DNA from: Blattabacterium sp. (Nauphoeta cinerea)
Lineage (GTDB): Bacteria; Bacteroidota; Bacteroidia; Flavobacteriales; Blattabacteriaceae
Direction: 5' to 3'
DNA: 64,000 bases
Assembly (NCBI RefSeq): GCF_000471965.1
Contig: NC_022550.1
Location: forward strand, 496,001-560,000
Of this stretch, positions 1 to 64,000 are shown piece after piece. The notes under the pieces were generated by a model. The model was not told the DNA's origin and ran no database searches. It saw only the letters and a list, made by a program, of their open reading frames with translations. The position numbers and the translations under genes were made by a program. How positions within the stretch are numbered: position 1 is the stretch's first letter; every line of letters starts with the position of its first letter.

Positions 1-902
1 GATATAGTTTTTTTTACCGGAAGAGGATTATATTTTTCAGATTTTAAAAATCTAGGTATAGTATCATTAATATTTGTAGATGCAATAAAAAATTTTATAG
101 GTAATCCCATTTTTTCAGCTATCATTCCTGCGCAAATATTACCAAAGTTTCCACTAGGAACTGAAAAAATTAATTCTATCGGATTTTTTACGATTATTTG
201 TTTATAAGCTAAAAAATAATAAAACATTTGAGGGAGCCATCTCCCTATATTAATAGAATTTGCAGAAGTTAACGTATATTTTGTGTTCACATCCTTGTCT
301 AAGAAAGCTTTTTTGACCATATTTTGACAATCATCAAAACTTCCATGTATTTCCAAAGCTAATATGTTATCACCTAATGAAGTGATTTGTTGTTTTTGTA
401 AACAACTAATCCTATTATATGGATATAAAATAATGACTTCTATCCCATGTTTTTTATGAAACCCTTTAGCAACAGCTCCTCCGGTATCCCCTGAAGTTGC
501 GACTAAAACCGTAATATTTTTTCCTAATTTTTCAGAAATAAAACTTAAGCATCCAGCCATAAACTGAGCTCCTACATCTTTAAAAGCTAAAGTAGGACCA
601 TGAAAAAGTTCTAATACGTGAATATTATCATGTATTTTTATCAATGGAAAAGAAAAATTTAAAGTATTATGAATAATGCTTTCGATAAATTTATTGGGGA
701 TATCTTTTCCAATATAAGGTTTTATAACATCCATTGCAATTGTATGAATATCATAAATCGGAAGTTTATGAAAAAATTGAGTTTTTAATTTAGGAATACA
801 TTGAGGCATATATAAACCACCATCAGGCGATAATCCCCTTAAAACAGCATATTCGAAGGAAACTAGATCTTTTTTATAATTTTTTAAACTGTAATATAAC
901 AT
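1..902 (-). CDS. thrC: Threonine synthase, C-terminus beyond the window
   Basis: Last step of threonine synthesis: a PLP enzyme that converts O-phosphohomoserine to threonine. The frame is open from an ATG at 902 down to base 1, about 300 codons, so the C-terminus is missing only because the window ends. The PLP-lysine motif TLAFKDVGAQF is seen with Lys near residue 108, close to the position in E. coli ThrC. Further marks are ATSGDTGGAVA for phosphate binding and VPSGNFGN. It follows thrB after 7 bases, so thrA, thrB and thrC should be one transcript. No break is visible in the part present. Confidence 0.95.
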   Translation of the reverse strand, partial: MLYYSLKNYKKDLVSFEYAVLRGLSPDGGLYMPQCIPKLKTQFFHKLPIYDIHTIAMDVIKPYIGKDIPNKFIESIIHNTLNFSFPLIKIHDNIHVLELFHGPTLAFKDVGAQFMAGCLSFISEKLGKNITVLVATSGDTGGAVAKGFHKKHGIEVIILYPYNRISCLQKQQITSLGDNILALEIHGSFDDCQNMVKKAFLDKDVNTKYTLTSANSINIGRWLPQMFYYFLAYKQIIVKNPIELIFSVPSGNFGNICAGMIAEKMGLPIKFFIASTNINDTIPRFLKSEKYNPLPVKKTI

Positions 903-909
903 ACTTATT

Positions 910-1866
910 TTATAATTTTATTTGATTCCACTTTACACCTTGTTGATTGATAGGAGAAGTATAAGTTTTATAATCCACTTTTAACGGAGAATATACTCTA
1001 TTCATGATCTCAGTAACTTTTTGGGCTGTATGATTTCCTTTACTGAGCATAAAAACAGAAGGTCCTGAACCAGAAATTCCCCCCCCCAAGGCGCCTATTT
1101 CTTTACATCTTATTTTTAATTCATAAAAAGCTGGTATTAGTATAGCTCGTATAGGTTCTACAATAACATCTTCTAATGATCTACTTATTAATCTATAATC
1201 TTCTTGATATAAACCAGCTACTAACGCTCCTACATTCCCCCATTGTTTAATAGCATCTGTCATTAATATTTTTTGTTTTAAAATTTCTCTAGCATCTGAT
1301 GTTTTCACTTCGATTTGTGGGTGTATAATGCTGACCCATAATTCATTAGGAGTATGAAGTTTGGTAATATCCAATGGTTGATAACTTCGAATCAATGTCA
1401 TTCCTCCCATAATGGCAGGTGCAACATTATCAGCATGAGCGGTTCCACTTGCTACACGTTCTCCTTCCATTGCAAAACGAATTAATTGTATAGTGCTAAA
1501 AGGGTTTCCTAATAAAATATTAGCTCCATAAACAACTCCAGCTGCACTAGCTGCACTAGATCCTATTCCACTTCCAGGATGAATATTTTTAATTAATTCG
1601 ATTTCAAATCCTATTTCTTCTTCATTATCATATCTTTGTATTTGTTTATATTTTTTCAACAAAAATTGTAAAGCAACAAAAGCTACGTTTTTTCTTGGAT
1701 CATTAGGCAATGATGATCCATATATTCTATTAATACGTATTCCTGGATTATTAGATTTATATAAAAAAATTTCATCTTTTGGTAAATCTAAAGCTAATCC
1801 AATAACATCAAAACCACAAGCCAAATTAGCTACAGTAGCTGGAGAAAATATTTTGATTCCTTTCAT
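910..1866 (-). CDS. thrB: Homoserine kinase
   Basis: Phosphorylates homoserine with ATP in the threonine pathway. The 318-residue product is a GHMP kinase of normal length. The ATP loop HPGSGIGSSAA lies at about residues 96-106 and the C-terminal glycine motif GGGISGSGPS near residues 258-267. It sits 5 bases after thrA and 7 bases before thrC. The three glycine codons of the C-terminal motif form an uninterrupted run of nine G on the coding strand (1079-1087), unusual in such AT-rich DNA, but the frame is intact. Confidence 0.96.
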   Translation of the reverse strand: MKGIKIFSPATVANLACGFDVIGLALDLPKDEIFLYKSNNPGIRINRIYGSSLPNDPRKNVAFVALQFLLKKYKQIQRYDNEEEIGFEIELIKNIHPGSGIGSSAASAAGVVYGANILLGNPFSTIQLIRFAMEGERVASGTAHADNVAPAIMGGMTLIRSYQPLDITKLHTPNELWVSIIHPQIEVKTSDAREILKQKILMTDAIKQWGNVGALVAGLYQEDYRLISRSLEDVIVEPIRAILIPAFYELKIRCKEIGALGGGISGSGPSVFMLSKGNHTAQKVTEIMNRVYSPLKVDYKTYTSPINQQGVKWNQIKL

Positions 1867-1871
1867 AACTT

Positions 1872-4319
1872 TTATTTAGTCGCTTTAATAATATCTGAAA
1901 AAACTCCAGATGCAGTAACTTCTGCACCTGCTCCTGCTCCTTTTATAATAAGAGGTTGTTCCGCATAACGATATGTGTTATATAAAACCATATTATCTTT
2001 TCCTTCTAATTGAAAAAATGGGTGAGTTTGTTTCACGCATTCTAATCCCACAAAAGCAATTCCATTTTCATAACGTGCAATAAAACGCAAACGCTTTTTA
2101 TTTTTTTCCGCTTCATTTCTAATTTTAAAAAAATAATTTTTGAATCTATATAATTCTTGATAAAAATGATCTATAGATGTTGAACTTAAACAAGTTTCCG
2201 GTAGAAAGGATTTTTGATGAATGTCACTTAATTCTAATGGAGAACCACATTCTCTTGCTAAAATTAATATTTTTCGCATGACATCTAATCCACTTAAATC
2301 AATTCTAGGATCAGGTTCTGTATATCCTTTTAATTGAGCTTCTTTTACTACTTCTAAAAAAGATTTTTCTCCTATAAAATGATTAAATATAAAATTTAAA
2401 CTTCCTGATAATACAGCTTCTATTTTATTGATTTTATCTCCACTATTGATGAGATCGTTTAATGTACTAATGACTGGAAGGCTAGCCCCTACATTTGTTT
2501 CAAACAAAAATGGAGCTTTAAAATGTCTGGAAAGTGTTTTTAATCTTTTGTAATGATCATAATCTGAAGAACAAGCTATTTTATTACAAGTTATAACACC
2601 AATCCCATTTTTTAAAAATTTATCATAAGTCATAGCCATTTCTTCACTAGCTGTATTATCTACAAATAAACTATTTCTTAGATTAAATTTCCATACTTCT
2701 TCCATAAAGGAATATATGTTCATGTCAATTCCTTTTTGTTTCAAATATTTTTCCCAATTACTTAAATTAATTCCATGATCATTGAAATACATTTTTTTGC
2801 TATTAGCTAATCCAATAACCCGAACTTGAAGTTTTAATTCTTCTAATAAATAATTTTGTTGTTGATCAATCTGTTCAAGCAATTTACTTCCTACTTTTCC
2901 GACTCCACAAATAAAAAGGTTAATTTGTTTCGGTGGACTTTCAAAAAAAGCTTCATGTAAAGTATTTAATGCCTTTTTAAAATCAGTTTTTCTAATAACG
3001 GCTGATATATTCTTTTCAGTAGAACCTTGTGCTATAGCTCTAACATTAATACTATTTCTTCCTAAAGCTGCAAACATTTTTCCACTAGTTCCATGAAGAT
3101 TTTTCATATTATCTCCCACCACAGCAATAATACAAAGATCTTTTTCAATTCTTAATGGATCAATACGCCTTTGATGAATTTCTTGAGCAAATTCACTATC
3201 TATTACAGCTTTTGCTTTAATAACATCTGTTTCATGAATACCTGTAGTAATTGAATGTTCTGAAGAACTTTGAGTTATAAATATAACATTTATTTTTTCA
3301 CGTGATAATGCTTCGAATAAACGTTTAGAATATCCAGGAATTCCTATCATTCCACTTCCTTCTAATGTAAGTAATGCCATATTTTGAATTCCAGATATAC
3401 CCGTAACAGGTTGACTAATATTTGTATTTTTGTTAATATAAATCAAAGTTCCCGTCTCTAAAGGAGAGAAGGTATTTTTAATTTGTATAGGAATATGTTT
3501 CTTCATAGCAGGTTGAATTGTAGGAGGATAAATAACTTTTGCTCCGAAATGTGATAATTCCATTGCTTCCTCATAAGAAATTTCTTTTATAGGAAAAGCT
3601 TGATTCACAATTTTTGGATTTGCTGTCATCATTCCGCTTACATCTGTCCAAATTTCAAGTAAACTAGCTGATATAGCAGCAGCTAAAATAGACGCAGTAT
3701 AATCAGACCCACCTCTTCCGAGAGTAGTGGTTTCATTTTCTAACGTAGAACCTATAAATCCTGGTAATACGATATATTCTGATGTTTTTTCACGAAAAAA
3801 CTGAATAATATGGTGATTACTTGTAATAAAATCCACTTGAGCGCATCCAAATTGAGAATCTGTAATAATTAAATCTCTGCTATCTTTACAAGTAGCATCG
3901 AGGCCAGATTGTTTCAATTTTTCTGCGATGAGAAAAGAAGAACTCAATTCTCCAAAACTCATGATTTTATCTAAAGATCGTTTTGAAAGTTCTTCTACTT
4001 GAAAAATTCCATCACATAAATTTTCTAAATCATTCATGTTTTTTTTAATCCAACTGATTAAATGACTTTGATAAGTAATGGGAAATAATTCTCTTATAAT
4101 ATTAAGATGTCGAATCTCTATTTCTTCTAATATATTTTTATAAATATTTTTTCTTTCAGAAGCTAATTGCCCACATTGTATTAATTGATCTGTAATATTT
4201 CCTAATGCAGATACAACAACAGCATATCTTCCTTTTGGTTTTTTTTCTAATAAAGAACAAATACGTTTTATAGCATCAGAATGAGCGACAGAACTACCAC
4301 CAAATTTTAAAACTTGCAT
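1872..4319 (-). CDS. thrA: Bifunctional aspartokinase / homoserine dehydrogenase I
   Basis: Carries out the first and third steps from aspartate to homoserine. The 815-residue product has the usual fused layout: an aspartokinase domain beginning LKFGGSSVA (residues 4-12), two ACT regions at about 310-450 (including FITQSSSEHS and AIAQGSTEKN), and a homoserine dehydrogenase domain from about 465, with the NAD-binding motif ICGVGKVGSK and the substrate region GYTEPDPRIDLSG. It is the first gene of thrABC. The aspartate-semialdehyde dehydrogenase gene needed between its two activities is not in this window. Both ACT regions look intact, so I see no sign of lost threonine control. Confidence 0.97.
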   Translation of the reverse strand: MQVLKFGGSSVAHSDAIKRICSLLEKKPKGRYAVVVSALGNITDQLIQCGQLASERKNIYKNILEEIEIRHLNIIRELFPITYQSHLISWIKKNMNDLENLCDGIFQVEELSKRSLDKIMSFGELSSSFLIAEKLKQSGLDATCKDSRDLIITDSQFGCAQVDFITSNHHIIQFFREKTSEYIVLPGFIGSTLENETTTLGRGGSDYTASILAAAISASLLEIWTDVSGMMTANPKIVNQAFPIKEISYEEAMELSHFGAKVIYPPTIQPAMKKHIPIQIKNTFSPLETGTLIYINKNTNISQPVTGISGIQNMALLTLEGSGMIGIPGYSKRLFEALSREKINVIFITQSSSEHSITTGIHETDVIKAKAVIDSEFAQEIHQRRIDPLRIEKDLCIIAVVGDNMKNLHGTSGKMFAALGRNSINVRAIAQGSTEKNISAVIRKTDFKKALNTLHEAFFESPPKQINLFICGVGKVGSKLLEQIDQQQNYLLEELKLQVRVIGLANSKKMYFNDHGINLSNWEKYLKQKGIDMNIYSFMEEVWKFNLRNSLFVDNTASEEMAMTYDKFLKNGIGVITCNKIACSSDYDHYKRLKTLSRHFKAPFLFETNVGASLPVISTLNDLINSGDKINKIEAVLSGSLNFIFNHFIGEKSFLEVVKEAQLKGYTEPDPRIDLSGLDVMRKILILARECGSPLELSDIHQKSFLPETCLSSTSIDHFYQELYRFKNYFFKIRNEAEKNKKRLRFIARYENGIAFVGLECVKQTHPFFQLEGKDNMVLYNTYRYAEQPLIIKGAGAGAEVTASGVFSDIIKATK

Positions 4320-4552
4320 TTTTTAATTATTTTTTAAAACAATTTTCCCAACTTAAAGATGTTAACAAAAATAATGATTATTTATGGAGGTGTGTTTTTT
4401 ATTCTTTTGATTGATATGAAAATTTTTTTCATGTATACACAAAAAACTAAAATTTTTCATAAATAATATAATGATCAAAGACTTTTTAGCATATAATAAC
4501 GATTCTATTTATCTCTCATTATTATAAATATTTCATAACTTTAAACTTACTG

Positions 4553-4582
4553 TTGTTTTGGCTGCAACGAATGTTATGTTTA
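4553..4582 (+). promoter_or_regulatory. Candidate Bacteroidetes-type promoter of ureAB-ureC
   Basis: Within the 285-base gap between the divergent thrA and ureAB genes, TTG (4553-4555) is followed after exactly 19 bases by TATGTTTA (4575-4582). This matches the known Bacteroidetes vegetative promoter (TTTG about -33, TAnnTTTG about -7) except for the last base. Transcription would begin near 4589, about 15 bases before the ureAB ATG. I see no clear operator. The rest of the gap is AT-rich and must also hold the thrA promoter, which I could not place. Confidence 0.4.
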
Positions 4583-4604
4583 TGAATTAAATTAAAGAAA
4601 GTAT

Positions 4605-5234
4605 ATGCATTTAACTTCTTATGAAAAGGAAAAAATTCTTCTGCACATGGCTGGAGAATTGGCAAAAAAACGTTTAAAAAGAGGATTAAGATTGAATTAT
4701 CCTGAATCTTTAGCTTTAATTACTCATTATGTAATGGAAGGAGCTCGTGATGGAAAAACAGTAAAAGATATCATGGATGAAGCAGGAAATATTCTGAATG
4801 ATGAACAAGTTATGGATGGAGTGCATGAATTACTTAATAATGTTCAAATAGAAGCTACTTTTCCTGATGGAACAAAATTAGTAACAATACATCATCCTAT
4901 TAAAAAAAATAGAAAAAAAAATTCTAGTATCATTCCAGGACAATATGACCTCCTCAAAGAAGAGATAGTGTTATTAGCTGGGAGATCTCGTATAGAACGA
5001 ATAGTTTCTAATACAGGAACTCGGCCTATTCAAGTAGGATCTCATTTTCATTTTTATGAAACAAATTCTGCTCTTCTTTTTGAGAGAGAAGGAACTAAAG
5101 GGTATAGACTTGATATCCCTTCTGGGAGATCTGTTCGTTTTGAACCAGGAGAAACAAAAGAAATTGTATTAGTAGAAATTGGAGGAAGTAAAAAAATTTA
5201 CGGATTTTCAGGAAAAGAAAATACAGATATATGA
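4605..5234 (+). CDS. ureAB: Urease gamma-beta fusion subunit
   Basis: Two small structural subunits of urease fused in one 209-residue chain. Residues 1-100 are gamma-type ([10 protein letters not shown] at the start, [13 protein letters not shown] at the end). A short lysine-rich linker follows. From about residue 109 the chain is beta-type ([12 protein letters not shown], then [11 protein letters not shown] and a GYRLDIPSG region). Bacteria often encode gamma and beta separately; the same fusion order is known in Helicobacter UreA. The stop codon overlaps the ureC start in an ATGA tetranucleotide, implying translational coupling. In the symbiont it would serve recycling of urea nitrogen. 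Confidence 0.95.
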
Positions 5235-6937
5235 AAAAAATAGATAGAGAATCTTATGCAAGTATGTATGGCCCCACTAAAGGAGATAAAATTCGTTTAG
5301 GAGATACATCATTATGGATTGAAATAGAAAAAGATTATACTATTTATGGAGATGAATGTGTTTTTGGGGGGGGGAAAGTGATTAGAGATGGAATGGGACA
5401 ACATCCATTTGCCATAAGAGATGAAGGAGTTTTAGATTTAGTGTTAACTAATGCTATTATTATAGATTATTGGGGAATCGTAAAAGCGGATATAGGAATT
5501 AAAAATGGTATAATTGTTGGAATAGGAAAATCCGGTAATCCATATTTTATGGACGGCGTAGCTTCTAATATGTATATTGGAGCAGGAACAGAAGTGATTT
5601 CTTCAGAAAATATTATTGTAACAGCTGGGAGTGTAGATGGTCATGTTCATTATATATGTCCACAATTGTTTGAAGTCGCATTAGAAAGTGGAACAACTAC
5701 TATTATTGGAGGAGGATCCGGTCCGGCTACTGGAACTATAGCTACAAATTGTACTTCAGGTGTATGGAACATTCAAAGAATGTTAAAAAGTACAGATCAT
5801 ATTCCCATTAATTTTATTTTTCTTGCGAGTGGAAATAGTTCTCGTCCTGAAGCTTTAATTGAGCAAATAAAAGCTGGTGCAGGTGGATTAAAAATACATG
5901 AAGATTGGGGAAGTACTTTCCATGTTATAGATCAATGTTTAAATGTTGCAGAAAAATTGGATGTTCAAGTTAATATACATACAGATTCATTAAATGAATC
6001 AGGTTATGTAGAAGATACTTTAAAAATATTCAAAAATAGAACAATTCATACTTATCATACAGAAGGAGCTGGGGGGGGACATGCTCCTGATTTACTAAAA
6101 GTGATATCGTATTCCAATATTTTACCTTCATCAACAAGTCCTACTATGCCTTATACTTGCAACACTATAGATGAACATTTGGATATGTTAATGATTTGTC
6201 ATCATTTAGACTCTAATTTACCAGAAGATATTGCTTTTGCCAAATCACGTATAAGATCTGAAACTATTAGCGCAGAAGGAATTTTACATGATATAGGAGC
6301 CATTAGTATGACTAGTTCAGATTCTCAAGCGATGGGAAGAATCGGTGAAATCGTGAAACGAACATGGCAAACAGCTGATAAAATGAAAAAACAAAGAGGT
6401 TCTCTTAACGAAGACCATTTAAAAAATGATAATTTTAGGGTTAAAAGATACATTTCAAAATATACTATAAATCCTGCTATTACTCATGGAATTTCTGAAT
6501 ATGTAGGGTCTATTCATGTAGGAAAAATGGCAGATTTAGTCTTATGGAAACCTTCTTTTTTTGGAGTTAAACCTGAACTAGTTATAAAAAGTGGAATGAT
6601 TGTTTATGCTGGAATGGGAGACCCTAATGCAACTATTCCGACTCCTCAACCATTTATGTATAGAAAAATGTTTGGGTATTTCGAACCGAAATTAAGCAGT
6701 GTTTTTGTTTCAGTAAATGCAATAAATAATGGTTTTTTTGAAAAAAATGAAATTAAAAAACAAGTAAAAATAATAAAAGGGTGTCGGAATTTATCTAAAA
6801 AAAACATGATTTTAAATGAAAATACACCCAATTTAGAAGTAGATCCAAAAACATATAATGTCTATGTAAATGGAGAAAAAATAATCTCTCATCCTTCTGA
6901 TGTTTTACCACTTTCTCAAAGATATTTTTTATTCTAA
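5231..6937 (+). CDS. ureC: Urease alpha subunit (catalytic)
   Basis: Hydrolyses urea to ammonia and carbamate at a di-nickel site in the cytoplasm. All active-site residues are in place, each four residues later than in Klebsiella UreC: His138 and His140 (GHVHYICP), the lysine to be carbamylated Lys221 ([10 protein letters not shown]), His250 ([10 protein letters not shown]), His276 ([12 protein letters not shown]), Cys323 and His324 (MICHHLD) and Asp364 ([10 protein letters not shown]). Length (568) is normal. It overlaps ureAB by 4 bases. None of ureD, E, F or G lies in this window, so nickel insertion must rely on genes elsewhere. Two poly-G runs (nine G at 5366, eight G at 6071) are in frame. 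Confidence 0.97.
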
Positions 6938-6943
6938 AAAAAA

Positions 6944-7025
6944 TACCCAGGGCGGGATTCGAACCCGCATGATGTAAATCACTGGATTTTGAGTCCAGCG
7001 CGTATACCTGTTTCGCCACCTGGGT
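6944..7025 (-). tRNA. tRNA-Leu(CAA)
   Basis: Folds as a class II tRNA: 7-bp acceptor stem (ACCCAGG with CCTGGGT), anticodon stem CTGGA/TCCAG around the loop CTCAAAA with anticodon CAA, a long variable arm and the T-loop GGTTCGAATCC. It reads TTG codons. CCA is not encoded and must be added enzymatically. It lies between the convergent ends of ureC and the dCMP deaminase gene. Confidence 0.95.
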
Positions 7026-7047
7026 TTTTTTTCATATTTATTTGTAA

Positions 7048-7471
7048 TTAACTTAAAATAAGTTTTTCTATTTTTATTTTAAGTTTTTTTAAAAAAGTTA
7101 ATCCTTCATTATTTTTTTCATATAAATAAATAACTCTTTTTAGATTAGATAAATAAATTAATTTACAACATTCTCTACATGGAAAATGTGTGATGTATAT
7201 GGCTCCCCCTTCACAAGATAAAGATGAAGAAGACATTTTTAATATTGCATTCGCTTCTGCATGTATAACATACCATTTAGTATCTCCATTATGATCTTCA
7301 CATATATCATCAAATCCATTTGGAGTACAATTATATCCATAAGATACGATTTGATTGCTTTTAACTATAACAGCTCCTACTTTTTTTTTTACAATAAGAA
7401 AATTTTGAATGTTCAATGGCTATATTCATGTATATCGTGTCATCGTATTTTTTATCAATTTTATAAGTCAT
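7048..7471 (-). CDS. dCMP/cytidine deaminase family protein, frame broken at an A10 run
   Basis: A zinc deaminase of the ComEB/dCMP deaminase type, which makes dUMP for thymidylate synthesis. The zinc site is clear: HAEANAIL and, further on, PCRECC. The uninterrupted frame starts only at 7416, giving 122 residues and an N-terminus (MNIQNFLIV) unlike the family. Reading on from the ATG at 7471 gives YMNIAIEHSKFSYCKKK, which matches the family N-terminus, but in another frame. The switch is at ten A residues on the coding strand (7381-7390); nine would join the two parts into a normal product of about 140 residues ending KKKVGAVIV at the junction. Either the gene is read by slippage, or it is damaged, or the base count is wrong. 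Its ATG is only 13 bases from the divergent methyltransferase start. Confidence 0.8.
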
Positions 7472-7484
7472 TATATAAGTAAAT

Positions 7485-8291
7485 ATGAAAAAAATATATA
7501 GTTCTCAAAATACAGAAATTAAAGATTTGATAAAAATTTATAGAAAAAAAAATTATATGAATACTTTTCTTGTTGAAGGCATAAAAGAATTTAAAATGGC
7601 TATAAAAGGGAATTTTTATCCACAAAAAATATTTATATGTGAAAAAATATTTCATGAATATGATATGGTTCAGTCATTTCATTCTATAACTTTTATTATT
7701 AGTATGAAAATTTTTAAAAAATTAGCATATAGAAATAATTCTGGTGGAATTCTTGCTTTGTTTAAAGAAAAAAAATATATGAATCAATTGAAAAATATAA
7801 AACTTGTTCATCATTATTCTTCTTTAATACTTATTCTAGATGGGATAGAAAAACCTGGAAATATAGGTGCTATGTTAAGAATAGCGGATGCTGCAGACAT
7901 TCATATGATTATACTATGTAACATGAAGACTTATATGTATAATTCTAATATTATCAGATGTAGTTTAGGAAGTATTTTCACAAGAAATATTTTCCTTGAA
8001 AAAATAGAATCCGTTATATGTTGGTTACAACAAAATAAAATACAGATTATAACAACAGGATTCTGTAGGCATAAAAAAGCAATAAATTTGTATCATATTC
8101 AATTTTATCATTATAAAAATATAGCTATTGTTTTTGGTTCTGAAAATAAAGGTGTATCCAATATTTGGTTAAAAAAAGCTAATAAAATTATAACTATTCC
8201 TATGTTTGGAAACGTAGATTCGTTAAATGTTAGTACTGCAATGTCTATAGTCATATATGAAATTATTAGACAAAAAAAATATATTAAATAA
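7485..8291 (+). CDS. TrmH/SpoU-family RNA 2'-O-methyltransferase
   Basis: An SPOUT-class methyltransferase acting on rRNA or tRNA ribose. The 268-residue chain has an N-terminal substrate-binding part (FLVEGIKEFKMA at about 28-39) and the three knot motifs: PGNIGAMLR at 124-132, IVFGSENKGVS near 216, and IPMFGNVDSLNVSTA near 240. The layout resembles the RlmB and TsnR group; I cannot tell which base it modifies. It is divergent from the deaminase gene, with 13 bases between the starts, so its promoter probably lies within the deaminase coding region. The end overlaps rnhA by 8 bases. Confidence 0.88.
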   Translation: MKKIYSSQNTEIKDLIKIYRKKNYMNTFLVEGIKEFKMAIKGNFYPQKIFICEKIFHEYDMVQSFHSITFIISMKIFKKLAYRNNSGGILALFKEKKYMNQLKNIKLVHHYSSLILILDGIEKPGNIGAMLRIADAADIHMIILCNMKTYMYNSNIIRCSLGSIFTRNIFLEKIESVICWLQQNKIQIITTGFCRHKKAINLYHIQFYHYKNIAIVFGSENKGVSNIWLKKANKIITIPMFGNVDSLNVSTAMSIVIYEIIRQKKYIK

Positions 8292-8763
8292 TATTTTGTT
8301 TTTCATATGTATAATCTATTTTTAAGTTTTTTTTTTGGGAAGCTTCTACAGATAAGCGATCACAATAATCATTAATGTAATGAGAATTATGACTTTTTAT
8401 CCAATAAAATGTAATAAAATGTTCATAATATAAATCTAAAAATCTCTTCCATAAATCTACATTTTTTTTATTGTGAAAATTATTTTTTTCCCATTTATAA
8501 ATCCATTTATTTTGTACAGTATTTATTATGTATTTAGAGTCAGTAAAAACAACGATATTTTGTTTTTTATTTTTTATTTTTTCTAATCCTACTATTACTG
8601 ATAATAGTTCCATCCTATTATTTGTTGTATAACGAAATCCTTCAGAAATTGTTTTTCTATTATAAAAATGATAAAAAAATATTTCTATAAAAATTCCATA
8701 TCCTCCCGGTCCAGGATTTCCTTTTGAAGAACCGTCAGTATAAATATGAATTTTTTTATTCAC
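8284..8763 (-). CDS. rnhA: Ribonuclease HI
   Basis: Removes RNA from RNA-DNA hybrids during replication. The 159-residue product has the type 1 fold marks: Asp10 in YTDGSSKGNPGPGG, Glu52 in TTNNRMELL, Asp75 in FTDSKYI and a C-terminal Asp in NDYCDRLSVEA, which together give the metal-binding set. Tryptophan-rich handle sequences (KWIYKWEKNN) are also present. It follows plsC after 12 bases on the same strand. Confidence 0.95.
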   Translation of the reverse strand: MNKKIHIYTDGSSKGNPGPGGYGIFIEIFFYHFYNRKTISEGFRYTTNNRMELLSVIVGLEKIKNKKQNIVVFTDSKYIINTVQNKWIYKWEKNNFHNKKNVDLWKRFLDLYYEHFITFYWIKSHNSHYINDYCDRLSVEASQKKNLKIDYTYEKQNII

Positions 8764-8775
8764 AAATTATTCATA

Positions 8776-9534
8776 TTATTTGTTTCTTTCACGTTCAAAT
8801 TTTTCCAATTGATATTTAATTAAATTAAAACATTTTTCTTTCAGATTATTTTTATCTTTTAAGGATAAATTTTTTGTTGATATAGAATGATGTTGTTTTA
8901 TCCTTATTTTTCCTGGTTTTCCTTTTATCATAGAAGAACTGGGAAATTTTGTTTTTATGTCAGCTATAGTGAAAGGAATAATAGGGATTTTTTTTATAAT
9001 GGCAATAAAAAAAGCCCCACTTTTAAAATGGTCCAATAAAATATAAGGTTTAGGAACTCCACCTTCTGGAAAAATACAAACACTTTTCCCAGAATCCACT
9101 TTATTTTCTATTTTTTTAAATACTTGTATACAACTTGATAAATTTTTTCTATCAATAAGAATATTACTTTTTTTATAAACAAATCCAAAAAAAGGAAGTT
9201 TAGCTAATTCTGCTTTTCCAACAAAAACCAAAGGATGATTTCTCATCAGAGAATAAATTAACATAATATCCATAATAGAACTGTGATTACTGATAATTAC
9301 ATATTGTTGATTTTTATCTAAAATTTCTTTATCTTTTTCTAATACATACCAAAATCCCATAAGAAAAAGATTACTTCTGGCCCACATTTGGTGAAACCAA
9401 TATGCAATGGGATAATGTTTTTCTTTGAAAAGAAATGGAATAGAAGCTCCTGCCCATAAAGGAATCAAAAATACATTGATAAGAAAAAACCAAGCCCTCC
9501 ATAATAATATTAATGATGTTTGTATAATTCTCAT
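8776..9534 (-). CDS. plsC: 1-acyl-sn-glycerol-3-phosphate acyltransferase
   Basis: Adds the second acyl chain in phosphatidic acid synthesis at the inner membrane. The acyltransferase H-x4-D motif is NHSSIMD (His84 to Asp89), and the glycerophosphate-binding motif FPEGG lies near residue 155. A hydrophobic N-terminal segment (about residues 8-35) should anchor the 252-residue protein. With pssA in this window it points to retained phospholipid synthesis. It heads a two-gene unit with rnhA. Confidence 0.92.
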   Translation of the reverse strand: MRIIQTSLILLWRAWFFLINVFLIPLWAGASIPFLFKEKHYPIAYWFHQMWARSNLFLMGFWYVLEKDKEILDKNQQYVIISNHSSIMDIMLIYSLMRNHPLVFVGKAELAKLPFFGFVYKKSNILIDRKNLSSCIQVFKKIENKVDSGKSVCIFPEGGVPKPYILLDHFKSGAFFIAIIKKIPIIPFTIADIKTKFPSSSMIKGKPGKIRIKQHHSISTKNLSLKDKNNLKEKCFNLIKYQLEKFERERNK

Positions 9535-9681
9535 TCCAACGATAAATTAATAGAAATATATAAAATTCGTAATAACTTTAGCAAAAGTTTATTATATAAT
9601 TTTATATAAATTGAAACATGCTATAAAGTTTTTTATAAAAAAAATCAGATCTTTATATAAAAAAAATAAAGAAATTATTTT

Positions 9682-10695
9682 TTGAGAAATTATACATTAG
9701 GAGAGTTTATTATAGAAGATAATAGAAATCGCTTTTCACATTCAACTGAAGCATTGTTACGATTATTTAGCTCTATAAAATTAGCTTCTAAAGCGATTCA
9801 TAAAGAAGTCAATAAAGCAGGATTAACAGAGGAGATAATAGGGAGTTCTGGCATTACTAATGTTCAAGGAGAAAACCAACAAAAATTGGATGATTTTGCT
9901 CATAGAGCTTTCATTGAATCTTTTAAAAGTAGAAATGTTGTTTGTGGAATCGCCTCTGAAGAAAGCAAAAATTTTATAGTGATAAAAGGAAAACAAGAAA
10001 ATATTTTTAAAAATCAATATATTGTTTTAATAGATCCACTTGATGGTTCTTCTAATATAGATGTTAATGTATCTATTGGAACTATATTTTCTGTATATAT
10101 AAGAAAATCTTCTATTCGAAAGAATTTAACGATAGAAGATTTTTTACAAAAAGGAAGTCAACAAATTCTTGCAGGATATATTATATATGGATCTTCTACG
10201 ATACTGGTATATAGCACTGGAAATGGAGTACATGGATTTACTTTAGATCCTTCAGTTGGAACATTTTATTTATCTCATTATAATCTTCGTTTTCCTAAAA
10301 CTGAAAAAATTTATTCTATTAATGAAGGAAATTATGCAAAATTTCCTAATGGAATTAGGAAATTTATAAGGTACTGTCAAGAAAAAAAAGATAATCGTCC
10401 TTACACAGCAAGATACATTGGATCTTTAGTCGGAGATTTTCACAGAAATTTGATACAAGGAGGAATATATATTTATCCTAAAACAGCTTCTTCTCCAGAA
10501 GGAAAATTGAGATTACTTTATGAATGTAATCCTATGGCTTTTTTATCTGAACAAGCAGGAGGAAAAGCTTCTGATGGGAAAAATAAACGTATTTTAGATA
10601 TAGTCCCTACTGAATTACATCAAAGAACTCCATTTATTTGTGGTCCTACAGAAATGGTTTCTAAATTAGAAGAGTTTATGGTAAATTGTGAATAA
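9682..10695 (+). CDS. fbp: Fructose-1,6-bisphosphatase class I
   Basis: Gluconeogenic phosphatase converting fructose 1,6-bisphosphate to fructose 6-phosphate. The 337-residue product has the metal and substrate motif [10 protein letters not shown] (118-127), [20 protein letters not shown] and [15 protein letters not shown]. The start taken is a TTG at 9682, because the protein then begins RNYTLGEFI as in the family and I see no ATG nearby. The 147-base divergent gap with plsC must contain both promoters. Confidence 0.94.
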
Positions 10696-10705
10696 ATTTT
10701 CATCA

Positions 10706-11057
10706 ATGCAGTTCAAAGAAAAAGAAACTTTTGAAAAAATAATAAAAAATGGGAAATATTTATTTGTATATCCTATTTTATCTGTTTTTTTATCAAAAGA
10801 AAAAAATTTTTTACAAAATTCAACAGTAAATCTTGTTGGAACTTTAGTAAAAAAAAAATTTTAAAAAATCAGTTCATAGAAATAAAATAAAACGTTTATT
10901 GAGAGCTTCTTTTTTTTCGAATAAATCGATTTTAGAAAAAATGCATAAAAATGTTTATATAATTTTTATATATAAATCTTTTTATTTTCCTGAATTTAAA
11001 AATATTAATGAATCTATTATAAACATTTTCAATAAAATAACCAAAAATCATTATTGA
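10706..11057 (+). pseudogene. rnpA: Ribonuclease P protein component, frame broken at an A10 run
   Basis: Protein partner of the RNase P RNA. From the ATG at 10706 (or a GTG at 10688 inside the end of fbp) the first frame reads MQFKEKETFEKIIKNGKY and then LVGTLVKKKF before a TAA at 10862. The second frame continues with KKSVHRNKIKRLLRASF, the family signature RNR box, and ends at 11057 (TKNHY). The two halves are one base out of register at ten A residues (10849-10858). Nine A would read LVKKNFKKSVHRNKIKRLL, an excellent RnpA sequence. RNase P is normally essential, so I think polymerase or ribosome slippage, or a base-count error, is more likely than real loss. Confidence 0.85.
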
Positions 11058-11629
11058 AATAATTGACTAGCGTTTGCTCCAAAAATTTTTACTGCAAAGG
11101 CTAATAAAACAATTCCAAATATTTTTTTTAAAATATCTAATCCATTATTTCCTATTTTTTTCGCTATAAAATCACATCTATCTATAACGAAATAAACAAC
11201 TATCATATTCAAAATAAGAGACAATAAAATAATATTTACATCATAAGTTGCTCTTAATGAAATTAACGTCGTTAAAGACCCAGGACCAGCTATAAGTGGA
11301 AAAGCTATTGGAACAATAGAAGTTTGAGCGTTTTCAGTAACTTTATGAATATCTATCCCTAATATCATCTCTAAACCAATTAAAAACAAAACTACAGATC
11401 CCGCTACAGAAAAAGAATGGACATCGACTCCAATGATTTTAAGCATAGGTTGCCCTAAAAAAAGAAAAGATAAAAATATTACAAGAGAAGTAATTATAAC
11501 TTTTTTAGTGTCTATAATATTCCCTTTTGATTTAAATCCCATAATTATGGGAGCATTACCTAATATATCTATAATGCTAAAAAGTATCATAAAACAACTA
11601 ATTAATGAATTAATCCATTCCATACTCAA
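11051..11629 (-). CDS. MarC-family integral membrane protein
   Basis: A 192-residue inner-membrane protein with about six hydrophobic segments and the family features FSIIDILGNAPI near the N-terminus, GLEMILGID in the middle and PIAFPLIAGPGS. The MarC/UPF0056 family is of uncertain function; some members have been linked to amino-acid movement, but that is not shown here. It is convergent with rnpA and overlaps its corrected end by 7 bases. It follows the pyrE-pyrF fusion on the same strand after 121 AT-rich bases in which I see nothing. Confidence 0.85.
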   Translation of the reverse strand: MSMEWINSLISCFMILFSIIDILGNAPIIMGFKSKGNIIDTKKVIITSLVIFLSFLFLGQPMLKIIGVDVHSFSVAGSVVLFLIGLEMILGIDIHKVTENAQTSIVPIAFPLIAGPGSLTTLISLRATYDVNIILLSLILNMIVVYFVIDRCDFIAKKIGNNGLDILKKIFGIVLLAFAVKIFGANASQLFQ

Positions 11630-11750
11630 AATTTATTCAAAAAATTTTTATGATTGAAACAACTTTTATGCCTACACATATACAAATTAAATAAAAATAT
11701 AATCAGTATCATTAATTTTTTTAAAAAAAAAACTCATATGGTATAAATGT

Positions 11751-13115
11751 TCAAAGCCCATTTTCATAAGCTTTCCATCCTGCATTTCTATATTCTTCTG
11801 CCGTTGTTTTGGGATTCAATGATTGTGAAATAGCTTTTCCTACAATAATAAAATCACATCTATTTTTATCGAAAGCTTGTATTGGATGAATATAATTATT
11901 TCCTACGTTATTATTTTTTTTAAAAAAATGAATACCAGGTGTAAATAATAATAATCTGTCATCCACTTTTCTTTGTGCAACTGTCCCAATAACTTTTGGA
12001 TTTTTCAAAGAAATATTTAATGCTTTTCTTATGTAATTATCATCAGACAATCTTCCATAAGAAGACATTTCAGATATTGTAATTAACCCCATGTGAGAAG
12101 GTACATTTAAGTTTTGTATACTCATTTCACCAGCAAGTACATGAGCCGTCACAATATCTGCCCAAGAAGAAATTTTATGTATTCCGTAATGTAACTGAAG
12201 GAAATTCGTAGGACCTACATCACATAATTTTCTATCTTCAAATAACAAAAATTTTTTTTCTATAGAAATATTTTTAAGACAATTTATAAATGAGAATGAA
12301 AAATCATTTATGATATCCACATGAAGTTTTAATCCACAAATGATATCTCCAATTAAATTGACTAATTTTAAAATATTTTTAGCACATCTTAAATCAAGAG
12401 AAACTACTAAGTTTGTTTTTTTTTTCAACGTAATATCTATAAGTTTTTTTCCTATTGGATGAGAAACGATTTCTTTTTTTTCTTCATAAGATATTCGCTT
12501 ATTTTTAAAATTTTTTATGTTCTTTTTTCTTAAAAAGAATTGAATCATATCTATTTCTTTTCTCTTTAAAAAATGTTTTTTTTTTAAAATTTTGAAAATC
12601 TCTCCTATTCTAAATAAAGTTCGAATATTATATCCTCTTTTTTTGATGTTTTCTATTCCTCCTTGTTCTCTATCAAGAATAGACATAATATTTTTAATTA
12701 TTAATCCTTCTTTTTCAATATCTATTACAGTTTTTAATAAACTGTCTCCACTTGTAATTACATCTTCTATAATCAGACAATTTTGTCCTGTTTTATATAT
12801 TCCTTCAATCATTCGTTCTGTTCCATATCCTTTGTTTTCTTTTCTTTTAATAATTAACGGAATTTTGGATCTCAAAGATAAAGTAGTAGCTATAGGCAAA
12901 GCCGCATATGGAACTCCACAAATTAGTTCAAAATCATAAGATGTAACTTCATGAATAAGTAAATCTGATAATTTTATTAATAAATCCGGTTTCGAAGCTA
13001 TGGGACGAAAATCTATATATATAGAAGAATTCATTCCACTTTTTAATGTAAAATTTCCAAATTTTATGATTCCTAAATTATAAATTTCTAAAAAGAATTG
13101 TTCTTTTTCTTCCAT
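11751..13115 (-). CDS. Fused orotate phosphoribosyltransferase / OMP decarboxylase (UMP synthase)
   Basis: Carries out the last two steps to UMP in one 454-residue chain. Residues 1-170 are the PyrE domain, with the PRPP motif CLIIEDVITSGDS (113-125). A linker follows, and residues from about 207 are the PyrF domain, with catalytic residues Asp241, Lys263, Asp294, Lys296 and Asp299 (FEDRKLCDVG). The spacings of these five residues (22, 31, 2, 3) are the same as I recall for human UMPS (Asp259, Lys281, Asp312, Lys314, Asp317). The linker KRISYEEKKEI...HPIGKKL and the C-terminus also resemble UMPS. Separate pyrE and pyrF are usual in bacteria. It is divergent from pyrD. Confidence 0.93.
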   Translation of the reverse strand: MEEKEQFFLEIYNLGIIKFGNFTLKSGMNSSIYIDFRPIASKPDLLIKLSDLLIHEVTSYDFELICGVPYAALPIATTLSLRSKIPLIIKRKENKGYGTERMIEGIYKTGQNCLIIEDVITSGDSLLKTVIDIEKEGLIIKNIMSILDREQGGIENIKKRGYNIRTLFRIGEIFKILKKKHFLKRKEIDMIQFFLRKKNIKNFKNKRISYEEKKEIVSHPIGKKLIDITLKKKTNLVVSLDLRCAKNILKLVNLIGDIICGLKLHVDIINDFSFSFINCLKNISIEKKFLLFEDRKLCDVGPTNFLQLHYGIHKISSWADIVTAHVLAGEMSIQNLNVPSHMGLITISEMSSYGRLSDDNYIRKALNISLKNPKVIGTVAQRKVDDRLLLFTPGIHFFKKNNNVGNNYIHPIQAFDKNRCDFIIVGKAISQSLNPKTTAEEYRNAGWKAYENGL

Positions 13116-13188
13116 AAAAAAATTTGTTTTGGTAAAGTTAAAAATTTTATACTTGGATATTATTTATATACAATTGATTCATATAATT

Positions 13189-14127
13189 ATGAAAAAAATA
13201 GACGTTTCTACTAACATAAATGGAATTAAACTTCCATTATGTATTATGAATGCCTCAGGAGTTCTTTGCACGACAGATCAAGAATTATCCAATTTATTAA
13301 ATAGTTGTTCTGGTGGAGTTGTTACAAAAAGTTGTACATATAAACCAAGAAAAGGAAATGTTTCCCCTAGATATTTTGAATGGAATACAGGAAGTATAAA
13401 TTCTATGGGCTTGCCTAATCTTGGGATTAATTTTTATCTAAGTTTTTTAGAAAAAAAAGAAATCAACAAACCTGTTTTTCTGTCTATATCCGGATTATCT
13501 ATAGAAGAAAATTATTTTCTAATTCAAAAAGCGAACGGATCTTCAAAAGTGACTGCTATAGAATTAAACTTATCTTGTCCTAATCTTATTGAAAAAGAAG
13601 ACATGTTAGGTTATAACTTTTATAAAATATCAAATTTCATAGAAAACATATTTAAATTTAACAAAAAACCTTTGGGGATTAAACTCCCTCCTTATTTTCA
13701 AGATACACATATTAAAAATATAGCTTTGATTTTAAATCAATTTCCTATTTTTTTTGTCACTTGTGTTAATAGTTTACCTAATGGAATTTTTATTGATACA
13801 AATAAAGAATCAGTAGTCATACGACCAAAAAAAGGATTTGGAGGGATAGGTGGACCAATTATAAAGCCATTTGCACTAGCTAATATTCATAAGTTTTATA
13901 CTTATCTTCGTAAAGATATTTCTATAATAGGATGTGGAGGAATTTCTTCTGGAAAAGATATTTTTGAACATATATTATGTGGGGCATCTGCTGTTCAAAT
14001 TGGAACACAATTTATGAAAGAAGGGATTTCAGTGTTTGGAAGACTGAAAAAAGAATTGACTTTTTTTTTAGAAAAAAAAAATTATTTATCTATAGATAAT
14101 TTTAAAGGAAAGTTAAAAGTTTTTTAA
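13189..14127 (+). CDS. pyrD: Dihydroorotate dehydrogenase, class 1A (fumarate type)
   Basis: Oxidises dihydroorotate to orotate. The open frame reaches back to 13129, but the ATG at 13189 (MKKIDVSTNING) gives the family N-terminus and 312 residues. Class 1A marks are TKSCTYKPRKGN, RYFEWNTGSINSMGLPN, the catalytic cysteine in ELNLSCPNL, KLPPYF and GFGGIGGPIIKP. Class 1A enzymes are cytosolic and use fumarate, unlike the membrane class 2 enzyme with quinone. There is no N-terminal membrane segment. It pairs head to head with the pyrE-pyrF fusion, 73 bases apart, and overlaps the end of proS by 4 bases. Confidence 0.93.
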   Translation: MKKIDVSTNINGIKLPLCIMNASGVLCTTDQELSNLLNSCSGGVVTKSCTYKPRKGNVSPRYFEWNTGSINSMGLPNLGINFYLSFLEKKEINKPVFLSISGLSIEENYFLIQKANGSSKVTAIELNLSCPNLIEKEDMLGYNFYKISNFIENIFKFNKKPLGIKLPPYFQDTHIKNIALILNQFPIFFVTCVNSLPNGIFIDTNKESVVIRPKKGFGGIGGPIIKPFALANIHKFYTYLRKDISIIGCGGISSGKDIFEHILCGASAVQIGTQFMKEGISVFGRLKKELTFFLEKKNYLSIDNFKGKLKVF

Positions 14128-15593
14128 TAGGATTTAGAAAAAACAACTCTTTGTAAAGAAGGATTTCCAGAATAAATACATTTTCCTTTTTCTTTTTCAT
14201 TAGACATAGGAATACAGCGTATAGTTGCTTCTGTTTCTTCTTGAATTTTTTGAACTGTATTTTTGGTTCCATCCCAATGAGCTAAAATAAATCCTCCTGA
14301 ATGATTGATTTGATTCTTAAAATCATTGTAATGATCTGATTTTATAATAAACTTTTGTGTTCTATTTAAAGCTTTTTTATAAATATTTTTTTGTATTTCA
14401 TCTAGTAATTTTGGGATTGAATTTTTTAAATTTATCCAGGGTAAATATATTTTTTCATATGTATCTCTTCTAAAAATTTCTACTTTCCCATTTTGAATTT
14501 CGTTTTTTCCTATACTGATTCGTATGGGAATCCCTTTCATTTCATATTCATGAAATTTCCATCCAGGAGTAAATGTCGGATTATTGTCATATTTTGCTCT
14601 TATTCCTTCTTTTTCTAGAATATTTAATATATTTTTCGAAATTTCATGAATAATAGTATATTTTTCTTTGTGATATATAGGAATAATAATAATTTGTATT
14701 GGAGCAATTTTTGGGGGCAAAACTAATCCTTTATCATCAGAATGAGACATGATTAATGCACCTATTAATCTAGTAGATACTCCCCAAGAAGTTCCCCATA
14801 CATATTCTTGTTTTCCGTTTAAATTAGTAAATCTTACATCAAAAGCTTTTGAAAAATTTTGTCCCAAAAAATGTGAAGTCCCAATTTGTAAAGCTTTTCC
14901 ATCTAGCATAAGTGCTTCAATACAATATGTTTTTTCTGAACCAGAAAATTTATCCATATATGGTTTTATTCCTTGTAATACGGGAATAGCCATAAATTTT
15001 TCTGAAAAATCTGTATAAATATTTAATATTTTTAAAGTTTCTTCGATAGCTTCTTGTTTTGTAGAATGTGCGGTATGCCCTTCTTGCCATAAAAATTCAG
15101 TCGTTCTAAGAAATAAACGAGTTCGCATTTCCCACCTCATGGCATTTCCCCACTGATTAAATAAAATAGGTAAATCTCTATAAGATTGAATCCAACGTTT
15201 ATAAGTTTTCCATATTATACTTTCTGAAGTTGGTCTAATTACCAGTTCTTCTTGTAATTTAGATTCCGGATCTATAATTAAACTTTCTTTTTCTCTATTT
15301 TTTTTTAATCTAGAATGTGTAACAACTCCACATCCTTCAGAGAAAATTTCAGTATGTTCCTTTTCTTTTGAAAAAAGAGACTTTGGAATTAGTAAAGGGA
15401 AATATACATTTTGATGTCCAGTGAATTTTAACATTTTATCTAGTATTGTTTTCATTCTATCCCATAAAGAATATCCATATGGTTTGATAATCATAAAACC
15501 ACGTATTCCTGAAAATTCTGCTAAACCAGATTTAACAGTTATTTCGTTGTACCATTTTGAATAATTTTCACTACGTTTAGTCAATTGTTTCAT
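14124..15593 (-). CDS. proS: Prolyl-tRNA synthetase (archaeal/eukaryotic type)
   Basis: Class II synthetase charging tRNA-Pro. The 489-residue product lacks the editing insertion of the E. coli type. Motif 2 is visible in QWGNAMRWEMRTRLFLR, followed by EFLWQEGHTAHST, and motif 3 in GTSWGVSTRLIG. The chain ends in tyrosine (VFSKSY), as is usual in this shorter archaeal-like form. Bacteroidetes commonly carry this form. It is divergent from rpmF, with 95 AT-rich bases between the starts. Confidence 0.95.
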   Translation of the reverse strand: MKQLTKRSENYSKWYNEITVKSGLAEFSGIRGFMIIKPYGYSLWDRMKTILDKMLKFTGHQNVYFPLLIPKSLFSKEKEHTEIFSEGCGVVTHSRLKKNREKESLIIDPESKLQEELVIRPTSESIIWKTYKRWIQSYRDLPILFNQWGNAMRWEMRTRLFLRTTEFLWQEGHTAHSTKQEAIEETLKILNIYTDFSEKFMAIPVLQGIKPYMDKFSGSEKTYCIEALMLDGKALQIGTSHFLGQNFSKAFDVRFTNLNGKQEYVWGTSWGVSTRLIGALIMSHSDDKGLVLPPKIAPIQIIIIPIYHKEKYTIIHEISKNILNILEKEGIRAKYDNNPTFTPGWKFHEYEMKGIPIRISIGKNEIQNGKVEIFRRDTYEKIYLPWINLKNSIPKLLDEIQKNIYKKALNRTQKFIIKSDHYNDFKNQINHSGGFILAHWDGTKNTVQKIQEETEATIRCIPMSNEKEKGKCIYSGNPSLQRVVFSKSY

Positions 15594-15688
15594 AAAAGAT
15601 TAGATTTTATATCTATTTCTATTTATATAAATAATTTAACACATTTAATTTTATTTCTAAATTAGTAATTTATTAAATATGTTTATTT

Positions 15689-15886
15689 ATGGCCCACCCT
15701 AAAAGAAGACAATCTAAATCTAGAAGAAATAAAAGAAGAAGTCACTTTAAAATCAAAGAACCTTTGTTAGCAAAATGTCCTTTAACAAAACAAAAATATT
15801 TATATCATCATGCATATTGGCATGATAATAAACTTTATTATAGAGGAAAAATTGTATATAATAAAAACGAGAAAGAATCCTTGTAA
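15689..15886 (+). CDS. rpmF: 50S ribosomal protein L32
   Basis: A small large-subunit protein of 65 residues with the basic N-terminus MAHPKRRQSKSRRNKRRSH. A middle KCPLT keeps one cysteine, but the rest of the zinc ribbon seen in many L32 proteins is missing, so this is the non-zinc form. It sits 11 bases before accB; rpmF is often linked to fatty acid genes in bacteria, and here accB and accC follow directly. Confidence 0.95.
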   Translation: MAHPKRRQSKSRRNKRRSHFKIKEPLLAKCPLTKQKYLYHHAYWHDNKLYYRGKIVYNKNEKESL

Positions 15887-15897
15887 AATCAAATATT

Positions 15898-16362
15898 ATG
15901 GATTTAAAAAAAATCAAATCTTTGATTCAGATTATTTCGGATTCAAATATTGATGAAATTAGGATAAAAATAGATAACACTGAAATTTACATGAAAAATA
16001 AAACATTCATCAAAAATGAAAAACGTTCATGTTATCCTACTAAAGTATATTCATCCTCATCTATTTCTGATTTTTCGGATAGGTTTTATAAAACAGGAAA
16101 AGAAAATGAAAATCAATATTTAACCATAAAATCTCCTATGATAGGAACATTTTATAGAAAACCTCATCCTGATCAAGAACCTTTTGTCAAAATAGGAGAT
16201 GATATAAAAATAGGAACAAAAGTTTGTGTGATAGAAACAATGAAACTATTTAATGATATTGAATCTGAAGTAAATGGAAAGTTGGTTAAAGTTATGGTGG
16301 AGGATGCTTCTCCTGTTGATTATGATCAACCTTTGTTTCTTTTAGATCCTATTAAATCCTAA
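15898..16362 (+). CDS. accB: Biotin carboxyl carrier protein of acetyl-CoA carboxylase
   Basis: Carries the biotin of acetyl-CoA carboxylase for fatty acid synthesis. The 154-residue protein has an N-terminal region (DLKKIKSLIQII), a serine-rich linker at about 50-70 and a lipoyl/biotinyl domain from about 75. The biotinylated lysine is Lys116 in VIETMKLFND; the usual motif is EAMKM, so Ala-Met are replaced by Thr and Leu around the conserved Met-Lys pair. It lies 13 bases before accC and belongs to the same transcript. Confidence 0.95.
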   Translation: MDLKKIKSLIQIISDSNIDEIRIKIDNTEIYMKNKTFIKNEKRSCYPTKVYSSSSISDFSDRFYKTGKENENQYLTIKSPMIGTFYRKPHPDQEPFVKIGDDIKIGTKVCVIETMKLFNDIESEVNGKLVKVMVEDASPVDYDQPLFLLDPIKS

Positions 16363-16375
16363 CTATTAAATTTTT

Positions 16376-17734
16376 ATGTTTAAAAAAATATTAATAGCTA
16401 ATCGTGGAGAAATTGCTTTACGAATTATACGGACAGCTAAAGAAATGGGGATTAAAACTGTAGCCGTTTATTCTACTGCAGATAAATATAGTCTTCATGT
16501 TTATTTTGCAGATGAAGCTGTATGTGTTGGTCCTCCTCCTCCATATCAATCTTATTTAAATATACCCAATTTAATTTCTGCTGCAGAAATTACAAATGCA
16601 GATGCAATTCATCCTGGATACGGTTTCTTATCTGAGAGTGCATATTTTTCTTCTATGTGTCAAAAACATGGTATAAAATTTATCGGAGCAAAACCGAGTC
16701 ATATGATTCAAATGGGAAATAAAATTTCAGCTAAAAAAACTATGAAAAAAATTGGGATCTCTTGTTTACCTGGATCAGACTGTTTTGTAGAATCATCTTA
16801 TAAAGAAATCGATAAGATTGCAGATAAAATAGGATATCCAATTATTATAAAAGCTGTATATGGAGGGGGAGGAAAAGGAATACGATCTGTTTTAGATAAA
16901 AATCATTTAAAAAGTTCTTGGGAAGAAGCTAAAAAAGAGGCCTGGTCTTGTTTTAGAAAAAAAGATATGTATATAGAAAGATTAATTTTAAACCCGCGAC
17001 ACATAGAAGTCCAAATTCTAGGAGATAAATATGGAGAAGCATGTCATTTATCCGAAAGAGATTGTTCTATTCAAAGAAGAAATCAAAAATTACTAGAAGA
17101 AGCTCCTTCTCCATTTTTAACTCCATTTCTTAGAAAAAAAATGGGAGAAGAAGCTGTAAAAGCGGCTGAATATATTCATTATGAAGGAGTAGGGACTATC
17201 GAATTTTTAGTAGATCAAAATAAAAATTTTTATTTTATGGAAATGAATCCCAGAATACAAGTAGAACATACTGTTACCGAAGAAATAACAGGTTTGGATT
17301 TAATTCAAGAACAAATATTTTTGGCTTATGGAAAAAAACTTTCCATAAAAAAAAATTTTTATCCTAAAATGTACTCAATAGAATGTAGAATTAATGCAGA
17401 AGAACCGTATCAAAATTTCCGTCCGGTTCCTGGAAAAATAACTCAAATGCATTTACCTGGAGGAAAGGGCGTGCGTATTGATACACATATTTATGCAGGA
17501 TATTTTGTATCACATTATTATGATTCTATGATTGCTAAAATTATTACCACTGCAAAAAGTAGAGAAGAAACTATTGAAAAAATGCGTCGTTCTTTAGATG
17601 AATTTGTAATAGAAGGGATACATACAACTCTTCCTTTTTATAGAAAACTTATGCAAAATAATGATTTTTTAAAAGGAAATTATAACACAAATTTTTTGGA
17701 TAATTTAGATTTTTTCTTCACGAAGAAAGAATGA
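16376..17734 (+). CDS. accC: Biotin carboxylase subunit of acetyl-CoA carboxylase
   Basis: ATP-grasp enzyme that carboxylates the biotin on AccB. The 452-residue product begins FKKILIANRGEIALRI and shows the glycine loop GGGGKGIRS, the signature HLSERDCSIQRRNQK and the catalytic region EMNPRIQVEHTVTEE. The carboxyltransferase genes accA and accD are not in this window. The gene runs convergently into prfA with 4 bases between. Confidence 0.97.
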   Translation: MFKKILIANRGEIALRIIRTAKEMGIKTVAVYSTADKYSLHVYFADEAVCVGPPPPYQSYLNIPNLISAAEITNADAIHPGYGFLSESAYFSSMCQKHGIKFIGAKPSHMIQMGNKISAKKTMKKIGISCLPGSDCFVESSYKEIDKIADKIGYPIIIKAVYGGGGKGIRSVLDKNHLKSSWEEAKKEAWSCFRKKDMYIERLILNPRHIEVQILGDKYGEACHLSERDCSIQRRNQKLLEEAPSPFLTPFLRKKMGEEAVKAAEYIHYEGVGTIEFLVDQNKNFYFMEMNPRIQVEHTVTEEITGLDLIQEQIFLAYGKKLSIKKNFYPKMYSIECRINAEEPYQNFRPVPGKITQMHLPGGKGVRIDTHIYAGYFVSHYYDSMIAKIITTAKSREETIEKMRRSLDEFVIEGIHTTLPFYRKLMQNNDFLKGNYNTNFLDNLDFFFTKKE

Positions 17735-17738
17735 AATG

Positions 17739-18824
17739 TTATTTTTTTTCAAATGATTTTAAAAAATCAATCATTTCTTGAATGTTTCCATTCATAAATC
17801 CTGTAAGATTATAAATAGATTTATGAATTCTGTGATCTGTTACTCGATTTCTAGGATAATTATAGGTTCTAATTTTTACTGAACGATCTCCTGTAGAAAC
17901 CAAAGATTTTCTTTTTACAGATATTTTCCTTAATCTTTTCTCTTTTTCATTTTGATAAATACGTGATCGTAAAACACTTATAGCTTTTTCAAAATTTTTA
18001 TGTTGAGAACGTTCTTCTTGACATTCTACTGTAATTTTACTTGGAATATGAGTTAATCGTACAGCAGACTCTGTTTTGTTTACATGTTGTCCCCCAGATC
18101 CACTAGATCTAAAAGTGTCTTTTTTGATATCAGATAAATTAATGTTGACTTCTATATCTTTAACTTTAGGAAAAACGGCAACAGTTATAGCAGATGTATG
18201 CACTCTTCCTTGAGATTCTGTTTCAGGGACCCTTTGGACTCTGTGTACTCCAGATTCAAATTTTAAATTACCATAAACCCCCTTTTTTCCATTGATATCT
18301 AAAATGATTTCTTTGTATCCTTTTATTCCTCCTTTTTGAGCGTGTATAATTTTATATTTCCAACTTGATTTTTTAAAATACATTGTATACATTCTTAATA
18401 TATCTTCAACAAAAAGACACGCTTCATCTCCCCCTGTTCCAGAACGAATTTCTACAATAGCACCATTTCTATCATCTTCTTCTTCTTCTGTATTATTTTC
18501 TTTTAGAGCAAAGAAAAGATTCGATAATTCTTTTTCAATAGAAGATAAATTGTCTGAAATTTTGTATTTTTCTGTTGAAGCGAATTCCTTCATTTCCGGA
18601 TCTGAATCATTTTCTAAAATAAAATTTATTTCTTTAAATAAAGCCAATTTTTTTTTGTATTCTTCATAAAGAGAGACTATTTTTTCTAATTTTGTGTATT
18701 TATTCAATAATGTTTTATATTTTTTTTGATCGGATATGATACGAGGTTGTGTGATTAATTTTAAAATTTCAAAAAATTCTTTTTTGTAAATTTCTAATTT
18801 TGGGATCAATGAAGTTTTTTTCAT
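17739..18824 (-). CDS. prfA: Peptide chain release factor 1
   Basis: Terminates translation at UAA and UAG. The 361-residue product has the GGQ peptidyl-tRNA hydrolysis motif at 244-246 (SGSGGQHVNKTES) and, at 200-202, the P-x-T codon-recognition motif typical of RF1 rather than RF2 (VPETESQGR). The acidic stretch EEEEDDRNG precedes the RSGTGGDEA signature. It precedes the DUF4293 gene on the same strand's downstream side, 25 bases away. Confidence 0.96.
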   Translation of the reverse strand: MKKTSLIPKLEIYKKEFFEILKLITQPRIISDQKKYKTLLNKYTKLEKIVSLYEEYKKKLALFKEINFILENDSDPEMKEFASTEKYKISDNLSSIEKELSNLFFALKENNTEEEEDDRNGAIVEIRSGTGGDEACLFVEDILRMYTMYFKKSSWKYKIIHAQKGGIKGYKEIILDINGKKGVYGNLKFESGVHRVQRVPETESQGRVHTSAITVAVFPKVKDIEVNINLSDIKKDTFRSSGSGGQHVNKTESAVRLTHIPSKITVECQEERSQHKNFEKAISVLRSRIYQNEKEKRLRKISVKRKSLVSTGDRSVKIRTYNYPRNRVTDHRIHKSIYNLTGFMNGNIQEMIDFLKSFEKK

Positions 18825-18849
18825 TTTTTGAAATCTTTATAATAAATAT

Positions 18850-19239
18850 TTATCGTATTCGATTTATCGAATCGATTAATTCGATATCTTTTTTTATAGC
18901 TCTGTTTGTTAAATACAAAATATATATACATAATATAAAAAAAAGAAACACAATAAATGTGTATTTATTTAATTGAAAATATGAAAAGAAAAAGATGAAT
19001 ACATAAATCGTGTTAGCGAGTATATTAATCTTATTAAAAAAGATTTGCAATTTTTGTTTCTTGAAAAAGAAAAGACTTAAAATAGATAGAAATAAACATA
19101 TAATCAGAAAAATTAAAATTATTTTATTTAGATAAAAATTAGAAAAATCAGTTATATTTTTAAATTTAAAAAAATAGATAAGAATAGAATAAATAAAAAT
19201 AGAAATAAGTAAGTATAATGTTTGTATTCTATATAACAT
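18850..19239 (-). CDS. DUF4293 family membrane protein
   Basis: A 129-residue, strongly hydrophobic protein with four predicted membrane segments (about 8-24, 38-58, 68-88, 92-110). It begins MLYRIQTLYLLIS and ends with the conserved tail NRAIKKDIELIDSINRIR. This matches the DUF4293 family, which I know from Bacteroidetes, where it lies beside rho as it does here. Its function is unknown to me. The 152 bases between it and rho are AT-rich and should contain two divergent promoters; I do not believe the alternative reverse-strand frame over 19152-19388. Confidence 0.8.
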   Translation of the reverse strand: MLYRIQTLYLLISIFIYSILIYFFKFKNITDFSNFYLNKIILIFLIICLFLSILSLFFFKKQKLQIFFNKINILANTIYVFIFFFSYFQLNKYTFIVFLFFILCIYILYLTNRAIKKDIELIDSINRIR

Positions 19240-19391
19240 AATGTAAAAATTAAATTATCTTTATAATTTCTTATTTTGTTATTTAAGTTCAAATTAATTT
19301 TTCGTATAATTGTATTTATCGTTTCTAAGTTATTTTTCATAAAAAGTATATTGCTTCCCAAGCATATACATATATAAAACCCAATCATTTT

Positions 19392-21005
19392 ATGTTTGAT
19401 ATTACTGAATTAAAAAGTAAGAAACTTTTTGAATTACAGGAGATCGCTCGTTCATCAGGATTAAAAAAATGCACACAATTACGAAAAAACGAACTCCTAG
19501 AAAAAATTATTTCCATTTTTAATAATAAAAATACTTCTGATCCTTTAAAAAAGGAAAATCCTTTAAAAAAGGAAAATCCTTTAAAAAAAGGATTTAAAAT
19601 GCGAAAAAATACTGAATCTAAAAATTCATTTAAAGAAAAAAAGAACATAAATGGAAAAAAAAATATATTTAAGGAATATTTAAAAATTTCTAATTCTAAA
19701 TTACCGGAAGAATCTTCTACAAAATTTCAAAAAAAACATCAAAATTTTTCTAATTGGAAAAAGAATGATAGAAATAATAAAAATAATAAATTTGAAGCTC
19801 AAAACATATCTCATAGGATAGAAGTAGGATCACAACAAAAAATATCTTCTATTTCTTCCACAAATAAATATCGTACTCCTGAATATGAATTTGAAGGGAT
19901 CATAATCAGTGAAGGAGTATTAGAAATTATGCCAGAAAATTATGGATTTTTAAGATCTTCCGATTTTAATTATTTATCATCTCCTGATGACATTTATGTT
20001 TCACAATCTCAAATTAGACTTTTTAGCATGAAAACAGGAGATACAATAAGAGGAGAAGTACGTCCCCCTAAAGATGGAGAAAAATATTTTCCACTAATTA
20101 AAATTATTGAAATTAATGGAAGGTCTCCCTCTTTTGTCAGAGATAGAGATTCTTTTGAACATTTAACTCCATTATTTCCAAATGAAAAATTCAAATTAGC
20201 TGAAAAAAATGCAACTCTTTCTACAAGAATTGTAGATCTTTTTACTCCTATAGGAAAAGGACAGAGAGGGATGATTGTCGCTCCTCCTAAAACAGGAAAG
20301 ACTACTTTATTAAAAGAAATAGCCAATGCTATTGCGGCTAATCATTCTGAAGTTTATTTGATTATATTATTAATTGATGAACGACCAGAAGAAGTCACAG
20401 ATATGCAAAGAAATGTAAAAGGAGAAGTCATTGCATCTACTTTTGATGAACCTGCAGATCGACATGTTAAAGTTGCTAATATTGTTTTACAAAAAGCAAA
20501 AAGAATGGTAGAATGTTCACATGATGTAGTTATATTATTAGATTCTATTACACGTTTAGCACGTGCTTATAATACTGTTGCTCCTGCATCTGGAAAGGTA
20601 TTATCAGGAGGAGTAGACGCAAATGCATTACATAAACCAAAAAGATTTTTTGGAGCTGCTAGAAATATAGAAAATGGAGGATCTTTATCTATAATTGCTA
20701 CAGCTATGATCGATACTGGATCAAAAATGGATGAAGTAATTTTCGAAGAATTTAAAGGGACAGGAAATAAAGAACTTCAATTAGATAGGAAAATAGCTAA
20801 TAAACGAATTTATCCAGCTATTGATCTTGTTTCTTCTAGTACGAGAAAAGATGATCTTTTACTTGATTCAAACACATTACAAAGAATGTGGATTTTACGA
20901 AAACATCTTTCTGATATGAATCCAGTAGAAGCTATGGAATTTTTAAGATCTAGAATGTCTAGAACTAAAAATAATGAGGAGTTTTTAATATCTATGAATG
21001 GATGA
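19392..21005 (+). CDS. rho: Transcription termination factor Rho
   Basis: Hexameric RNA helicase that ends transcription. The 537-residue protein has the N-terminal Rho_N helix bundle ([18 protein letters not shown]), a lysine- and asparagine-rich low-complexity insert at about 45-160 as in many Bacteroidetes, the RNA-binding domain ([17 protein letters not shown]) and the ATPase with Walker [24 protein letters not shown] and [15 protein letters not shown]. The insert contains a tandem repeat, listed separately. Few good intrinsic terminators are visible in the window, which agrees with a need for Rho. Confidence 0.97.
19541..19594 (+). repeat. 18-bp tandem repeat inside rho
   Basis: Two perfect copies of the 18-base unit TCCTTTAAAAAAGGAAAA (19541-19558, 19559-19576) are followed by a third copy with one extra A and a divergent end. 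The repeat keeps the frame and adds the protein repeat [17 protein letters not shown] to the low-complexity insert of Rho. Each unit is also a near palindrome (CCTTT...AAAGG). Confidence 0.85.
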
Positions 21006-21063
21006 ATAAATTTTTTAATATTTGATTTTTTAGATGAAAAACATTATATTAATAAATAATATT

Positions 21064-21136
<73 letters not shown>

Positions 21137-21148
21137 TTTTTTCCTCAA

Positions 21149-22312
21149 ATGCATTATTCATTTATACTTCTTAATTTCTTTATTTTATTTATATGCGTAT
21201 ATTTTTTTAGGAAATTGGAATTTTTTTTTAGAAAAGAATTTAAAGATCAACAAAATGAAATTCAAAATTTATATAAAAATAGTAGAATTGAAATAAATAA
21301 TTCATTAGTTGAAATAAAGATTGATTTGATACAAAATGTAAAAATATTTCAAGATTCTATTGATAAAAAAATTCAATTTTATATAGAGTCCCAAGATAAA
21401 AAATTAGATTCAATTTATACATCACAAGAAAAGTTTATTAAATTTATTGAGAATAAAATTGATGAAATCAGAGAAAATGTTAATGATAAACTTCAAACTT
21501 CTTTAAATGTGCATTTAGGGAAATCATTCGAAATAATTGGGAATCAATTATTTTTTTTACAAGAGGGATTAGGAGAAATGAAAATTTTAGCAAAAGATGT
21601 GAGTTCTTTAAAAAGAACTTTAAATCATATAAAAATATGTGGAAGTTTTAGTGAAATGCAGCTTTCAATGCTTTTACAACAAATATTATCTCCGGAACAA
21701 TATGCTTGTAATGTTGTCACGAAATCTAGTACAAATTTTGTGGTAGAATTTGCAATTAAACTTCCTGGATTTGGAGATGGAGATATGATATGGTTACCTA
21801 TTGATGTTAAGTTTCCAAAAGAAACTTATGAAAAAGTCCAGAAAGCTTATCATAATGGAGAAAAAAAAAATATAGAAATAGCTATAAAAAATATGGAATC
21901 TGTGATTAAAAAAATGTCCAAAGATATTCAAGAAAAATATATAGACCCTCCACATACTACTGATTTCGCTATTCTTTTTTTACCTTTTGAAGGTATATAT
22001 GCTGAAGTTGCAAGAAATTCTAGTTTATTAGAAGAATTATTAAGAAAATACAAAACAGTAATTACAGGTCCGTCCACATTAGCTGCTGTATTAAACAGTT
22101 TACAAATTGGGTTCAAAACTTTAGCTATTCAAAAAAGAAGTTCTGAAGTTTGGAAAATTTTGGAAATGGTAAAACAAGAATTCAAAAAATTTGGATTATT
22201 ACTTCATCAAGCTCAAGATAAATTGCAAGGAGCCTCCAAAGACATAGATAGATTATTAGGTGTTAGAATTAATTTGATAGAAAAAAAATTAAAAGATGTA
22301 GAAAATTTATAG
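21149..22312 (+). CDS. rmuC: DNA recombination protein RmuC homologue
   Basis: RmuC-family proteins are nuclease-like and limit DNA inversions. The 387-residue protein has one N-terminal membrane segment (about 3-20), a coiled-coil region to about 120 (repeated KIDLIQNVKIFQDSIDKKI-like heptads) and the conserved RmuC domain with LSPEQYACNV, LPIDVKFPKETYE, DFAILFLPFEGIYAEV and TGPSTLAAVLNSLQIGF. It begins 12 bases after tRNA-fMet. Its retention in a reduced genome is notable, since recombination genes are often lost. Confidence 0.92.
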   Translation: MHYSFILLNFFILFICVYFFRKLEFFFRKEFKDQQNEIQNLYKNSRIEINNSLVEIKIDLIQNVKIFQDSIDKKIQFYIESQDKKLDSIYTSQEKFIKFIENKIDEIRENVNDKLQTSLNVHLGKSFEIIGNQLFFLQEGLGEMKILAKDVSSLKRTLNHIKICGSFSEMQLSMLLQQILSPEQYACNVVTKSSTNFVVEFAIKLPGFGDGDMIWLPIDVKFPKETYEKVQKAYHNGEKKNIEIAIKNMESVIKKMSKDIQEKYIDPPHTTDFAILFLPFEGIYAEVARNSSLLEELLRKYKTVITGPSTLAAVLNSLQIGFKTLAIQKRSSEVWKILEMVKQEFKKFGLLLHQAQDKLQGASKDIDRLLGVRINLIEKKLKDVENL

Positions 22313-22319
22313 ATCGGAG

Positions 22320-22405
22320 CGGAGAGAAAGGGATTCGAACCCTTGACACTTTTTTTGTGAACACGCTTTCCAGACGTGCGCCTTAATCCTCTCGGCCATC
22401 TCTCC
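22320..22405 (-). tRNA. tRNA-Ser(GGA)
   Basis: Class II tRNA with a 7-bp acceptor stem (GGAGAGA with TCTCTCC), discriminator G, anticodon stem CACGT/GCGTG around the loop CTGGAAA with anticodon GGA, and a long variable arm. CCA is not encoded. Its 5' end directly abuts the 3' end of rnpB with no spacer. Confidence 0.95.
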
Positions 22406-22709
22406 AAAAAAGTAAAATTGTAAGCCGGATTCTGTTTCTACACCTATCATTTATCTAGGATCTAGGTTACCCATGATCTCAATCTGCCTACCCCCCGGTT
22501 TCAACCGAGCTAGTTTACCGGTATACATGGCATTTCACCACACAGAGTTTACATGATTTCACTACAGCTAATTTTGTATTCTGTACATTCTTTCTGTTGC
22601 ACTATTCCTCATCTCACGATGGATGGGTGTTACCCATTGTGTCGCTCTATGGTGTCCGGACTTTCCTCATTTTTTTTGTAAAAAAAATGCGATAGGACAT
22701 TTACTTTTT
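22406..22709 (-). ncRNA. rnpB: RNase P RNA
   Basis: Catalytic RNA of RNase P. The universal P4 halves are clear: GAGGAAAGTCCGGAC near the 5' end and ACAGAATCCGGCTTAC near the 3' end. I also see P1 (AAAGTAAA with TTTTACTTT), P2 (CCTATC with GATAGG) and a P3 hairpin made of T8 and A8. With P1 included, the RNA spans about 304 bases. Its 5' strand of P1 overlaps the last codons of yebC, and its 3' strand ends at 22406, next to the first base of tRNA-Ser. The boundaries come from the P1 pairing and are good to a few bases. Confidence 0.92.
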
Positions 22710-23417
22710 ATTTTCATCTAGGTTTGAGTAAATATTTTTTACATCCTCATTCAGGTAAAGTTTATCAACAAAATTTATAACTTTGTTTCTTTTTTCTTCT
22801 GAAAGATACTTAATTTGTTTTGGAATACGTTTGATTTTATACTCATGAAAAATTTTTAGTCTTTCTAAATTATTTTTCATCACTCCCAAATATTCCAAGT
22901 TAGTGTATAAATAAACCATACAATGATCTATTATAACATCTTGAGCTCCAAAATCTATTGTCATAAGTTGAAAATCCTCCATTGAATGATGAATATCTTT
23001 TTTCTTAATACAAAAAACCACCATTCTATGAAAAAAATGGCTTAATTCCCCATTATGACATAACCTTCCTCCATTTTTATTAAAAAGTGTTTTAATATGA
23101 GAACTAGTTCGAATGCTATTATTCGTCATACATTCTATAATTATACTAATTCCATGAATTAGTCCTTCTAAATTTAAATTTTTATAATCATCTGTTTTGA
23201 TTTGTAAAGCTTTTTTTATCGCTTTTTCTATAGTTTTTTTAGGAATATTAACTGATCTTGCGTTTAAAATTGCATTTTTGAAACGAGAATTATTGGTGCC
23301 TGATTCTTTGACGGCTGTAGAAATTTCTTTAATAAATTTAGAAAATTTTTTAGATTTTTTAAAATCTTGATTTGATTTCCTATGTTGTATATTTGACCAT
23401 TTACTGTGTCCTGACAT
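22701..23417 (-). CDS. yebC: YebC/TACO1 family protein
   Basis: A 238-residue protein of the YebC family, described as transcriptional regulators and, more recently, as aids to translation of proline-rich stretches. The signature N-terminus MSGHSKWSNIQHRKSNQDFKK is nearly complete to the usual KxxQD, followed by SKFIKEISTAVKESG and, later, the IIECMTNN region. The stop codon lies within the first bases of rnpB as I delimit it. The start is divergent from rpmB. Confidence 0.94.
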   Translation of the reverse strand: MSGHSKWSNIQHRKSNQDFKKSKKFSKFIKEISTAVKESGTNNSRFKNAILNARSVNIPKKTIEKAIKKALQIKTDDYKNLNLEGLIHGISIIIECMTNNSIRTSSHIKTLFNKNGGRLCHNGELSHFFHRMVVFCIKKKDIHHSMEDFQLMTIDFGAQDVIIDHCMVYLYTNLEYLGVMKNNLERLKIFHEYKIKRIPKQIKYLSEEKRNKVINFVDKLYLNEDVKNIYSNLDENKK

Positions 23418-23485
23418 GGAATGTCTTTATATTAATATAATATGTTATATTTATTGTTTTGGCAAGTTAAAACAAAAAAATTATT

Positions 23486-23716
23486 ATGTCAAAAGTTTGT
23501 GAATTGACAGGAAAAAAAGCAATGATCGGAAATAAGGTTTCTCATGCTAATAACAAAAAAAAACGTCGTTTTAATATTAATTTATGCAAAAAACGTTTCT
23601 TTTTAGTAAAAGAAAAAAAGTGGATTACTTTAAAAATTTGCACTTCTACTATTAAACTTATTAATAAAATAGGAATAGAAGAAGTTTTAAAACGTTTTAA
23701 ATATAAAAAATATTGA
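23486..23716 (+). CDS. rpmB: 50S ribosomal protein L28
   Basis: A 76-residue large-subunit protein with the family opening [20 protein letters not shown] and the basic motif [10 protein letters not shown], then [17 protein letters not shown]. It is the first gene of rpmB-rpmG-DUF4295-ftsY, an order I know from Bacteroidetes. Confidence 0.96.
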
Positions 23717-23720
23717 AATA

Positions 23721-23903
23721 ATGGGAAAAAAAGGAAATAGAATACAAGTTATATTAGAATGTATTGAACAAAGAAAAATTGGAATTTCTGGTTGTTCTAG
23801 ATATGTTACTACAAAAAATAAGAAAAATACTCCAAATAGAATTGAACTAAAGAAATATAATCCTATATTAAAAAAATATACGATTCATAAAGAAATTAAA
23901 TAA
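23721..23903 (+). CDS. rpmG: 50S ribosomal protein L33
   Basis: A 60-residue large-subunit protein ([15 protein letters not shown] ... [21 protein letters not shown]). Cysteines that bind zinc in some L33 forms are absent apart from one in LECIE and one in SGCSR, so this is the zinc-free form. It follows rpmB after 4 bases. Confidence 0.96.
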
Positions 23904-23905
23904 TA

Positions 23906-24094
23906 ATGTCTAAAAAAAGCGGGGATAATAGTCAAAAAAAAAAGATTTCAAAAAAAATGACTTTAGCTATAAGAATAGTGAAATCTAAAAAGTCAGGTTC
24001 TTATACTTTTGAAAAAAAAATGATATCTGGTAAAGAGATCAAGGTTTTTTTTTGCAAAAAAGCAATGAATTATAATGTTTTTGAAAAAAGATAA
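23906..24094 (+). CDS. DUF4295 family small basic protein
   Basis: A 62-residue lysine-rich protein with the family core MTLAIRIVKSKKSGSYTFEKKMI. DUF4295 proteins occur in Bacteroidetes between rpmG and ftsY, as here. I recall that a Bacteroidetes-specific large-subunit protein named bL38 was seen in the Flavobacterium johnsoniae ribosome and think it is this family, but I am not certain. The last six codons run over the start of ftsY (20-base overlap), so the C-terminus is longer than usual. Confidence 0.75.
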   Translation: MSKKSGDNSQKKKISKKMTLAIRIVKSKKSGSYTFEKKMISGKEIKVFFCKKAMNYNVFEKR

Positions 24095-25010
24095 AATATT
24101 CAACCATGAATTAAAAAAAACTAGAGAATCCTTCTTATCCAAGATAAAAAATATTTTTTTGAAAAAATCAAAAATAGATATCAATGTGATTGATCATATT
24201 GAAGAAGTATTATTATCTGCAGATATAGGTACGAAAACCACTATAAAAATTATTAATAACTTAGAAACAAGAATTCAAAAAGAAAAATATAGAGACTCTA
24301 AAGAGATTTATAATATTCTTAAAGAGGAAATTGAAAATCTTTTTTTAAATATTAAATATTTGTTTAGAAAGAAAAATAAAAAAAATAATAAAAAACCATA
24401 TGTTATATTGGTAGTAGGAGTGAATGGAGTTGGAAAAACAACTACTATTGGTAAATTAGCTTTCTTTTTAAAGAAAAAAGGATTTCATGTTGTGATAGGC
24501 GCTGCAGATACATTTAGAGCCGCGGCTATTGATCAACTTGAAATATGGTCAAATCATGCTGGAGTTCCTTTAATCAAACAACATATATATGCAGATCCAG
24601 CATCTGTGGCGTATGATACTTTGCAATCTGCAAAATATAAAAAAAAAGATGTAGTCCTAATTGATACTGCTGGTCGATTACAAAATCGAATCAGTCTTAT
24701 GGAAGAACTTTCTAAAATAAGCAGAGTCATGAAAAAAATAATTCCTGATTCCCCTCATGAGATTATCCTTATTTTAGATGCTACAACTGGTCAAAATGCT
24801 TTTGAACAGGTAAAAAAGTTTACCTCTTTTGTTAAAATTTCTTCTATTATTTTAACAAAAATAGAAGGAACAGCCAAAGGAGGAGTAGTAATAGGAATCA
24901 TGGATCAATTTAAAATTCCTATTCAATACTTAGGAATAGGAGAAAAATTACAAGATCTAAAAATATTTGATGGAAAAAAATTTATTGATAATTTTTTTGA
25001 ATACAAATAA
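24075..25010 (+). CDS. ftsY: Signal recognition particle receptor FtsY
   Basis: GTPase that docks SRP-ribosome complexes at the membrane. The 311-residue product keeps the N domain and the G domain: GVNGVGKTTTIGKLA (115-129), DTFRAAAIDQL, DTAGRLQNR, TKIEGTAKGG and the C-terminal GIGEKLQDLKIFD. The acidic A domain of E. coli FtsY is missing, as in many bacteria. The start overlaps DUF4295 by 20 bases, which suggests coupled translation. Confidence 0.95.
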   Translation: MFLKKDKIFNHELKKTRESFLSKIKNIFLKKSKIDINVIDHIEEVLLSADIGTKTTIKIINNLETRIQKEKYRDSKEIYNILKEEIENLFLNIKYLFRKKNKKNNKKPYVILVVGVNGVGKTTTIGKLAFFLKKKGFHVVIGAADTFRAAAIDQLEIWSNHAGVPLIKQHIYADPASVAYDTLQSAKYKKKDVVLIDTAGRLQNRISLMEELSKISRVMKKIIPDSPHEIILILDATTGQNAFEQVKKFTSFVKISSIILTKIEGTAKGGVVIGIMDQFKIPIQYLGIGEKLQDLKIFDGKKFIDNFFEYK

Positions 25011-25084
25011 AACTGACATGTTGTCTATTACATAAATCATGGTATAACTTTTGCGTAAAAATTAAACATTTAATATTAGTATTT

Positions 25085-26953
25085 ATGGAAATTAATAAAA
25101 TTAATGTGACTTCAGATAATATTTTTCCTATTATTAAAAAATTTCTTTATTCAAATCAAGAAGTTTTTTTACGTGAATTAGTTTCTAATGCTATAGATGC
25201 TATTATCAAATTAAAAACTTTAATCCAATTAGAAAATTGGGATGAAATTACTGATAATTTTCAAGTAAAAATTATCATAGATAAAATAAATAATACACTT
25301 CATATTTTAGATAATGGGATAGGCATGACGAAAGAGGAAGTAGATAAATATATAAACCAAATAGCTTTTTCTGGAGCTGAAGAATTTGTTAAAAAATATA
25401 AAAATTTATCTACAACGGACTCTAATATTATTGGACATTTTGGATTGGGTTTTTATTCTTCTTTTATGGTAGCAAATAAAGTTGTAATATACACGCAATC
25501 TTATAAAAAAAATGCATCATCTATATTTTGGTCTTGTGAAGGGGATCCAAGTTTTGTAATGAAAGAAATTGAAAAAAAAGATAGAGGGACAGAAATTGTT
25601 TTATTTATTAATGAAGATAAGAAAGAATTTTTGGATTATGATCGTATTTTTAAACTATTACAAAAATATTGTAAATTCATGCCCATAAGTATTTCTTTAT
25701 CCTCAAAATCAAAGGATAATGAAAATAAAGAAAAAGAAATTGTTGTCAATAATACAAATCCTGCTTGGAAACAAAATCCACTTCAATTAAACGATAAAAA
25801 TTATTTGGATTTTTATCATGAATTATATCCAAATCAATTAGATGATCCTTTATTTTGGGTGCATTTAAATATAGATCATCCTTTTCATTTAACAGGTGTT
25901 TTATATTTTCCTAAAATAGAAAAAAGAATAGATCTACAAAAAGATAAAATTCATTTGTATCAAAATCAAGTTTATATTACAGATAATTTAGAAGGAGTTG
26001 TTCCAGATTTTCTTAGTTTATTAAGAGGAGTTATAGATTCTCCAGATATTCCTCTTAATGTTTCACGTTCTCATTTACAATATGATGCATCTGTTCAAAA
26101 TATATCTAAATATATAACAAGAAAAGTAGCAGATAAGTTAGATTCTATGTTTAGAAAAAACAGAGATGATTTTCAAAAAAAATGGAAAAATATAAAAATT
26201 ATAGTAGAGTATGGAATGATTAGTGCGCAAAATTTCTTTGAAAAAGCTATAAAATTTTTTGTTTTTTATACTACAGATCAAAATTATTTTACGTTAGAAG
26301 AATTTAAGGAAAAAATAAAAGAAACTCAAAAAAATAAAGAAGGAAAAATTGTTTTTCTTTATTCTTCAGATAAAGAAAAACAATATAGTTGTATAAAAGA
26401 AGCTAAAGATAGATACTATGAAGTTTTAATTTTTGATAGTCCACTTTCAGTTCATTTAATACAGAAATTAGAGTTTTCTTATCAAGACATTTGTTTTGTG
26501 CGAGTGGATTCAGATCATATCGATAAGTTAATTAATTTTAGAAAAGAAGAGAAATATCATTCAGAACTTTCTGAAAAAGAAAAACAAGATTTAAAAAATC
26601 TTATTCAAGATCATTTAATGAAAAATTTCCAATTTTCTATACAATTAGAAGATTTATCCAAAGAGGATAATCCTTTTTTAATTATTATTCCAGAATTTTT
26701 GAGGAGAATAAAAGAAATGAATTCTACTATAGAAAAAGATATCATAGAAGAAAAAGATAATAAATATTATCAATTAATAGTTAATACAAATCATATTTTG
26801 ATGAAAAAAATATTAAAAGAAACATCAGAAGAAAAAAGAAAAAAAATTCTTCAAGAAGCTTTAAATTTAACTCTGTTATCCAAAGATTTATTATATGGAA
26901 AAAATCTTACAAATTTTATATCAAAAAGATTAGAAGATCTTATACAAGAATAA
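25085..26953 (+). CDS. htpG: Hsp90 chaperone HtpG
   Basis: ATP-dependent chaperone of 622 residues. The N-terminal GHKL ATPase shows LRELVSNAIDAI, DNGIGMTKEEV and GHFGLGFYSSFMV. The middle domain has FPKIEKRIDLQ and the conserved DSPDIPLNVSRSHLQ. The C-terminal part is more variable, and the chain ends without the eukaryotic MEEVD. It stands alone, with 74 bases before it and a convergent exonuclease gene after it. Confidence 0.96.
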   Translation: MEINKINVTSDNIFPIIKKFLYSNQEVFLRELVSNAIDAIIKLKTLIQLENWDEITDNFQVKIIIDKINNTLHILDNGIGMTKEEVDKYINQIAFSGAEEFVKKYKNLSTTDSNIIGHFGLGFYSSFMVANKVVIYTQSYKKNASSIFWSCEGDPSFVMKEIEKKDRGTEIVLFINEDKKEFLDYDRIFKLLQKYCKFMPISISLSSKSKDNENKEKEIVVNNTNPAWKQNPLQLNDKNYLDFYHELYPNQLDDPLFWVHLNIDHPFHLTGVLYFPKIEKRIDLQKDKIHLYQNQVYITDNLEGVVPDFLSLLRGVIDSPDIPLNVSRSHLQYDASVQNISKYITRKVADKLDSMFRKNRDDFQKKWKNIKIIVEYGMISAQNFFEKAIKFFVFYTTDQNYFTLEEFKEKIKETQKNKEGKIVFLYSSDKEKQYSCIKEAKDRYYEVLIFDSPLSVHLIQKLEFSYQDICFVRVDSDHIDKLINFRKEEKYHSELSEKEKQDLKNLIQDHLMKNFQFSIQLEDLSKEDNPFLIIIPEFLRRIKEMNSTIEKDIIEEKDNKYYQLIVNTNHILMKKILKETSEEKRKKILQEALNLTLLSKDLLYGKNLTNFISKRLEDLIQE

Positions 26954-26956
26954 GAT

Positions 26957-27724
26957 TTATTTATTAAATTTTTTTAATTTGATTCCTGTTAATATTTTTT
27001 TTGTATATAATGGAAAATCGGAATTTTGTATCCAACTATAATAATTAGGATCTTTTTCAAAAATTTCGAAAACTTTTTTCCCTTTATATTTTCCAAAATT
27101 AAATATTTCATTTCCCTTTTCATCTATTTTTATAAACCCAGCAAGATCTGCTATATTTTTTTGATGAGAAAATTGATTTAGACTTTTTACATCTCTTTTT
27201 AAATTTTCATATTTTTCTAATTGCGCTAATAATATTTCATACGTAGCAAATGTATCAGCTCTAGAGCTATGGGCTTTCATAAGATTTTTACTACAATAAT
27301 ATTTATAAGCAGCAGAAAGAGTTCTTGGTTCCATTTTGTGAAAAATGACTTGTACATCTATAGTTTTATGTTTTTTAATATCAAAAGATATTCCTGCGCG
27401 AAGCATTTCTTCTGCTAAAATTGGGATATCAAATCTGTTAGAATTATACCCTGCTAAATCTGTATTTTCAATCATTCTAAAAATAGAAGAAGCTACATCT
27501 TTGAATTTCAGTTTTCCTGCCACATCTTCATCTTTAATACCATGAATAGCTGTTGATTGTGGAGGAATAGGAATTCCAGGACAAATTAACCAAGTTTGAT
27601 CTTCTTGTCTACTATTAGGAAATATTTTTAATATAGATATTTCTATGATTCTATCTTTTCCTATATTGATTCCTGTTGCCTCTATATCAAAAAAACAAAT
27701 AGGACGATGAAGTTTTAATTTCAT
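26957..27724 (-). CDS. DnaQ-like 3'-5' exonuclease
   Basis: A DEDDh exonuclease, possibly the proofreading activity of DNA polymerase III or a general trimming enzyme. Of 255 residues, the first 180 hold the exonuclease motifs FFDIEATGI (Asp13 and Glu15), AGYNSNRFDIPIL and the closing HSSRADTFATYE with its His-Asp pair. The C-terminal 70 residues contain NFGKYKGKKVFEIFEKDP, a small extra domain seen in several Bacteroidetes exonucleases. It is followed by pssA on the same strand's upstream side with 4 bases between. Confidence 0.85.
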   Translation of the reverse strand: MKLKLHRPICFFDIEATGINIGKDRIIEISILKIFPNSRQEDQTWLICPGIPIPPQSTAIHGIKDEDVAGKLKFKDVASSIFRMIENTDLAGYNSNRFDIPILAEEMLRAGISFDIKKHKTIDVQVIFHKMEPRTLSAAYKYYCSKNLMKAHSSRADTFATYEILLAQLEKYENLKRDVKSLNQFSHQKNIADLAGFIKIDEKGNEIFNFGKYKGKKVFEIFEKDPNYYSWIQNSDFPLYTKKILTGIKLKKFNK

Positions 27725-27728
27725 ATTT

Positions 27729-28430
27729 TTAATTATGAATTTTTTGTTTTGATCTATGAAAATAGATTGAAATTATTATATAAAAAATAATAATACATGG
27801 AACCCCCCTCATATGTAAAGTTAATAAAAGAAATGTACTAATTAATAAAAAAATATAACGTATTTTATTCTTTTTCCAAGAAAAGTTTTCAAAGTTAAAA
27901 GAGAACATTGGAATATGAGACACTAAAAGATAACAGGATAAGAATATTATCAAAAGCATTGTAATAAGATATATGATTTTTTTTTGAAAAAAAGGAATAT
28001 TATCATTTGTAATAATAAGAGATAAAGAAGAAAAAAATAGGGTGTTTATGGGGGTTGTTAGTCCTATAATATAATTTTTACAATAAGTAAAAATATTAAA
28101 TTTAGCTAGACGATATGCAGAGGCAATGGAAATAAAAAAAGCTGAATATTCAATAAATGGAATCGGTGTTTTTTTTTCCAACAAAAGAAAAACTATTATA
28201 GATGGAACTATTCCGAAAGAAACCATATCTGCTAAAGAATCTAATTCTTTCCCAAATAATTTTTGATTTTTTATCAATCTAGAAAAAAAACCATCCAAAA
28301 AATCAAAAATTATTGAAAATAAAGTAGCAATAGCAGAATAATTAAAATCTTTAGATTGTAAAAATATTATAGATATGCATCCAAAAAATAAATTTAATGA
28401 AGTAAATATATTAGGAATTATTTTTATCAA
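27729..28430 (-). CDS. pssA: CDP-diacylglycerol--serine O-phosphatidyltransferase
   Basis: Makes phosphatidylserine, the precursor of phosphatidylethanolamine. The CDP-alcohol phosphotransferase motif is DGFFSRLIKNQKLFG followed by DSLADMVSFG, with serine in place of the usual alanine before the arginine. Several membrane segments follow. The frame is open up to a TTG at 28535, but that would overlap ybeY and adds an unusual N-terminus. A TTG at 28430 gives MIKIIPNIFTSLNLFFGC, the family start (233 residues), and I prefer it. The start remains uncertain. Confidence 0.88.
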   Translation of the reverse strand: MIKIIPNIFTSLNLFFGCISIIFLQSKDFNYSAIATLFSIIFDFLDGFFSRLIKNQKLFGKELDSLADMVSFGIVPSIIVFLLLEKKTPIPFIEYSAFFISIASAYRLAKFNIFTYCKNYIIGLTTPINTLFFSSLSLIITNDNIPFFQKKIIYLITMLLIIFLSCYLLVSHIPMFSFNFENFSWKKNKIRYIFLLISTFLLLTLHMRGVPCIIIFYIIISIYFHRSKQKIHN

Positions 28431-28493
28431 AATATACAAATATTTTACTAAAAATAAATAAATATTATTATTATTTAATAATATTATTTTATA

Positions 28494-28907
28494 ATGATTA
28501 ATTTTTTTTATGAAATTTCTAATTTTCAGATTCAAAAAGGATCTTCATTAATTAATGAAATTTGTATTTTATTAAATAATGAAGGTATGTATATTGGAAA
28601 TATTAATTATATTTTTTGTGATGATAATTTTATTTTAGATATGAATCAAAAATATTTGAGAAAAAATTTTTATACAGATGTGCTTGCGTTTGATTATTCT
28701 GTCAATCAATATATATCCGGAGATATATTTATTAGTGTAGATCGAGTTAGTGAAAATTCTAAAAAATGGGGTCAGTTTTTTATATATGAATTAAAACGTG
28801 TTATGATACATGCTATATTACATTTTTTAGGATATGATGATCATCATCATATAAATAAAGAAATTATGAAAAAAAAAGAAGAGTTTTATTTAAATTTATT
28901 TCAATAA
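28494..28907 (+). CDS. ybeY: Endoribonuclease YbeY
   Basis: Metal-dependent RNase for rRNA maturation and ribosome quality control. The 137-residue protein carries the zinc motif HAILHFLGYDDH (H-x3-H-x6-H) near residue 103 and FLDMNQKYLRKN-like and VLAFDYS strands before it. It is divergent from pssA and lies 4 bases before mnmG. Confidence 0.93.
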   Translation: MINFFYEISNFQIQKGSSLINEICILLNNEGMYIGNINYIFCDDNFILDMNQKYLRKNFYTDVLAFDYSVNQYISGDIFISVDRVSENSKKWGQFFIYELKRVMIHAILHFLGYDDHHHINKEIMKKKEEFYLNLFQ

Positions 28908-28911
28908 AATC

Positions 28912-30786
28912 ATGTTTTTAGATATATATGATGTTATTGTGGTTGGTGGAGGGCATGCAGGTGTTGAAGCTGCTTCTGCATCTTCTAATATGGGATCTAA
29001 AACTTTGCTTATCACTACTAATTTGCAAACTATAGCTCAAATGTCATGTAATCCCGCTATTGGAGGAATCGCTAAAGGTCAGATTATTAGAGAAATAGAT
29101 GCTTTAGGGGGGTATTCTGGGATAGTTGCAGATTCTAGTACTATTCAATTTAGAATGCTTAATAAATCTAAAGGACCTGCTGTATGGAGTCCAAGGGCTC
29201 AATGTGATAGAAAATTATTTTCTTATTATTGGAGATTTTTTATAGAAAAAAATGCTAGATTAGATCTGTACCAAGATACAGTAACATCTTTAATAATAGA
29301 ACAGTATAAAGTGAAAGGCGTTCAAACTTATTTCGGATTAAAAATTAAAGGAAGATCAGTAATACTTACAAATGGTACTTTTTTAAATGGAAAAATACAT
29401 ATTGGAAAAAAAAAAATAAATGGAGGAAGAATAGCAGAAAAAGAAGTAACAGGTATTACGGAACAATTAACTAAAAATTTTGGATTTAGGTTTGGAAGAA
29501 TGAAAACAGGAACATCCCCAAGAGTAGATGGACGTTCTTTAAATTATGATAAGATGAGGTCTCAAAATGGAGATATAAATCCCAAAAAATTTTCTTTTTT
29601 TTATAATACAAAAAAATTGAAAGAACAAAGAAAATGTTACATTACTTACACCAATAAAAAATTACATGATTTTATACGTAATAATTTCATCGATTCTCCA
29701 ATTTATACAGGGTTGATTCAAGGTGTTAGTCCTAGATATTGTCCTTCTATAGAAGAAAAAGTTTTACGGTTTTCTGATAAAGAAGAACATACAATTTTTG
29801 TTGAACCAGAAGGATGGGATACTGTAGAAGTATATGTGAATGGGTTCTCAACATCCTTTCCAGAAAAAATCCAATTTCAATCTTTGAAACAAATTTCAGG
29901 TTTTGAAAAAGTAAAAATATTAAAGCCTGGATATGCTATTGAATACGATTATTTTCCCCCAGAACAATTAAAAATTACTTTAGAAAGCAAAATTATAGAA
30001 AATCTTTTTTTTGCCGGACAAATTAATGGGACAACTGGATATGAAGAAGCGGCGGCACAAGGATTAATGGCAGGAATCAATGTTCATTTAAAAATTCACC
30101 AAAAAGAACCATTTATTCTCAAAAGAAATCAAGCTTATATTGGTGTTTTAATAGACGATTTGATTACAAAAGGGACGAAAGAACCTTACAGAATGTTTAC
30201 TTCAAGAGCTGAATATAGAATGTTATTAAGACAAGATAATGCGGATGAAAGATTAACTCCTATGGGATATAATATAGGCTTAATTTCAAAGGAAAAAATG
30301 TATAAATTAGATAAAAAACAATCTAAAATTAAAAAATGTATGTTTTTATTCCAAAATAAAAATTTTGATCCCAAGACTATAAATCCTATATTGAGTGCTA
30401 AAAATTCTTCTAAAATATATCATGAAAAAAAAATAGAAACCATTTTATCTCGTTCTGAGATTGATGTAGAAGACATTGTTTCCATTCCATTTTTAACAGA
30501 GGAAATTAAAAAAAACAATTTTTATCAGGAAATATTGGAACAAGTTTCTATCAGAATAAAATATAAAGGGTACATAGATAGAGAAAAAGAGAATGCAAAA
30601 AAATTATTGAAATTGGAAAATATTAAAATTCCGAATAATTTTGATTACAAATCAATTAAATCACTTTCTTTAGAAGCAAAAGAAAAATTAGATTATTATC
30701 GTCCAATATCATTAGCTCAAGCTTCAAGAATTAGTGGAATTTCTCCTTCAGATTTAAGTGTTTTACTCATTCATATGGGTCGTTAG
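28912..30786 (+). CDS. mnmG: tRNA uridine-5-carboxymethylaminomethyl modification enzyme MnmG
   Basis: FAD enzyme that, with MnmE, modifies the wobble uridine of several tRNAs. The 624-residue protein opens with the FAD motif VVGGGHAGVEAA, then SCNPAIGGIAKGQI, KTGTSPRVDGRS, the second signature GYEEAAAQGLMAGIN, and RAEYRMLLRQDNADERLT. MnmA, which modifies the same wobble base at the 2 position, is also in this window (53667-54863). Confidence 0.97.
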   Translation: MFLDIYDVIVVGGGHAGVEAASASSNMGSKTLLITTNLQTIAQMSCNPAIGGIAKGQIIREIDALGGYSGIVADSSTIQFRMLNKSKGPAVWSPRAQCDRKLFSYYWRFFIEKNARLDLYQDTVTSLIIEQYKVKGVQTYFGLKIKGRSVILTNGTFLNGKIHIGKKKINGGRIAEKEVTGITEQLTKNFGFRFGRMKTGTSPRVDGRSLNYDKMRSQNGDINPKKFSFFYNTKKLKEQRKCYITYTNKKLHDFIRNNFIDSPIYTGLIQGVSPRYCPSIEEKVLRFSDKEEHTIFVEPEGWDTVEVYVNGFSTSFPEKIQFQSLKQISGFEKVKILKPGYAIEYDYFPPEQLKITLESKIIENLFFAGQINGTTGYEEAAAQGLMAGINVHLKIHQKEPFILKRNQAYIGVLIDDLITKGTKEPYRMFTSRAEYRMLLRQDNADERLTPMGYNIGLISKEKMYKLDKKQSKIKKCMFLFQNKNFDPKTINPILSAKNSSKIYHEKKIETILSRSEIDVEDIVSIPFLTEEIKKNNFYQEILEQVSIRIKYKGYIDREKENAKKLLKLENIKIPNNFDYKSIKSLSLEAKEKLDYYRPISLAQASRISGISPSDLSVLLIHMGR

Positions 30787-30788
30787 AA

Positions 30789-31085
30789 TTATTTTCTATT
30801 GTTTAGAATAAACAAATCTTCATCTTCTTTTTTCATGTAAAATTTTTCTCTTGCCAATTTTTCAAGATATTTAGGGTCTGCGGTTAATTTTTCTAGTTTA
30901 ATTCCTTCTAATAAAATCTTTTTTTTCAGAAAATCTCTGTTGTATGTCATTTCCTTAATATTTTTTTTAAACTTATAATGTAACATTAAAGAATTCGAAT
31001 CAAAAAAAGATATCCATATGAAGAAAAAAACGATAATCCAAAAATATTTATTTTTAAAGATCCTGTATTTTTTTTCTTTTAACAT
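30789..31085 (-). CDS. FtsB/DivIC-like cell-division protein
   Basis: A short bitopic protein of the septum formation initiator family. From the ATG at 31085 it has 98 residues: a basic start (MLKEKKYRIFKNK), one membrane segment (about 15-30), then a coiled coil and the tail YLEKLAREKFYMKKEDEDLFI, which is typical of Bacteroidetes DivIC. An in-frame GTG at 31115 would add ten residues. Retention suggests a working divisome in a reduced cell. It is convergent with mnmG. Confidence 0.85.
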   Translation of the reverse strand: MLKEKKYRIFKNKYFWIIVFFFIWISFFDSNSLMLHYKFKKNIKEMTYNRDFLKKKILLEGIKLEKLTADPKYLEKLAREKFYMKKEDEDLFILNNRK

Positions 31086-31218
31086 ACTTAGAACGGATTG
31101 TAAAAATGAATACACTCATTATCCAATAAATGATAAAAGAAGATAAGAAAAATATACACCAAAAACCAGATATAGTTATAAATAAAAAAAACAAAAATCC
31201 TATAAATTTAATAATCAT
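31054..31218 (-). CDS. Possible 54-residue membrane protein
   Basis: An ATG at 31218 opens a 54-codon frame that fills the gap before the FtsB-like gene and overlaps its start by 32 bases. The product is hydrophobic from residues 5 to 40 (FIGFLFFLFITISGFW and on) and ends in a basic tail (RSKYVKRKK). I do not recognise a family. It could be a small membrane protein, a relic of a lost gene, or chance in AT-rich DNA, where hydrophobic frames are common. Confidence 0.3.
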   Translation of the reverse strand: MIIKFIGFLFFLFITISGFWCIFFLSSFIIYWIMSVFIFTIRSKYVKRKKIQDL

Positions 31219-31266
31219 AGATGAATTATAATTTTTATATATATAATTTCGTAAAAAAATAGGATA

Positions 31267-32652
31267 ATGACATATAGAATAGAAAAAGACACTTTAGGTT
31301 TCGTGAAAGTACCTGTAAATAAATATTGGGGAGCACAAACAGAAAGATCTAGAAATAATTTTAAAATTGGTTCAGAAGCTTCTATGCCTATAGAAATTAT
31401 TCATGCATTTGGTTTTTTAAAAAAAGCCGCTGCTCATGCTAATTTTAAATTAGGTATTCTATCTAAAAAAAAGAAAGATATGATATCTTTAGTTTGTGAT
31501 GAAATTATAGAGGGAAAGCTAAATAATCAATTTCCTTTAGTTATATGGCAAACAGGATCAGGAACTCACACTAATATGAATATCAATGAGGTCATTTCCA
31601 ATAGAGCTCATGTTTTAATGGGAGGGAAACTAGGAAGTTCTCAATCTTTTATTCATCCTAATGATGATGTAAACATGTCTCAATCATCTAACGATACTTT
31701 TCCTACAGCAATGCATATAGCTTCTTATCAAAAATTAGTAAAAAAAACTATTCCTTCTATTCAAGGAATAAAAAAAACGCTGGAAGAAAAATCAAAATTA
31801 TTTAATAATGTTATTAAAATAGGAAGAACTCATCTTATGGACGCAACTCCCATTACTTTAGGACAAGAATTTTCTGGATATGTTTCTCAAATTGATCATG
31901 GATTAAATGCTCTAAAAAGATCTCTAGATCATCTTTCTGAATTGGCTATAGGGGGAACGGCTGTAGGAACAGGGTTGAATGCTCCTAAAGGATATGATAT
32001 AAAAGTAACCGAATATATTTGTAAATATACTGGGTTGGCTTTTAAGGTAGCAAAAAATAAGTTTGAAGCAATAGCATCTCATGATGCTATAGTTGAATCT
32101 CATAGTGCTCTTAAACAAATAGCTATTTCTTTAATTAAAATATCAAATGACATTCGTTTTTTATCTTCTGGCCCACGTTCAGGTATTGGAGAAATTTATA
32201 TTCCTAAAAACGAACCTGGATCTTCTATTATGCCTGGGAAAATAAATCCTACTCAATGTGAAGCTATTATTATGGTTTGCACTCAAATTATAGGAAATGA
32301 TATGGCGATTTCTGTGGCTGGATCTTCAGGAAATTATGAATTAAATGTATATAAACCATTAATGGCATATAATTTTTTACAATCTTCTCAACTTCTTGCA
32401 GATGCTTGTTTTTCTTTTTCTTCTTTTTGCGTAAAAGGAATAAAACCAAACTATCGAAGAATTAAAGAATTTTTAGATCAATCTTTGATGTTAGTTACAG
32501 CACTTAATACTCATATTGGATACGAAAAATCGGCAGAAATCGCAAAATATGCTTATGAAAATAATACGACATTAAAAGAAGAAGCAATTCGATTAGGATA
32601 CTTAACTGTTGATGAATTTGAAAAATTTATTAATCCATCCAAAATGGTGTGA
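31267..32652 (+). CDS. fumC: Fumarate hydratase class II
   Basis: Iron-free fumarase of the TCA cycle. The 461-residue product has [40 protein letters not shown] and the superfamily signature [13 protein letters not shown] with the catalytic serine loop. With gltA it shows a retained TCA cycle; fumarate is also the expected electron acceptor of the class 1A PyrD encoded in this window. Confidence 0.97.
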
Positions 32653-32676
32653 ATATGATATGAATCAAAATATTAT

Positions 32677-33444
32677 TTAAAAGAATAATTTTTTCACATT
32701 TAAATGAATAATCTCGGATATTTTTTCTTCTGATGTAGAATAAATTTGCGATAATTTTTTTAAAATTATTCTTAAATTTTTTGGTTCATTTCTTTTTCCT
32801 CTAAAAGGATGTGGAGAAAGATAAGGAGAATCAGTTTCTAATACTAAATGATTCAAATTTATTTTATGTAAGAATTGACTAACATGGTTATTTTTAAAAG
32901 TGATTATTCCTCCAATGCCTAATTTTATTCCAATATCAATAATTTTTTTAGCTTGTTCCAAAGTACCGGAGAAACAATGTAAAACACCTTTAAGAAAGGA
33001 ATTTTTCTCTTTTGATAAAATATGAAAAACTTGATCAAAAGCTTTTCTACAATGTAGAACGACAGGGAGTTTTTTTTGTTTAGCCCATTGTATTTGAGTT
33101 TGAAAAGCATATTCTTGTTCAGATACAAATTTTGTTTCTAAATGTAGATCCATTCCAATTTCTCCTATAGAAATAAAAGAATGTTTATGTAACCATGTTT
33201 TAATATTTTGTAATTCTTTTTCTAAACTGTATGGATCAACTTTGTTTGGATGCAATCCAACCATAGGAAAGCATATATTAGGATATTTTTTTTCTAATTT
33301 TAATATACTAGGAATAGTAGAACTATCTATAGAAGGTAGTAAAAATCTATTAATTCCTTTATGAAAGGCTTTTTTAATTACAAAATCAATATCTTCATCA
33401 AATTCTCTCATATATAAATGAGTATGGGTATCAGTTATTTTCAT
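32677..33444 (-). CDS. tatD: TatD-family metal-dependent hydrolase
   Basis: A TIM-barrel deoxyribonuclease family member of 255 residues. Metal ligands are visible in DTHTHLYMREFD at the start, GEIGMDLH in the middle, VLHCRKAFDQ, HCFSGTLEQA and ETDSPYLSPHPFRGKRN near the end. TatD proteins act on DNA ends and in repair; the natural substrate is not fixed by sequence. It is divergent from fabD, with only 40 bases between the starts. Confidence 0.93.
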   Translation of the reverse strand: MKITDTHTHLYMREFDEDIDFVIKKAFHKGINRFLLPSIDSSTIPSILKLEKKYPNICFPMVGLHPNKVDPYSLEKELQNIKTWLHKHSFISIGEIGMDLHLETKFVSEQEYAFQTQIQWAKQKKLPVVLHCRKAFDQVFHILSKEKNSFLKGVLHCFSGTLEQAKKIIDIGIKLGIGGIITFKNNHVSQFLHKINLNHLVLETDSPYLSPHPFRGKRNEPKNLRIILKKLSQIYSTSEEKISEIIHLNVKKLFF

Positions 33445-33484
33445 GTAATAATTAATTTTTATTTTTTTTTAATCAAAATATTTT

Positions 33485-34345
33485 ATGAAAGCTTATTTAT
33501 TTCCTGGTCAAGGATCTCAATTTGTAGGAATGGGAAAAGACTTATATAAAAATTCTCATTTAGCAAAAAAATTATTTCAATTATCTGATGAAATTTTAGG
33601 TTTTCGAATGACATCTGTAATGTTTGAAGGATCTATGAATACTTTAAAAAATACAAAATATACACAATTAGCAATTTATATATATTCAGTTATCAAAGCA
33701 AAAATATCGAATAATTTTGATCCAGATATGGTAGCTGGCCATTCTCTGGGAGAATTTTCTGCTTTAGCTGCAGTTGATGTATTTTCCTTTGAGGATGGAT
33801 TAAAATTAGTGAATCAAAGAGCATCAATTATGCAAAATATTTGTGAATCAACTCATGGTGGGATGGCTGTCGTATTAGGGTTAAAAGATTCCATTATAGA
33901 AGACGTTTGTAAAAAAGACCGGGGGGTTATAGTCCCATCCAATTATAATAGTCCTGAACAGCTAGTAATTTCTGGAGAAATACAAGCCTTAAAAAGAGTT
34001 TGTCTTATTCTAAAAAAAATAGGAGCTAAAAAAATATTTGTTCTTCCTGTTCATGGAGCCTTTCACTCTCCAATAATGGAACCAGCCCAAAATAAATTTC
34101 AAAAAATTGTAAATAAAATTTATTTTAAAGATTCTAAATACCCAATATATCAAAATGTAACTGCACGACCTATCACAAAATCTTATGATATAAAAAATAA
34201 TCTTGTAAAACAACTGACTTATCCAGTCAAATGGAAACAATCTATAAAAAATATGATAGCTCATGGAGCTGTTTCATTTACAGAAATAGGTCCAGGTAAT
34301 ATTTTACAAGGTTTAATTAAAAAAATTTCAAAAAATTCTGTATAA
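33485..34345 (+). CDS. fabD: Malonyl-CoA--ACP transacylase
   Basis: Loads malonyl groups on acyl carrier protein for fatty acid synthesis. The 286-residue product shows LFPGQGSQFVGMG at the N-terminus, the active-site serine in AGHSLGEFSAL (near residue 87) and the catalytic histidine in PVHGAFHSPIMEPA, then EIGPGNILQGLI. It forms a unit with the GYDIA kinase gene 16 bases later. It complements accBC in this window. Confidence 0.95.
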   Translation: MKAYLFPGQGSQFVGMGKDLYKNSHLAKKLFQLSDEILGFRMTSVMFEGSMNTLKNTKYTQLAIYIYSVIKAKISNNFDPDMVAGHSLGEFSALAAVDVFSFEDGLKLVNQRASIMQNICESTHGGMAVVLGLKDSIIEDVCKKDRGVIVPSNYNSPEQLVISGEIQALKRVCLILKKIGAKKIFVLPVHGAFHSPIMEPAQNKFQKIVNKIYFKDSKYPIYQNVTARPITKSYDIKNNLVKQLTYPVKWKQSIKNMIAHGAVSFTEIGPGNILQGLIKKISKNSV

Positions 34346-34361
34346 AAAATCTAAATCCATA

Positions 34362-35297
34362 ATGCATAGACATAGATATAAACGTTTTTTTTATAGTCAC
34401 GGAAAACTGTTATTAACAGGGGAATATTTCATTTTGTATGGAGCCTGTGGATTAGCTCTTCCTACAATTAAAGGACAATCGTTAACTATCTTTATACACA
34501 ATTTATCTTCTGTTTTACATTGGAAAAGTTATGATGAAATCAATCAACCTTGGTTTGAAGGGGTATTTCAACTTCCTTCTTTAAAGATTTGTTACGAAAC
34601 AGAAAAAAATACGGCTTTTAAACTAAGAGATTTATTATTAAAATCTAAAAAAATTCAAAAAAATTTTCTTCATGATTCGTTAGGAATATATGTCAAAACA
34701 AAACTTGAATTTCCAAGAGATTGGGGTTTAGGGAGTAGTTCTACTTTAATGAATAACATAGCAAAATGGGCAAAAATAGATCCTTATATGTTATTAGGAA
34801 ACAATTTTCCAGGTAGTGGTTATGATATAGCTTGCGTTTCAATTTCAAAACCCATAATTTATCAACTTTGGAATCAAAAACCTCATATTATTCCTATAGA
34901 ATTTAATCCACCATTTAGAGATAAACTTTTTTTTCTGCATCTTAATAAAAAACAAAATACTTGTGATGAAATACGATATTTTCGTTCTAATATATCTCAT
35001 GTCTCTAATGAAAATATAGAATCTATATCTTCTATAACTCATAGAATTCCTTTTTGTAAAACATTAAAAGAATTTGAAGAGTTATTGTTAAAACATGAAA
35101 ATATTATATCAAAAATATTAAATATCCCTACTATTAAAGAAATATATTTTCCGGATTATTTGGGAATAGTAAAGAGTTTAGGTGCTTGGGGGGGGGATTT
35201 TGTTTTAATAAGTTCTAGAAAAGGAATGAAAAATTATTTTTCTGAAAAGGGGTTTGATACTCTTATTTCATTTGATGAAATGATTTTTAAAATATAA
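34362..35297 (+). CDS. GYDIA-family GHMP kinase
   Basis: A 311-residue GHMP-fold small-molecule kinase related to mevalonate kinases. It has SHGKLLLTGEYFILYG at the N-terminus, the ATP-loop WGLGSSSTLMNNIA and the name-giving motif PGSGYDIAC. This family is known from Bacteroidetes, and its substrate is unknown to me. Its C-terminal motif LGAWGGDFVLIS is encoded by an in-frame run of nine G (35188-35196). It sits between fabD and gltA. Confidence 0.85.
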   Translation: MHRHRYKRFFYSHGKLLLTGEYFILYGACGLALPTIKGQSLTIFIHNLSSVLHWKSYDEINQPWFEGVFQLPSLKICYETEKNTAFKLRDLLLKSKKIQKNFLHDSLGIYVKTKLEFPRDWGLGSSSTLMNNIAKWAKIDPYMLLGNNFPGSGYDIACVSISKPIIYQLWNQKPHIIPIEFNPPFRDKLFFLHLNKKQNTCDEIRYFRSNISHVSNENIESISSITHRIPFCKTLKEFEELLLKHENIISKILNIPTIKEIYFPDYLGIVKSLGAWGGDFVLISSRKGMKNYFSEKGFDTLISFDEMIFKI

Positions 35298-35356
35298 AAG
35301 TTACATTTTATTTATATTATATATATATATTTAAAAATATTAAATATTAATTTATT

Positions 35357-36607
35357 ATGTGCAGTGTCGTGAATTTTAATATCAATGGATATCATTACAA
35401 GCTACCTGTTATTTATGGAACTTTTTATGAAAAAGCTATTAATATTTCTCAGTTAAGAGAAAATACAGGTTTGATTACATTTGATCCAGGATTTAAAAAC
35501 ACAGGAATCACAAAAAGTTCTATTAGTTTTATAGATGGAGAAAAGGGAGAACTTTTATATAGAGGATATCCTATAGAACAAATTATTAATAAATGTTCGT
35601 TTATTGAAACGAGTTATCTTATTTTAAATGGAGAACTCCCTAATACTGCACAATTAAAATCTTTTTCTGAAAAAATAAAAACATTTAATCATCTTCATAA
35701 AGAAATAAACAAAATATTTGACCATATTCCTAATTTTTATCATCCAATGGGTATTTTATCTTCTTTAACCTATATTTTAGATACATTTATAAATTGTTTA
35801 CAGGAAGAAGATATGTATCTTCATTTATTAGCTAAATTACCTATTTTAGCGGCTTTAACTTACAGAAAAAAAGTAGGATTACCTCCTCCTCATATTAATC
35901 CTAATCTCGATTATACATCTAATTTGTTAGAAATGTTTTTTTCCATTCCCAATAAATCTTATGAACAAAATCCTATTATTACAGACGCTTTGAATAAGAT
36001 ATTAATATTACATGCCGATCATGAACAAAATTGTTCCACAACTACTGTCCGTTTATTAGGTTCTGCTGATACTGGATTATTTTCATCTATATCTGCAGGC
36101 ATGAGTGCTCTTTGGGGAAGATTGCATGGGGGAGCGAATCAAGCTGTAATTGAAATGTTAGAAGATATTTTACAAAGTGGAGGAAATATAAAAAAATGGA
36201 TAGAAAAAGCAAAAAATAAAAAAGATCCATTTCGACTCATGGGCTTTGGACATAGAATTTATAAAAATTTTGATCCTAGAGCTAAAATAGCTAAAAAAGT
36301 AGCCGAAAATATAATTCAACAATTAGGAATTTCTGATCCTATATTGGAATTGGCAAAAAATCTTGAAGAAAATGCTCTTCAAGATCCTTATTTTGTGGAA
36401 AAAAAACTTTATCCTAATATTGATTTTTATTCAGGAATTATTTATCAGGCTATAGGGATTCCAAAATACATGTTTACTGTTATGTTTGCTTTAGGAAGAT
36501 TACCGGGGTGGATGGCTCATTGGAAAGAGATGAAATATAATAAAGACCCCATAGGAAGACCCAGACAAATTTATATAGGATACAAAAAAAGAAATATACA
36601 AAAATAA
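35357..36607 (+). CDS. gltA: Citrate synthase
   Basis: First step of the TCA cycle. The 416-residue type II chain shows YRGYPIEQI, the catalytic-histidine regions HADHEQNCSTTTVR and LHGGANQAVIEML, and MGFGHRIYKNFDPRA, with the catalytic aspartate near YPNIDFYSGI. It reads into a convergent tRNA-Leu gene one base after its stop. Confidence 0.97.
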   Translation: MCSVVNFNINGYHYKLPVIYGTFYEKAINISQLRENTGLITFDPGFKNTGITKSSISFIDGEKGELLYRGYPIEQIINKCSFIETSYLILNGELPNTAQLKSFSEKIKTFNHLHKEINKIFDHIPNFYHPMGILSSLTYILDTFINCLQEEDMYLHLLAKLPILAALTYRKKVGLPPPHINPNLDYTSNLLEMFFSIPNKSYEQNPIITDALNKILILHADHEQNCSTTTVRLLGSADTGLFSSISAGMSALWGRLHGGANQAVIEMLEDILQSGGNIKKWIEKAKNKKDPFRLMGFGHRIYKNFDPRAKIAKKVAENIIQQLGISDPILELAKNLEENALQDPYFVEKKLYPNIDFYSGIIYQAIGIPKYMFTVMFALGRLPGWMAHWKEMKYNKDPIGRPRQIYIGYKKRNIQK

Positions 36608-36608
36608 A

Positions 36609-36691
36609 TGCGGGCGAAGGGATTCGAACCCTTACGCCTAATAGGCATCAGATCCTAATTCTGACGTGTATACCGGTTCCACCACGCCCAC
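36609..36691 (-). tRNA. tRNA-Leu(UAG)
   Basis: Class II tRNA with acceptor GTGGGCG paired to CGCCCGC (one G-T pair), anticodon stem TCAGA/TCTGA around ATTAGGA, anticodon TAG, a long variable arm and the T-loop GGTTCGAATCC. It reads CUN codons. CCA is not encoded. Confidence 0.95.
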
Positions 36692-36716
36692 TTTATTTGG
36701 AAATTTATAATAAATT

Positions 36717-38282
36717 TTAATGAAAATAAAAAGAAGATGATACAATTTCACGATTTTTATTCAGAATTTTATATTCTGTATATTCGAATGAATCTCTTGG
36801 AATTATTTGAATCCATTTTTTATATTTCAACAACCATTTTTGTTGAATAGAAGGAAATCCTTTTTTTAAATAAGCCGAAACAAAAGAATGAGTATGTAAT
36901 TGTATTCTTTTATGATTTTTATTTTTTATAATAGTTTCTATAATAAATTCTAAGTGATGAATATAATTTTCAGGAGAATGTTTAGAATATTTATTATTTA
37001 TATTTATTTTTTTTAATTCAGGTCTTACCCTATGACGAGTAAACTGAACTAAACCAAATTTATTGGGAGGTAATATTTGATGTTTTGCTCTATCGTTTTT
37101 CATTTTTTCTTTTAAATGTTCATATAGTCGTTTTTTTTGTATAGAATCAGACATATCTATAAAATCCACTACGATAATACCACCCATATCTCTTAATCTT
37201 AGTTGTCTGGCTATTTCCGTTGCGGCTAACAAATTTATTTTTAATATGTTATTAATTCTTTCTGATTCCGTACAATTTTTCATCATATGATTGATCATAC
37301 CACTATTAACATCTATAACATGTAAAGCTTCAGTATGCTCTATAATAAGATAAGCTCCATTTTCAAGAGGTACATTTTTTCCTAAAAAAATTTGTATTTG
37401 TTTTTCTATCCCATATTTTTCAAATATGGGGATATTACCTTTGTAATATCTAATGATGTTGGTTTTCTTTGGAGAAATTAAAGATAAATATGAATGAATT
37501 TCTTGGCAGATAAAATTATCATTGCAACAAATAGATTTAAAATCATCATTGAATATATCTCTTAATAAACAATAAGTTTTACTATTTTCACTTAACACCC
37601 GAACTGGTGGAAAAAGTTTCATTAAATTATTTGATATTTTTTTCCATTTTTTTACTAAGAAAATTAGTTCTTCATTTAAAATATCTTCTATTTCATTATT
37701 AGCAGCTGTACGAATAATAATCCCAAATGAATTTGGGATTATTTTTTTTATGTAAGAAATCAATCTATTTCTTTCTTTTACATCTTTTATTTTTTTTGAA
37801 ATAGAAATTTTTTCTGAAAAAGGAATGAGTATTAGATTTCTTCCTGGAATACAAATTTTTGTAGTAAGTTTTAGGCCTTTATTAGAAATAGGTTCTTTAG
37901 AAATTTGAACTAATATTTTCTGTCCAATATGCAATATACGACATATAGAATTTCTGTTTTCTGGGTTATTAAAATTATTAAAAACAAATTCTTTTTCTTT
38001 TTTTGTGTGATTCTTTGATATCAAATCCAATATTTGATGAGTTTGAAATCCAAGATCATCATAATGCAAAAATGCTCCTTTTGAATGCCCTATATCTATG
38101 ATAGCAGCATTTAATCCATACAGAATTTTTTGAACGACTCCCAAATAAATATCTCCTACAGAGAATTTTTTATTAAAAACATCTCTGTGAAGCTCTAATA
38201 ATTTTCCTTCTTCCAAAAGAGCGATTTTAACTTCTTGTTCTTCTGCATTTATAATTAACTCTTTATTCATACACAAAAACAA
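36717..38282 (-). CDS. rng: Ribonuclease E/G family endoribonuclease
   Basis: An RNase G-like enzyme of 521 residues that matures rRNA and starts mRNA decay. It has an N-terminal S1-like region (VGDIYLGVVQKILYGLNAAIIDIG) and the catalytic aspartates in LHVIDVNSGM and GGIIVVDFIDM, then FGLVQFTRHRVRPEL near the C-terminus. There is no long C-terminal scaffold like that of RNase E. The 29-codon basic gene and the HU gene lie upstream on the same strand. Confidence 0.93.
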   Translation of the reverse strand: MFLCMNKELIINAEEQEVKIALLEEGKLLELHRDVFNKKFSVGDIYLGVVQKILYGLNAAIIDIGHSKGAFLHYDDLGFQTHQILDLISKNHTKKEKEFVFNNFNNPENRNSICRILHIGQKILVQISKEPISNKGLKLTTKICIPGRNLILIPFSEKISISKKIKDVKERNRLISYIKKIIPNSFGIIIRTAANNEIEDILNEELIFLVKKWKKISNNLMKLFPPVRVLSENSKTYCLLRDIFNDDFKSICCNDNFICQEIHSYLSLISPKKTNIIRYYKGNIPIFEKYGIEKQIQIFLGKNVPLENGAYLIIEHTEALHVIDVNSGMINHMMKNCTESERINNILKINLLAATEIARQLRLRDMGGIIVVDFIDMSDSIQKKRLYEHLKEKMKNDRAKHQILPPNKFGLVQFTRHRVRPELKKININNKYSKHSPENYIHHLEFIIETIIKNKNHKRIQLHTHSFVSAYLKKGFPSIQQKWLLKYKKWIQIIPRDSFEYTEYKILNKNREIVSSSFYFH

Positions 38283-38333
38283 GGAAAAAAGTTTGTATAA
38301 ATTACAATAGATTAATTTTTTTAAAAAAAATTA

Positions 38334-38423
38334 TTATTTCTTTTTATGCCTATTTTTCCTATTTCTTTTTTTTCTTTTATGAGTTGCTATCTTACGTCTT
38401 TTTCTTTTTTTTCCGTTTGGCAT
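38334..38423 (-). CDS. 29-residue Lys/Arg-rich protein (possible ribosome-associated)
   Basis: An ATG at 38423 opens a 29-codon frame ending in two consecutive TAA codons. The product starts MPNGKKRKRRKIATHKRKK and ends NRHKKK; 18 of its 29 residues are Lys or Arg. I recall nearly the same short protein between the HU-like and RNase G genes in other Bacteroidetes. Conservation of so short a frame would argue that it is real. Its function is unknown to me; its composition suggests rRNA binding. It is too short for usual gene finders. Confidence 0.7.
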   Translation of the reverse strand: MPNGKKRKRRKIATHKRKKRNRKNRHKKK

Positions 38424-38448
38424 AATTTTTATTTAGTAATTGTTTGAT

Positions 38449-38763
38449 TCATTGTATTCCCGTTTTCATTGATTTCTTGATAGGAACATTTTTTTTCACT
38501 AGTTCGGTAAAAGACTTTGCAGGTTTAAATGCCGGTATATTATGCGCAGGAATTACAATAGACATATCTTTGGATATATGACGGCCCAGTTTTTTCGCTC
38601 TATATTTAATAATAAATGATCCGAATCCTCTTAAATAAACATTTTCCCCCGACGTTAAACTTTGTTTTATTTTTTTCATAAATGTTTCTATCACCTTTTG
38701 CGTATCAACTCTCTCAGATCCAGTCTCTGATATGATTTCTGTTATTATATCTGCTTTTGTCAT
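38449..38763 (-). CDS. HU/IHF-family DNA-binding protein
   Basis: A 104-residue nucleoid protein. It begins MTKADIITEIISETG and carries the family signature region LRGFGSFIIKYRAKKLGRH, then IPAFKPAKSFTELVKK. It bends or wraps DNA. It cannot be assigned to HU or IHF by sight. It starts a reverse-strand unit with the 29-codon gene and rng, and is divergent from mutY. Confidence 0.94.
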   Translation of the reverse strand: MTKADIITEIISETGSERVDTQKVIETFMKKIKQSLTSGENVYLRGFGSFIIKYRAKKLGRHISKDMSIVIPAHNIPAFKPAKSFTELVKKNVPIKKSMKTGIQ

Positions 38764-38859
38764 GTTAAATCATTATATCGAATAACAAAATTCGATTCGG
38801 TTTCCTAAATATACCAATTTTTTATAAATAGGCATAAATTGCTTTAAAATTAAAAATAT

Positions 38860-39911
38860 ATGGATTTTTCCAAAAAAATAATAAATTGGTACAAGAAAAA
38901 TCATAGAAAACTTCCTTGGAGAAAAACTACAAATCCATATTATATATTAGTTTCAGAGTTTATGTTGCAACAAACAAGAGTTTCACAAACCATAATAAAG
39001 TCTTATTTAAATTTTATAAAAAAATTTCCAAATTTAGAAAAACTAGCTCAAGCAGAGGAGAAAGACGTATTGAAAAAGTGGGAAGGATTAGGTTATTATT
39101 CTAGAGCAAAATATTTACATTCTTTTGCTAAAAAATTAAAAAATGGAAAAAATTTTTTTCCAGTCAAATATCAAGAATTAATAAAATATAAAGGAATAGG
39201 ACCATATACAGGAGCCGCTGTCGCATCTATATGTTTTCATGAAATTATACCTGCTATTGATGGAAATGCTTGTCGAGTATTTTCCAGATATTTTGGAATA
39301 TCCAATAATATTACATCTTCCACTACAAAAAATATGTTTCGAATTATTGTTTCAAAAATCATAGATTTTGAACATCCAGGAATTTTTAATCAAGCAATTA
39401 TGGATTTAGGTTCTATTTTATGTACTCCAAAAAATCCTAAATGTTTCTTATGTCCAATTAAAAATTCTTGTTTTTCCATTCAAAATGGAACTGTACATAA
39501 ATTCCCTGTAAAAAAAATAAAAAAATTTATAAAACACAGATTTTTTTATTATATTTTTATACGTGATCGGAATAAGAATATTTGTTTAAACAAAAGATTC
39601 AATAAAGATATATGGAGGGGCCTTTATGATTTTCCTTTAATAGAATCAAAAAAAAATCTTTCAATTCATGAAATAATAGATAAAATTTGGAAAATATTTC
39701 AAATAGTTATTTATAATACTTCAATTTATAAAATTGAACACAAACTTACCCATCAAATTTTATCAATTCGATTTATTAATTGTGAAACTTTACAAGATTT
39801 AAAGAAAAATATATTATTTGATAATTTTTTTTTATACCACCTAATCAAATAGTAGAGTATCCTTTTCCTCGTCCTATTATTTTATTTTTAAAACATGAAA
39901 AAATGATTTGA
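38860..39911 (+). CDS. mutY: A/G-specific adenine glycosylase, C-terminus out of frame at a T9 run
   Basis: Removes adenine opposite 8-oxoguanine. The catalytic glutamate lies in SEFMLQQTRVSQT and the aspartate in IPAIDGNACRVF; the iron-sulfur cysteines have the spacing C-x6-C-x2-C-x5-C (CTPKNPKCFLCPIKNSC). The uninterrupted frame stops at 39852 after 330 residues (FFLYHLIK). With one more T in the run of nine at 39825-39833, it would continue IPPNQIVEYPFPRPIILF to a TGA at 39911, which is the usual MutY ending, for about 350 residues. The shift affects only the last 25 or so residues, so the catalytic core is not affected. Confidence 0.88.
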
Positions 39912-39999
39912 TGAACTCTAGCATGAATTTAAAATCCATTTTTTATCACGATAAATTTTCCATTTTATTTTATAAAAATTATTATCAAAATTTCATCTA

Positions 40000-41328
40000 T
40001 TGGAAAAAGAATCTTCGACGAATGTTTTTTTAGAAAAAACCTTCTATTTAGTTTTTTATTTTGCATTAATAATAATACTATTATTATTTTCTGCACTAAT
40101 ATCTGGATCAGAAACTGCTTTTTTTTGTATTGAAAAAAAAATTCTTGACAAAGAGAGAAAAAAAAACTCTTATAAAGGGAATATTGTATTTAAAATTTTA
40201 AAAGATAAAAAAAAGTTATTGGCAACAATATTAATATCTAATAATTTTTCTAATATTGGAATTATCATATTAAGCTCTTATTTGATAACAGAATTTTTGC
40301 AAAACAAATATTTTATTATTTATAACAAATTTCATATTCCTATTGATTTTTTTTTAGAGGTAATAGTTCTTACTTTTATTTTACTTTTATTTGGTGAAAT
40401 AATACCTAAAATATATGCTAGTAAAAATAATTTACGTTTTGCTTTTTTTATGGCAAAACCATTAATAATTCTTAGCAAAATATTAGATCCTATCAGTAAA
40501 ATCATAATTTTTATTTCAAAATTTATAGAAAAAAGAATAATAAAAAAAAAGAATTACATTTCTGTAGATCAGCTTTCAAAAGCTTTGAAAATTACGTCTT
40601 CAAATCATCAAAATATTAAAGAACGTCAGTTTTTGCAACGAATTGTTGATTTTGGAAATACAGAAACACATCAGATTATGACTCCTAGAATAGATATGTT
40701 CGCTTTAAATAGCAATATAAACTCTCATGATGTATTAGAATTGGTTCGTTATCAAGGATATTCTAGGATTCCTATTTATAAAAATAGTATTGATGACATA
40801 GAAGGAGTTCTTTTTGCTAAAGACCTCCTTCCATTTATTTATGACAATAATTTTAAATGGAATAGATTGATTCATAGTCCTTTTTTTGTTCCAGAAAAAA
40901 AAAAGATAGATGATCTTTTAAGTGATTTTAAAAAAAGAAAAATACATTTAGCTATTGTGGTCGATGAATATGGAGGAACATCCGGGTTAGTTACCCTTGA
41001 AGATGTAATTGAAGAAATAGTGGGAGATATTATTGATGAATTTGATGAAGAAGACATGTCTTATTCCAAATTAAACCAAAATAATTATTTATTTGATGGA
41101 AAAACATCTTTAATTAATTTCTATCGTATTATGGATCTTAAAGAAGAAGAGGAGATTTTTTTTGAAAATCAAAAAGGAGATGCAGATACTTTAGGAGGGT
41201 TTATTATGGAAATAAATAAAGAATTTCCCAAAAAAAAACAAAAAATAAATTTTTCAAATTATTCATTTATTATAAAAAGCATAGATCATAAAAGAATTAA
41301 AACTATAGAAGTAATAAGAAAAACATGA
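40000..41328 (+). CDS. gldE: GldE-like CNNM/CBS/CorC membrane protein
   Basis: A 442-residue protein with an N-terminal DUF21/CNNM membrane domain (about 15-190; ALISGSETAFFCIEKK), a CBS pair (TETHQIMTPRIDMFAL, then VVDEYGGTSGLVTLEDVIEEIVGDIIDE) and a C-terminal CorC/HlyC domain. In flavobacteria, mutY, ssb, gldE and gldD stand in this order. Here gldE follows mutY and ssb is absent from the gap. GldE is associated with gliding, which a symbiont does not do, so it probably has an ion-related role. The start is a TTG at 40000. Confidence 0.85.
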   Translation: MEKESSTNVFLEKTFYLVFYFALIIILLLFSALISGSETAFFCIEKKILDKERKKNSYKGNIVFKILKDKKKLLATILISNNFSNIGIIILSSYLITEFLQNKYFIIYNKFHIPIDFFLEVIVLTFILLLFGEIIPKIYASKNNLRFAFFMAKPLIILSKILDPISKIIIFISKFIEKRIIKKKNYISVDQLSKALKITSSNHQNIKERQFLQRIVDFGNTETHQIMTPRIDMFALNSNINSHDVLELVRYQGYSRIPIYKNSIDDIEGVLFAKDLLPFIYDNNFKWNRLIHSPFFVPEKKKIDDLLSDFKKRKIHLAIVVDEYGGTSGLVTLEDVIEEIVGDIIDEFDEEDMSYSKLNQNNYLFDGKTSLINFYRIMDLKEEEEIFFENQKGDADTLGGFIMEINKEFPKKKQKINFSNYSFIIKSIDHKRIKTIEVIRKT

Positions 41329-41395
41329 AGATGATGTATGTTAAAATGAAAAAAATTAAATTTATAATAATAGTTATATAATTCAAATTCATGAC

Positions 41396-42007
41396 ATGAG
41401 AAAAAATACAATTTTTTTTTCTATCATATTTATGATCATAATATTTAGCACATATTTTTTATTAAAGATATTTTTTTTATATCCATCAGAAATAAAAGCG
41501 CAGAAAGAATTGAATGATGCTCAACAGTATCTATATCAAGGAGACATAGAGAAAGCCTTAAATAGAAAAAATATTAAAAGAAATTATTTAGGATTTTTGG
41601 GGATATCTTCTAAATTTTTTTTTACTAAAGCAGGAAATATATCTAAATTTTATGCTGGAATTTGCTATTATAAATTGGGTGATTATAAAGAATCTATAAA
41701 AATAATGAAAAGTTTTTCGGCAAAAGATGAAATGATATCTTCTATAAAATACGGGATAATAGGAGATGCTTTCACTCAAATAAAAAATGAAAAGGAAGCC
41801 TTAAAAAATTACATTATAGCAGCAAATATAAGAGAAAATGAAATTACGACCCCCCTTTATTATTATAAAGCAGCATTATTAAATTTTTATATAGGAAAAT
41901 ATAAAGATTCTAAATATTTTCTAGAAAAAATAGAAAAAAAGTATCCTTTTTTTTTGTATAAAAAAAACGTAGAAAAGTATCTTATGTTTATTGACAATAA
42001 ATTATAA
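41396..42007 (+). CDS. TPR-containing membrane-anchored protein
   Basis: A 203-residue protein with one N-terminal membrane segment (about 5-28) and then tetratricopeptide-like repeats: KELNDAQQYLYQGDIEKAL, FYAGICYYKLGDYKESIKI, IGDAFTQIKNEKEAL and YYKAALLNFYIGKYKDSK. It probably holds a periplasm-facing scaffold. Bacteroidetes often have a TPR gene next to ribH, as here (3 bases between). No enzyme motif is seen. Confidence 0.8.
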   Translation: MRKNTIFFSIIFMIIIFSTYFLLKIFFLYPSEIKAQKELNDAQQYLYQGDIEKALNRKNIKRNYLGFLGISSKFFFTKAGNISKFYAGICYYKLGDYKESIKIMKSFSAKDEMISSIKYGIIGDAFTQIKNEKEALKNYIIAANIRENEITTPLYYYKAALLNFYIGKYKDSKYFLEKIEKKYPFFLYKKNVEKYLMFIDNKL

Positions 42008-42010
42008 ATT

Positions 42011-42499
42011 ATGTTTATGAAAACAGATCCTGTTTATTCATTAGATAAAAAAGAAATAAAAAATGCAAATTTAAAATTTGCTATTATTGTTTCTTTATGG
42101 AATAGTGAAATTACAAATAGGTTATATAAAGGAGCTTATAAAACTTTAATTGAGTTAGGGGTCGTAAAAGAAAAAATTAAAACTTGGGAAGTTCCTGGAA
42201 GTTATGAATTAATTTATTCTTCTAAAAAAATAGCTCATAGTTTCAATTTTGATTCAATCATTGCAATAGGCTCTCTAATACAAGGAGAAACTCCTCATTT
42301 TAAGTATTTATGTCAAGCGATTTCGCATGGAATTAAAGATATTAATATAATATATGATGTCCCTGTTATATTTTGTGTTCTTTCTGATAGGAATCAACAA
42401 CAATCTTTTGATCGATCAGGTGGAAAAAATGGAAATAAGGGAATAGAATGTGCGAAAGCAGCTATATATATGTCTTTATTTAGAAAATCTATAAAATGA
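42011..42499 (+). CDS. ribH: 6,7-dimethyl-8-ribityllumazine synthase
   Basis: Penultimate riboflavin step. The 162-residue product has the substrate motifs VSLWNSEITNRLYKGA, WEVPGSYELIYSSKKIA, AIGSLIQGETPHFKYL with the catalytic histidine region, and VPVIFCVLSDRNQQQSFDRSG. The usual T is replaced by S in VLSD. It overlaps mutL by 4 bases (ATGA). No other riboflavin gene is in the window. Confidence 0.95.
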   Translation: MFMKTDPVYSLDKKEIKNANLKFAIIVSLWNSEITNRLYKGAYKTLIELGVVKEKIKTWEVPGSYELIYSSKKIAHSFNFDSIIAIGSLIQGETPHFKYLCQAISHGIKDINIIYDVPVIFCVLSDRNQQQSFDRSGGKNGNKGIECAKAAIYMSLFRKSIK

Positions 42500-44217
42500 A
42501 AAATATTATTCAATTTTTGCCTGAAAAAGTGATTCAGCAAATAGCTGCAGGAGAGGTCATACAACGTCCTTCTTCTGTTTTAAGAGAGCTTTTGGAAAAT
42601 GCAATAGATGCAAATGCAAAAATAATTGACATATTTATCAAAGATTCAGGAAAAACATTGATTCAATTAATGGATGATGGAATAGGAATGAGTATTGATG
42701 ATGCTAAAATGAGTATTCAAAGACATACTACTTCTAAAATTAAAAAAAATGATGATATTTTCAGAATTAAAACAAAAGGATTTAGAGGAGAAGCTTTGGC
42801 TTCTATAGCGTATATTTCTCAATTAGAAATTCAAACTAAAAACAGAGAAAATGCAATAGGAATTCATCTTTTTATAGAAGAAGGAAAAATAAAAAAAGAA
42901 ATTCCTATAAATATACTTCAAGGAACAAGAATTTCTGTAAAAAATATTTTTTATAAACTTCCTGTTAGAAGACAATTTTTAAAATCTTCTAGGATAGAAT
43001 TTCAACATATTATTTATGAATTCTATAAAATTGTATTGGCACATAGAAATATAACATATCGTTTTTATCATAATAATAAAATTATTTTTTATTTTAAAAA
43101 GGCTTCTTTAATAGAAAGAATAAAGGATATTTTTATTAAAAATAAAAGGAAAAATTTAGTTCCCATTTTGATTCAAAAAAATAAAATTATTGTAAAAGGA
43201 TTTGTTAGTGTTCCAGATGTTTCTACAAAAAAAGGAGATCAATTTTTATGGGTCAATCAACGTTGTGTGACACATTTATTTTTGCATAAAAAAATTATTC
43301 ATGCTTATGATGGTTTTTTGAAAGATTTTAAGACCGCTTCTTATTTTATTTTTATTTTCCTAGATTCCAGTTTAGTAAATTGGAATATACATCCAACAAA
43401 AAAAGAAGTTAAGCTAGAAGAAGAAAAAATTATAGGTGAAATAGTTCAACAAGAAATCAAAAACGTGTTATTTTCTCAATATAAAGTAATCAACAAAGAA
43501 TTAAAAAACCATGATATTTTTTTATCTGAAAAATCACTTAAAAAAAGTTGTTTATTAAATAATTTGTATGATAAACTTTCTAATAAAGAAAAAATTATCC
43601 AACATAAAATCAATGAATTTGATTATGATACATTTAATATAAATTTTCAATTAACGAATGAGTTTTATCATTATGTTTATCATAAAACAGAAATAAAAAC
43701 ATTACAAATTAATAGAAAATATATAATTTTTGGATTCAATAATGAATATATAATACTGGTTGATCAACATAGAGCACATCAAAATATATTATTTGAATTC
43801 TTTTTAAGGAAAAAAAGCTTTGTGAGTCAACAATTTCTTTTTCCTTTAAAGATAAAACTTTTGGAAAAAGAATTTCTTTCTTTGAAGAATATCAAAAATG
43901 ATTTGATCAATTTTGGATTTCATTTATATATTTGTAATGAATTAGTTTATTTATATTCTGTTCCTGAAAATATACATCAAAATATGTTAGTCAGAATTAT
44001 TCAAAATATTGTAACATATAATTTTATCAAAGGAGAAAAAAATAATAAAAAAAAACTTATTCATATTATATCTAAATCCGCATCCATAAAATACGGCACA
44101 AAATTATATCCTGAAAAAATGGAATGTATAATTAAAGATTTATTTTCTTGTCATAATCCAAATTATACGTATTCAGGAGATCCCATATTTTTTGTATTGA
44201 GCAAAAATATTTTTTAA
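42496..44217 (+). CDS. mutL: DNA mismatch repair protein MutL
   Basis: Mismatch repair ATPase of 573 residues. GHKL motifs are present: LRELLENAIDANA, DDGIGMSIDDA and TKGFRGEALASIA. The C-terminal domain has ILVDQHRAHQNILFEFF, a variant of the DQHA-x2-E endonuclease motif, as I recall is usual in flavobacteria. MutS is not in this window. The chain is a little shorter than the typical 600-plus residues. It follows ribH with a 4-base overlap. Confidence 0.94.
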   Translation: MKNIIQFLPEKVIQQIAAGEVIQRPSSVLRELLENAIDANAKIIDIFIKDSGKTLIQLMDDGIGMSIDDAKMSIQRHTTSKIKKNDDIFRIKTKGFRGEALASIAYISQLEIQTKNRENAIGIHLFIEEGKIKKEIPINILQGTRISVKNIFYKLPVRRQFLKSSRIEFQHIIYEFYKIVLAHRNITYRFYHNNKIIFYFKKASLIERIKDIFIKNKRKNLVPILIQKNKIIVKGFVSVPDVSTKKGDQFLWVNQRCVTHLFLHKKIIHAYDGFLKDFKTASYFIFIFLDSSLVNWNIHPTKKEVKLEEEKIIGEIVQQEIKNVLFSQYKVINKELKNHDIFLSEKSLKKSCLLNNLYDKLSNKEKIIQHKINEFDYDTFNINFQLTNEFYHYVYHKTEIKTLQINRKYIIFGFNNEYIILVDQHRAHQNILFEFFLRKKSFVSQQFLFPLKIKLLEKEFLSLKNIKNDLINFGFHLYICNELVYLYSVPENIHQNMLVRIIQNIVTYNFIKGEKNNKKKLIHIISKSASIKYGTKLYPEKMECIIKDLFSCHNPNYTYSGDPIFFVLSKNIF

Positions 44218-44220
44218 AAA

Positions 44221-44919
44221 GTGAATTTTTATACAAATTTCAATTCAGATGCTGTCAAACATTTAATTAGTATTAATATACTTGTATATACAGCTACTTT
44301 TGTTTTTTCACAATATAAAATCGAAAGCATTCTTTCTTTATACCATCCTTTAGATGAACGATTTGAACTGTATCAAATTTTGACTCATATGTTTGTACAT
44401 TCTCAACGACTTTTTTTGCATATAATTTTTAATATGTTGGCTTTATTCATGTTTGGAGGACAAATAGAAACCCTATTAGGAGTCAAAAAATTTATGATTC
44501 TATATTTTTCATCAGGAATTTTAGCTGCATTATTTCAGATTATTTTTAATACTGGTGTTTTATATTACTTTGTTCAAACTTTAGATTTTTCACAAGCTAA
44601 AAAAATGTTAAATTATTTAAATGAAGAACAAAAAATCAATCTTTATAGTTCTATGTATTCTCCTATGATGGGAGCTTCTGGAGCTGTAAGCGGAATAGTA
44701 GGAGCTTTTGCTAAATTTTTTCCGGAACATAAAATTTTCATTTTACCTTTTCCTTTTCCAATAGCAGTTAGAAAAGCTTTGATAATTTTTATTTTGGGAA
44801 GTTTTATTTCTTCTATTCTTAATTTGGCTCCTGGGGTTGCACATTTTGCTCACATTGGTGGTATTTTATCTGGATATTTAATAGGAAGTATTTTTATAAA
44901 AAATGAAACTTTTTATTGA
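44221..44919 (+). CDS. Rhomboid-family intramembrane serine protease
   Basis: A 232-residue protein with about six membrane segments. The catalytic serine is in MGASGAVSGIVGAF and the histidine in HFAHIGGILSGYLIG. The N-terminal loop HSQRLFLHIIFNMLALFMFG gives the other conserved residues. The start is a GTG at 44221, three bases after mutL. Substrate unknown. Confidence 0.9.
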   Translation: MNFYTNFNSDAVKHLISINILVYTATFVFSQYKIESILSLYHPLDERFELYQILTHMFVHSQRLFLHIIFNMLALFMFGGQIETLLGVKKFMILYFSSGILAALFQIIFNTGVLYYFVQTLDFSQAKKMLNYLNEEQKINLYSSMYSPMMGASGAVSGIVGAFAKFFPEHKIFILPFPFPIAVRKALIIFILGSFISSILNLAPGVAHFAHIGGILSGYLIGSIFIKNETFY

Positions 44920-44921
44920 TT

Positions 44922-46388
44922 TTATGACTTATCGTTTTGAAACAAAAAATAAATTAAATATACAAATGAAAATAAAAAAAATAAAGATAAATAAGAATGT
45001 TTTCCGTCTATTGTTCTCATTATACGATTTCCCCTAAATTTCCAGTGAAATATATTTAAAGGATTTTCTCTATTCCAATCGATGCTCATCCATATAAATA
45101 TAGGTTTCCCTACTATATGATCTTCTGGAACAAAACCCCAATAACGAGAATCAAATGAGTTATGTCTATTATCCCCCATCATAAAATAATAATTGTTTTT
45201 TATTTTATAAAATTTTTTTGAAATTATATCGAATTTTTTAACTTTTTCATAAGTAAAAATTTCATTATAAATATGAATATTTTTTTTATCTAATTTCAAA
45301 AATTCTCCTTTTTTAGGTATGTGTAATGGACCAAAAAAATCTCTATTCCAATCAGTGTGAAATATACAATGTTCTTTAAAAGAAATAGGAAGAATATTTT
45401 TTTTTATAAAAACCATATTTTCAAATAAATTTTTTATTTGATCTGCTTTTTCTTCATTTAACATTATTTGATAAAAATATTCATCATTTTGTTCTCCGAC
45501 ATATTCAATATCTTTTATATCCATTTTATTTTTTAAATATTCTATATTTAAAGGAATATTTACCGTCTTAATCAAATAAGATTGTTGTTTTTCTGAAAAA
45601 GGTTTTTCTTTTTTATGATTCACAAATAAAATTCCTTTCCTAATATAGACTAAATCTCCTGGTAATCCTATACAACGTTTAATATAATGATCTTTTCGAT
45701 CTATTATCTTATGATTAGAATCTTTAGGAAAATTAAAAACGACTATATCGTTTCTTTGTACAGATTGAATGGAAGGAAAACGAAAATAAGGCCATTGAAA
45801 AATAGAAATATAAGATTTTATATTTCCAATGATATTATTGTGTGTAAAAGGCATAAAAATAGGTGATATAGGCATTCGTAAGCCATAATGAATTTTACTA
45901 ACTAGTATAAAATCTCCTACCAATAAAGTTTTTTCCATAGAAGAGGTGGGAATGACAAAAGGCTGAACTATATAAGTATGAGTTATAAAAGAAAAAATAA
46001 ATGCTAATAAAATTCCTATATTATCTTCTTTTTTTCTTATATTTTCAATTTTTTGAATTTGAATTTTTTTAAAAAAATTTATAATAAATATATAATCCTG
46101 CAGATAAAAAAAATAAAATAATATTTTTTTCGTTTTTTTTAAAAAATTGAAAAACAAATCCATCCACAGAATAAAAATTAACATTATACTAGTTAATGGA
46201 ATAAACAATAGAAAAATCCACCATATAGATCTTCTATAAATTTTTAAAAGAACAAAAATATTATATACAGGAATTAAAATTTTCCAAGATTTTACCCCTA
46301 ATTTTTTATAAAACCTCCATGTTCCTAAAATATGAATAACATGTTCAAAAAATAAAAAAATACCACTAAAAATAAAATATTGGAACAT
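44922..46388 (-). CDS. lepB: Signal peptidase I
   Basis: Cleaves signal peptides at the outer face of the inner membrane. The 488-residue chain is longer than E. coli LepB, as is usual in flavobacteria. The catalytic Ser is in [15 protein letters not shown], the general-base Lys in [13 protein letters not shown], and the box E region is [17 protein letters not shown] hydrophobic N-terminal region (about 1-110) and another hydrophobic segment near the C-terminus are membrane-spanning. It follows dapB in the same direction, 14 bases apart. Confidence 0.93.
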
Positions 46389-46402
46389 AAAAGATATTTT
46401 AT

Positions 46403-47116
46403 CTATATACCTAAAACCTCTTTCATAGAAAAAATACCTTTTTTATTTTGTATCCATTCTGCTGCAATAACAGCACCCAAAGCAAATCCAACTCTACTAT
46501 GAGCTTTATGCTGTATTTTGATGTCCTCTATTTTAGATTCATATTTTACAACGTGTATTCCTGGTACATTATTGAATCTTTTTGAAAGGATTAAAATTTT
46601 ATCTTGATCTTTTTTTTTTTTGTCCAAAATCCATGTTTTTTTCATTTTGTTATTCACTATATCCTTTGCTAAGGAAAGAGCCGTTCCACTCGGTTTATCT
46701 ATTTTTTCTTTATGGTGAATCTCTTCTATTGTTACTTCATAATCTTTAGAATATAAATGTAACAGTTTAGATAATTTTTTATTAATATCGAAAAAAATAT
46801 TCATCCCAATACTAAAATTGGAAGAATATAAAAAAGATCCATTTTTTTTTTGGCATATTTTTTTAATAACTTCAAATTTTTCCAACCATCCTGTAGTTCC
46901 ACTTACTATAGGAATATTATTTTCTATACAAATTTTTACATTGTTAAATGCAGAATGGGGTTGACTAAATTCTATTGCTACATCTGAATTTGAATCATTC
47001 AATAAATGGACAGAAGGGGTTCCATCATAACATAATGAAATTTTATGATTTCTAACTTTAGCTATTTTTTCTATAGCTTTTCCCATTTTTCCATATCCTA
47101 TTATTGCTATATTCAT
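46403..47116 (-). CDS. dapB: 4-hydroxy-tetrahydrodipicolinate reductase
   Basis: Reduces the dihydrodipicolinate precursor in lysine and diaminopimelate synthesis. The 237-residue product is of the shorter type seen in Bacteroidetes. It has the NAD(P) motif [12 protein letters not shown], the region VSGTTGW, the catalytic stretch [19 protein letters not shown] and GIHVVKYES. Its substrate comes from aspartate semialdehyde, the same branch point that feeds thrA. Confidence 0.94.
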
Positions 47117-47209
47117 ATTACTTTCTTTTTAATTGGAATAAAATCCATTCAAATATACCTCATATTTTTTTTTGATGAAATATCAATAAATTTTATATTT
47201 GAACATAAT

Positions 47210-47295
47210 GCCCACGTGGTGAAAATAGGTAGACACGCCACCTTGAGGGGGTGGTATCCGATTAGGATGTGCTGGTTCAAATCCAGTCGTGGGTA
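47210..47295 (+). tRNA. tRNA-Leu(GAG)
   Basis: Class II tRNA with acceptor GCCCACG paired to CGTGGGT (one G-T pair), anticodon stem CCACC/GGTGG around TTGAGGG, anticodon GAG, a long variable arm and the T-loop GGTTCAAATCC. It reads CUC and CUU codons and lies between dapB and ilvA. CCA is not encoded. Confidence 0.94.
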
Positions 47296-47309
47296 CAACT
47301 TTGTTTTTT

Positions 47310-48581
47310 TTATATAAGAATTCGGAATAAATCTGGATTTTTATTTAAATATTCAAAATGAACTTTATGTTTCTTCATTTTTCCTAGTAATCCAGAAAAC
47401 TCATTTTTATCTGATAATTCTATTCCTATCACTGCTGGTCCTTCTTCTTTAGAAGTTTTTTTGGAATATTCAAAATAGGCAATATCATCTTTGGGGCCTA
47501 AAATATTATTAACAAATTCTTTTAAAGCCCCGGCTCTTTGAGGAAATTTTACAATAAAATAATGTTTTTTTTCTTCATACAAAAGGGATCTTTCTCTTAT
47601 TTCTTCCGTTCTAGTAATATCATTATTTCCTCCACTTAAAATACAAACAATAGTTTTCCCTTTTATTTTATCAGAATAAAAATCTAAAGCGGCGATTGAA
47701 AGAGCCCCAGCTGGTTCTGCAACGATAGCTTCTAAATTATATAAATCCAAAATCGTTGTGCAAACTTTTCCTTCTGGAACAGTTATGATATCAAATAATG
47801 TTTGATTGCATATATTGAAATTCAATTCTCCCACTTTTTTAACTGAAGCTCCATCAATAAATCTATCTATCATTTTTAATTCAACGATTTTTCCTGTTTT
47901 TAAAGAACAACTCATAGAAGGAGCTCCTTCAGGCTCTACTCCTATAATTTTAGTTTTAGGACTAAATTCATGAAAATGACTTCCTACTCCAGAAGCTAAT
48001 CCTCCTCCCCCAATAGGAATAAAAATATAATCTATGTCCGAAATAGATTGTTTCAAAATCTCTACCCCAACAGTAGCTTGTCCTTCAATAATTTTAATGT
48101 CATCAAAAGGATGAATAAAAATTTTGGAATTTTTTTTACAATCTTTCATAGCTTCAAAACTAACTGCATCAAAAGTGTCTCCGATCAGAACAATTTCTAC
48201 ATACTCTTTCCCAAACATTTTTACTCTTTCTACTTTTTGTTTTGGAGTAGTGCTAGGCATGTAAATTTTTCCAGGTATTTTTAATATGTTACAAGAATAA
48301 GCGACTCCTTGTGCATGATTTCCTGCACTAGCACAAATAACTCCTTTTTTTAGTTCTAGTTCTGTATTAGATAAACTTATAATTTTGTTATAAGCTCCTC
48401 TAATTTTATATGAACGTATAATTTGTAAGTCTTCTCTTTTTAGAAAAATATTAGCTTTATATTTTTCTGATAAAAGATAATTTTTTTGTAATGGAGTTTC
48501 ATAAATAATATCTTTTAAAATATTTTGGGCTTTGACTATTTCTTTATAAGAAGGAAAATATCCTTTTAACTTATTATTCAA
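47310..48581 (-). CDS. ilvA: Threonine ammonia-lyase (biosynthetic threonine dehydratase)
   Basis: PLP enzyme making 2-oxobutanoate from threonine, the entry to isoleucine. The PLP lysine lies in IIRSYKIRGAYNKI, and the phosphate loop is IPIGGGGLASGVGS. The 423-residue chain is of the shorter kind with one C-terminal ACT-like region (KHYFIVKFPQRAGALKEF), usual in Bacteroidetes. It is the last gene of the ilv operon, 23 bases after ilvC. Its substrate comes from thrABC at the other end of the window. Confidence 0.95.
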   Translation of the reverse strand: MNNKLKGYFPSYKEIVKAQNILKDIIYETPLQKNYLLSEKYKANIFLKREDLQIIRSYKIRGAYNKIISLSNTELELKKGVICASAGNHAQGVAYSCNILKIPGKIYMPSTTPKQKVERVKMFGKEYVEIVLIGDTFDAVSFEAMKDCKKNSKIFIHPFDDIKIIEGQATVGVEILKQSISDIDYIFIPIGGGGLASGVGSHFHEFSPKTKIIGVEPEGAPSMSCSLKTGKIVELKMIDRFIDGASVKKVGELNFNICNQTLFDIITVPEGKVCTTILDLYNLEAIVAEPAGALSIAALDFYSDKIKGKTIVCILSGGNNDITRTEEIRERSLLYEEKKHYFIVKFPQRAGALKEFVNNILGPKDDIAYFEYSKKTSKEEGPAVIGIELSDKNEFSGLLGKMKKHKVHFEYLNKNPDLFRILI

Positions 48582-48604
48582 TCTTTTAAAAATAAAAATG
48601 AACT

Positions 48605-49657
48605 CTAATTATGATCTTTTTTTTTCGGTCTAAGATTACGAATTATGGATCCTACTTTCCACAATTCACTTTGTCTCAGATCTTGCAATTCTTTTTGTAA
48701 TTTCTTTCTATAATTTATATCACTATTAGTTTTAATGATTCTTTTCGCTTCGTTACCAGAATAAACTTCATGATATAATTCTTGAAATACTGGAAAAGTT
48801 GCATCTCTAAATTTTTTCCACCAATCTAAAGCACCTCTTTGTGCAGTTGTAGAACAATTAGCATACATCCAATCCATTCCTTCTTCAGATACTAATGGCA
48901 TCAAGCTTTGAGTTAATTCTTCTACGGTTTCGTTAAAAGATTCTGAAGGAGAATGTCCTTTTTCTCTCAATATTTGATATTGTGCCGCAAAAATTCCTTG
49001 TATAGCTCCCATTAAAGTTCCTCTTTCTCCTACTAAATCAGAATACACTTCATTTTTAAAATTCGTCTCAAATAAATATCCAGATCCTATTCCAATTCCA
49101 ATTGATAAAGTTTTTTCTAAGCTATTTCCACTATAATCCTGATAAATAGCATAACTAGAATTAATTCCTTTTCCTTGTTTGAAAAGTCTTCTCAAACTGG
49201 TTCCTGATCCTTTGGGGGCAACTAAAAAAATATCTATATTTTTAGAGGGATATATTTTTGTTTGATTGCAAAAAGTTAATCCAAATCCATGTGAAAAATA
49301 TAAAGATTTTCCTTTAATTAAATATTTACTAAGAGTAGGCCAAAACGAAATTTGACCTGCATCTGATAATAAATACATAATTATAGTCCCTCTTTCAGAT
49401 GCTTCTTCCAAAGAAAAAAGATTTTTCCCTTCTATCCATCCATCTTTTAACGCTTTATTCCAAGAATAAGAATGTTTCCTTTGTCCTACTATTACTTCAA
49501 ATCCATTATCTCTTAAATTTAAAGATTGTCCAGGGCCTTGAACTCCATAACCTAGAACAGAAATAGTTTCTTTTTTTAAAATTTTTATAGCTTTAGATAA
49601 AGGAAATTCGTTTCTTGTAATAATGGTTTCTTCTACAGATCCAAATTTAATTTTCAT
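48605..49657 (-). CDS. ilvC: Ketol-acid reductoisomerase
   Basis: Converts acetolactate and acetohydroxybutyrate for valine and isoleucine. The 350-residue product has the Rossmann motif VLGYGVQGPGQSLNLRDNG, the VAPKGSGTSLRRLF region and the metal-binding SDLVGERGTLMGAIQG, with Glu in LVSEEGMDWMY. It lies 21 bases after ilvN in the operon. Confidence 0.95.
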   Translation of the reverse strand: MKIKFGSVEETIITRNEFPLSKAIKILKKETISVLGYGVQGPGQSLNLRDNGFEVIVGQRKHSYSWNKALKDGWIEGKNLFSLEEASERGTIIMYLLSDAGQISFWPTLSKYLIKGKSLYFSHGFGLTFCNQTKIYPSKNIDIFLVAPKGSGTSLRRLFKQGKGINSSYAIYQDYSGNSLEKTLSIGIGIGSGYLFETNFKNEVYSDLVGERGTLMGAIQGIFAAQYQILREKGHSPSESFNETVEELTQSLMPLVSEEGMDWMYANCSTTAQRGALDWWKKFRDATFPVFQELYHEVYSGNEAKRIIKTNSDINYRKKLQKELQDLRQSELWKVGSIIRNLRPKKKDHN

Positions 49658-49678
49658 AATTTTTAATATTTAAATGAT

Positions 49679-49993
49679 TTAATATGTGACTAATGGGAAA
49701 TCCATTTTTTTACATGAATTTTTTCTAGAATTTTTATCTTTGAGTTTGTAATAGTAAACATGAATAATTCCAATTAATTTTTCAATTAATTTTTTGATTT
49801 TAAATAATTGTTCTTCTTCGCATTCTAAATCAACAACATATTGAACATCATTACTAATTGTTTTTTTATCATTATTGCTAGACGCATTAATATGATTAGT
49901 TTTTAAATTTATTCTGTTTAATATAATAAGAATTCTACTCAATAATCTTGTTTCTTTTTCTCCTAAAATTATTATTCTGAATTGATGCTTCAT
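49679..49993 (-). CDS. ilvN: Acetolactate synthase small subunit, reduced
   Basis: Regulatory partner of IlvB. It is 104 residues, only the N-terminal ACT domain plus a short tail (KMDFPLVTY), while flavobacterial forms known to me run to about 170-190 with a C-terminal domain. In an ungapped alignment to E. coli IlvH, three positions where mutations are known, as I recall, to give valine resistance (Asn11, Gly14, Asn29) correspond to Lys13, Arg16 and Lys31. The sequence is GEKETRLLSR where the family has NEPGxLSR-like residues. I infer weak or no valine feedback. The assignment rests chiefly on position between ilvB and ilvC and on the fold pattern. Confidence 0.82.
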   Translation of the reverse strand: MKHQFRIIILGEKETRLLSRILIILNRINLKTNHINASSNNDKKTISNDVQYVVDLECEEEQLFKIKKLIEKLIGIIHVYYYKLKDKNSRKNSCKKMDFPLVTY

Positions 49994-50007
49994 AGTGTTA
50001 TATTTTT

Positions 50008-51702
50008 TTATGTTAAACGAATTTCATCTACAGATGCTCCTGCAGGAATCATAGGAAAAACATTATCTTCTTTTTCTATTACAACTTCTAGCAAAAAAGC
50101 TTTTTCATGATTTAATGCTTTTTTTACTGATTCTTCTAATTTTTCTCTTTTACTCACTTTTTTTGCTTTTATATTATAAGCATTAGCTAATTTTATAAAA
50201 TCTGGATTAACTAATTCTGTACACGAATAACGTTTATTAAAAAAAAGCTGTTGCCATTGACGGACCATTCCCAAAAAATTATTATTTAATAGTATAATTT
50301 TAACGGAAATCTTATTTTGTAAAATAGTACCCATTTCTTGTATTGTCATTTGAATTCCTCCATCTCCTACTACACAAATAACTTGTCTATTTTTAGTTCC
50401 TAATTGAGCCCCTATAGAAGCTGGTAAAGCAAACCCCATAGTTCCTAATCCTCCAGAAGTTATTTGACTTTTCTTGCATGTAAAATTGAAATATCTTGAA
50501 GCTATCATTTGATGTTGTCCTACGTCAGTTACAAGAATTGCATTTTTTTGCTTATATTGATTGATCCACCTTATTACTTCTCCCATAGTAATCCCTTTTT
50601 TTTTGGGATGAAGATCTCTTTGTATAACTGTTATTTTTTCTTTTTCTTTAAGATGAAAAAATTTATCTATCCATTTTTTATGAATAGATTCATTTACATA
50701 ATAAATTAATTTTTTTAAAGATGTTTTACAATCTCCCAAAATAGGGATATGACATAAAATGTTTTTATTAATTTCGGAAGAATCTATCTCTAAATGAATA
50801 ATTTTAGCTTGTTTTGCATATTTTTGAACATCTCCAGTAACACGATCGTCAAACCGCATTCCTATCGCAATGAGAATATCACATTGATTAGTTAAAATAT
50901 TAGGTGCATAATTTCCATGCATTCCTAACATCCCAACATGTAAATGATGATCACTATTTAACGCTCCTAATCCTAATAGAGTACTAGCTACCGGAATTCC
51001 AGTTTTTTCAACAAATTCTTTAAATTCATCTTCTGCTTCAGCTAAAATTACTCCTTGACCTACAAGAATCAAAGGCTTTTTAGCCGAATTTATTATATTT
51101 GCTGCTTTTATTATTTTTTCATCCTCTATACAAGGATACGGGTGAAAATTTTTTATATATTTACAACGTGTATAATGAAATACAGTTTTTTGAAACTGAG
51201 CGTCTTTAGTAATATCTATTAATACAGGTCCTGGTCTTCCCTTTTTAGCTATAAAAAATCCTTTTTGAATCGATTCACAAATATCTTTAGCTTTTAAAAC
51301 TTGAATATTCCATTTTGTTACAGGAATAGAAATATCTATGATATTTGTTTCTTGAAAAGCATCAGTTCCCAATAAATGAGAAGACACTTGTCCAGTAATA
51401 CAAACAATAGGGGTACTATCTATCAAAGCATCTGCTAATCCAGTAATTAAATTGGTAGCACCTGGACCTGAGGTCGTAAAACACACTCCAATTTTTCCAG
51501 TGGCCCTAGCATATCCTTGCGCTGCATGAATAGATCCTTGTTCATGACGCATGAGAATATGCGAAATAGAATTTAAGTAATCGTGTAAAGAATCATATAT
51601 AGGCATAATAGCCCCGCCTGGATATCCAAATATATATTCTACCTCTTCATATAAGAGCGTTTTTATTACTATTTCTGAACCATAGAATAACTTTTTTTCC
51701 AT
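50008..51702 (-). CDS. ilvB: Acetolactate synthase large subunit
   Basis: ThDP enzyme that starts valine and isoleucine carbon-chain building. The 564-residue chain has MRHEQGSIHAAQGYARATG with the catalytic glutamate, TSGPGATNLITGLADA, and the ThDP/metal motif VGDGGIQMTIQEMGT followed by ILLNNNFLGMVRQW. It ends MIPAGASVDEIRLT, as usual. It lies 9 bases after ilvD and 14 bases before ilvN. Confidence 0.96.
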   Translation of the reverse strand: MEKKLFYGSEIVIKTLLYEEVEYIFGYPGGAIMPIYDSLHDYLNSISHILMRHEQGSIHAAQGYARATGKIGVCFTTSGPGATNLITGLADALIDSTPIVCITGQVSSHLLGTDAFQETNIIDISIPVTKWNIQVLKAKDICESIQKGFFIAKKGRPGPVLIDITKDAQFQKTVFHYTRCKYIKNFHPYPCIEDEKIIKAANIINSAKKPLILVGQGVILAEAEDEFKEFVEKTGIPVASTLLGLGALNSDHHLHVGMLGMHGNYAPNILTNQCDILIAIGMRFDDRVTGDVQKYAKQAKIIHLEIDSSEINKNILCHIPILGDCKTSLKKLIYYVNESIHKKWIDKFFHLKEKEKITVIQRDLHPKKKGITMGEVIRWINQYKQKNAILVTDVGQHQMIASRYFNFTCKKSQITSGGLGTMGFALPASIGAQLGTKNRQVICVVGDGGIQMTIQEMGTILQNKISVKIILLNNNFLGMVRQWQQLFFNKRYSCTELVNPDFIKLANAYNIKAKKVSKREKLEESVKKALNHEKAFLLEVVIEKEDNVFPMIPAGASVDEIRLT

Positions 51703-51711
51703 ATATATATA

Positions 51712-53397
51712 CTAAAATTGATCTGTGATGCATCCAGTGGAAGCTGGAGATACCATTTTTGTATATTTGTGTAGATATCCTTTTTGAACTTTTAGTAAAG
51801 GAGGGACCCATGATCTTCTTCTTTTTTGTATTTCTTCATCCTCCACTTCAAGAGTCATGGTATTATTTTCTGTATCTATTTTAATAAAATCATTATTTTG
51901 TACTAAAGCAATCAATCCTCCAGATTGTGCTTCTGGAGTTATATGTCCTACAACGAAACCATGTGATCCTCCTGAAAATCTACCATCTGTAATAAGAGCT
52001 ACTTTTTTTCCTAATCCAGATCCCATAATATAAGATGTTGGCTTTAACATTTCTGGCATTCCTGGTCCTCCTATTGGCCCTACATATCGAATAACAATGA
52101 CAGATCCAGGTAAAATTTTATTATTCAAAATAGCTTGATTGGCTTCTTCTTCCGAATCAAAAACATTAGCGATCCCCCTAAAAATAGTTCCTTCTTTTCC
52201 AGTAATTTTAGCTACAGATCCTTGAGGGGATAAATTTCCATATAAAATTCTAATATGTCCGTTTTTTTTGATGGGATTATCTATAGGATAAATAATTTTT
52301 TGATTAAAAGTTATATCGGGAATATTTTTCATATTTTCAAATAATGTTTTTCCAGTAACAGTTAAACAATCTCCTGATAATATTCCTTCATTTAACAAAT
52401 ATTTTATAATAATAGGCATACCTCCTACATACATATGAATATCTTCCATTAAGAAAATTCCACTAGGTTTAAGATTTCCAATTATAGGGATTTGATTGCT
52501 AATTTTTTGAAAATCTTTTAAAGAAAAATTAATATTTGCTGATTTAGCGATGGCCAAAAAATGTAAAACTAAATTAGTAGATCCTCCCAAACACATAGCT
52601 AATTTTACTCCATTTTCTATAGATGTTTTTGTTACAATATCTTTTGGTTTAATTCCTTTTTTTAATAGATTTTCAATATATATGGAAACTTCTTTGCATT
52701 CTATTTTTTTATTTTTACTTGTTGAAGGAGAAGAAGAGGAGTAAGGAAGCATCATCCCCATGGCTTCGAAAGCAGAAGCCATAGTATTTGCTGTATACAT
52801 ACCTCCACAAGCTCCTGGTCCAGGACAGGAATTTTTTACGATATTTTTATATTCATTTTCAGTAATTTGACAGGTATTTTTTTTTCCTAAGGCTTCAAAA
52901 GAAGAAACGACATCTAATTTTTTTCCATTGTAATAACCGGAAGAAATGCTTCCTCCATATACAATTATAGACGGTCTATTCAATCTTAATAAAGCTATCA
53001 TAACTCCTGGTATATTTTTATCACATCCAGGTATAGCTATTATCCCATCATAATGATGAGAATCTACTACAGTTTCTATACTATCTGCTATTAATTCTCT
53101 AGAAGGAAGTGAATATCTCATTCCTAATGTTCCCATGGTAATTCCATCACTGACTCCAATAGTAGTAAATTGAAATCCTATTAAATTCTTATTTATGACT
53201 GATGACTTTATTTTTTTAGCCAATTGATCTAAATGCATATTACAAGGATTTCCTTCATACCAGTTACTAACTATTCCTATTTGAGCTTTACAAAAATCTG
53301 AGTCTTTCATTCCTGTAGCATACAACATAGCATGTGCTGCTGGCAAATTAGGTTCTTTCGTGATTTTTCTGCTAAAATCGTTAATTCTTTTTTTCAT
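51712..53397 (-). CDS. ilvD: Dihydroxy-acid dehydratase
   Basis: Iron-sulfur dehydratase of valine and isoleucine synthesis. The 561-residue product has the cluster region GCDKNIPGVMIA, the signature CPGPGACGGMYTANTM, and DGRFSGGSHGFVVGH near the end. It is the first gene of ilvD-B-N-C-A. The 5' leader of about 90 bases carries a terminator-like hairpin and a Bacteroidetes-type promoter, both described separately. Confidence 0.97.
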   Translation of the reverse strand: MKKRINDFSRKITKEPNLPAAHAMLYATGMKDSDFCKAQIGIVSNWYEGNPCNMHLDQLAKKIKSSVINKNLIGFQFTTIGVSDGITMGTLGMRYSLPSRELIADSIETVVDSHHYDGIIAIPGCDKNIPGVMIALLRLNRPSIIVYGGSISSGYYNGKKLDVVSSFEALGKKNTCQITENEYKNIVKNSCPGPGACGGMYTANTMASAFEAMGMMLPYSSSSPSTSKNKKIECKEVSIYIENLLKKGIKPKDIVTKTSIENGVKLAMCLGGSTNLVLHFLAIAKSANINFSLKDFQKISNQIPIIGNLKPSGIFLMEDIHMYVGGMPIIIKYLLNEGILSGDCLTVTGKTLFENMKNIPDITFNQKIIYPIDNPIKKNGHIRILYGNLSPQGSVAKITGKEGTIFRGIANVFDSEEEANQAILNNKILPGSVIVIRYVGPIGGPGMPEMLKPTSYIMGSGLGKKVALITDGRFSGGSHGFVVGHITPEAQSGGLIALVQNNDFIKIDTENNTMTLEVEDEEIQKRRRSWVPPLLKVQKGYLHKYTKMVSPASTGCITDQF

Positions 53398-53421
53398 GAA
53401 ACATTTTAATAAATCAAAAAG

Positions 53422-53444
53422 CCCTACTGATCTATCAAGTAGGG
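53422..53444 (-). terminator. Terminator-like hairpin in the ilvD leader (possible attenuator)
   Basis: Read on the reverse strand, CCCTACT, a 9-base loop and AGTAGGG form a perfect 7-bp stem followed at once by CTTTTTG. It lies about 25 bases before the ilvD ATG. As an intrinsic terminator placed between promoter and first gene it would act as an attenuator. Upstream in the leader, CTATTCAAG (53464-53472) can pair with CTTGATAG, which covers the loop and the end of the first arm, a possible competing helix. I see no leader peptide rich in branched-chain codons. Confidence 0.5.
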
Positions 53445-53492
53445 ATAAAAAAACAACACCAAACTTGAATAGTTTTATGAAAAAAAACTATA

Positions 53493-53525
53493 CAAAAATA
53501 TTAAATTATATAATATGCAAAAATA
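53493..53525 (-). promoter_or_regulatory. Candidate promoter of the ilv operon
   Basis: On the reverse strand a TTTG (53521-53518) is followed after 17 bases by TATTTTTG (53500-53493), a perfect TAnnTTTG -7 box of Bacteroidetes. Transcription would begin near 53486, leaving a leader of about 90 bases. The rest of the gap up to the end of mnmA at 53667 is AT-rich without other structure that I can see. Confidence 0.4.
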
Positions 53526-53666
53526 TGAAAAAAATAGATTATATAAAAGCGGTTTTTAGGTATTTATTTCTAAAATATTATTATTTTTTGATTTATTAAT
53601 GAATATCTTATAAAGTTTGCAATAAAGAATTATTAAAACAGTGTATTTTTATTTTTTTAAACTTTT

Positions 53667-54863
53667 TTAAAAAATAAAATATAAAATAATAGAAATAACC
53701 CCTGACCCTATTAACTCTTTTCCAAGATACCATACAGCAAATTGTCCTTCCGTTATAGCACATTGCATTCTATTAAACTCAATAAACATTCCTTTTTTTA
53801 TTTTATATAATTTGGATTTTTGTAATGGTTGTCTATAACGAATTCTACAAAATACATCCATTTTTTCTCCTTCTAAAAGAGTTAGATCTTTCCGTATCCA
53901 ATGAATATTTTCTTCCTGAAGAAACAAAGATTTTCTATATAATCCTGGATGTTGTTTACCCATTCCTATATAAACAATATTTTCTTTTACATCAGTATCT
54001 ATAACAAAAAGAGGCTCCTCATAACCTCCTAATGCTATTCCTTTACGTTGTCCTTTAGTAAAATAATAAGCTCCTTGATGATATCCAATTATTTTTCCAT
54101 CAGATTTTTTGTATTTTTTTTTTTTAATAAAAAAAATAAATTCTTCTTCTTTAGAAAAAAAAAAATTTTTTTCTTTATATAATGAAGCATTAGAATTAAT
54201 ACAGATTATTTCTCCTTTTTTGGGAATAATTCTTTTTTTAAGAAAATTGGGAAAATTCACTTTTCCTACAAAACATAAACCTTGAGATTCTTTTTTGTAA
54301 GCGCTCCGTAATTTATATTTTTCTGCTATTTTCCTTACTTGATTTTTAGTTAATAACCCTAATGGAAATAGGGATTTTTCCAATTGATATTGTGTTAATT
54401 GACATAAAAAATATGATTGATCTTTATTAAAATCTTTTCCAATTAAAAGACGATAAATTGTTTTCTTATTTTTCAATTTTTTTTTATTTACATAATGTCC
54501 TGTGGCAATAAAATCAGCCCCTAAATCAAGGCATTTTTTCAAAAAAATGTTAAATTTTATTTCTCGATTACACAAAATATCTGGATTAGGAGTTTTTCCT
54601 AATCTATATTCATTGAACATGTAATTTATAACGTATTTTTTATATTCATTTTTCATTTCAATTATTTGAAAAGGAATCCCTAATTGTTTAGCAACTAACA
54701 TAGCGTCAATGCTATCTTCTTTCCAAGTACATTTATTATTAGAATCTTCCTCTTCCCAATTATGCATAAATAAACCAATAACTTTATAACCTTTCTTTTT
54801 AAGAATTAATGCAGCAACACTTGAATCAACACCCCCTGATAACCCGACTATTACTTTTTGCAT
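53667..54863 (-). CDS. mnmA: tRNA-specific 2-thiouridylase MnmA
   Basis: Adds sulfur to the wobble uridine of Lys, Glu and Gln tRNAs. The 398-residue product opens with the PP-loop VGLSGGVDSSVAALIL. The two catalytic cysteines lie in TPNPDILCNREIKF and ESQGLCFVGKVNF. The interaction region KDQSYFLCQL is also present. A lysine-rich insert near residue 230 (KKKKYKKSD) is not typical. It follows dnaJ with 33 bases between. Confidence 0.95.
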   Translation of the reverse strand: MQKVIVGLSGGVDSSVAALILKKKGYKVIGLFMHNWEEEDSNNKCTWKEDSIDAMLVAKQLGIPFQIIEMKNEYKKYVINYMFNEYRLGKTPNPDILCNREIKFNIFLKKCLDLGADFIATGHYVNKKKLKNKKTIYRLLIGKDFNKDQSYFLCQLTQYQLEKSLFPLGLLTKNQVRKIAEKYKLRSAYKKESQGLCFVGKVNFPNFLKKRIIPKKGEIICINSNASLYKEKNFFFSKEEEFIFFIKKKKYKKSDGKIIGYHQGAYYFTKGQRKGIALGGYEEPLFVIDTDVKENIVYIGMGKQHPGLYRKSLFLQEENIHWIRKDLTLLEGEKMDVFCRIRYRQPLQKSKLYKIKKGMFIEFNRMQCAITEGQFAVWYLGKELIGSGVISIILYFIF

Positions 54864-54896
54864 AAAAATATTATAAAAATAAAATTGAATAACTTA

Positions 54897-56015
54897 TTAA
54901 GAAAACATTTCTCTTACACGATCAAAAAACGATTTTTCTGAATTTCCTGGATGAGGAAGAAAATTTTCACTTTTTCTCATTTTTTCAAAAAATTTTCTTT
55001 GTTCTTCATTAATTTTTTTTGGGGTCCAAACATTTATATGAATTAAAAGACTTCCATGTCCATATCCTTCAAGATTAGGTAATCCTTTGTTTTTTAATCT
55101 AAGAGTTTTTCCGGATTGTGTTCCTGGATCTATTTTTATTCTTGCTTTTCCATTAATAGTAGGAACTTCTTTTAAAGCTCCTAATATTGCATCTGGAAAC
55201 GATATATACAAATCATAATGAAGATTGTTCCCTTCTCTTTTTAATTGAGGATGAGGAATTTCCTCAATTAACACAATCAAATCACCAGGAATTCCATCAA
55301 ATGGAGCTTCATTTCCTTTTTCAGAAACTTTTAATTGAATTCCTTCTGTAAGACCTGCAGGTATTTTAATATTGACTAATTCTTCTTCTTTAATTAATCC
55401 ATGTTTATTAGCTCCATAAGGAATATTTTCAATGATTTTACCAGTTCCATAACATCTATTGCATTGAGAAGTAGTTTGCATTCTTCCCAAAATAGTATTG
55501 GTAACTCGTGTAATTTGACCGCTTCCATTACAAGATATACAATTTTTAAATTTGATCCCTTTAGCAACTTTAAGTCTTTTAACTTTAACTTTTTTTTCTA
55601 CTCCATTAGCTATTTCTTCTAATAAAAGTTTTACTCTGATTCTTAAATCGCTCCCTTTAATAGTTTTAGATCTAGTTGATCTTCCAAAACCAAAACTGGA
55701 AAACCCCTCTCCAAATGCATCAGCAAAAATATCCCCAAAATTTGCGAAAATATCTTCCATATTCATTCCTGAACTCGAACCGCTTCCTTTGATTCCAGAA
55801 TGTCCAAATTTATCGTAACGATGCCTTTTTTCTGAATGGCTTAAAATCTCATAAGCTTCAGCTGCTTCTTTAAATTTTTCTTCCGCTTTCTTTTTATTAT
55901 CTAAATTCTTATCTGGATGATATTTGATTGCTAATTTTCGATAAGCTTTTTTAATTTCTTCTGGAGAAGCATCTCTAGAAACTCCTAATACTTCGTAATA
56001 ATCTTTTTTCATCAT
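54897..56015 (-). CDS. dnaJ: Chaperone DnaJ
   Basis: Hsp40 co-chaperone of DnaK. The 372-residue protein has the J domain with IKYHPDKN, a Gly/Phe region (about 72-100), and a reduced zinc region with two of the usual four CxxCxGxG motifs (CISCNGSG and CNRCYGTG), the form I know from flavobacteria. The C-terminal substrate domains follow ([18 protein letters not shown]). grpE lies 18 bases upstream. DnaK is not in this window. Confidence 0.96.
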
Positions 56016-56033
56016 GAAGACAAAAATTGTTAA

Positions 56034-56615
56034 TTATTTTCCGGTAATGACTTTAGCATGTCGTATAACTTTTTCTTTTAGAAGATATCCAGCTTCTATA
56101 ATTTCTATGATTTTTCCTTTTAAATTTTCTGTAATAGCTGGAATTTGTGTTATCGCCTCATGAAAATCTGTGTTAAAATCATCTCCTTTTTTTATTTTTA
56201 TTTTACTTAATCCTTTTTCTTTTAAAATTTTAATAAGTTTTTCTTGAATCAAAAAGACTCCTTTTACAAGATGTGCATCTTGAGATTTTCTTAATTCTTT
56301 AATTCCTCTTTCAAAATCATCTAAAATTGGAATTAAATCTATAATAATTTGTTCATGAACATCTCTAAAAATATCAACTCTTTCTTTTTGAATCCGTTTT
56401 TTATAATTTTCAAATTCTGCAAAAAGACGTAAAAATTTATCTTTTTCTTTTTCTAATTCTTTTTTAAGAAATTTAATTTCTTTTATTTCTCCCTGAAAAT
56501 AAGAAGACTCCGATATTTTTTCATCTATTTCATTAGATGTAGATGATTTTGATCGTTTCTCATTTTCAGTATTTTTTTCAGTATTTTTTTCAGTATTTTT
56601 TTTAGTAATATCCAT
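56034..56615 (-). CDS. grpE: Nucleotide exchange factor GrpE
   Basis: Releases ADP from DnaK. The 193-residue chain has a disordered N-terminus with the repeat KNTEKNTEKNTE (from a 12-base DNA repeat), a long helical dimerisation part (about 45-100) and the C-terminal domain with the family region FNTDFHEAITQIPA. It is the first gene of grpE-dnaJ-mnmA, with a short dyad about 70-80 bases upstream. Confidence 0.94.
   Translation of the reverse strand: MDITKKNTEKNTEKNTENEKRSKSSTSNEIDEKISESSYFQGEIKEIKFLKKELEKEKDKFLRLFAEFENYKKRIQKERVDIFRDVHEQIIIDLIPILDDFERGIKELRKSQDAHLVKGVFLIQEKLIKILKEKGLSKIKIKKGDDFNTDFHEAITQIPAITENLKGKIIEIIEAGYLLKEKVIRHAKVITGK
56567..56602 (-). repeat. 12-bp tandem repeat at the start of grpE
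   Basis: Three perfect copies of a 12-base unit (CAGTATTTTTTT on the forward strand) at 56567-56578, 56579-56590 and 56591-56602. In grpE they encode three copies of KNTE within the first 17 residues. Each unit contains an A7 tract on the coding strand, so the region should be prone to length change. Confidence 0.85.
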
Positions 56616-56683
56616 AATATAAAAAATATTTTCAATATAATTCTATGGACTTAAAGCAAAATATTTGCCAAAAATTAAAACGA

Positions 56684-56696
56684 TGTCATAATGACA
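56684..56696. promoter_or_regulatory. Perfect 13-bp dyad upstream of grpE-dnaJ
   Basis: TGTCATAATGACA is a perfect inverted repeat (6-1-6) in the 90-base gap between trpS and grpE. It lies about 69 bases before the grpE ATG. It could be a binding site for a dimeric regulator of the chaperone operon. It does not resemble CIRCE. I cannot name the regulator, and a short dyad in AT-rich DNA could be chance. Confidence 0.3.
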
Positions 56697-56705
56697 CTTG
56701 ATAAA

Positions 56706-57698
56706 TCAAATAATCGAATTGAAATTCAAATGTTTTCTAATACAATTTAATCTTTTGTGAGCTATACTTTTTGCTTTTTTAGCTCCTGTAAATAAAATAT
56801 GATCTAATAAAGATTTATTTTTCATAAAAGAAAAAAATTTTTCTCTTTCCAATGAAAATTTATGAATGATATGTTCATATAATGCAATTTTTGCTTCATA
56901 ATATCCATATCCTCCTCTGATATATTTTTTTTTCATAATTTCTATTTGTTCCACAGTAGCCAGTAAACTGTATAAAGACATAATATAATCATTTTCAGGA
57001 TTTTTCTTTGCTTCTATAGATTTGCTATCTGTGCGAATACTCATAATTTGTTTTTTCAAAATTTCATCAGAAGAAAAAATATCAATACAATTTTTTTGAG
57101 ATTTACTCATTTTTTTTCCGTCTGTTCCTAACACAAACATATTTTGTCTTTGTAAAAATGCATTAGGTAACACAAATAATTCTTTTCCTATTTTTTGATT
57201 AAAATAATAGGCAATACGACGAGCTATTTCTATATGTTGTAATTGATCCATTCCTACTGGAACAATTTTTGCATTGTAAAGTAAAATATCGGCAGCCATT
57301 AAAATAGGATAAGTAAATAAGCCCGTGCTTATTTTACTTTGATTTATTTTTTTCATTTCTGTTTTGAAAGCATGAGATAATACAAGTCTTTTATATGGAT
57401 AAAAACAATTGAAATACCAAGCTAACTCAGTAACCAATGACACATCGGATTGTCTATAAAATAAACAATTATCAACATTTAAACCGAAAGCTAACCATGC
57501 AGCTGCAATTTGATAAGTATTATTTCTTATTGTTTTTATATTATTGATTTGAACCATAGAATGTAAATCTGCTATAAATATAAATGAAGAATGTTTTGTG
57601 TTTTTATTAGCTATGGATACAGACGGAATAATAACACCTAAAATATTTCCTAAATGAGGTGACCCTGTACTTCTAATTCCTGTTAACATATTTTCCAT
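56706..57698 (-). CDS. trpS: Tryptophanyl-tRNA synthetase
   Basis: Class I synthetase for tryptophan. The HIGH-like motif is TGSPHLGNILG at the N-terminus (residues 12-22), and the KMSKS loop is DGKKMSKSQKN. VPVGMDQLQHIEIARRIA lies between. Length, 330 residues, is normal. It stands between grpE and the atp operon on the same strand. Confidence 0.96.
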   Translation of the reverse strand: MENMLTGIRSTGSPHLGNILGVIIPSVSIANKNTKHSSFIFIADLHSMVQINNIKTIRNNTYQIAAAWLAFGLNVDNCLFYRQSDVSLVTELAWYFNCFYPYKRLVLSHAFKTEMKKINQSKISTGLFTYPILMAADILLYNAKIVPVGMDQLQHIEIARRIAYYFNQKIGKELFVLPNAFLQRQNMFVLGTDGKKMSKSQKNCIDIFSSDEILKKQIMSIRTDSKSIEAKKNPENDYIMSLYSLLATVEQIEIMKKKYIRGGYGYYEAKIALYEHIIHKFSLEREKFFSFMKNKSLLDHILFTGAKKAKSIAHKRLNCIRKHLNFNSII

Positions 57699-57736
57699 AA
57701 TTATATTTTTAAAAAAATGGATAATTGGAATTTTTA

Positions 57737-58609
57737 TTATTTTTTTTTATTTATAGATTCTAATCCACTGATAATTTCAAGTATTTCTTTAGTTATTGTA
57801 CTTTGTCTTTCTTTATTATAATTTAATATTAGATCATGTTTAATATCAGATGCATTTTCTGTAGCTTTATGCATAGATATCATACGAGCTGTATGTTCTG
57901 CTGTAGTAGATTCCCAAAAAATTTTCAATAATTTGGCATTTAAAAATTTTGGAATTAAAAAATTGAATATCTTTTCTTGAGAAGGTTCTAAAATATAGGA
58001 AATTTCTGACGTTTTTTTTTTAAAATCTTTAGCCGTAATTGGAAAAAATTTTTCTACAATTGTTTCTTGAAATAAAGATTTTTTTAAATGATTGTATATT
58101 AAATAAATTGAAGAAAATTTGTTTTTAAAACAATCAAAAATTAACTCTGATACTAAAGATCGAATTTTTTGATTCGATAAATTACTTTCAATACAATTTT
58201 TATTATATATTACATATTTTCTGTTTTTACACAAAAAATCAAATCCTTTTTTTCCAATAGATAAAAACATACATTCATTATGTAAGTTACTTTTTTTTTG
58301 AAAAAGATTATTAATTTTTTCAAAAATCAAAGAATTAAAAGAACCACATAAACCACGATCAGAAGTAAATACAATAAATAATTTCATTTTTCCTTTTTCT
58401 AAAAAATATTGATTTTTTTCATATTTTTTTTCTGTTAACAAAATATCTAAAAGAATCATCTCTATATAATCCAAATAAATTTTGACTTGGATAAGTAAAT
58501 CTTTTGTTTTTCGTAATTTTACTACAGAAATCATTTTCATTGCTTCTGTAGTTTTTATAACTGATTCTACAGACAATATTCTTCTTTTGATTTCTTTCAG
58601 ATTAGACAT
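57737..58609 (-). CDS. atpG: ATP synthase gamma subunit
   Basis: Central rotor shaft of F1. The 290-residue chain has the terminal helices [21 protein letters not shown] and, near the end, [18 protein letters not shown], the family signature, plus [12 protein letters not shown]. It overlaps atpA by 8 bases and is the last gene of the operon. atpD and atpC do not follow; in Bacteroidetes they commonly form a separate unit. Confidence 0.96.
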
Positions 58610-60179
58610 ATTTATCGCTTAATTCTAAAACTACTGTTTCTAAAATATTTGATATTTTTTCGTTAAAAATTCCACTTCTTAAAGAAATTAAAATATTTTC
58701 ATGTTTTTCTTTTAGATAAAAAAGATATTCTTTTTCAAAATCTGAAATTTTATCAATAGGAATCTTATGAAGTAAATTTCTAGTCCCCGCATAAATAATA
58801 GCTATCTGATCTGCTATATCATAAGGAGTATGAGAAGGTTGTTTTAATATTTCTATATTAATCTTTCCTTTTTTTAGGATATTCATAGTATATGAATCCA
58901 ATTCTGAACCAAATTTAGAAAAAGATTCTAATTCTCTAAATTGAGCTTGATCTAATTTTAAAGTCCCAGATATTTCCCTCATAGATTTAATTTGTGCTGA
59001 TCCTCCTACACGAGAAACAGATATACTTTCATTAATTGCAGGACGCACTCCAGAATGAAATAAATCTTTTTCTAAAAAAATTTGTCCATCTGTAATAGAA
59101 ATCACATTCGTAGGAATATAAGAAGATATGTCTCCAGACTGAGTTTCAATAATAGGTAATGCAGTTAAAGATCCTCCACCTTTGATTTGTTTTCTAATAG
59201 AAAATGGAATATCATTCATATTTTCAGCCATTTTTTGATCTTTTATAATTTTAGCTGATCGTTCTAAAAGACGAGAATGTAAATAAAATACATCTCCTGG
59301 ATAAGCTTCTCTCCCAGGTGGACGTCGTAATAATAAGGATATTTCCCTATAAGAAACCGCTTGTTTTGAAAGATCATCGTATACGACTAAGGAAGAACGA
59401 CCTGTATCCCTAAAATATTCTCCTATAGCAGTTCCAGAAAATGGAGCAAAAACTTGCATAGATACTGGATCAGAAGAGGTCGAAGAAACTATAATTGTGT
59501 AAGACATTGCTCCTTTTTCTTGTAAAATTTTTGAAATTCTAGCTATTGTAGAACCTTTTTGACTAATAGCTACATAAATGCAATAAACAGGTTTATTTTG
59601 TTCAAAAAATCTTTTTTGATTAATAATTGTATCAATAGCTATAGTTGTTTTTCCAGTTTGTCTATCCCCAATAATTAATTCTCTTTGTCCTTTTCCTATG
59701 GGAATCATAGAATCTATAAATTTTATACCTGTTTGAAGAGGTTCTTGGACAGGTTCTCTATAAATAACACCTGGAGCCTTTCTTTCCAACGGCATTTCAA
59801 ATAGTCCCCCTTTTATAGGACCTTTTCCATCTATAGGATTTCCTAATACATCTACAACACGACCTAACATATTATCCCCTACTTTGATTGAAAAAATTTT
59901 TTTAGTTCTTTTTACTATATCTCCTTCTTTCAAATTTTTTGGGGAACTAAGTAAAACTATGCCTACATGATCTTCTTCTAGATTCAAAACCATCCCTTTT
60001 GTTCCATCATGAAATTCAACTAATTCTCCATAAAAAGCGGAATTAAGTCCAAAAGATCTAACAACTCCATCCCCTATTTGAACAATAACACCAAATTCGG
60101 ATAGTTTGGTTTCAAATTGAAAATTTGATAATTCCTTCTTAAGAATTGATGAAATTTCAGAATATTTTAAATCTGACAT
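58602..60179 (-). CDS. atpA: ATP synthase alpha subunit
   Basis: Non-catalytic nucleotide-binding subunit of F1, 525 residues. The Walker A loop is [14 protein letters not shown]; later come the region [19 protein letters not shown] and [17 protein letters not shown], the alpha/beta signature. The N-terminal beta barrel is intact. It overlaps atpG by 8 bases and follows atpH after 21 bases. Confidence 0.97.
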
Positions 60180-60200
60180 ATGAAAATAAAATCTTTATAT

Positions 60201-60737
60201 TTAATGATTTTGAAATATATTTTTAATATAATATAATTGTTCCTGAATACTAAAATTCCATTCTTTATATCCTACACGGAATAGAAAACCTCCAATAATA
60301 GATTTATCAACTCTATTTATGATATGAAATCTTTTTTTATTAGATATTATTTTATGTGCAATTGTTTTTTGTATATTTTTTCTCAAAGGAAAAGCAGAAA
60401 TAATAATAGATTTCACAAATCCTTTTTGATTTTCTTCATATATTTTTTGGTATTCTAAAAAAATTTCTTTTAAAAGTGATTCTCTTTTTCTTATAGTTAA
60501 AAGTTTAATAAATTGAAAAAGTAAAATATCAAAATTAAAAAATATTTTTTTGAAAATTTTTATTTTTTTTTCATAACTCAACATGGAGGTATGGAGAATT
60601 ATACATATTTCTGTGTTTTTATTTAAAAAAAAAGATATTTTTTTTATTTTATCATAAGTAATATCACTGTTTTTTTTAAGAGAATACTCAAAAAAAACTT
60701 TAGCGTAATGTTGAATTATTTTTTTATTTGAAAACAT
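60201..60737 (-). CDS. atpH: ATP synthase delta subunit
   Basis: Links F1 to the peripheral stalk. The 178-residue chain is poorly conserved but keeps HYAKVFFEYS at the start and VDKSIIGGFLFRVG near the C-terminus, typical of the family. Identity is supported by its position between atpF and atpA. Confidence 0.9.
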   Translation of the reverse strand: MFSNKKIIQHYAKVFFEYSLKKNSDITYDKIKKISFFLNKNTEICIILHTSMLSYEKKIKIFKKIFFNFDILLFQFIKLLTIRKRESLLKEIFLEYQKIYEENQKGFVKSIIISAFPLRKNIQKTIAHKIISNKKRFHIINRVDKSIIGGFLFRVGYKEWNFSIQEQLYYIKNIFQNH

Positions 60738-60762
60738 TTTGAATATTTCAATAAAAATAGAA

Positions 60763-61248
60763 TTAGTATTGATCTACTAGTTCTTTTATAAATTTATCTT
60801 GTTTATTATTTTGATCTAATTCTTTTTTTAATATTTTTTCTGCTATTTGTATAGAAATATATCCTATTTCATTTTTTAATTTATGAATTGCAACTTCTTT
60901 TTCTATTTGAATATTTTTTTTTGTTTCTTCTATAATTTTTTTCTTTTCTATCGTCCCTTCTTCTATAGCTTTTGATTTTATTTTTTCTCTGATTTGAATA
61001 GCTTCTTTCAGAATCATATCTCTTTTTATACGAATTTCCTTTAAAATTTTATTTTTCTTATCTTCTATATGTTTCAATTCTTTTCTCACTTGATCTGCTT
61101 TTTCAATAGATATTTTAATTTTTTCCTCTCTTTGATCAATAAAATTCATTATGGGTTTCCAAGCAAATTTCGAAAGAAAGAGCATGAGTATTACAAATAT
61201 TATTGTATGCCAAACAATTAATCCAATAGAAGGAGTGACTAAATCCAT
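60763..61248 (-). CDS. atpF: ATP synthase b subunit
   Basis: Peripheral stalk of F0F1. The 161-residue chain has one N-terminal membrane segment (about 8-27, IGLIVWHTIIFVILMLFLS) followed by KFAWKPIMNFIDQREEKI and a long charged coiled coil to the end. It lies between atpE and atpH, 10 bases from atpE. Confidence 0.94.
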   Translation of the reverse strand: MDLVTPSIGLIVWHTIIFVILMLFLSKFAWKPIMNFIDQREEKIKISIEKADQVRKELKHIEDKKNKILKEIRIKRDMILKEAIQIREKIKSKAIEEGTIEKKKIIEETKKNIQIEKEVAIHKLKNEIGYISIQIAEKILKKELDQNNKQDKFIKELVDQY

Positions 61249-61258
61249 TGTAATTTTA

Positions 61259-61486
61259 TTATTTAAATACAGCTAATAATGTAGTAACTATACCAAATAA
61301 TGCGGCCCCTTCAATTAATGCGGCCACTATAATCATAGCATTTTGTATTTTATTTGAAGCATCAGGTTGTCTCGCAATAGCGTCCATTGCAGAACTTCCG
61401 ATTTTTCCAATACCTAACCCCGCTCCTATTACTGCAAGACCGGATCCAAGAGCGGCTAAACCTGAATAAGTTAAATCTATATCCAT
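61259..61486 (-). CDS. atpE: ATP synthase c subunit
   Basis: Rotor ring subunit of 75 residues, two membrane helices joined by the polar loop AIARQPDASNKI. The ion-binding carboxylate is the Glu in AALIEGAALFGIV. The neighbouring residues are not the Ser/Thr-Tyr set of known sodium types, so a proton-driven ring is expected. Confidence 0.96.
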   Translation of the reverse strand: MDIDLTYSGLAALGSGLAVIGAGLGIGKIGSSAMDAIARQPDASNKIQNAMIIVAALIEGAALFGIVTTLLAVFK

Positions 61487-61500
61487 ATTTATTAATATTT

Positions 61501-62526
61501 TTAAGTTTGACTCCTATCATGATCATAATTTTTAACAGACATTCCTATAAGTAAAGCAGACAAAGTTGTAAAAATAAAAGCTTGTAGAAAAGCAACCATA
61601 ATTTCTAACATAGAAATAAAAAAACCGAAAATTATGGAAAAACCAGCTATAAAAAAATTTTTAAAAATAAAAATGAGACAAATAAAACTTAAAATAATTA
61701 TATGTCCTGCTGTAATATTAGCAAATAATCGAATACACAAAGTTAATGGACGAATAAAAATTCCAATAAATTCGATAGGAGCTAATAATAATCTAATTCC
61801 TATTGGAACTTCTGGCATCCAAAAAATATGTTTCCAATAACTTATATTTGAATTTATATTGCTAACGATAAAAGTCATAATAGATAATACTAATGTAATA
61901 CTTATGTTCCCTGTTACATTTGGAAATCCAGGAATAAGACCTATCAAATTATTAATTAATATAAAAAAAAAGGATGTTAACAAAAAAGGAAGAAAAATTT
62001 TATATTTTTTATTTCCTATATTAGGAATAGCAATTTCATCCCGTATAAACAGAATTAAAAATTCTAAAAAAATTCCTAAACTCCATTTAAGTTTATAATC
62101 TTTATAATTCCGTTTCATTCGGATAAAAAGATAAGATAACAAAAAAGAAGACATAAAAATAGATACCACATTTTTTGTAATAGAAAAATCCCAAGGTTTA
62201 TCATTTTTAGGAACACCTTTTGAATCCATATATAACGAACCCAGATGATTCGTATTATATATTATTCCCTTAAACATTTTATAATATCCATATTTTCCTT
62301 TTACTACATTTTTACATGAAAATTTTGATGAAGAAAAAATATCTAATCCATTATTCCATAAAATAATTGGTAAAAAAAAAGTAATTCCACGATTGTGAAT
62401 CCCTATAACATGCCACTCATGAGAGTCACCTACATGATCAAAAATAATATTGGCAATATCTACATCATCTTTTTTTTTATATTCTTTTTCTTTATTCTGA
62501 TTTTTATTAGCACATTCAATGAACAA
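61501..62526 (-). CDS. atpB: ATP synthase a subunit
   Basis: Stator channel of F0. The 341-residue frame opens only at a TTG at 62526 (MFIECANKNQ) and shows a family-like periplasmic part (FDHVGDSHEWHVIG), several membrane segments and the essential arginine in LCIRLFANITAGH. Bacteroidetes AtpB normally begins with a hydrophobic signal-like segment. Such a segment is encoded upstream from an ATG at 62576, but one base out of frame at seven A (62561-62567). Eight A would give MILKKNNIFVVFFLFLFLF joined to IECANKNQ. It is the first gene of atpB-E-F-H-A-G. Confidence 0.92.
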   Translation of the reverse strand: MFIECANKNQNKEKEYKKKDDVDIANIIFDHVGDSHEWHVIGIHNRGITFFLPIILWNNGLDIFSSSKFSCKNVVKGKYGYYKMFKGIIYNTNHLGSLYMDSKGVPKNDKPWDFSITKNVVSIFMSSFLLSYLFIRMKRNYKDYKLKWSLGIFLEFLILFIRDEIAIPNIGNKKYKIFLPFLLTSFFFILINNLIGLIPGFPNVTGNISITLVLSIMTFIVSNINSNISYWKHIFWMPEVPIGIRLLLAPIEFIGIFIRPLTLCIRLFANITAGHIIILSFICLIFIFKNFFIAGFSIIFGFFISMLEIMVAFLQAFIFTTLSALLIGMSVKNYDHDRSQT

Positions 62527-62669
62527 AAATAAAAATAAAAAGAAAACAACAAATATATTATTTTTTTCAAAATCATTTCTAATAAAAAATAGAAAACAAA
62601 TTTATATTTTTTTCTAAAAAATATTTGTAGAAAAAATTTTTTTAACAAAGATTCTATTTTCATTTTTAG

Positions 62670-62677
62670 TACATTTG
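62670..62677 (+). promoter_or_regulatory. Candidate -7 box of the cystathionine enzyme gene
   Basis: TACATTTG matches the Bacteroidetes -7 consensus TAnnTTTG. It ends 27 bases before the ATG at 62705. A TTG inside it at 62675 is in frame with the gene, but is better seen as promoter than as start codon. I see no convincing TTTG at the expected -33 distance, so this is weak. Confidence 0.3.
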
Positions 62678-62704
62678 CATTCAATTGATGAAATTTTATT
62701 AACG

Positions 62705-63853
62705 ATGAAGGAAGAAACAAAGCTTATTCAAAATATTTTATCTGATCCTCTTACAGGTGCAATATCCACTCCAATATATCAAACATCAACTTATGTACAG
62801 GAATCTCCTGGTGTTCATAAAGGATTCGACTATACTAGAACTAATAATCCAACAAGAAAAATACTGGAAGATTTAATAACTAAATTGGAATACGGTTATG
62901 CTAGTCTAGCATTTTCTTCTGGATTAGCATCTGTGGATGCTATATTAAAATTACTAAAATATGGAGATGAAATAGTAGCTATAGACGATATTTATGGAGG
63001 AACATTTCGTTTACTAAATCTATATAAAAAATTAGGGATTAATACTAAATTTGTAGATACAACAGATGTAGAAAAAACGATTTCTGCTATTTCCGATAAT
63101 ACTAAATTAATTTGGTTAGAATCCCCCACAAATCCTACGTTAAAAATATCTGATATAGAATATATTAGCAAAAAATCTAAAAAGAAAAATCCCCAAATTT
63201 TAGTTGTTGTAGATAATACTTTTGCTTCTCCTGCTATTCAAAATCCTTTGAAATTAGGATCAGATATAGTGGTTCATAGTGCTACAAAATATTTAGCAGG
63301 ACATTCAGATGTATTAGCTGGATTAATTACTGTGAAAAATATAGACTTGTATGAAAAATTAAAATATATTCAAAATGCAACTGGAGGGGTTCTATCTCCT
63401 ATTGATTGTTGGTTGACGATAAGAGGAAGTCAAACATTATATTTACGTATCAAAAAACAATCTCAAAATGCATTTCAAATCGCTTCTTTTTTAAAAGAGA
63501 ACAATGATAAAATAGATCAAATTTATTACCCTGGATTATCGCATCATAAAAATCATTTTATAGCGTTAAAACAACAACGATATTTTGGAGGAATTGTTTC
63601 TTTTAGTCTTAAAAAAGATACAATAGAATCAGCGAAAAAAGTAGTCACTTCTACAAACTTATTTAAGTTGGCAGAAAGCTTAGGGGGTACAAAAAGTTTG
63701 ATTTGTCAACCAGCAACTATGACTCATAAATCGACTCCTGTAGAAGTGAGAATTCATGCAGGAATACAAGATTCACTCATCCGTTTGTCTATGGGGATAG
63801 AAAATGTAGAAGATCTTATAGAAGATATTGATCAAGCCTTAAAATCATTGTAA
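62705..63853 (+). CDS. Cystathionine gamma-synthase / gamma-lyase family enzyme
   Basis: PLP enzyme of sulfur amino-acid metabolism. The ATG at 62705 (MKEETKLIQNIL) gives 382 residues and the family start; the frame is open back to a TTG at 62675. It shows TPIYQTSTYVQ, YTRTNNPTRKILE, the PLP-lysine motif VHSATKYLAGHSDV, and near the C-terminus SLGGTKSLICQPATMTH. Sequence alone does not tell synthesis of cystathionine (metB) from breakdown. It is divergent from atpB and overlaps the cysS end by 9 bases. Confidence 0.9.
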   Translation: MKEETKLIQNILSDPLTGAISTPIYQTSTYVQESPGVHKGFDYTRTNNPTRKILEDLITKLEYGYASLAFSSGLASVDAILKLLKYGDEIVAIDDIYGGTFRLLNLYKKLGINTKFVDTTDVEKTISAISDNTKLIWLESPTNPTLKISDIEYISKKSKKKNPQILVVVDNTFASPAIQNPLKLGSDIVVHSATKYLAGHSDVLAGLITVKNIDLYEKLKYIQNATGGVLSPIDCWLTIRGSQTLYLRIKKQSQNAFQIASFLKENNDKIDQIYYPGLSHHKNHFIALKQQRYFGGIVSFSLKKDTIESAKKVVTSTNLFKLAESLGGTKSLICQPATMTHKSTPVEVRIHAGIQDSLIRLSMGIENVEDLIEDIDQALKSL

Positions 63854-64000
63854 CAATTTTTTGTCATGTAATGAAACACCTATATAAGACAATTCTTGAC
63901 GAATTTTATCTGAAACAATCCAATTTTTTTGTTTTCTTTCCTCTGTACGAAATTTTATTAGTCTTTTAATAAGTATTTTTAATTTTATAGAATTTTCTTC
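63845..64000 (-). CDS. cysS: Cysteinyl-tRNA synthetase, C-terminal end only
   Basis: The last 51 codons of a gene entering from beyond the window. The translation contains FRTEERKQKNWIVSDKIRQ followed by ELSYIGVSLHDKKLLQ, which matches the C-terminal tail of CysS (the residues R..ARxxKDW.LSDxIRxxL...GI.LKD). The catalytic domain is not in the window, so the call rests on this tail. It ends in TGA at 63845 and overlaps the preceding convergent gene by 9 bases. Confidence 0.7.
   Translation of the reverse strand, partial: EENSIKLKILIKRLIKFRTEERKQKNWIVSDKIRQELSYIGVSLHDKKLLQ

Follow-up and report, generated by a model that had tools for sequence, protein, structure and literature searches.

How is the 3΄ end of an RNase P RNA produced when its gene runs directly into a tRNA gene? 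The question is raised by the chromosome of Blattabacterium sp. (Nauphoeta cinerea), in which we analysed a window of 64,000 nucleotides, part of a genome of 626,626 bases. On the minus strand of this window rnpB, coding for the RNase P RNA, is followed by tRNA-Ser(GGA), so that the RNA of the enzyme forms the 5΄ leader of one of its own substrates.

The junction between rnpB and tRNA-Ser(GGA)

The features of the locus, in the order in which the minus strand is read, are the following.

22701..23417, minus strand: yebC/TACO1-family gene, an ORF with PF01709 and PF20772, directly upstream of rnpB on the same strand
22406..22709, minus strand: rnpB, class A RNase P RNA (RF00010), with its 5΄ end at about 22709 and its 3΄ end at or near 22406
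22700..22709, minus strand: 5΄ strand of helix P1, paired in the fold (22709-22700) with the 3΄ end of rnpB and overlapping the last yebC codons and stop
22407..22418, minus strand: 3΄ strand of P1, placed by the Rfam alignment as far as 22409 and extended to 22407 by folding and compensatory changes
between 22406 and 22405, minus strand: predicted RNase P cleavage site, at the tRNA 5΄ end and the proposed rnpB 3΄ end
22320..22405, minus strand: tRNA-Ser(GGA) (ARAGORN, 22405-22319; Rfam RF00005, 22405-22320), CCA not encoded
21149..22312, plus strand: rmuC-family gene, an ORF with PF02646, convergent and ending 7 nt from the tRNA 3΄ end

The assignment of rnpB to class A is based on the sole RF00010 match of the genome, which lies at 22707-22405 (minus strand), covers the model in full length (1-367) and reaches 194.3 bits (E 2.4e-61) against a gathering score of 100; the gene is therefore present in a single copy. 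The conserved 3΄ motif ACAGAAYCCGGCUUA and a helix P1 closing the ends of the RNA were found in all 49 Blattabacterium genomes. The last paired base of the P1 3΄ strand in the Rfam alignment is 22409, and UUU (22408-22406) comes next. The whole-stretch fold adds further A-U pairs, so that P1 would run inwards from A22709-U22407 with the acceptor stem directly after it, and the one U that is left (22406) pairs in the fold with the discriminator G22320. This extended P1 is supported by folding and by compensatory changes across the genus (A-U to G-C and A-U to U-A), which include the outer pairs nearest the tRNA. The initial annotation, which had P1 ending at 22406 and the tRNA beginning at 22405, located correctly the point where the two genes meet but misplaced the end of the helix by 1–3 nt (P1 reaches 22409 in Rfam and 22407 in the extended form). 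Since G1 of the tRNA is at 22405, the established specificity of RNase P predicts cleavage between 22406 and 22405.

At its other end rnpB overlaps yebC, whose stop codon TAA (22703-22701) sits within the 5΄ strand of P1, and the rnpB promoter is therefore expected inside or upstream of yebC. rnpB and tRNA-Ser(GGA) are same-strand neighbours between which a terminator scan found no minus-strand terminator and a promoter scan of rnpB and the gap, weak and of low sensitivity in Bacteroidota, found neither a sigma-70-like nor a Bacteroidetes-type (TTTG/TAnnTTTG) site. Ser(GGA) is served by one gene among the 34 tRNAs of the genome, and this single-copy tRNA must therefore be released from its precursor. 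Tandem tRNAs elsewhere in the genome are spaced by about 3–21 nt, the same range as the rnpB-tRNA gaps, so rnpB is placed before tRNA-Ser like one tRNA before another. Elsewhere in the window, at 5381-5675 on the minus strand, there is an Rfam match to 5_ureB_sRNA of 42.5 bits, barely above the gathering score of 40.

Conservation in Blattabacterium and recurrence in other lineages

rnpB was located in 67 of the 68 genomes of the family, and its 3΄ flanks were then read. The order rnpB then tRNA-Ser(GGA), in the same orientation, is shared by 49/49 Blattabacterium genomes, which confirms the synteny that the initial annotation had proposed to check in this genus and, together with the Rfam scores, led us to reject a chance alignment or a mis-annotation. 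From the invariant GGCTTA to G1 of the tRNA there are 13–41 nt across the genus. The unpaired gap between P1 and the tRNA, defined by a strict gapless pair count, ranges from 0 to 27 nt with a median of 5, being ≤3 nt in 24/49 members of the genus and 6–27 nt in about 40% of them. Exact abutment is typical of the genus, not invariant; the earlier description of the two genes as fused end-to-end fits the present genome (gap of 0–3 nt) but is overstated for the many relatives that keep 5–27 unpaired nt. The linkage in Blattabacterium says nothing about selection, because all the flanking genes are equally conserved: they are common to 1176/1176 genome pairs and the whole neighbourhood is frozen. 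We therefore rejected conservation within the genus as a proof of selection.

In the other genera of the family, including those with 200-kb genomes and the 1.3-Mb genome G053, no tRNA was found after rnpB, with the exception of the sister genus g3, in whose two genomes (G051 and G052; loci L061 and L064) rnpB runs into tRNA-Met(CAT). In g3 P1 borders directly on the tRNA, with 5–6 nt of overlap between the Rfam matches, which makes this pair an independent and even tighter case. The pattern was present in 0/328 genomes of the order outside the family; the flavobacterial synteny that the initial annotation had also proposed to check is not general, and we rejected the arrangement as a common flavobacterial feature.

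When about 85,000 species were scanned for the pattern, 105 stretches emerged in which an rnpB-like 3΄ end lies closely before a tRNA; this number includes a few false hits or second copies. In most of these stretches the rnpB 5΄ motif is present and ARAGORN calls a tRNA, and 9/9 genomes tested from the scan carry real RNase P RNAs. A bacteria-wide enrichment of tRNAs after rnpB is not claimed here, as 105 in about 85,000 is not clearly above the expectation from gene packing; only persistence within some clades is informative. The partner tRNA differs between lineages.

Cardiobacteriaceae: tRNA-Arg (CCT anticodon)
SR1/Absconditabacteria: tRNA-Trp(CCA)
some Gemmatimonadota and Gastranaerophilales: tRNA-Arg(CCG)
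Thermalbibacter-like bacteria: tRNA-His
Defluviitaleaceae: tRNA-Ser(GCT)
WOR-3: tRNA-Lys or tRNA-Leu

Linkage and flanking genes were counted in three of these groups on rnpB loci sampled regardless of linkage. In the Absconditabacteria (SR1) order a tRNA lies ≤60 nt after rnpB in 19/43 loci and within 400 nt in 6 more, and a flanking gene is common to just 15 of the 171 linked pairs. Among the Cardiobacteriaceae 11/12 genomes are linked, downstream genes being common to 2/66 pairs and upstream genes to 29/66; in Cardiobacterium hominis the GGCTTA motif of rnpB and the tRNA-Arg(CCU) that follows are 27 nt apart. Linkage is rare in Gemmatimonadota (4/50 within 60 nt). These counts support, for the SR1 order and the Cardiobacteriaceae, a linkage that is kept while the neighbours change. 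Some unlinked SR1 loci (e.g. L202 and L204) have a hairpin and then a T run directly 3΄ of rnpB, features that would not fit into the linked loci.

Two further observations were made among these loci. In the SR1 loci L213 and L227, tRNA-Arg(TCG) comes directly after rnpB and in L213 it is followed by tRNA-Trp, as would result from insertion of the Arg gene into an rnpB-tRNA-Trp pair. In Sporomusa (L135, L136 and L088) a class B RNase P RNA (RF00011, 219–229 bits) lies about 30 nt before tRNA-Arg(ACG), with similar loci at L086, L097, L103, L111, L119, L153, L168 and L172. The Sporomusa class B genes are found within tRNA clusters, in L135 beside a 6S RNA match. A search of a single Sporomusa genome (G399) revealed a strong class A rnpB at another site as well, so that one genome holds two classes of RNase P RNA.

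Formation of the RNase P RNA 3΄ end

We propose that rnpB and tRNA-Ser(GGA) are probably expressed as a shared precursor, which RNase P, acting in trans, would cut at the 5΄ end of the tRNA; the same cut would also set, or limit, the 3΄ end of rnpB. The promoter would lie within yebC or further upstream, and pre-existing RNase P, a ribonucleoprotein with RnpA, would then make a single cut that frees pre-tRNA-Ser and leaves the rnpB 3΄ end at P1 or within a few nucleotides of it. In this genome the RNA would end at 22406, 1–3 nt from P1, making other 3΄ processing unnecessary, and roughly half of the species would require hardly any additional trimming, or none. With the gaps of 6–27 nt seen in about 40% of the genus, the RNA would still carry a tail after the cut, to be trimmed or tolerated. 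rnpB would thus act like the upstream member of a tRNA operon, and new RNase P RNA would depend on RNase P activity for its mature 3΄ end. Such a loop would sustain itself in trans, without any self-cleaving RNA. That the tRNA cut makes the rnpB 3΄ end, as the initial annotation had suggested, is the simplest reading of the anatomy of the locus (the gap, the lack of a detected terminator or promoter, the single-copy tRNA and the synteny), from which we infer co-transcription, the cut as the origin of this end and, beyond them, the maturation loop. The shared precursor is also supported by the recurrence in other lineages of short-gap rnpB-tRNA pairs with different tRNAs. The structure of the junction may act against easy cleavage: with the helix ending 0–1 nt from the cleavage site there is no single-stranded leader for RnpA and the cut could be slowed, and U22406 may in addition be paired with G22320.

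Could the rnpB 3΄ end arise by another route, with RNase P finishing only the tRNA? In such a case a single transcript would be cut by an RNase E/G-type endonuclease, or trimmed by exonucleases from a cut at some other site. The 3΄ ends of E. coli rnpB are made by RNase E plus exonucleases; this gene, which like that of Blattabacterium codes for a class A RNA with ends closed by P1, carries a terminator of its own, the short 3΄ precursor is trimmed and, unlike in Blattabacterium, the gene is not followed by a tRNA. The 6–27 nt gaps of some relatives would also allow trimming. However, the ≤3 nt between P1 and the tRNA in the window hardly offer a site for another cut, and RNase P has to cut there anyway to free the tRNA, so we consider this route unlikely. 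Quite unlikely, too, is that the two RNAs are separate transcripts, with a tRNA-Ser promoter in the 3΄ half of rnpB and a closeness that merely reflects genome compaction. The region is indeed packed on both sides, by the yebC overlap and by rmuC, but the weak promoter scan gave nothing promoter-like in either rnpB or the gap, a separate rnpB transcript would lack a terminator, and transcription from rnpB would still continue into the tRNA.

The initial annotation had also considered that the precursor acts in cis, the rnpB part of each molecule folding back to cut its own tRNA. A tethered substrate can be cleaved by RNase P RNA in engineered constructs (PMC13022451; PMC11143913), which resemble the putative Blattabacterium precursor in joining ribozyme and substrate in one RNA. 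In the pre-tRNA/RNase P RNA conjugates of Frank, Harris and Pace (1994), as these are described in PMC13022451, the substrate is attached at the L15 region through an extra single-stranded segment, and in M1GS ribozymes guide sequences are placed at the 3΄ end of M1 RNA (PMC11143913). In contrast to the conjugates, where a linker at the binding face lets cleavage in cis work, the Blattabacterium join is at the P1 3΄ end without a linker, and cleavage in trans is therefore to be expected. A conserved and sufficiently long tether, as a self-cleaving RNase P RNA would need, was not what we found: it measures 0–3 nt after P1 in 24/49 genomes, the present one included, and its length varies from 0 to 27 nt in the genus. 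For these reasons we consider the cis reading highly improbable.

The protein partner in the proposed trans cut, RnpA, presents a peculiarity of its own. rnpA lies in the window at about 10688-11057 (plus strand); ten consecutive A residues immediately precede its conserved RNR motif, and a frameshift at this tract splits the gene. Among the Blattabacterium rnpA loci L337-L366, 27 were readable; at the same tract, here of 10 or 11 A, the reading frame is lost in 19 of them and interrupted by a stop in one more. The protein sequence after the tract is well conserved, and other members of the genus have intact copies. Frameshifts at A tracts are known to be rescued by transcriptional slippage in Blochmannia and Buchnera (PMC3017870) and, by analogy, slippage is the likely explanation here; a sequencing effect could also account for the frameshift.

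Precedents and meaning of the linkage

The separation of polycistronic transcripts at tRNA ends by RNase P and 3΄ tRNA nucleases, or tRNA punctuation, is classical. The parts of the putative Blattabacterium precursor would be separated at a tRNA end in the same manner as in bacterial tRNA operons but, unlike in ordinary ones, the cistron before the tRNA encodes the catalytic RNA of the very enzyme that does the processing, and maturation would thus feed back on the enzyme. The closest precedent is found in yeast mitochondria, where tRNA-fMet, RPM1 and tRNA-Pro belong to one transcription unit (PMC3797045; gene order also in PMC3429925) and the RNase P RNA gene is likewise joined to its own tRNA substrates. 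There, however, tRNAs lie on both sides and RPM1 is cut further into fragments, whereas in Blattabacterium the RNA is of the bacterial class A, the only adjoining tRNA lies downstream and there is nearly no spacer. In open-access papers, the literature that we covered, we found no report of a bacterial rnpB-tRNA arrangement. Thus tRNA punctuation and a mitochondrial RNase P RNA-tRNA unit are known, and the abutting bacterial version is apparently unreported in open-access papers.

What could such a linkage be for? Its recurrence in unrelated lineages, with different tRNAs and outlasting changes of neighbours, suggests that it may be useful rather than accidental. The further idea, that rnpB has been repeatedly placed and kept upstream of a tRNA in several lineages as a built-in control loop, is a tentative one, which we would rate as possible though on balance improbable. 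If true, the amount of mature RNase P RNA would be tied both to existing RNase P activity and to the synthesis of one essential tRNA. The interest of the finding lies mainly in this recurrence and in its direct testability: detailed knowledge of how RNase P RNA acquires its 3΄ end is limited to few bacterial species, and the genome counts provide a ready list of species for testing, including the cultured Cardiobacterium. In Blattabacterium RNase P would be required for its own maturation.
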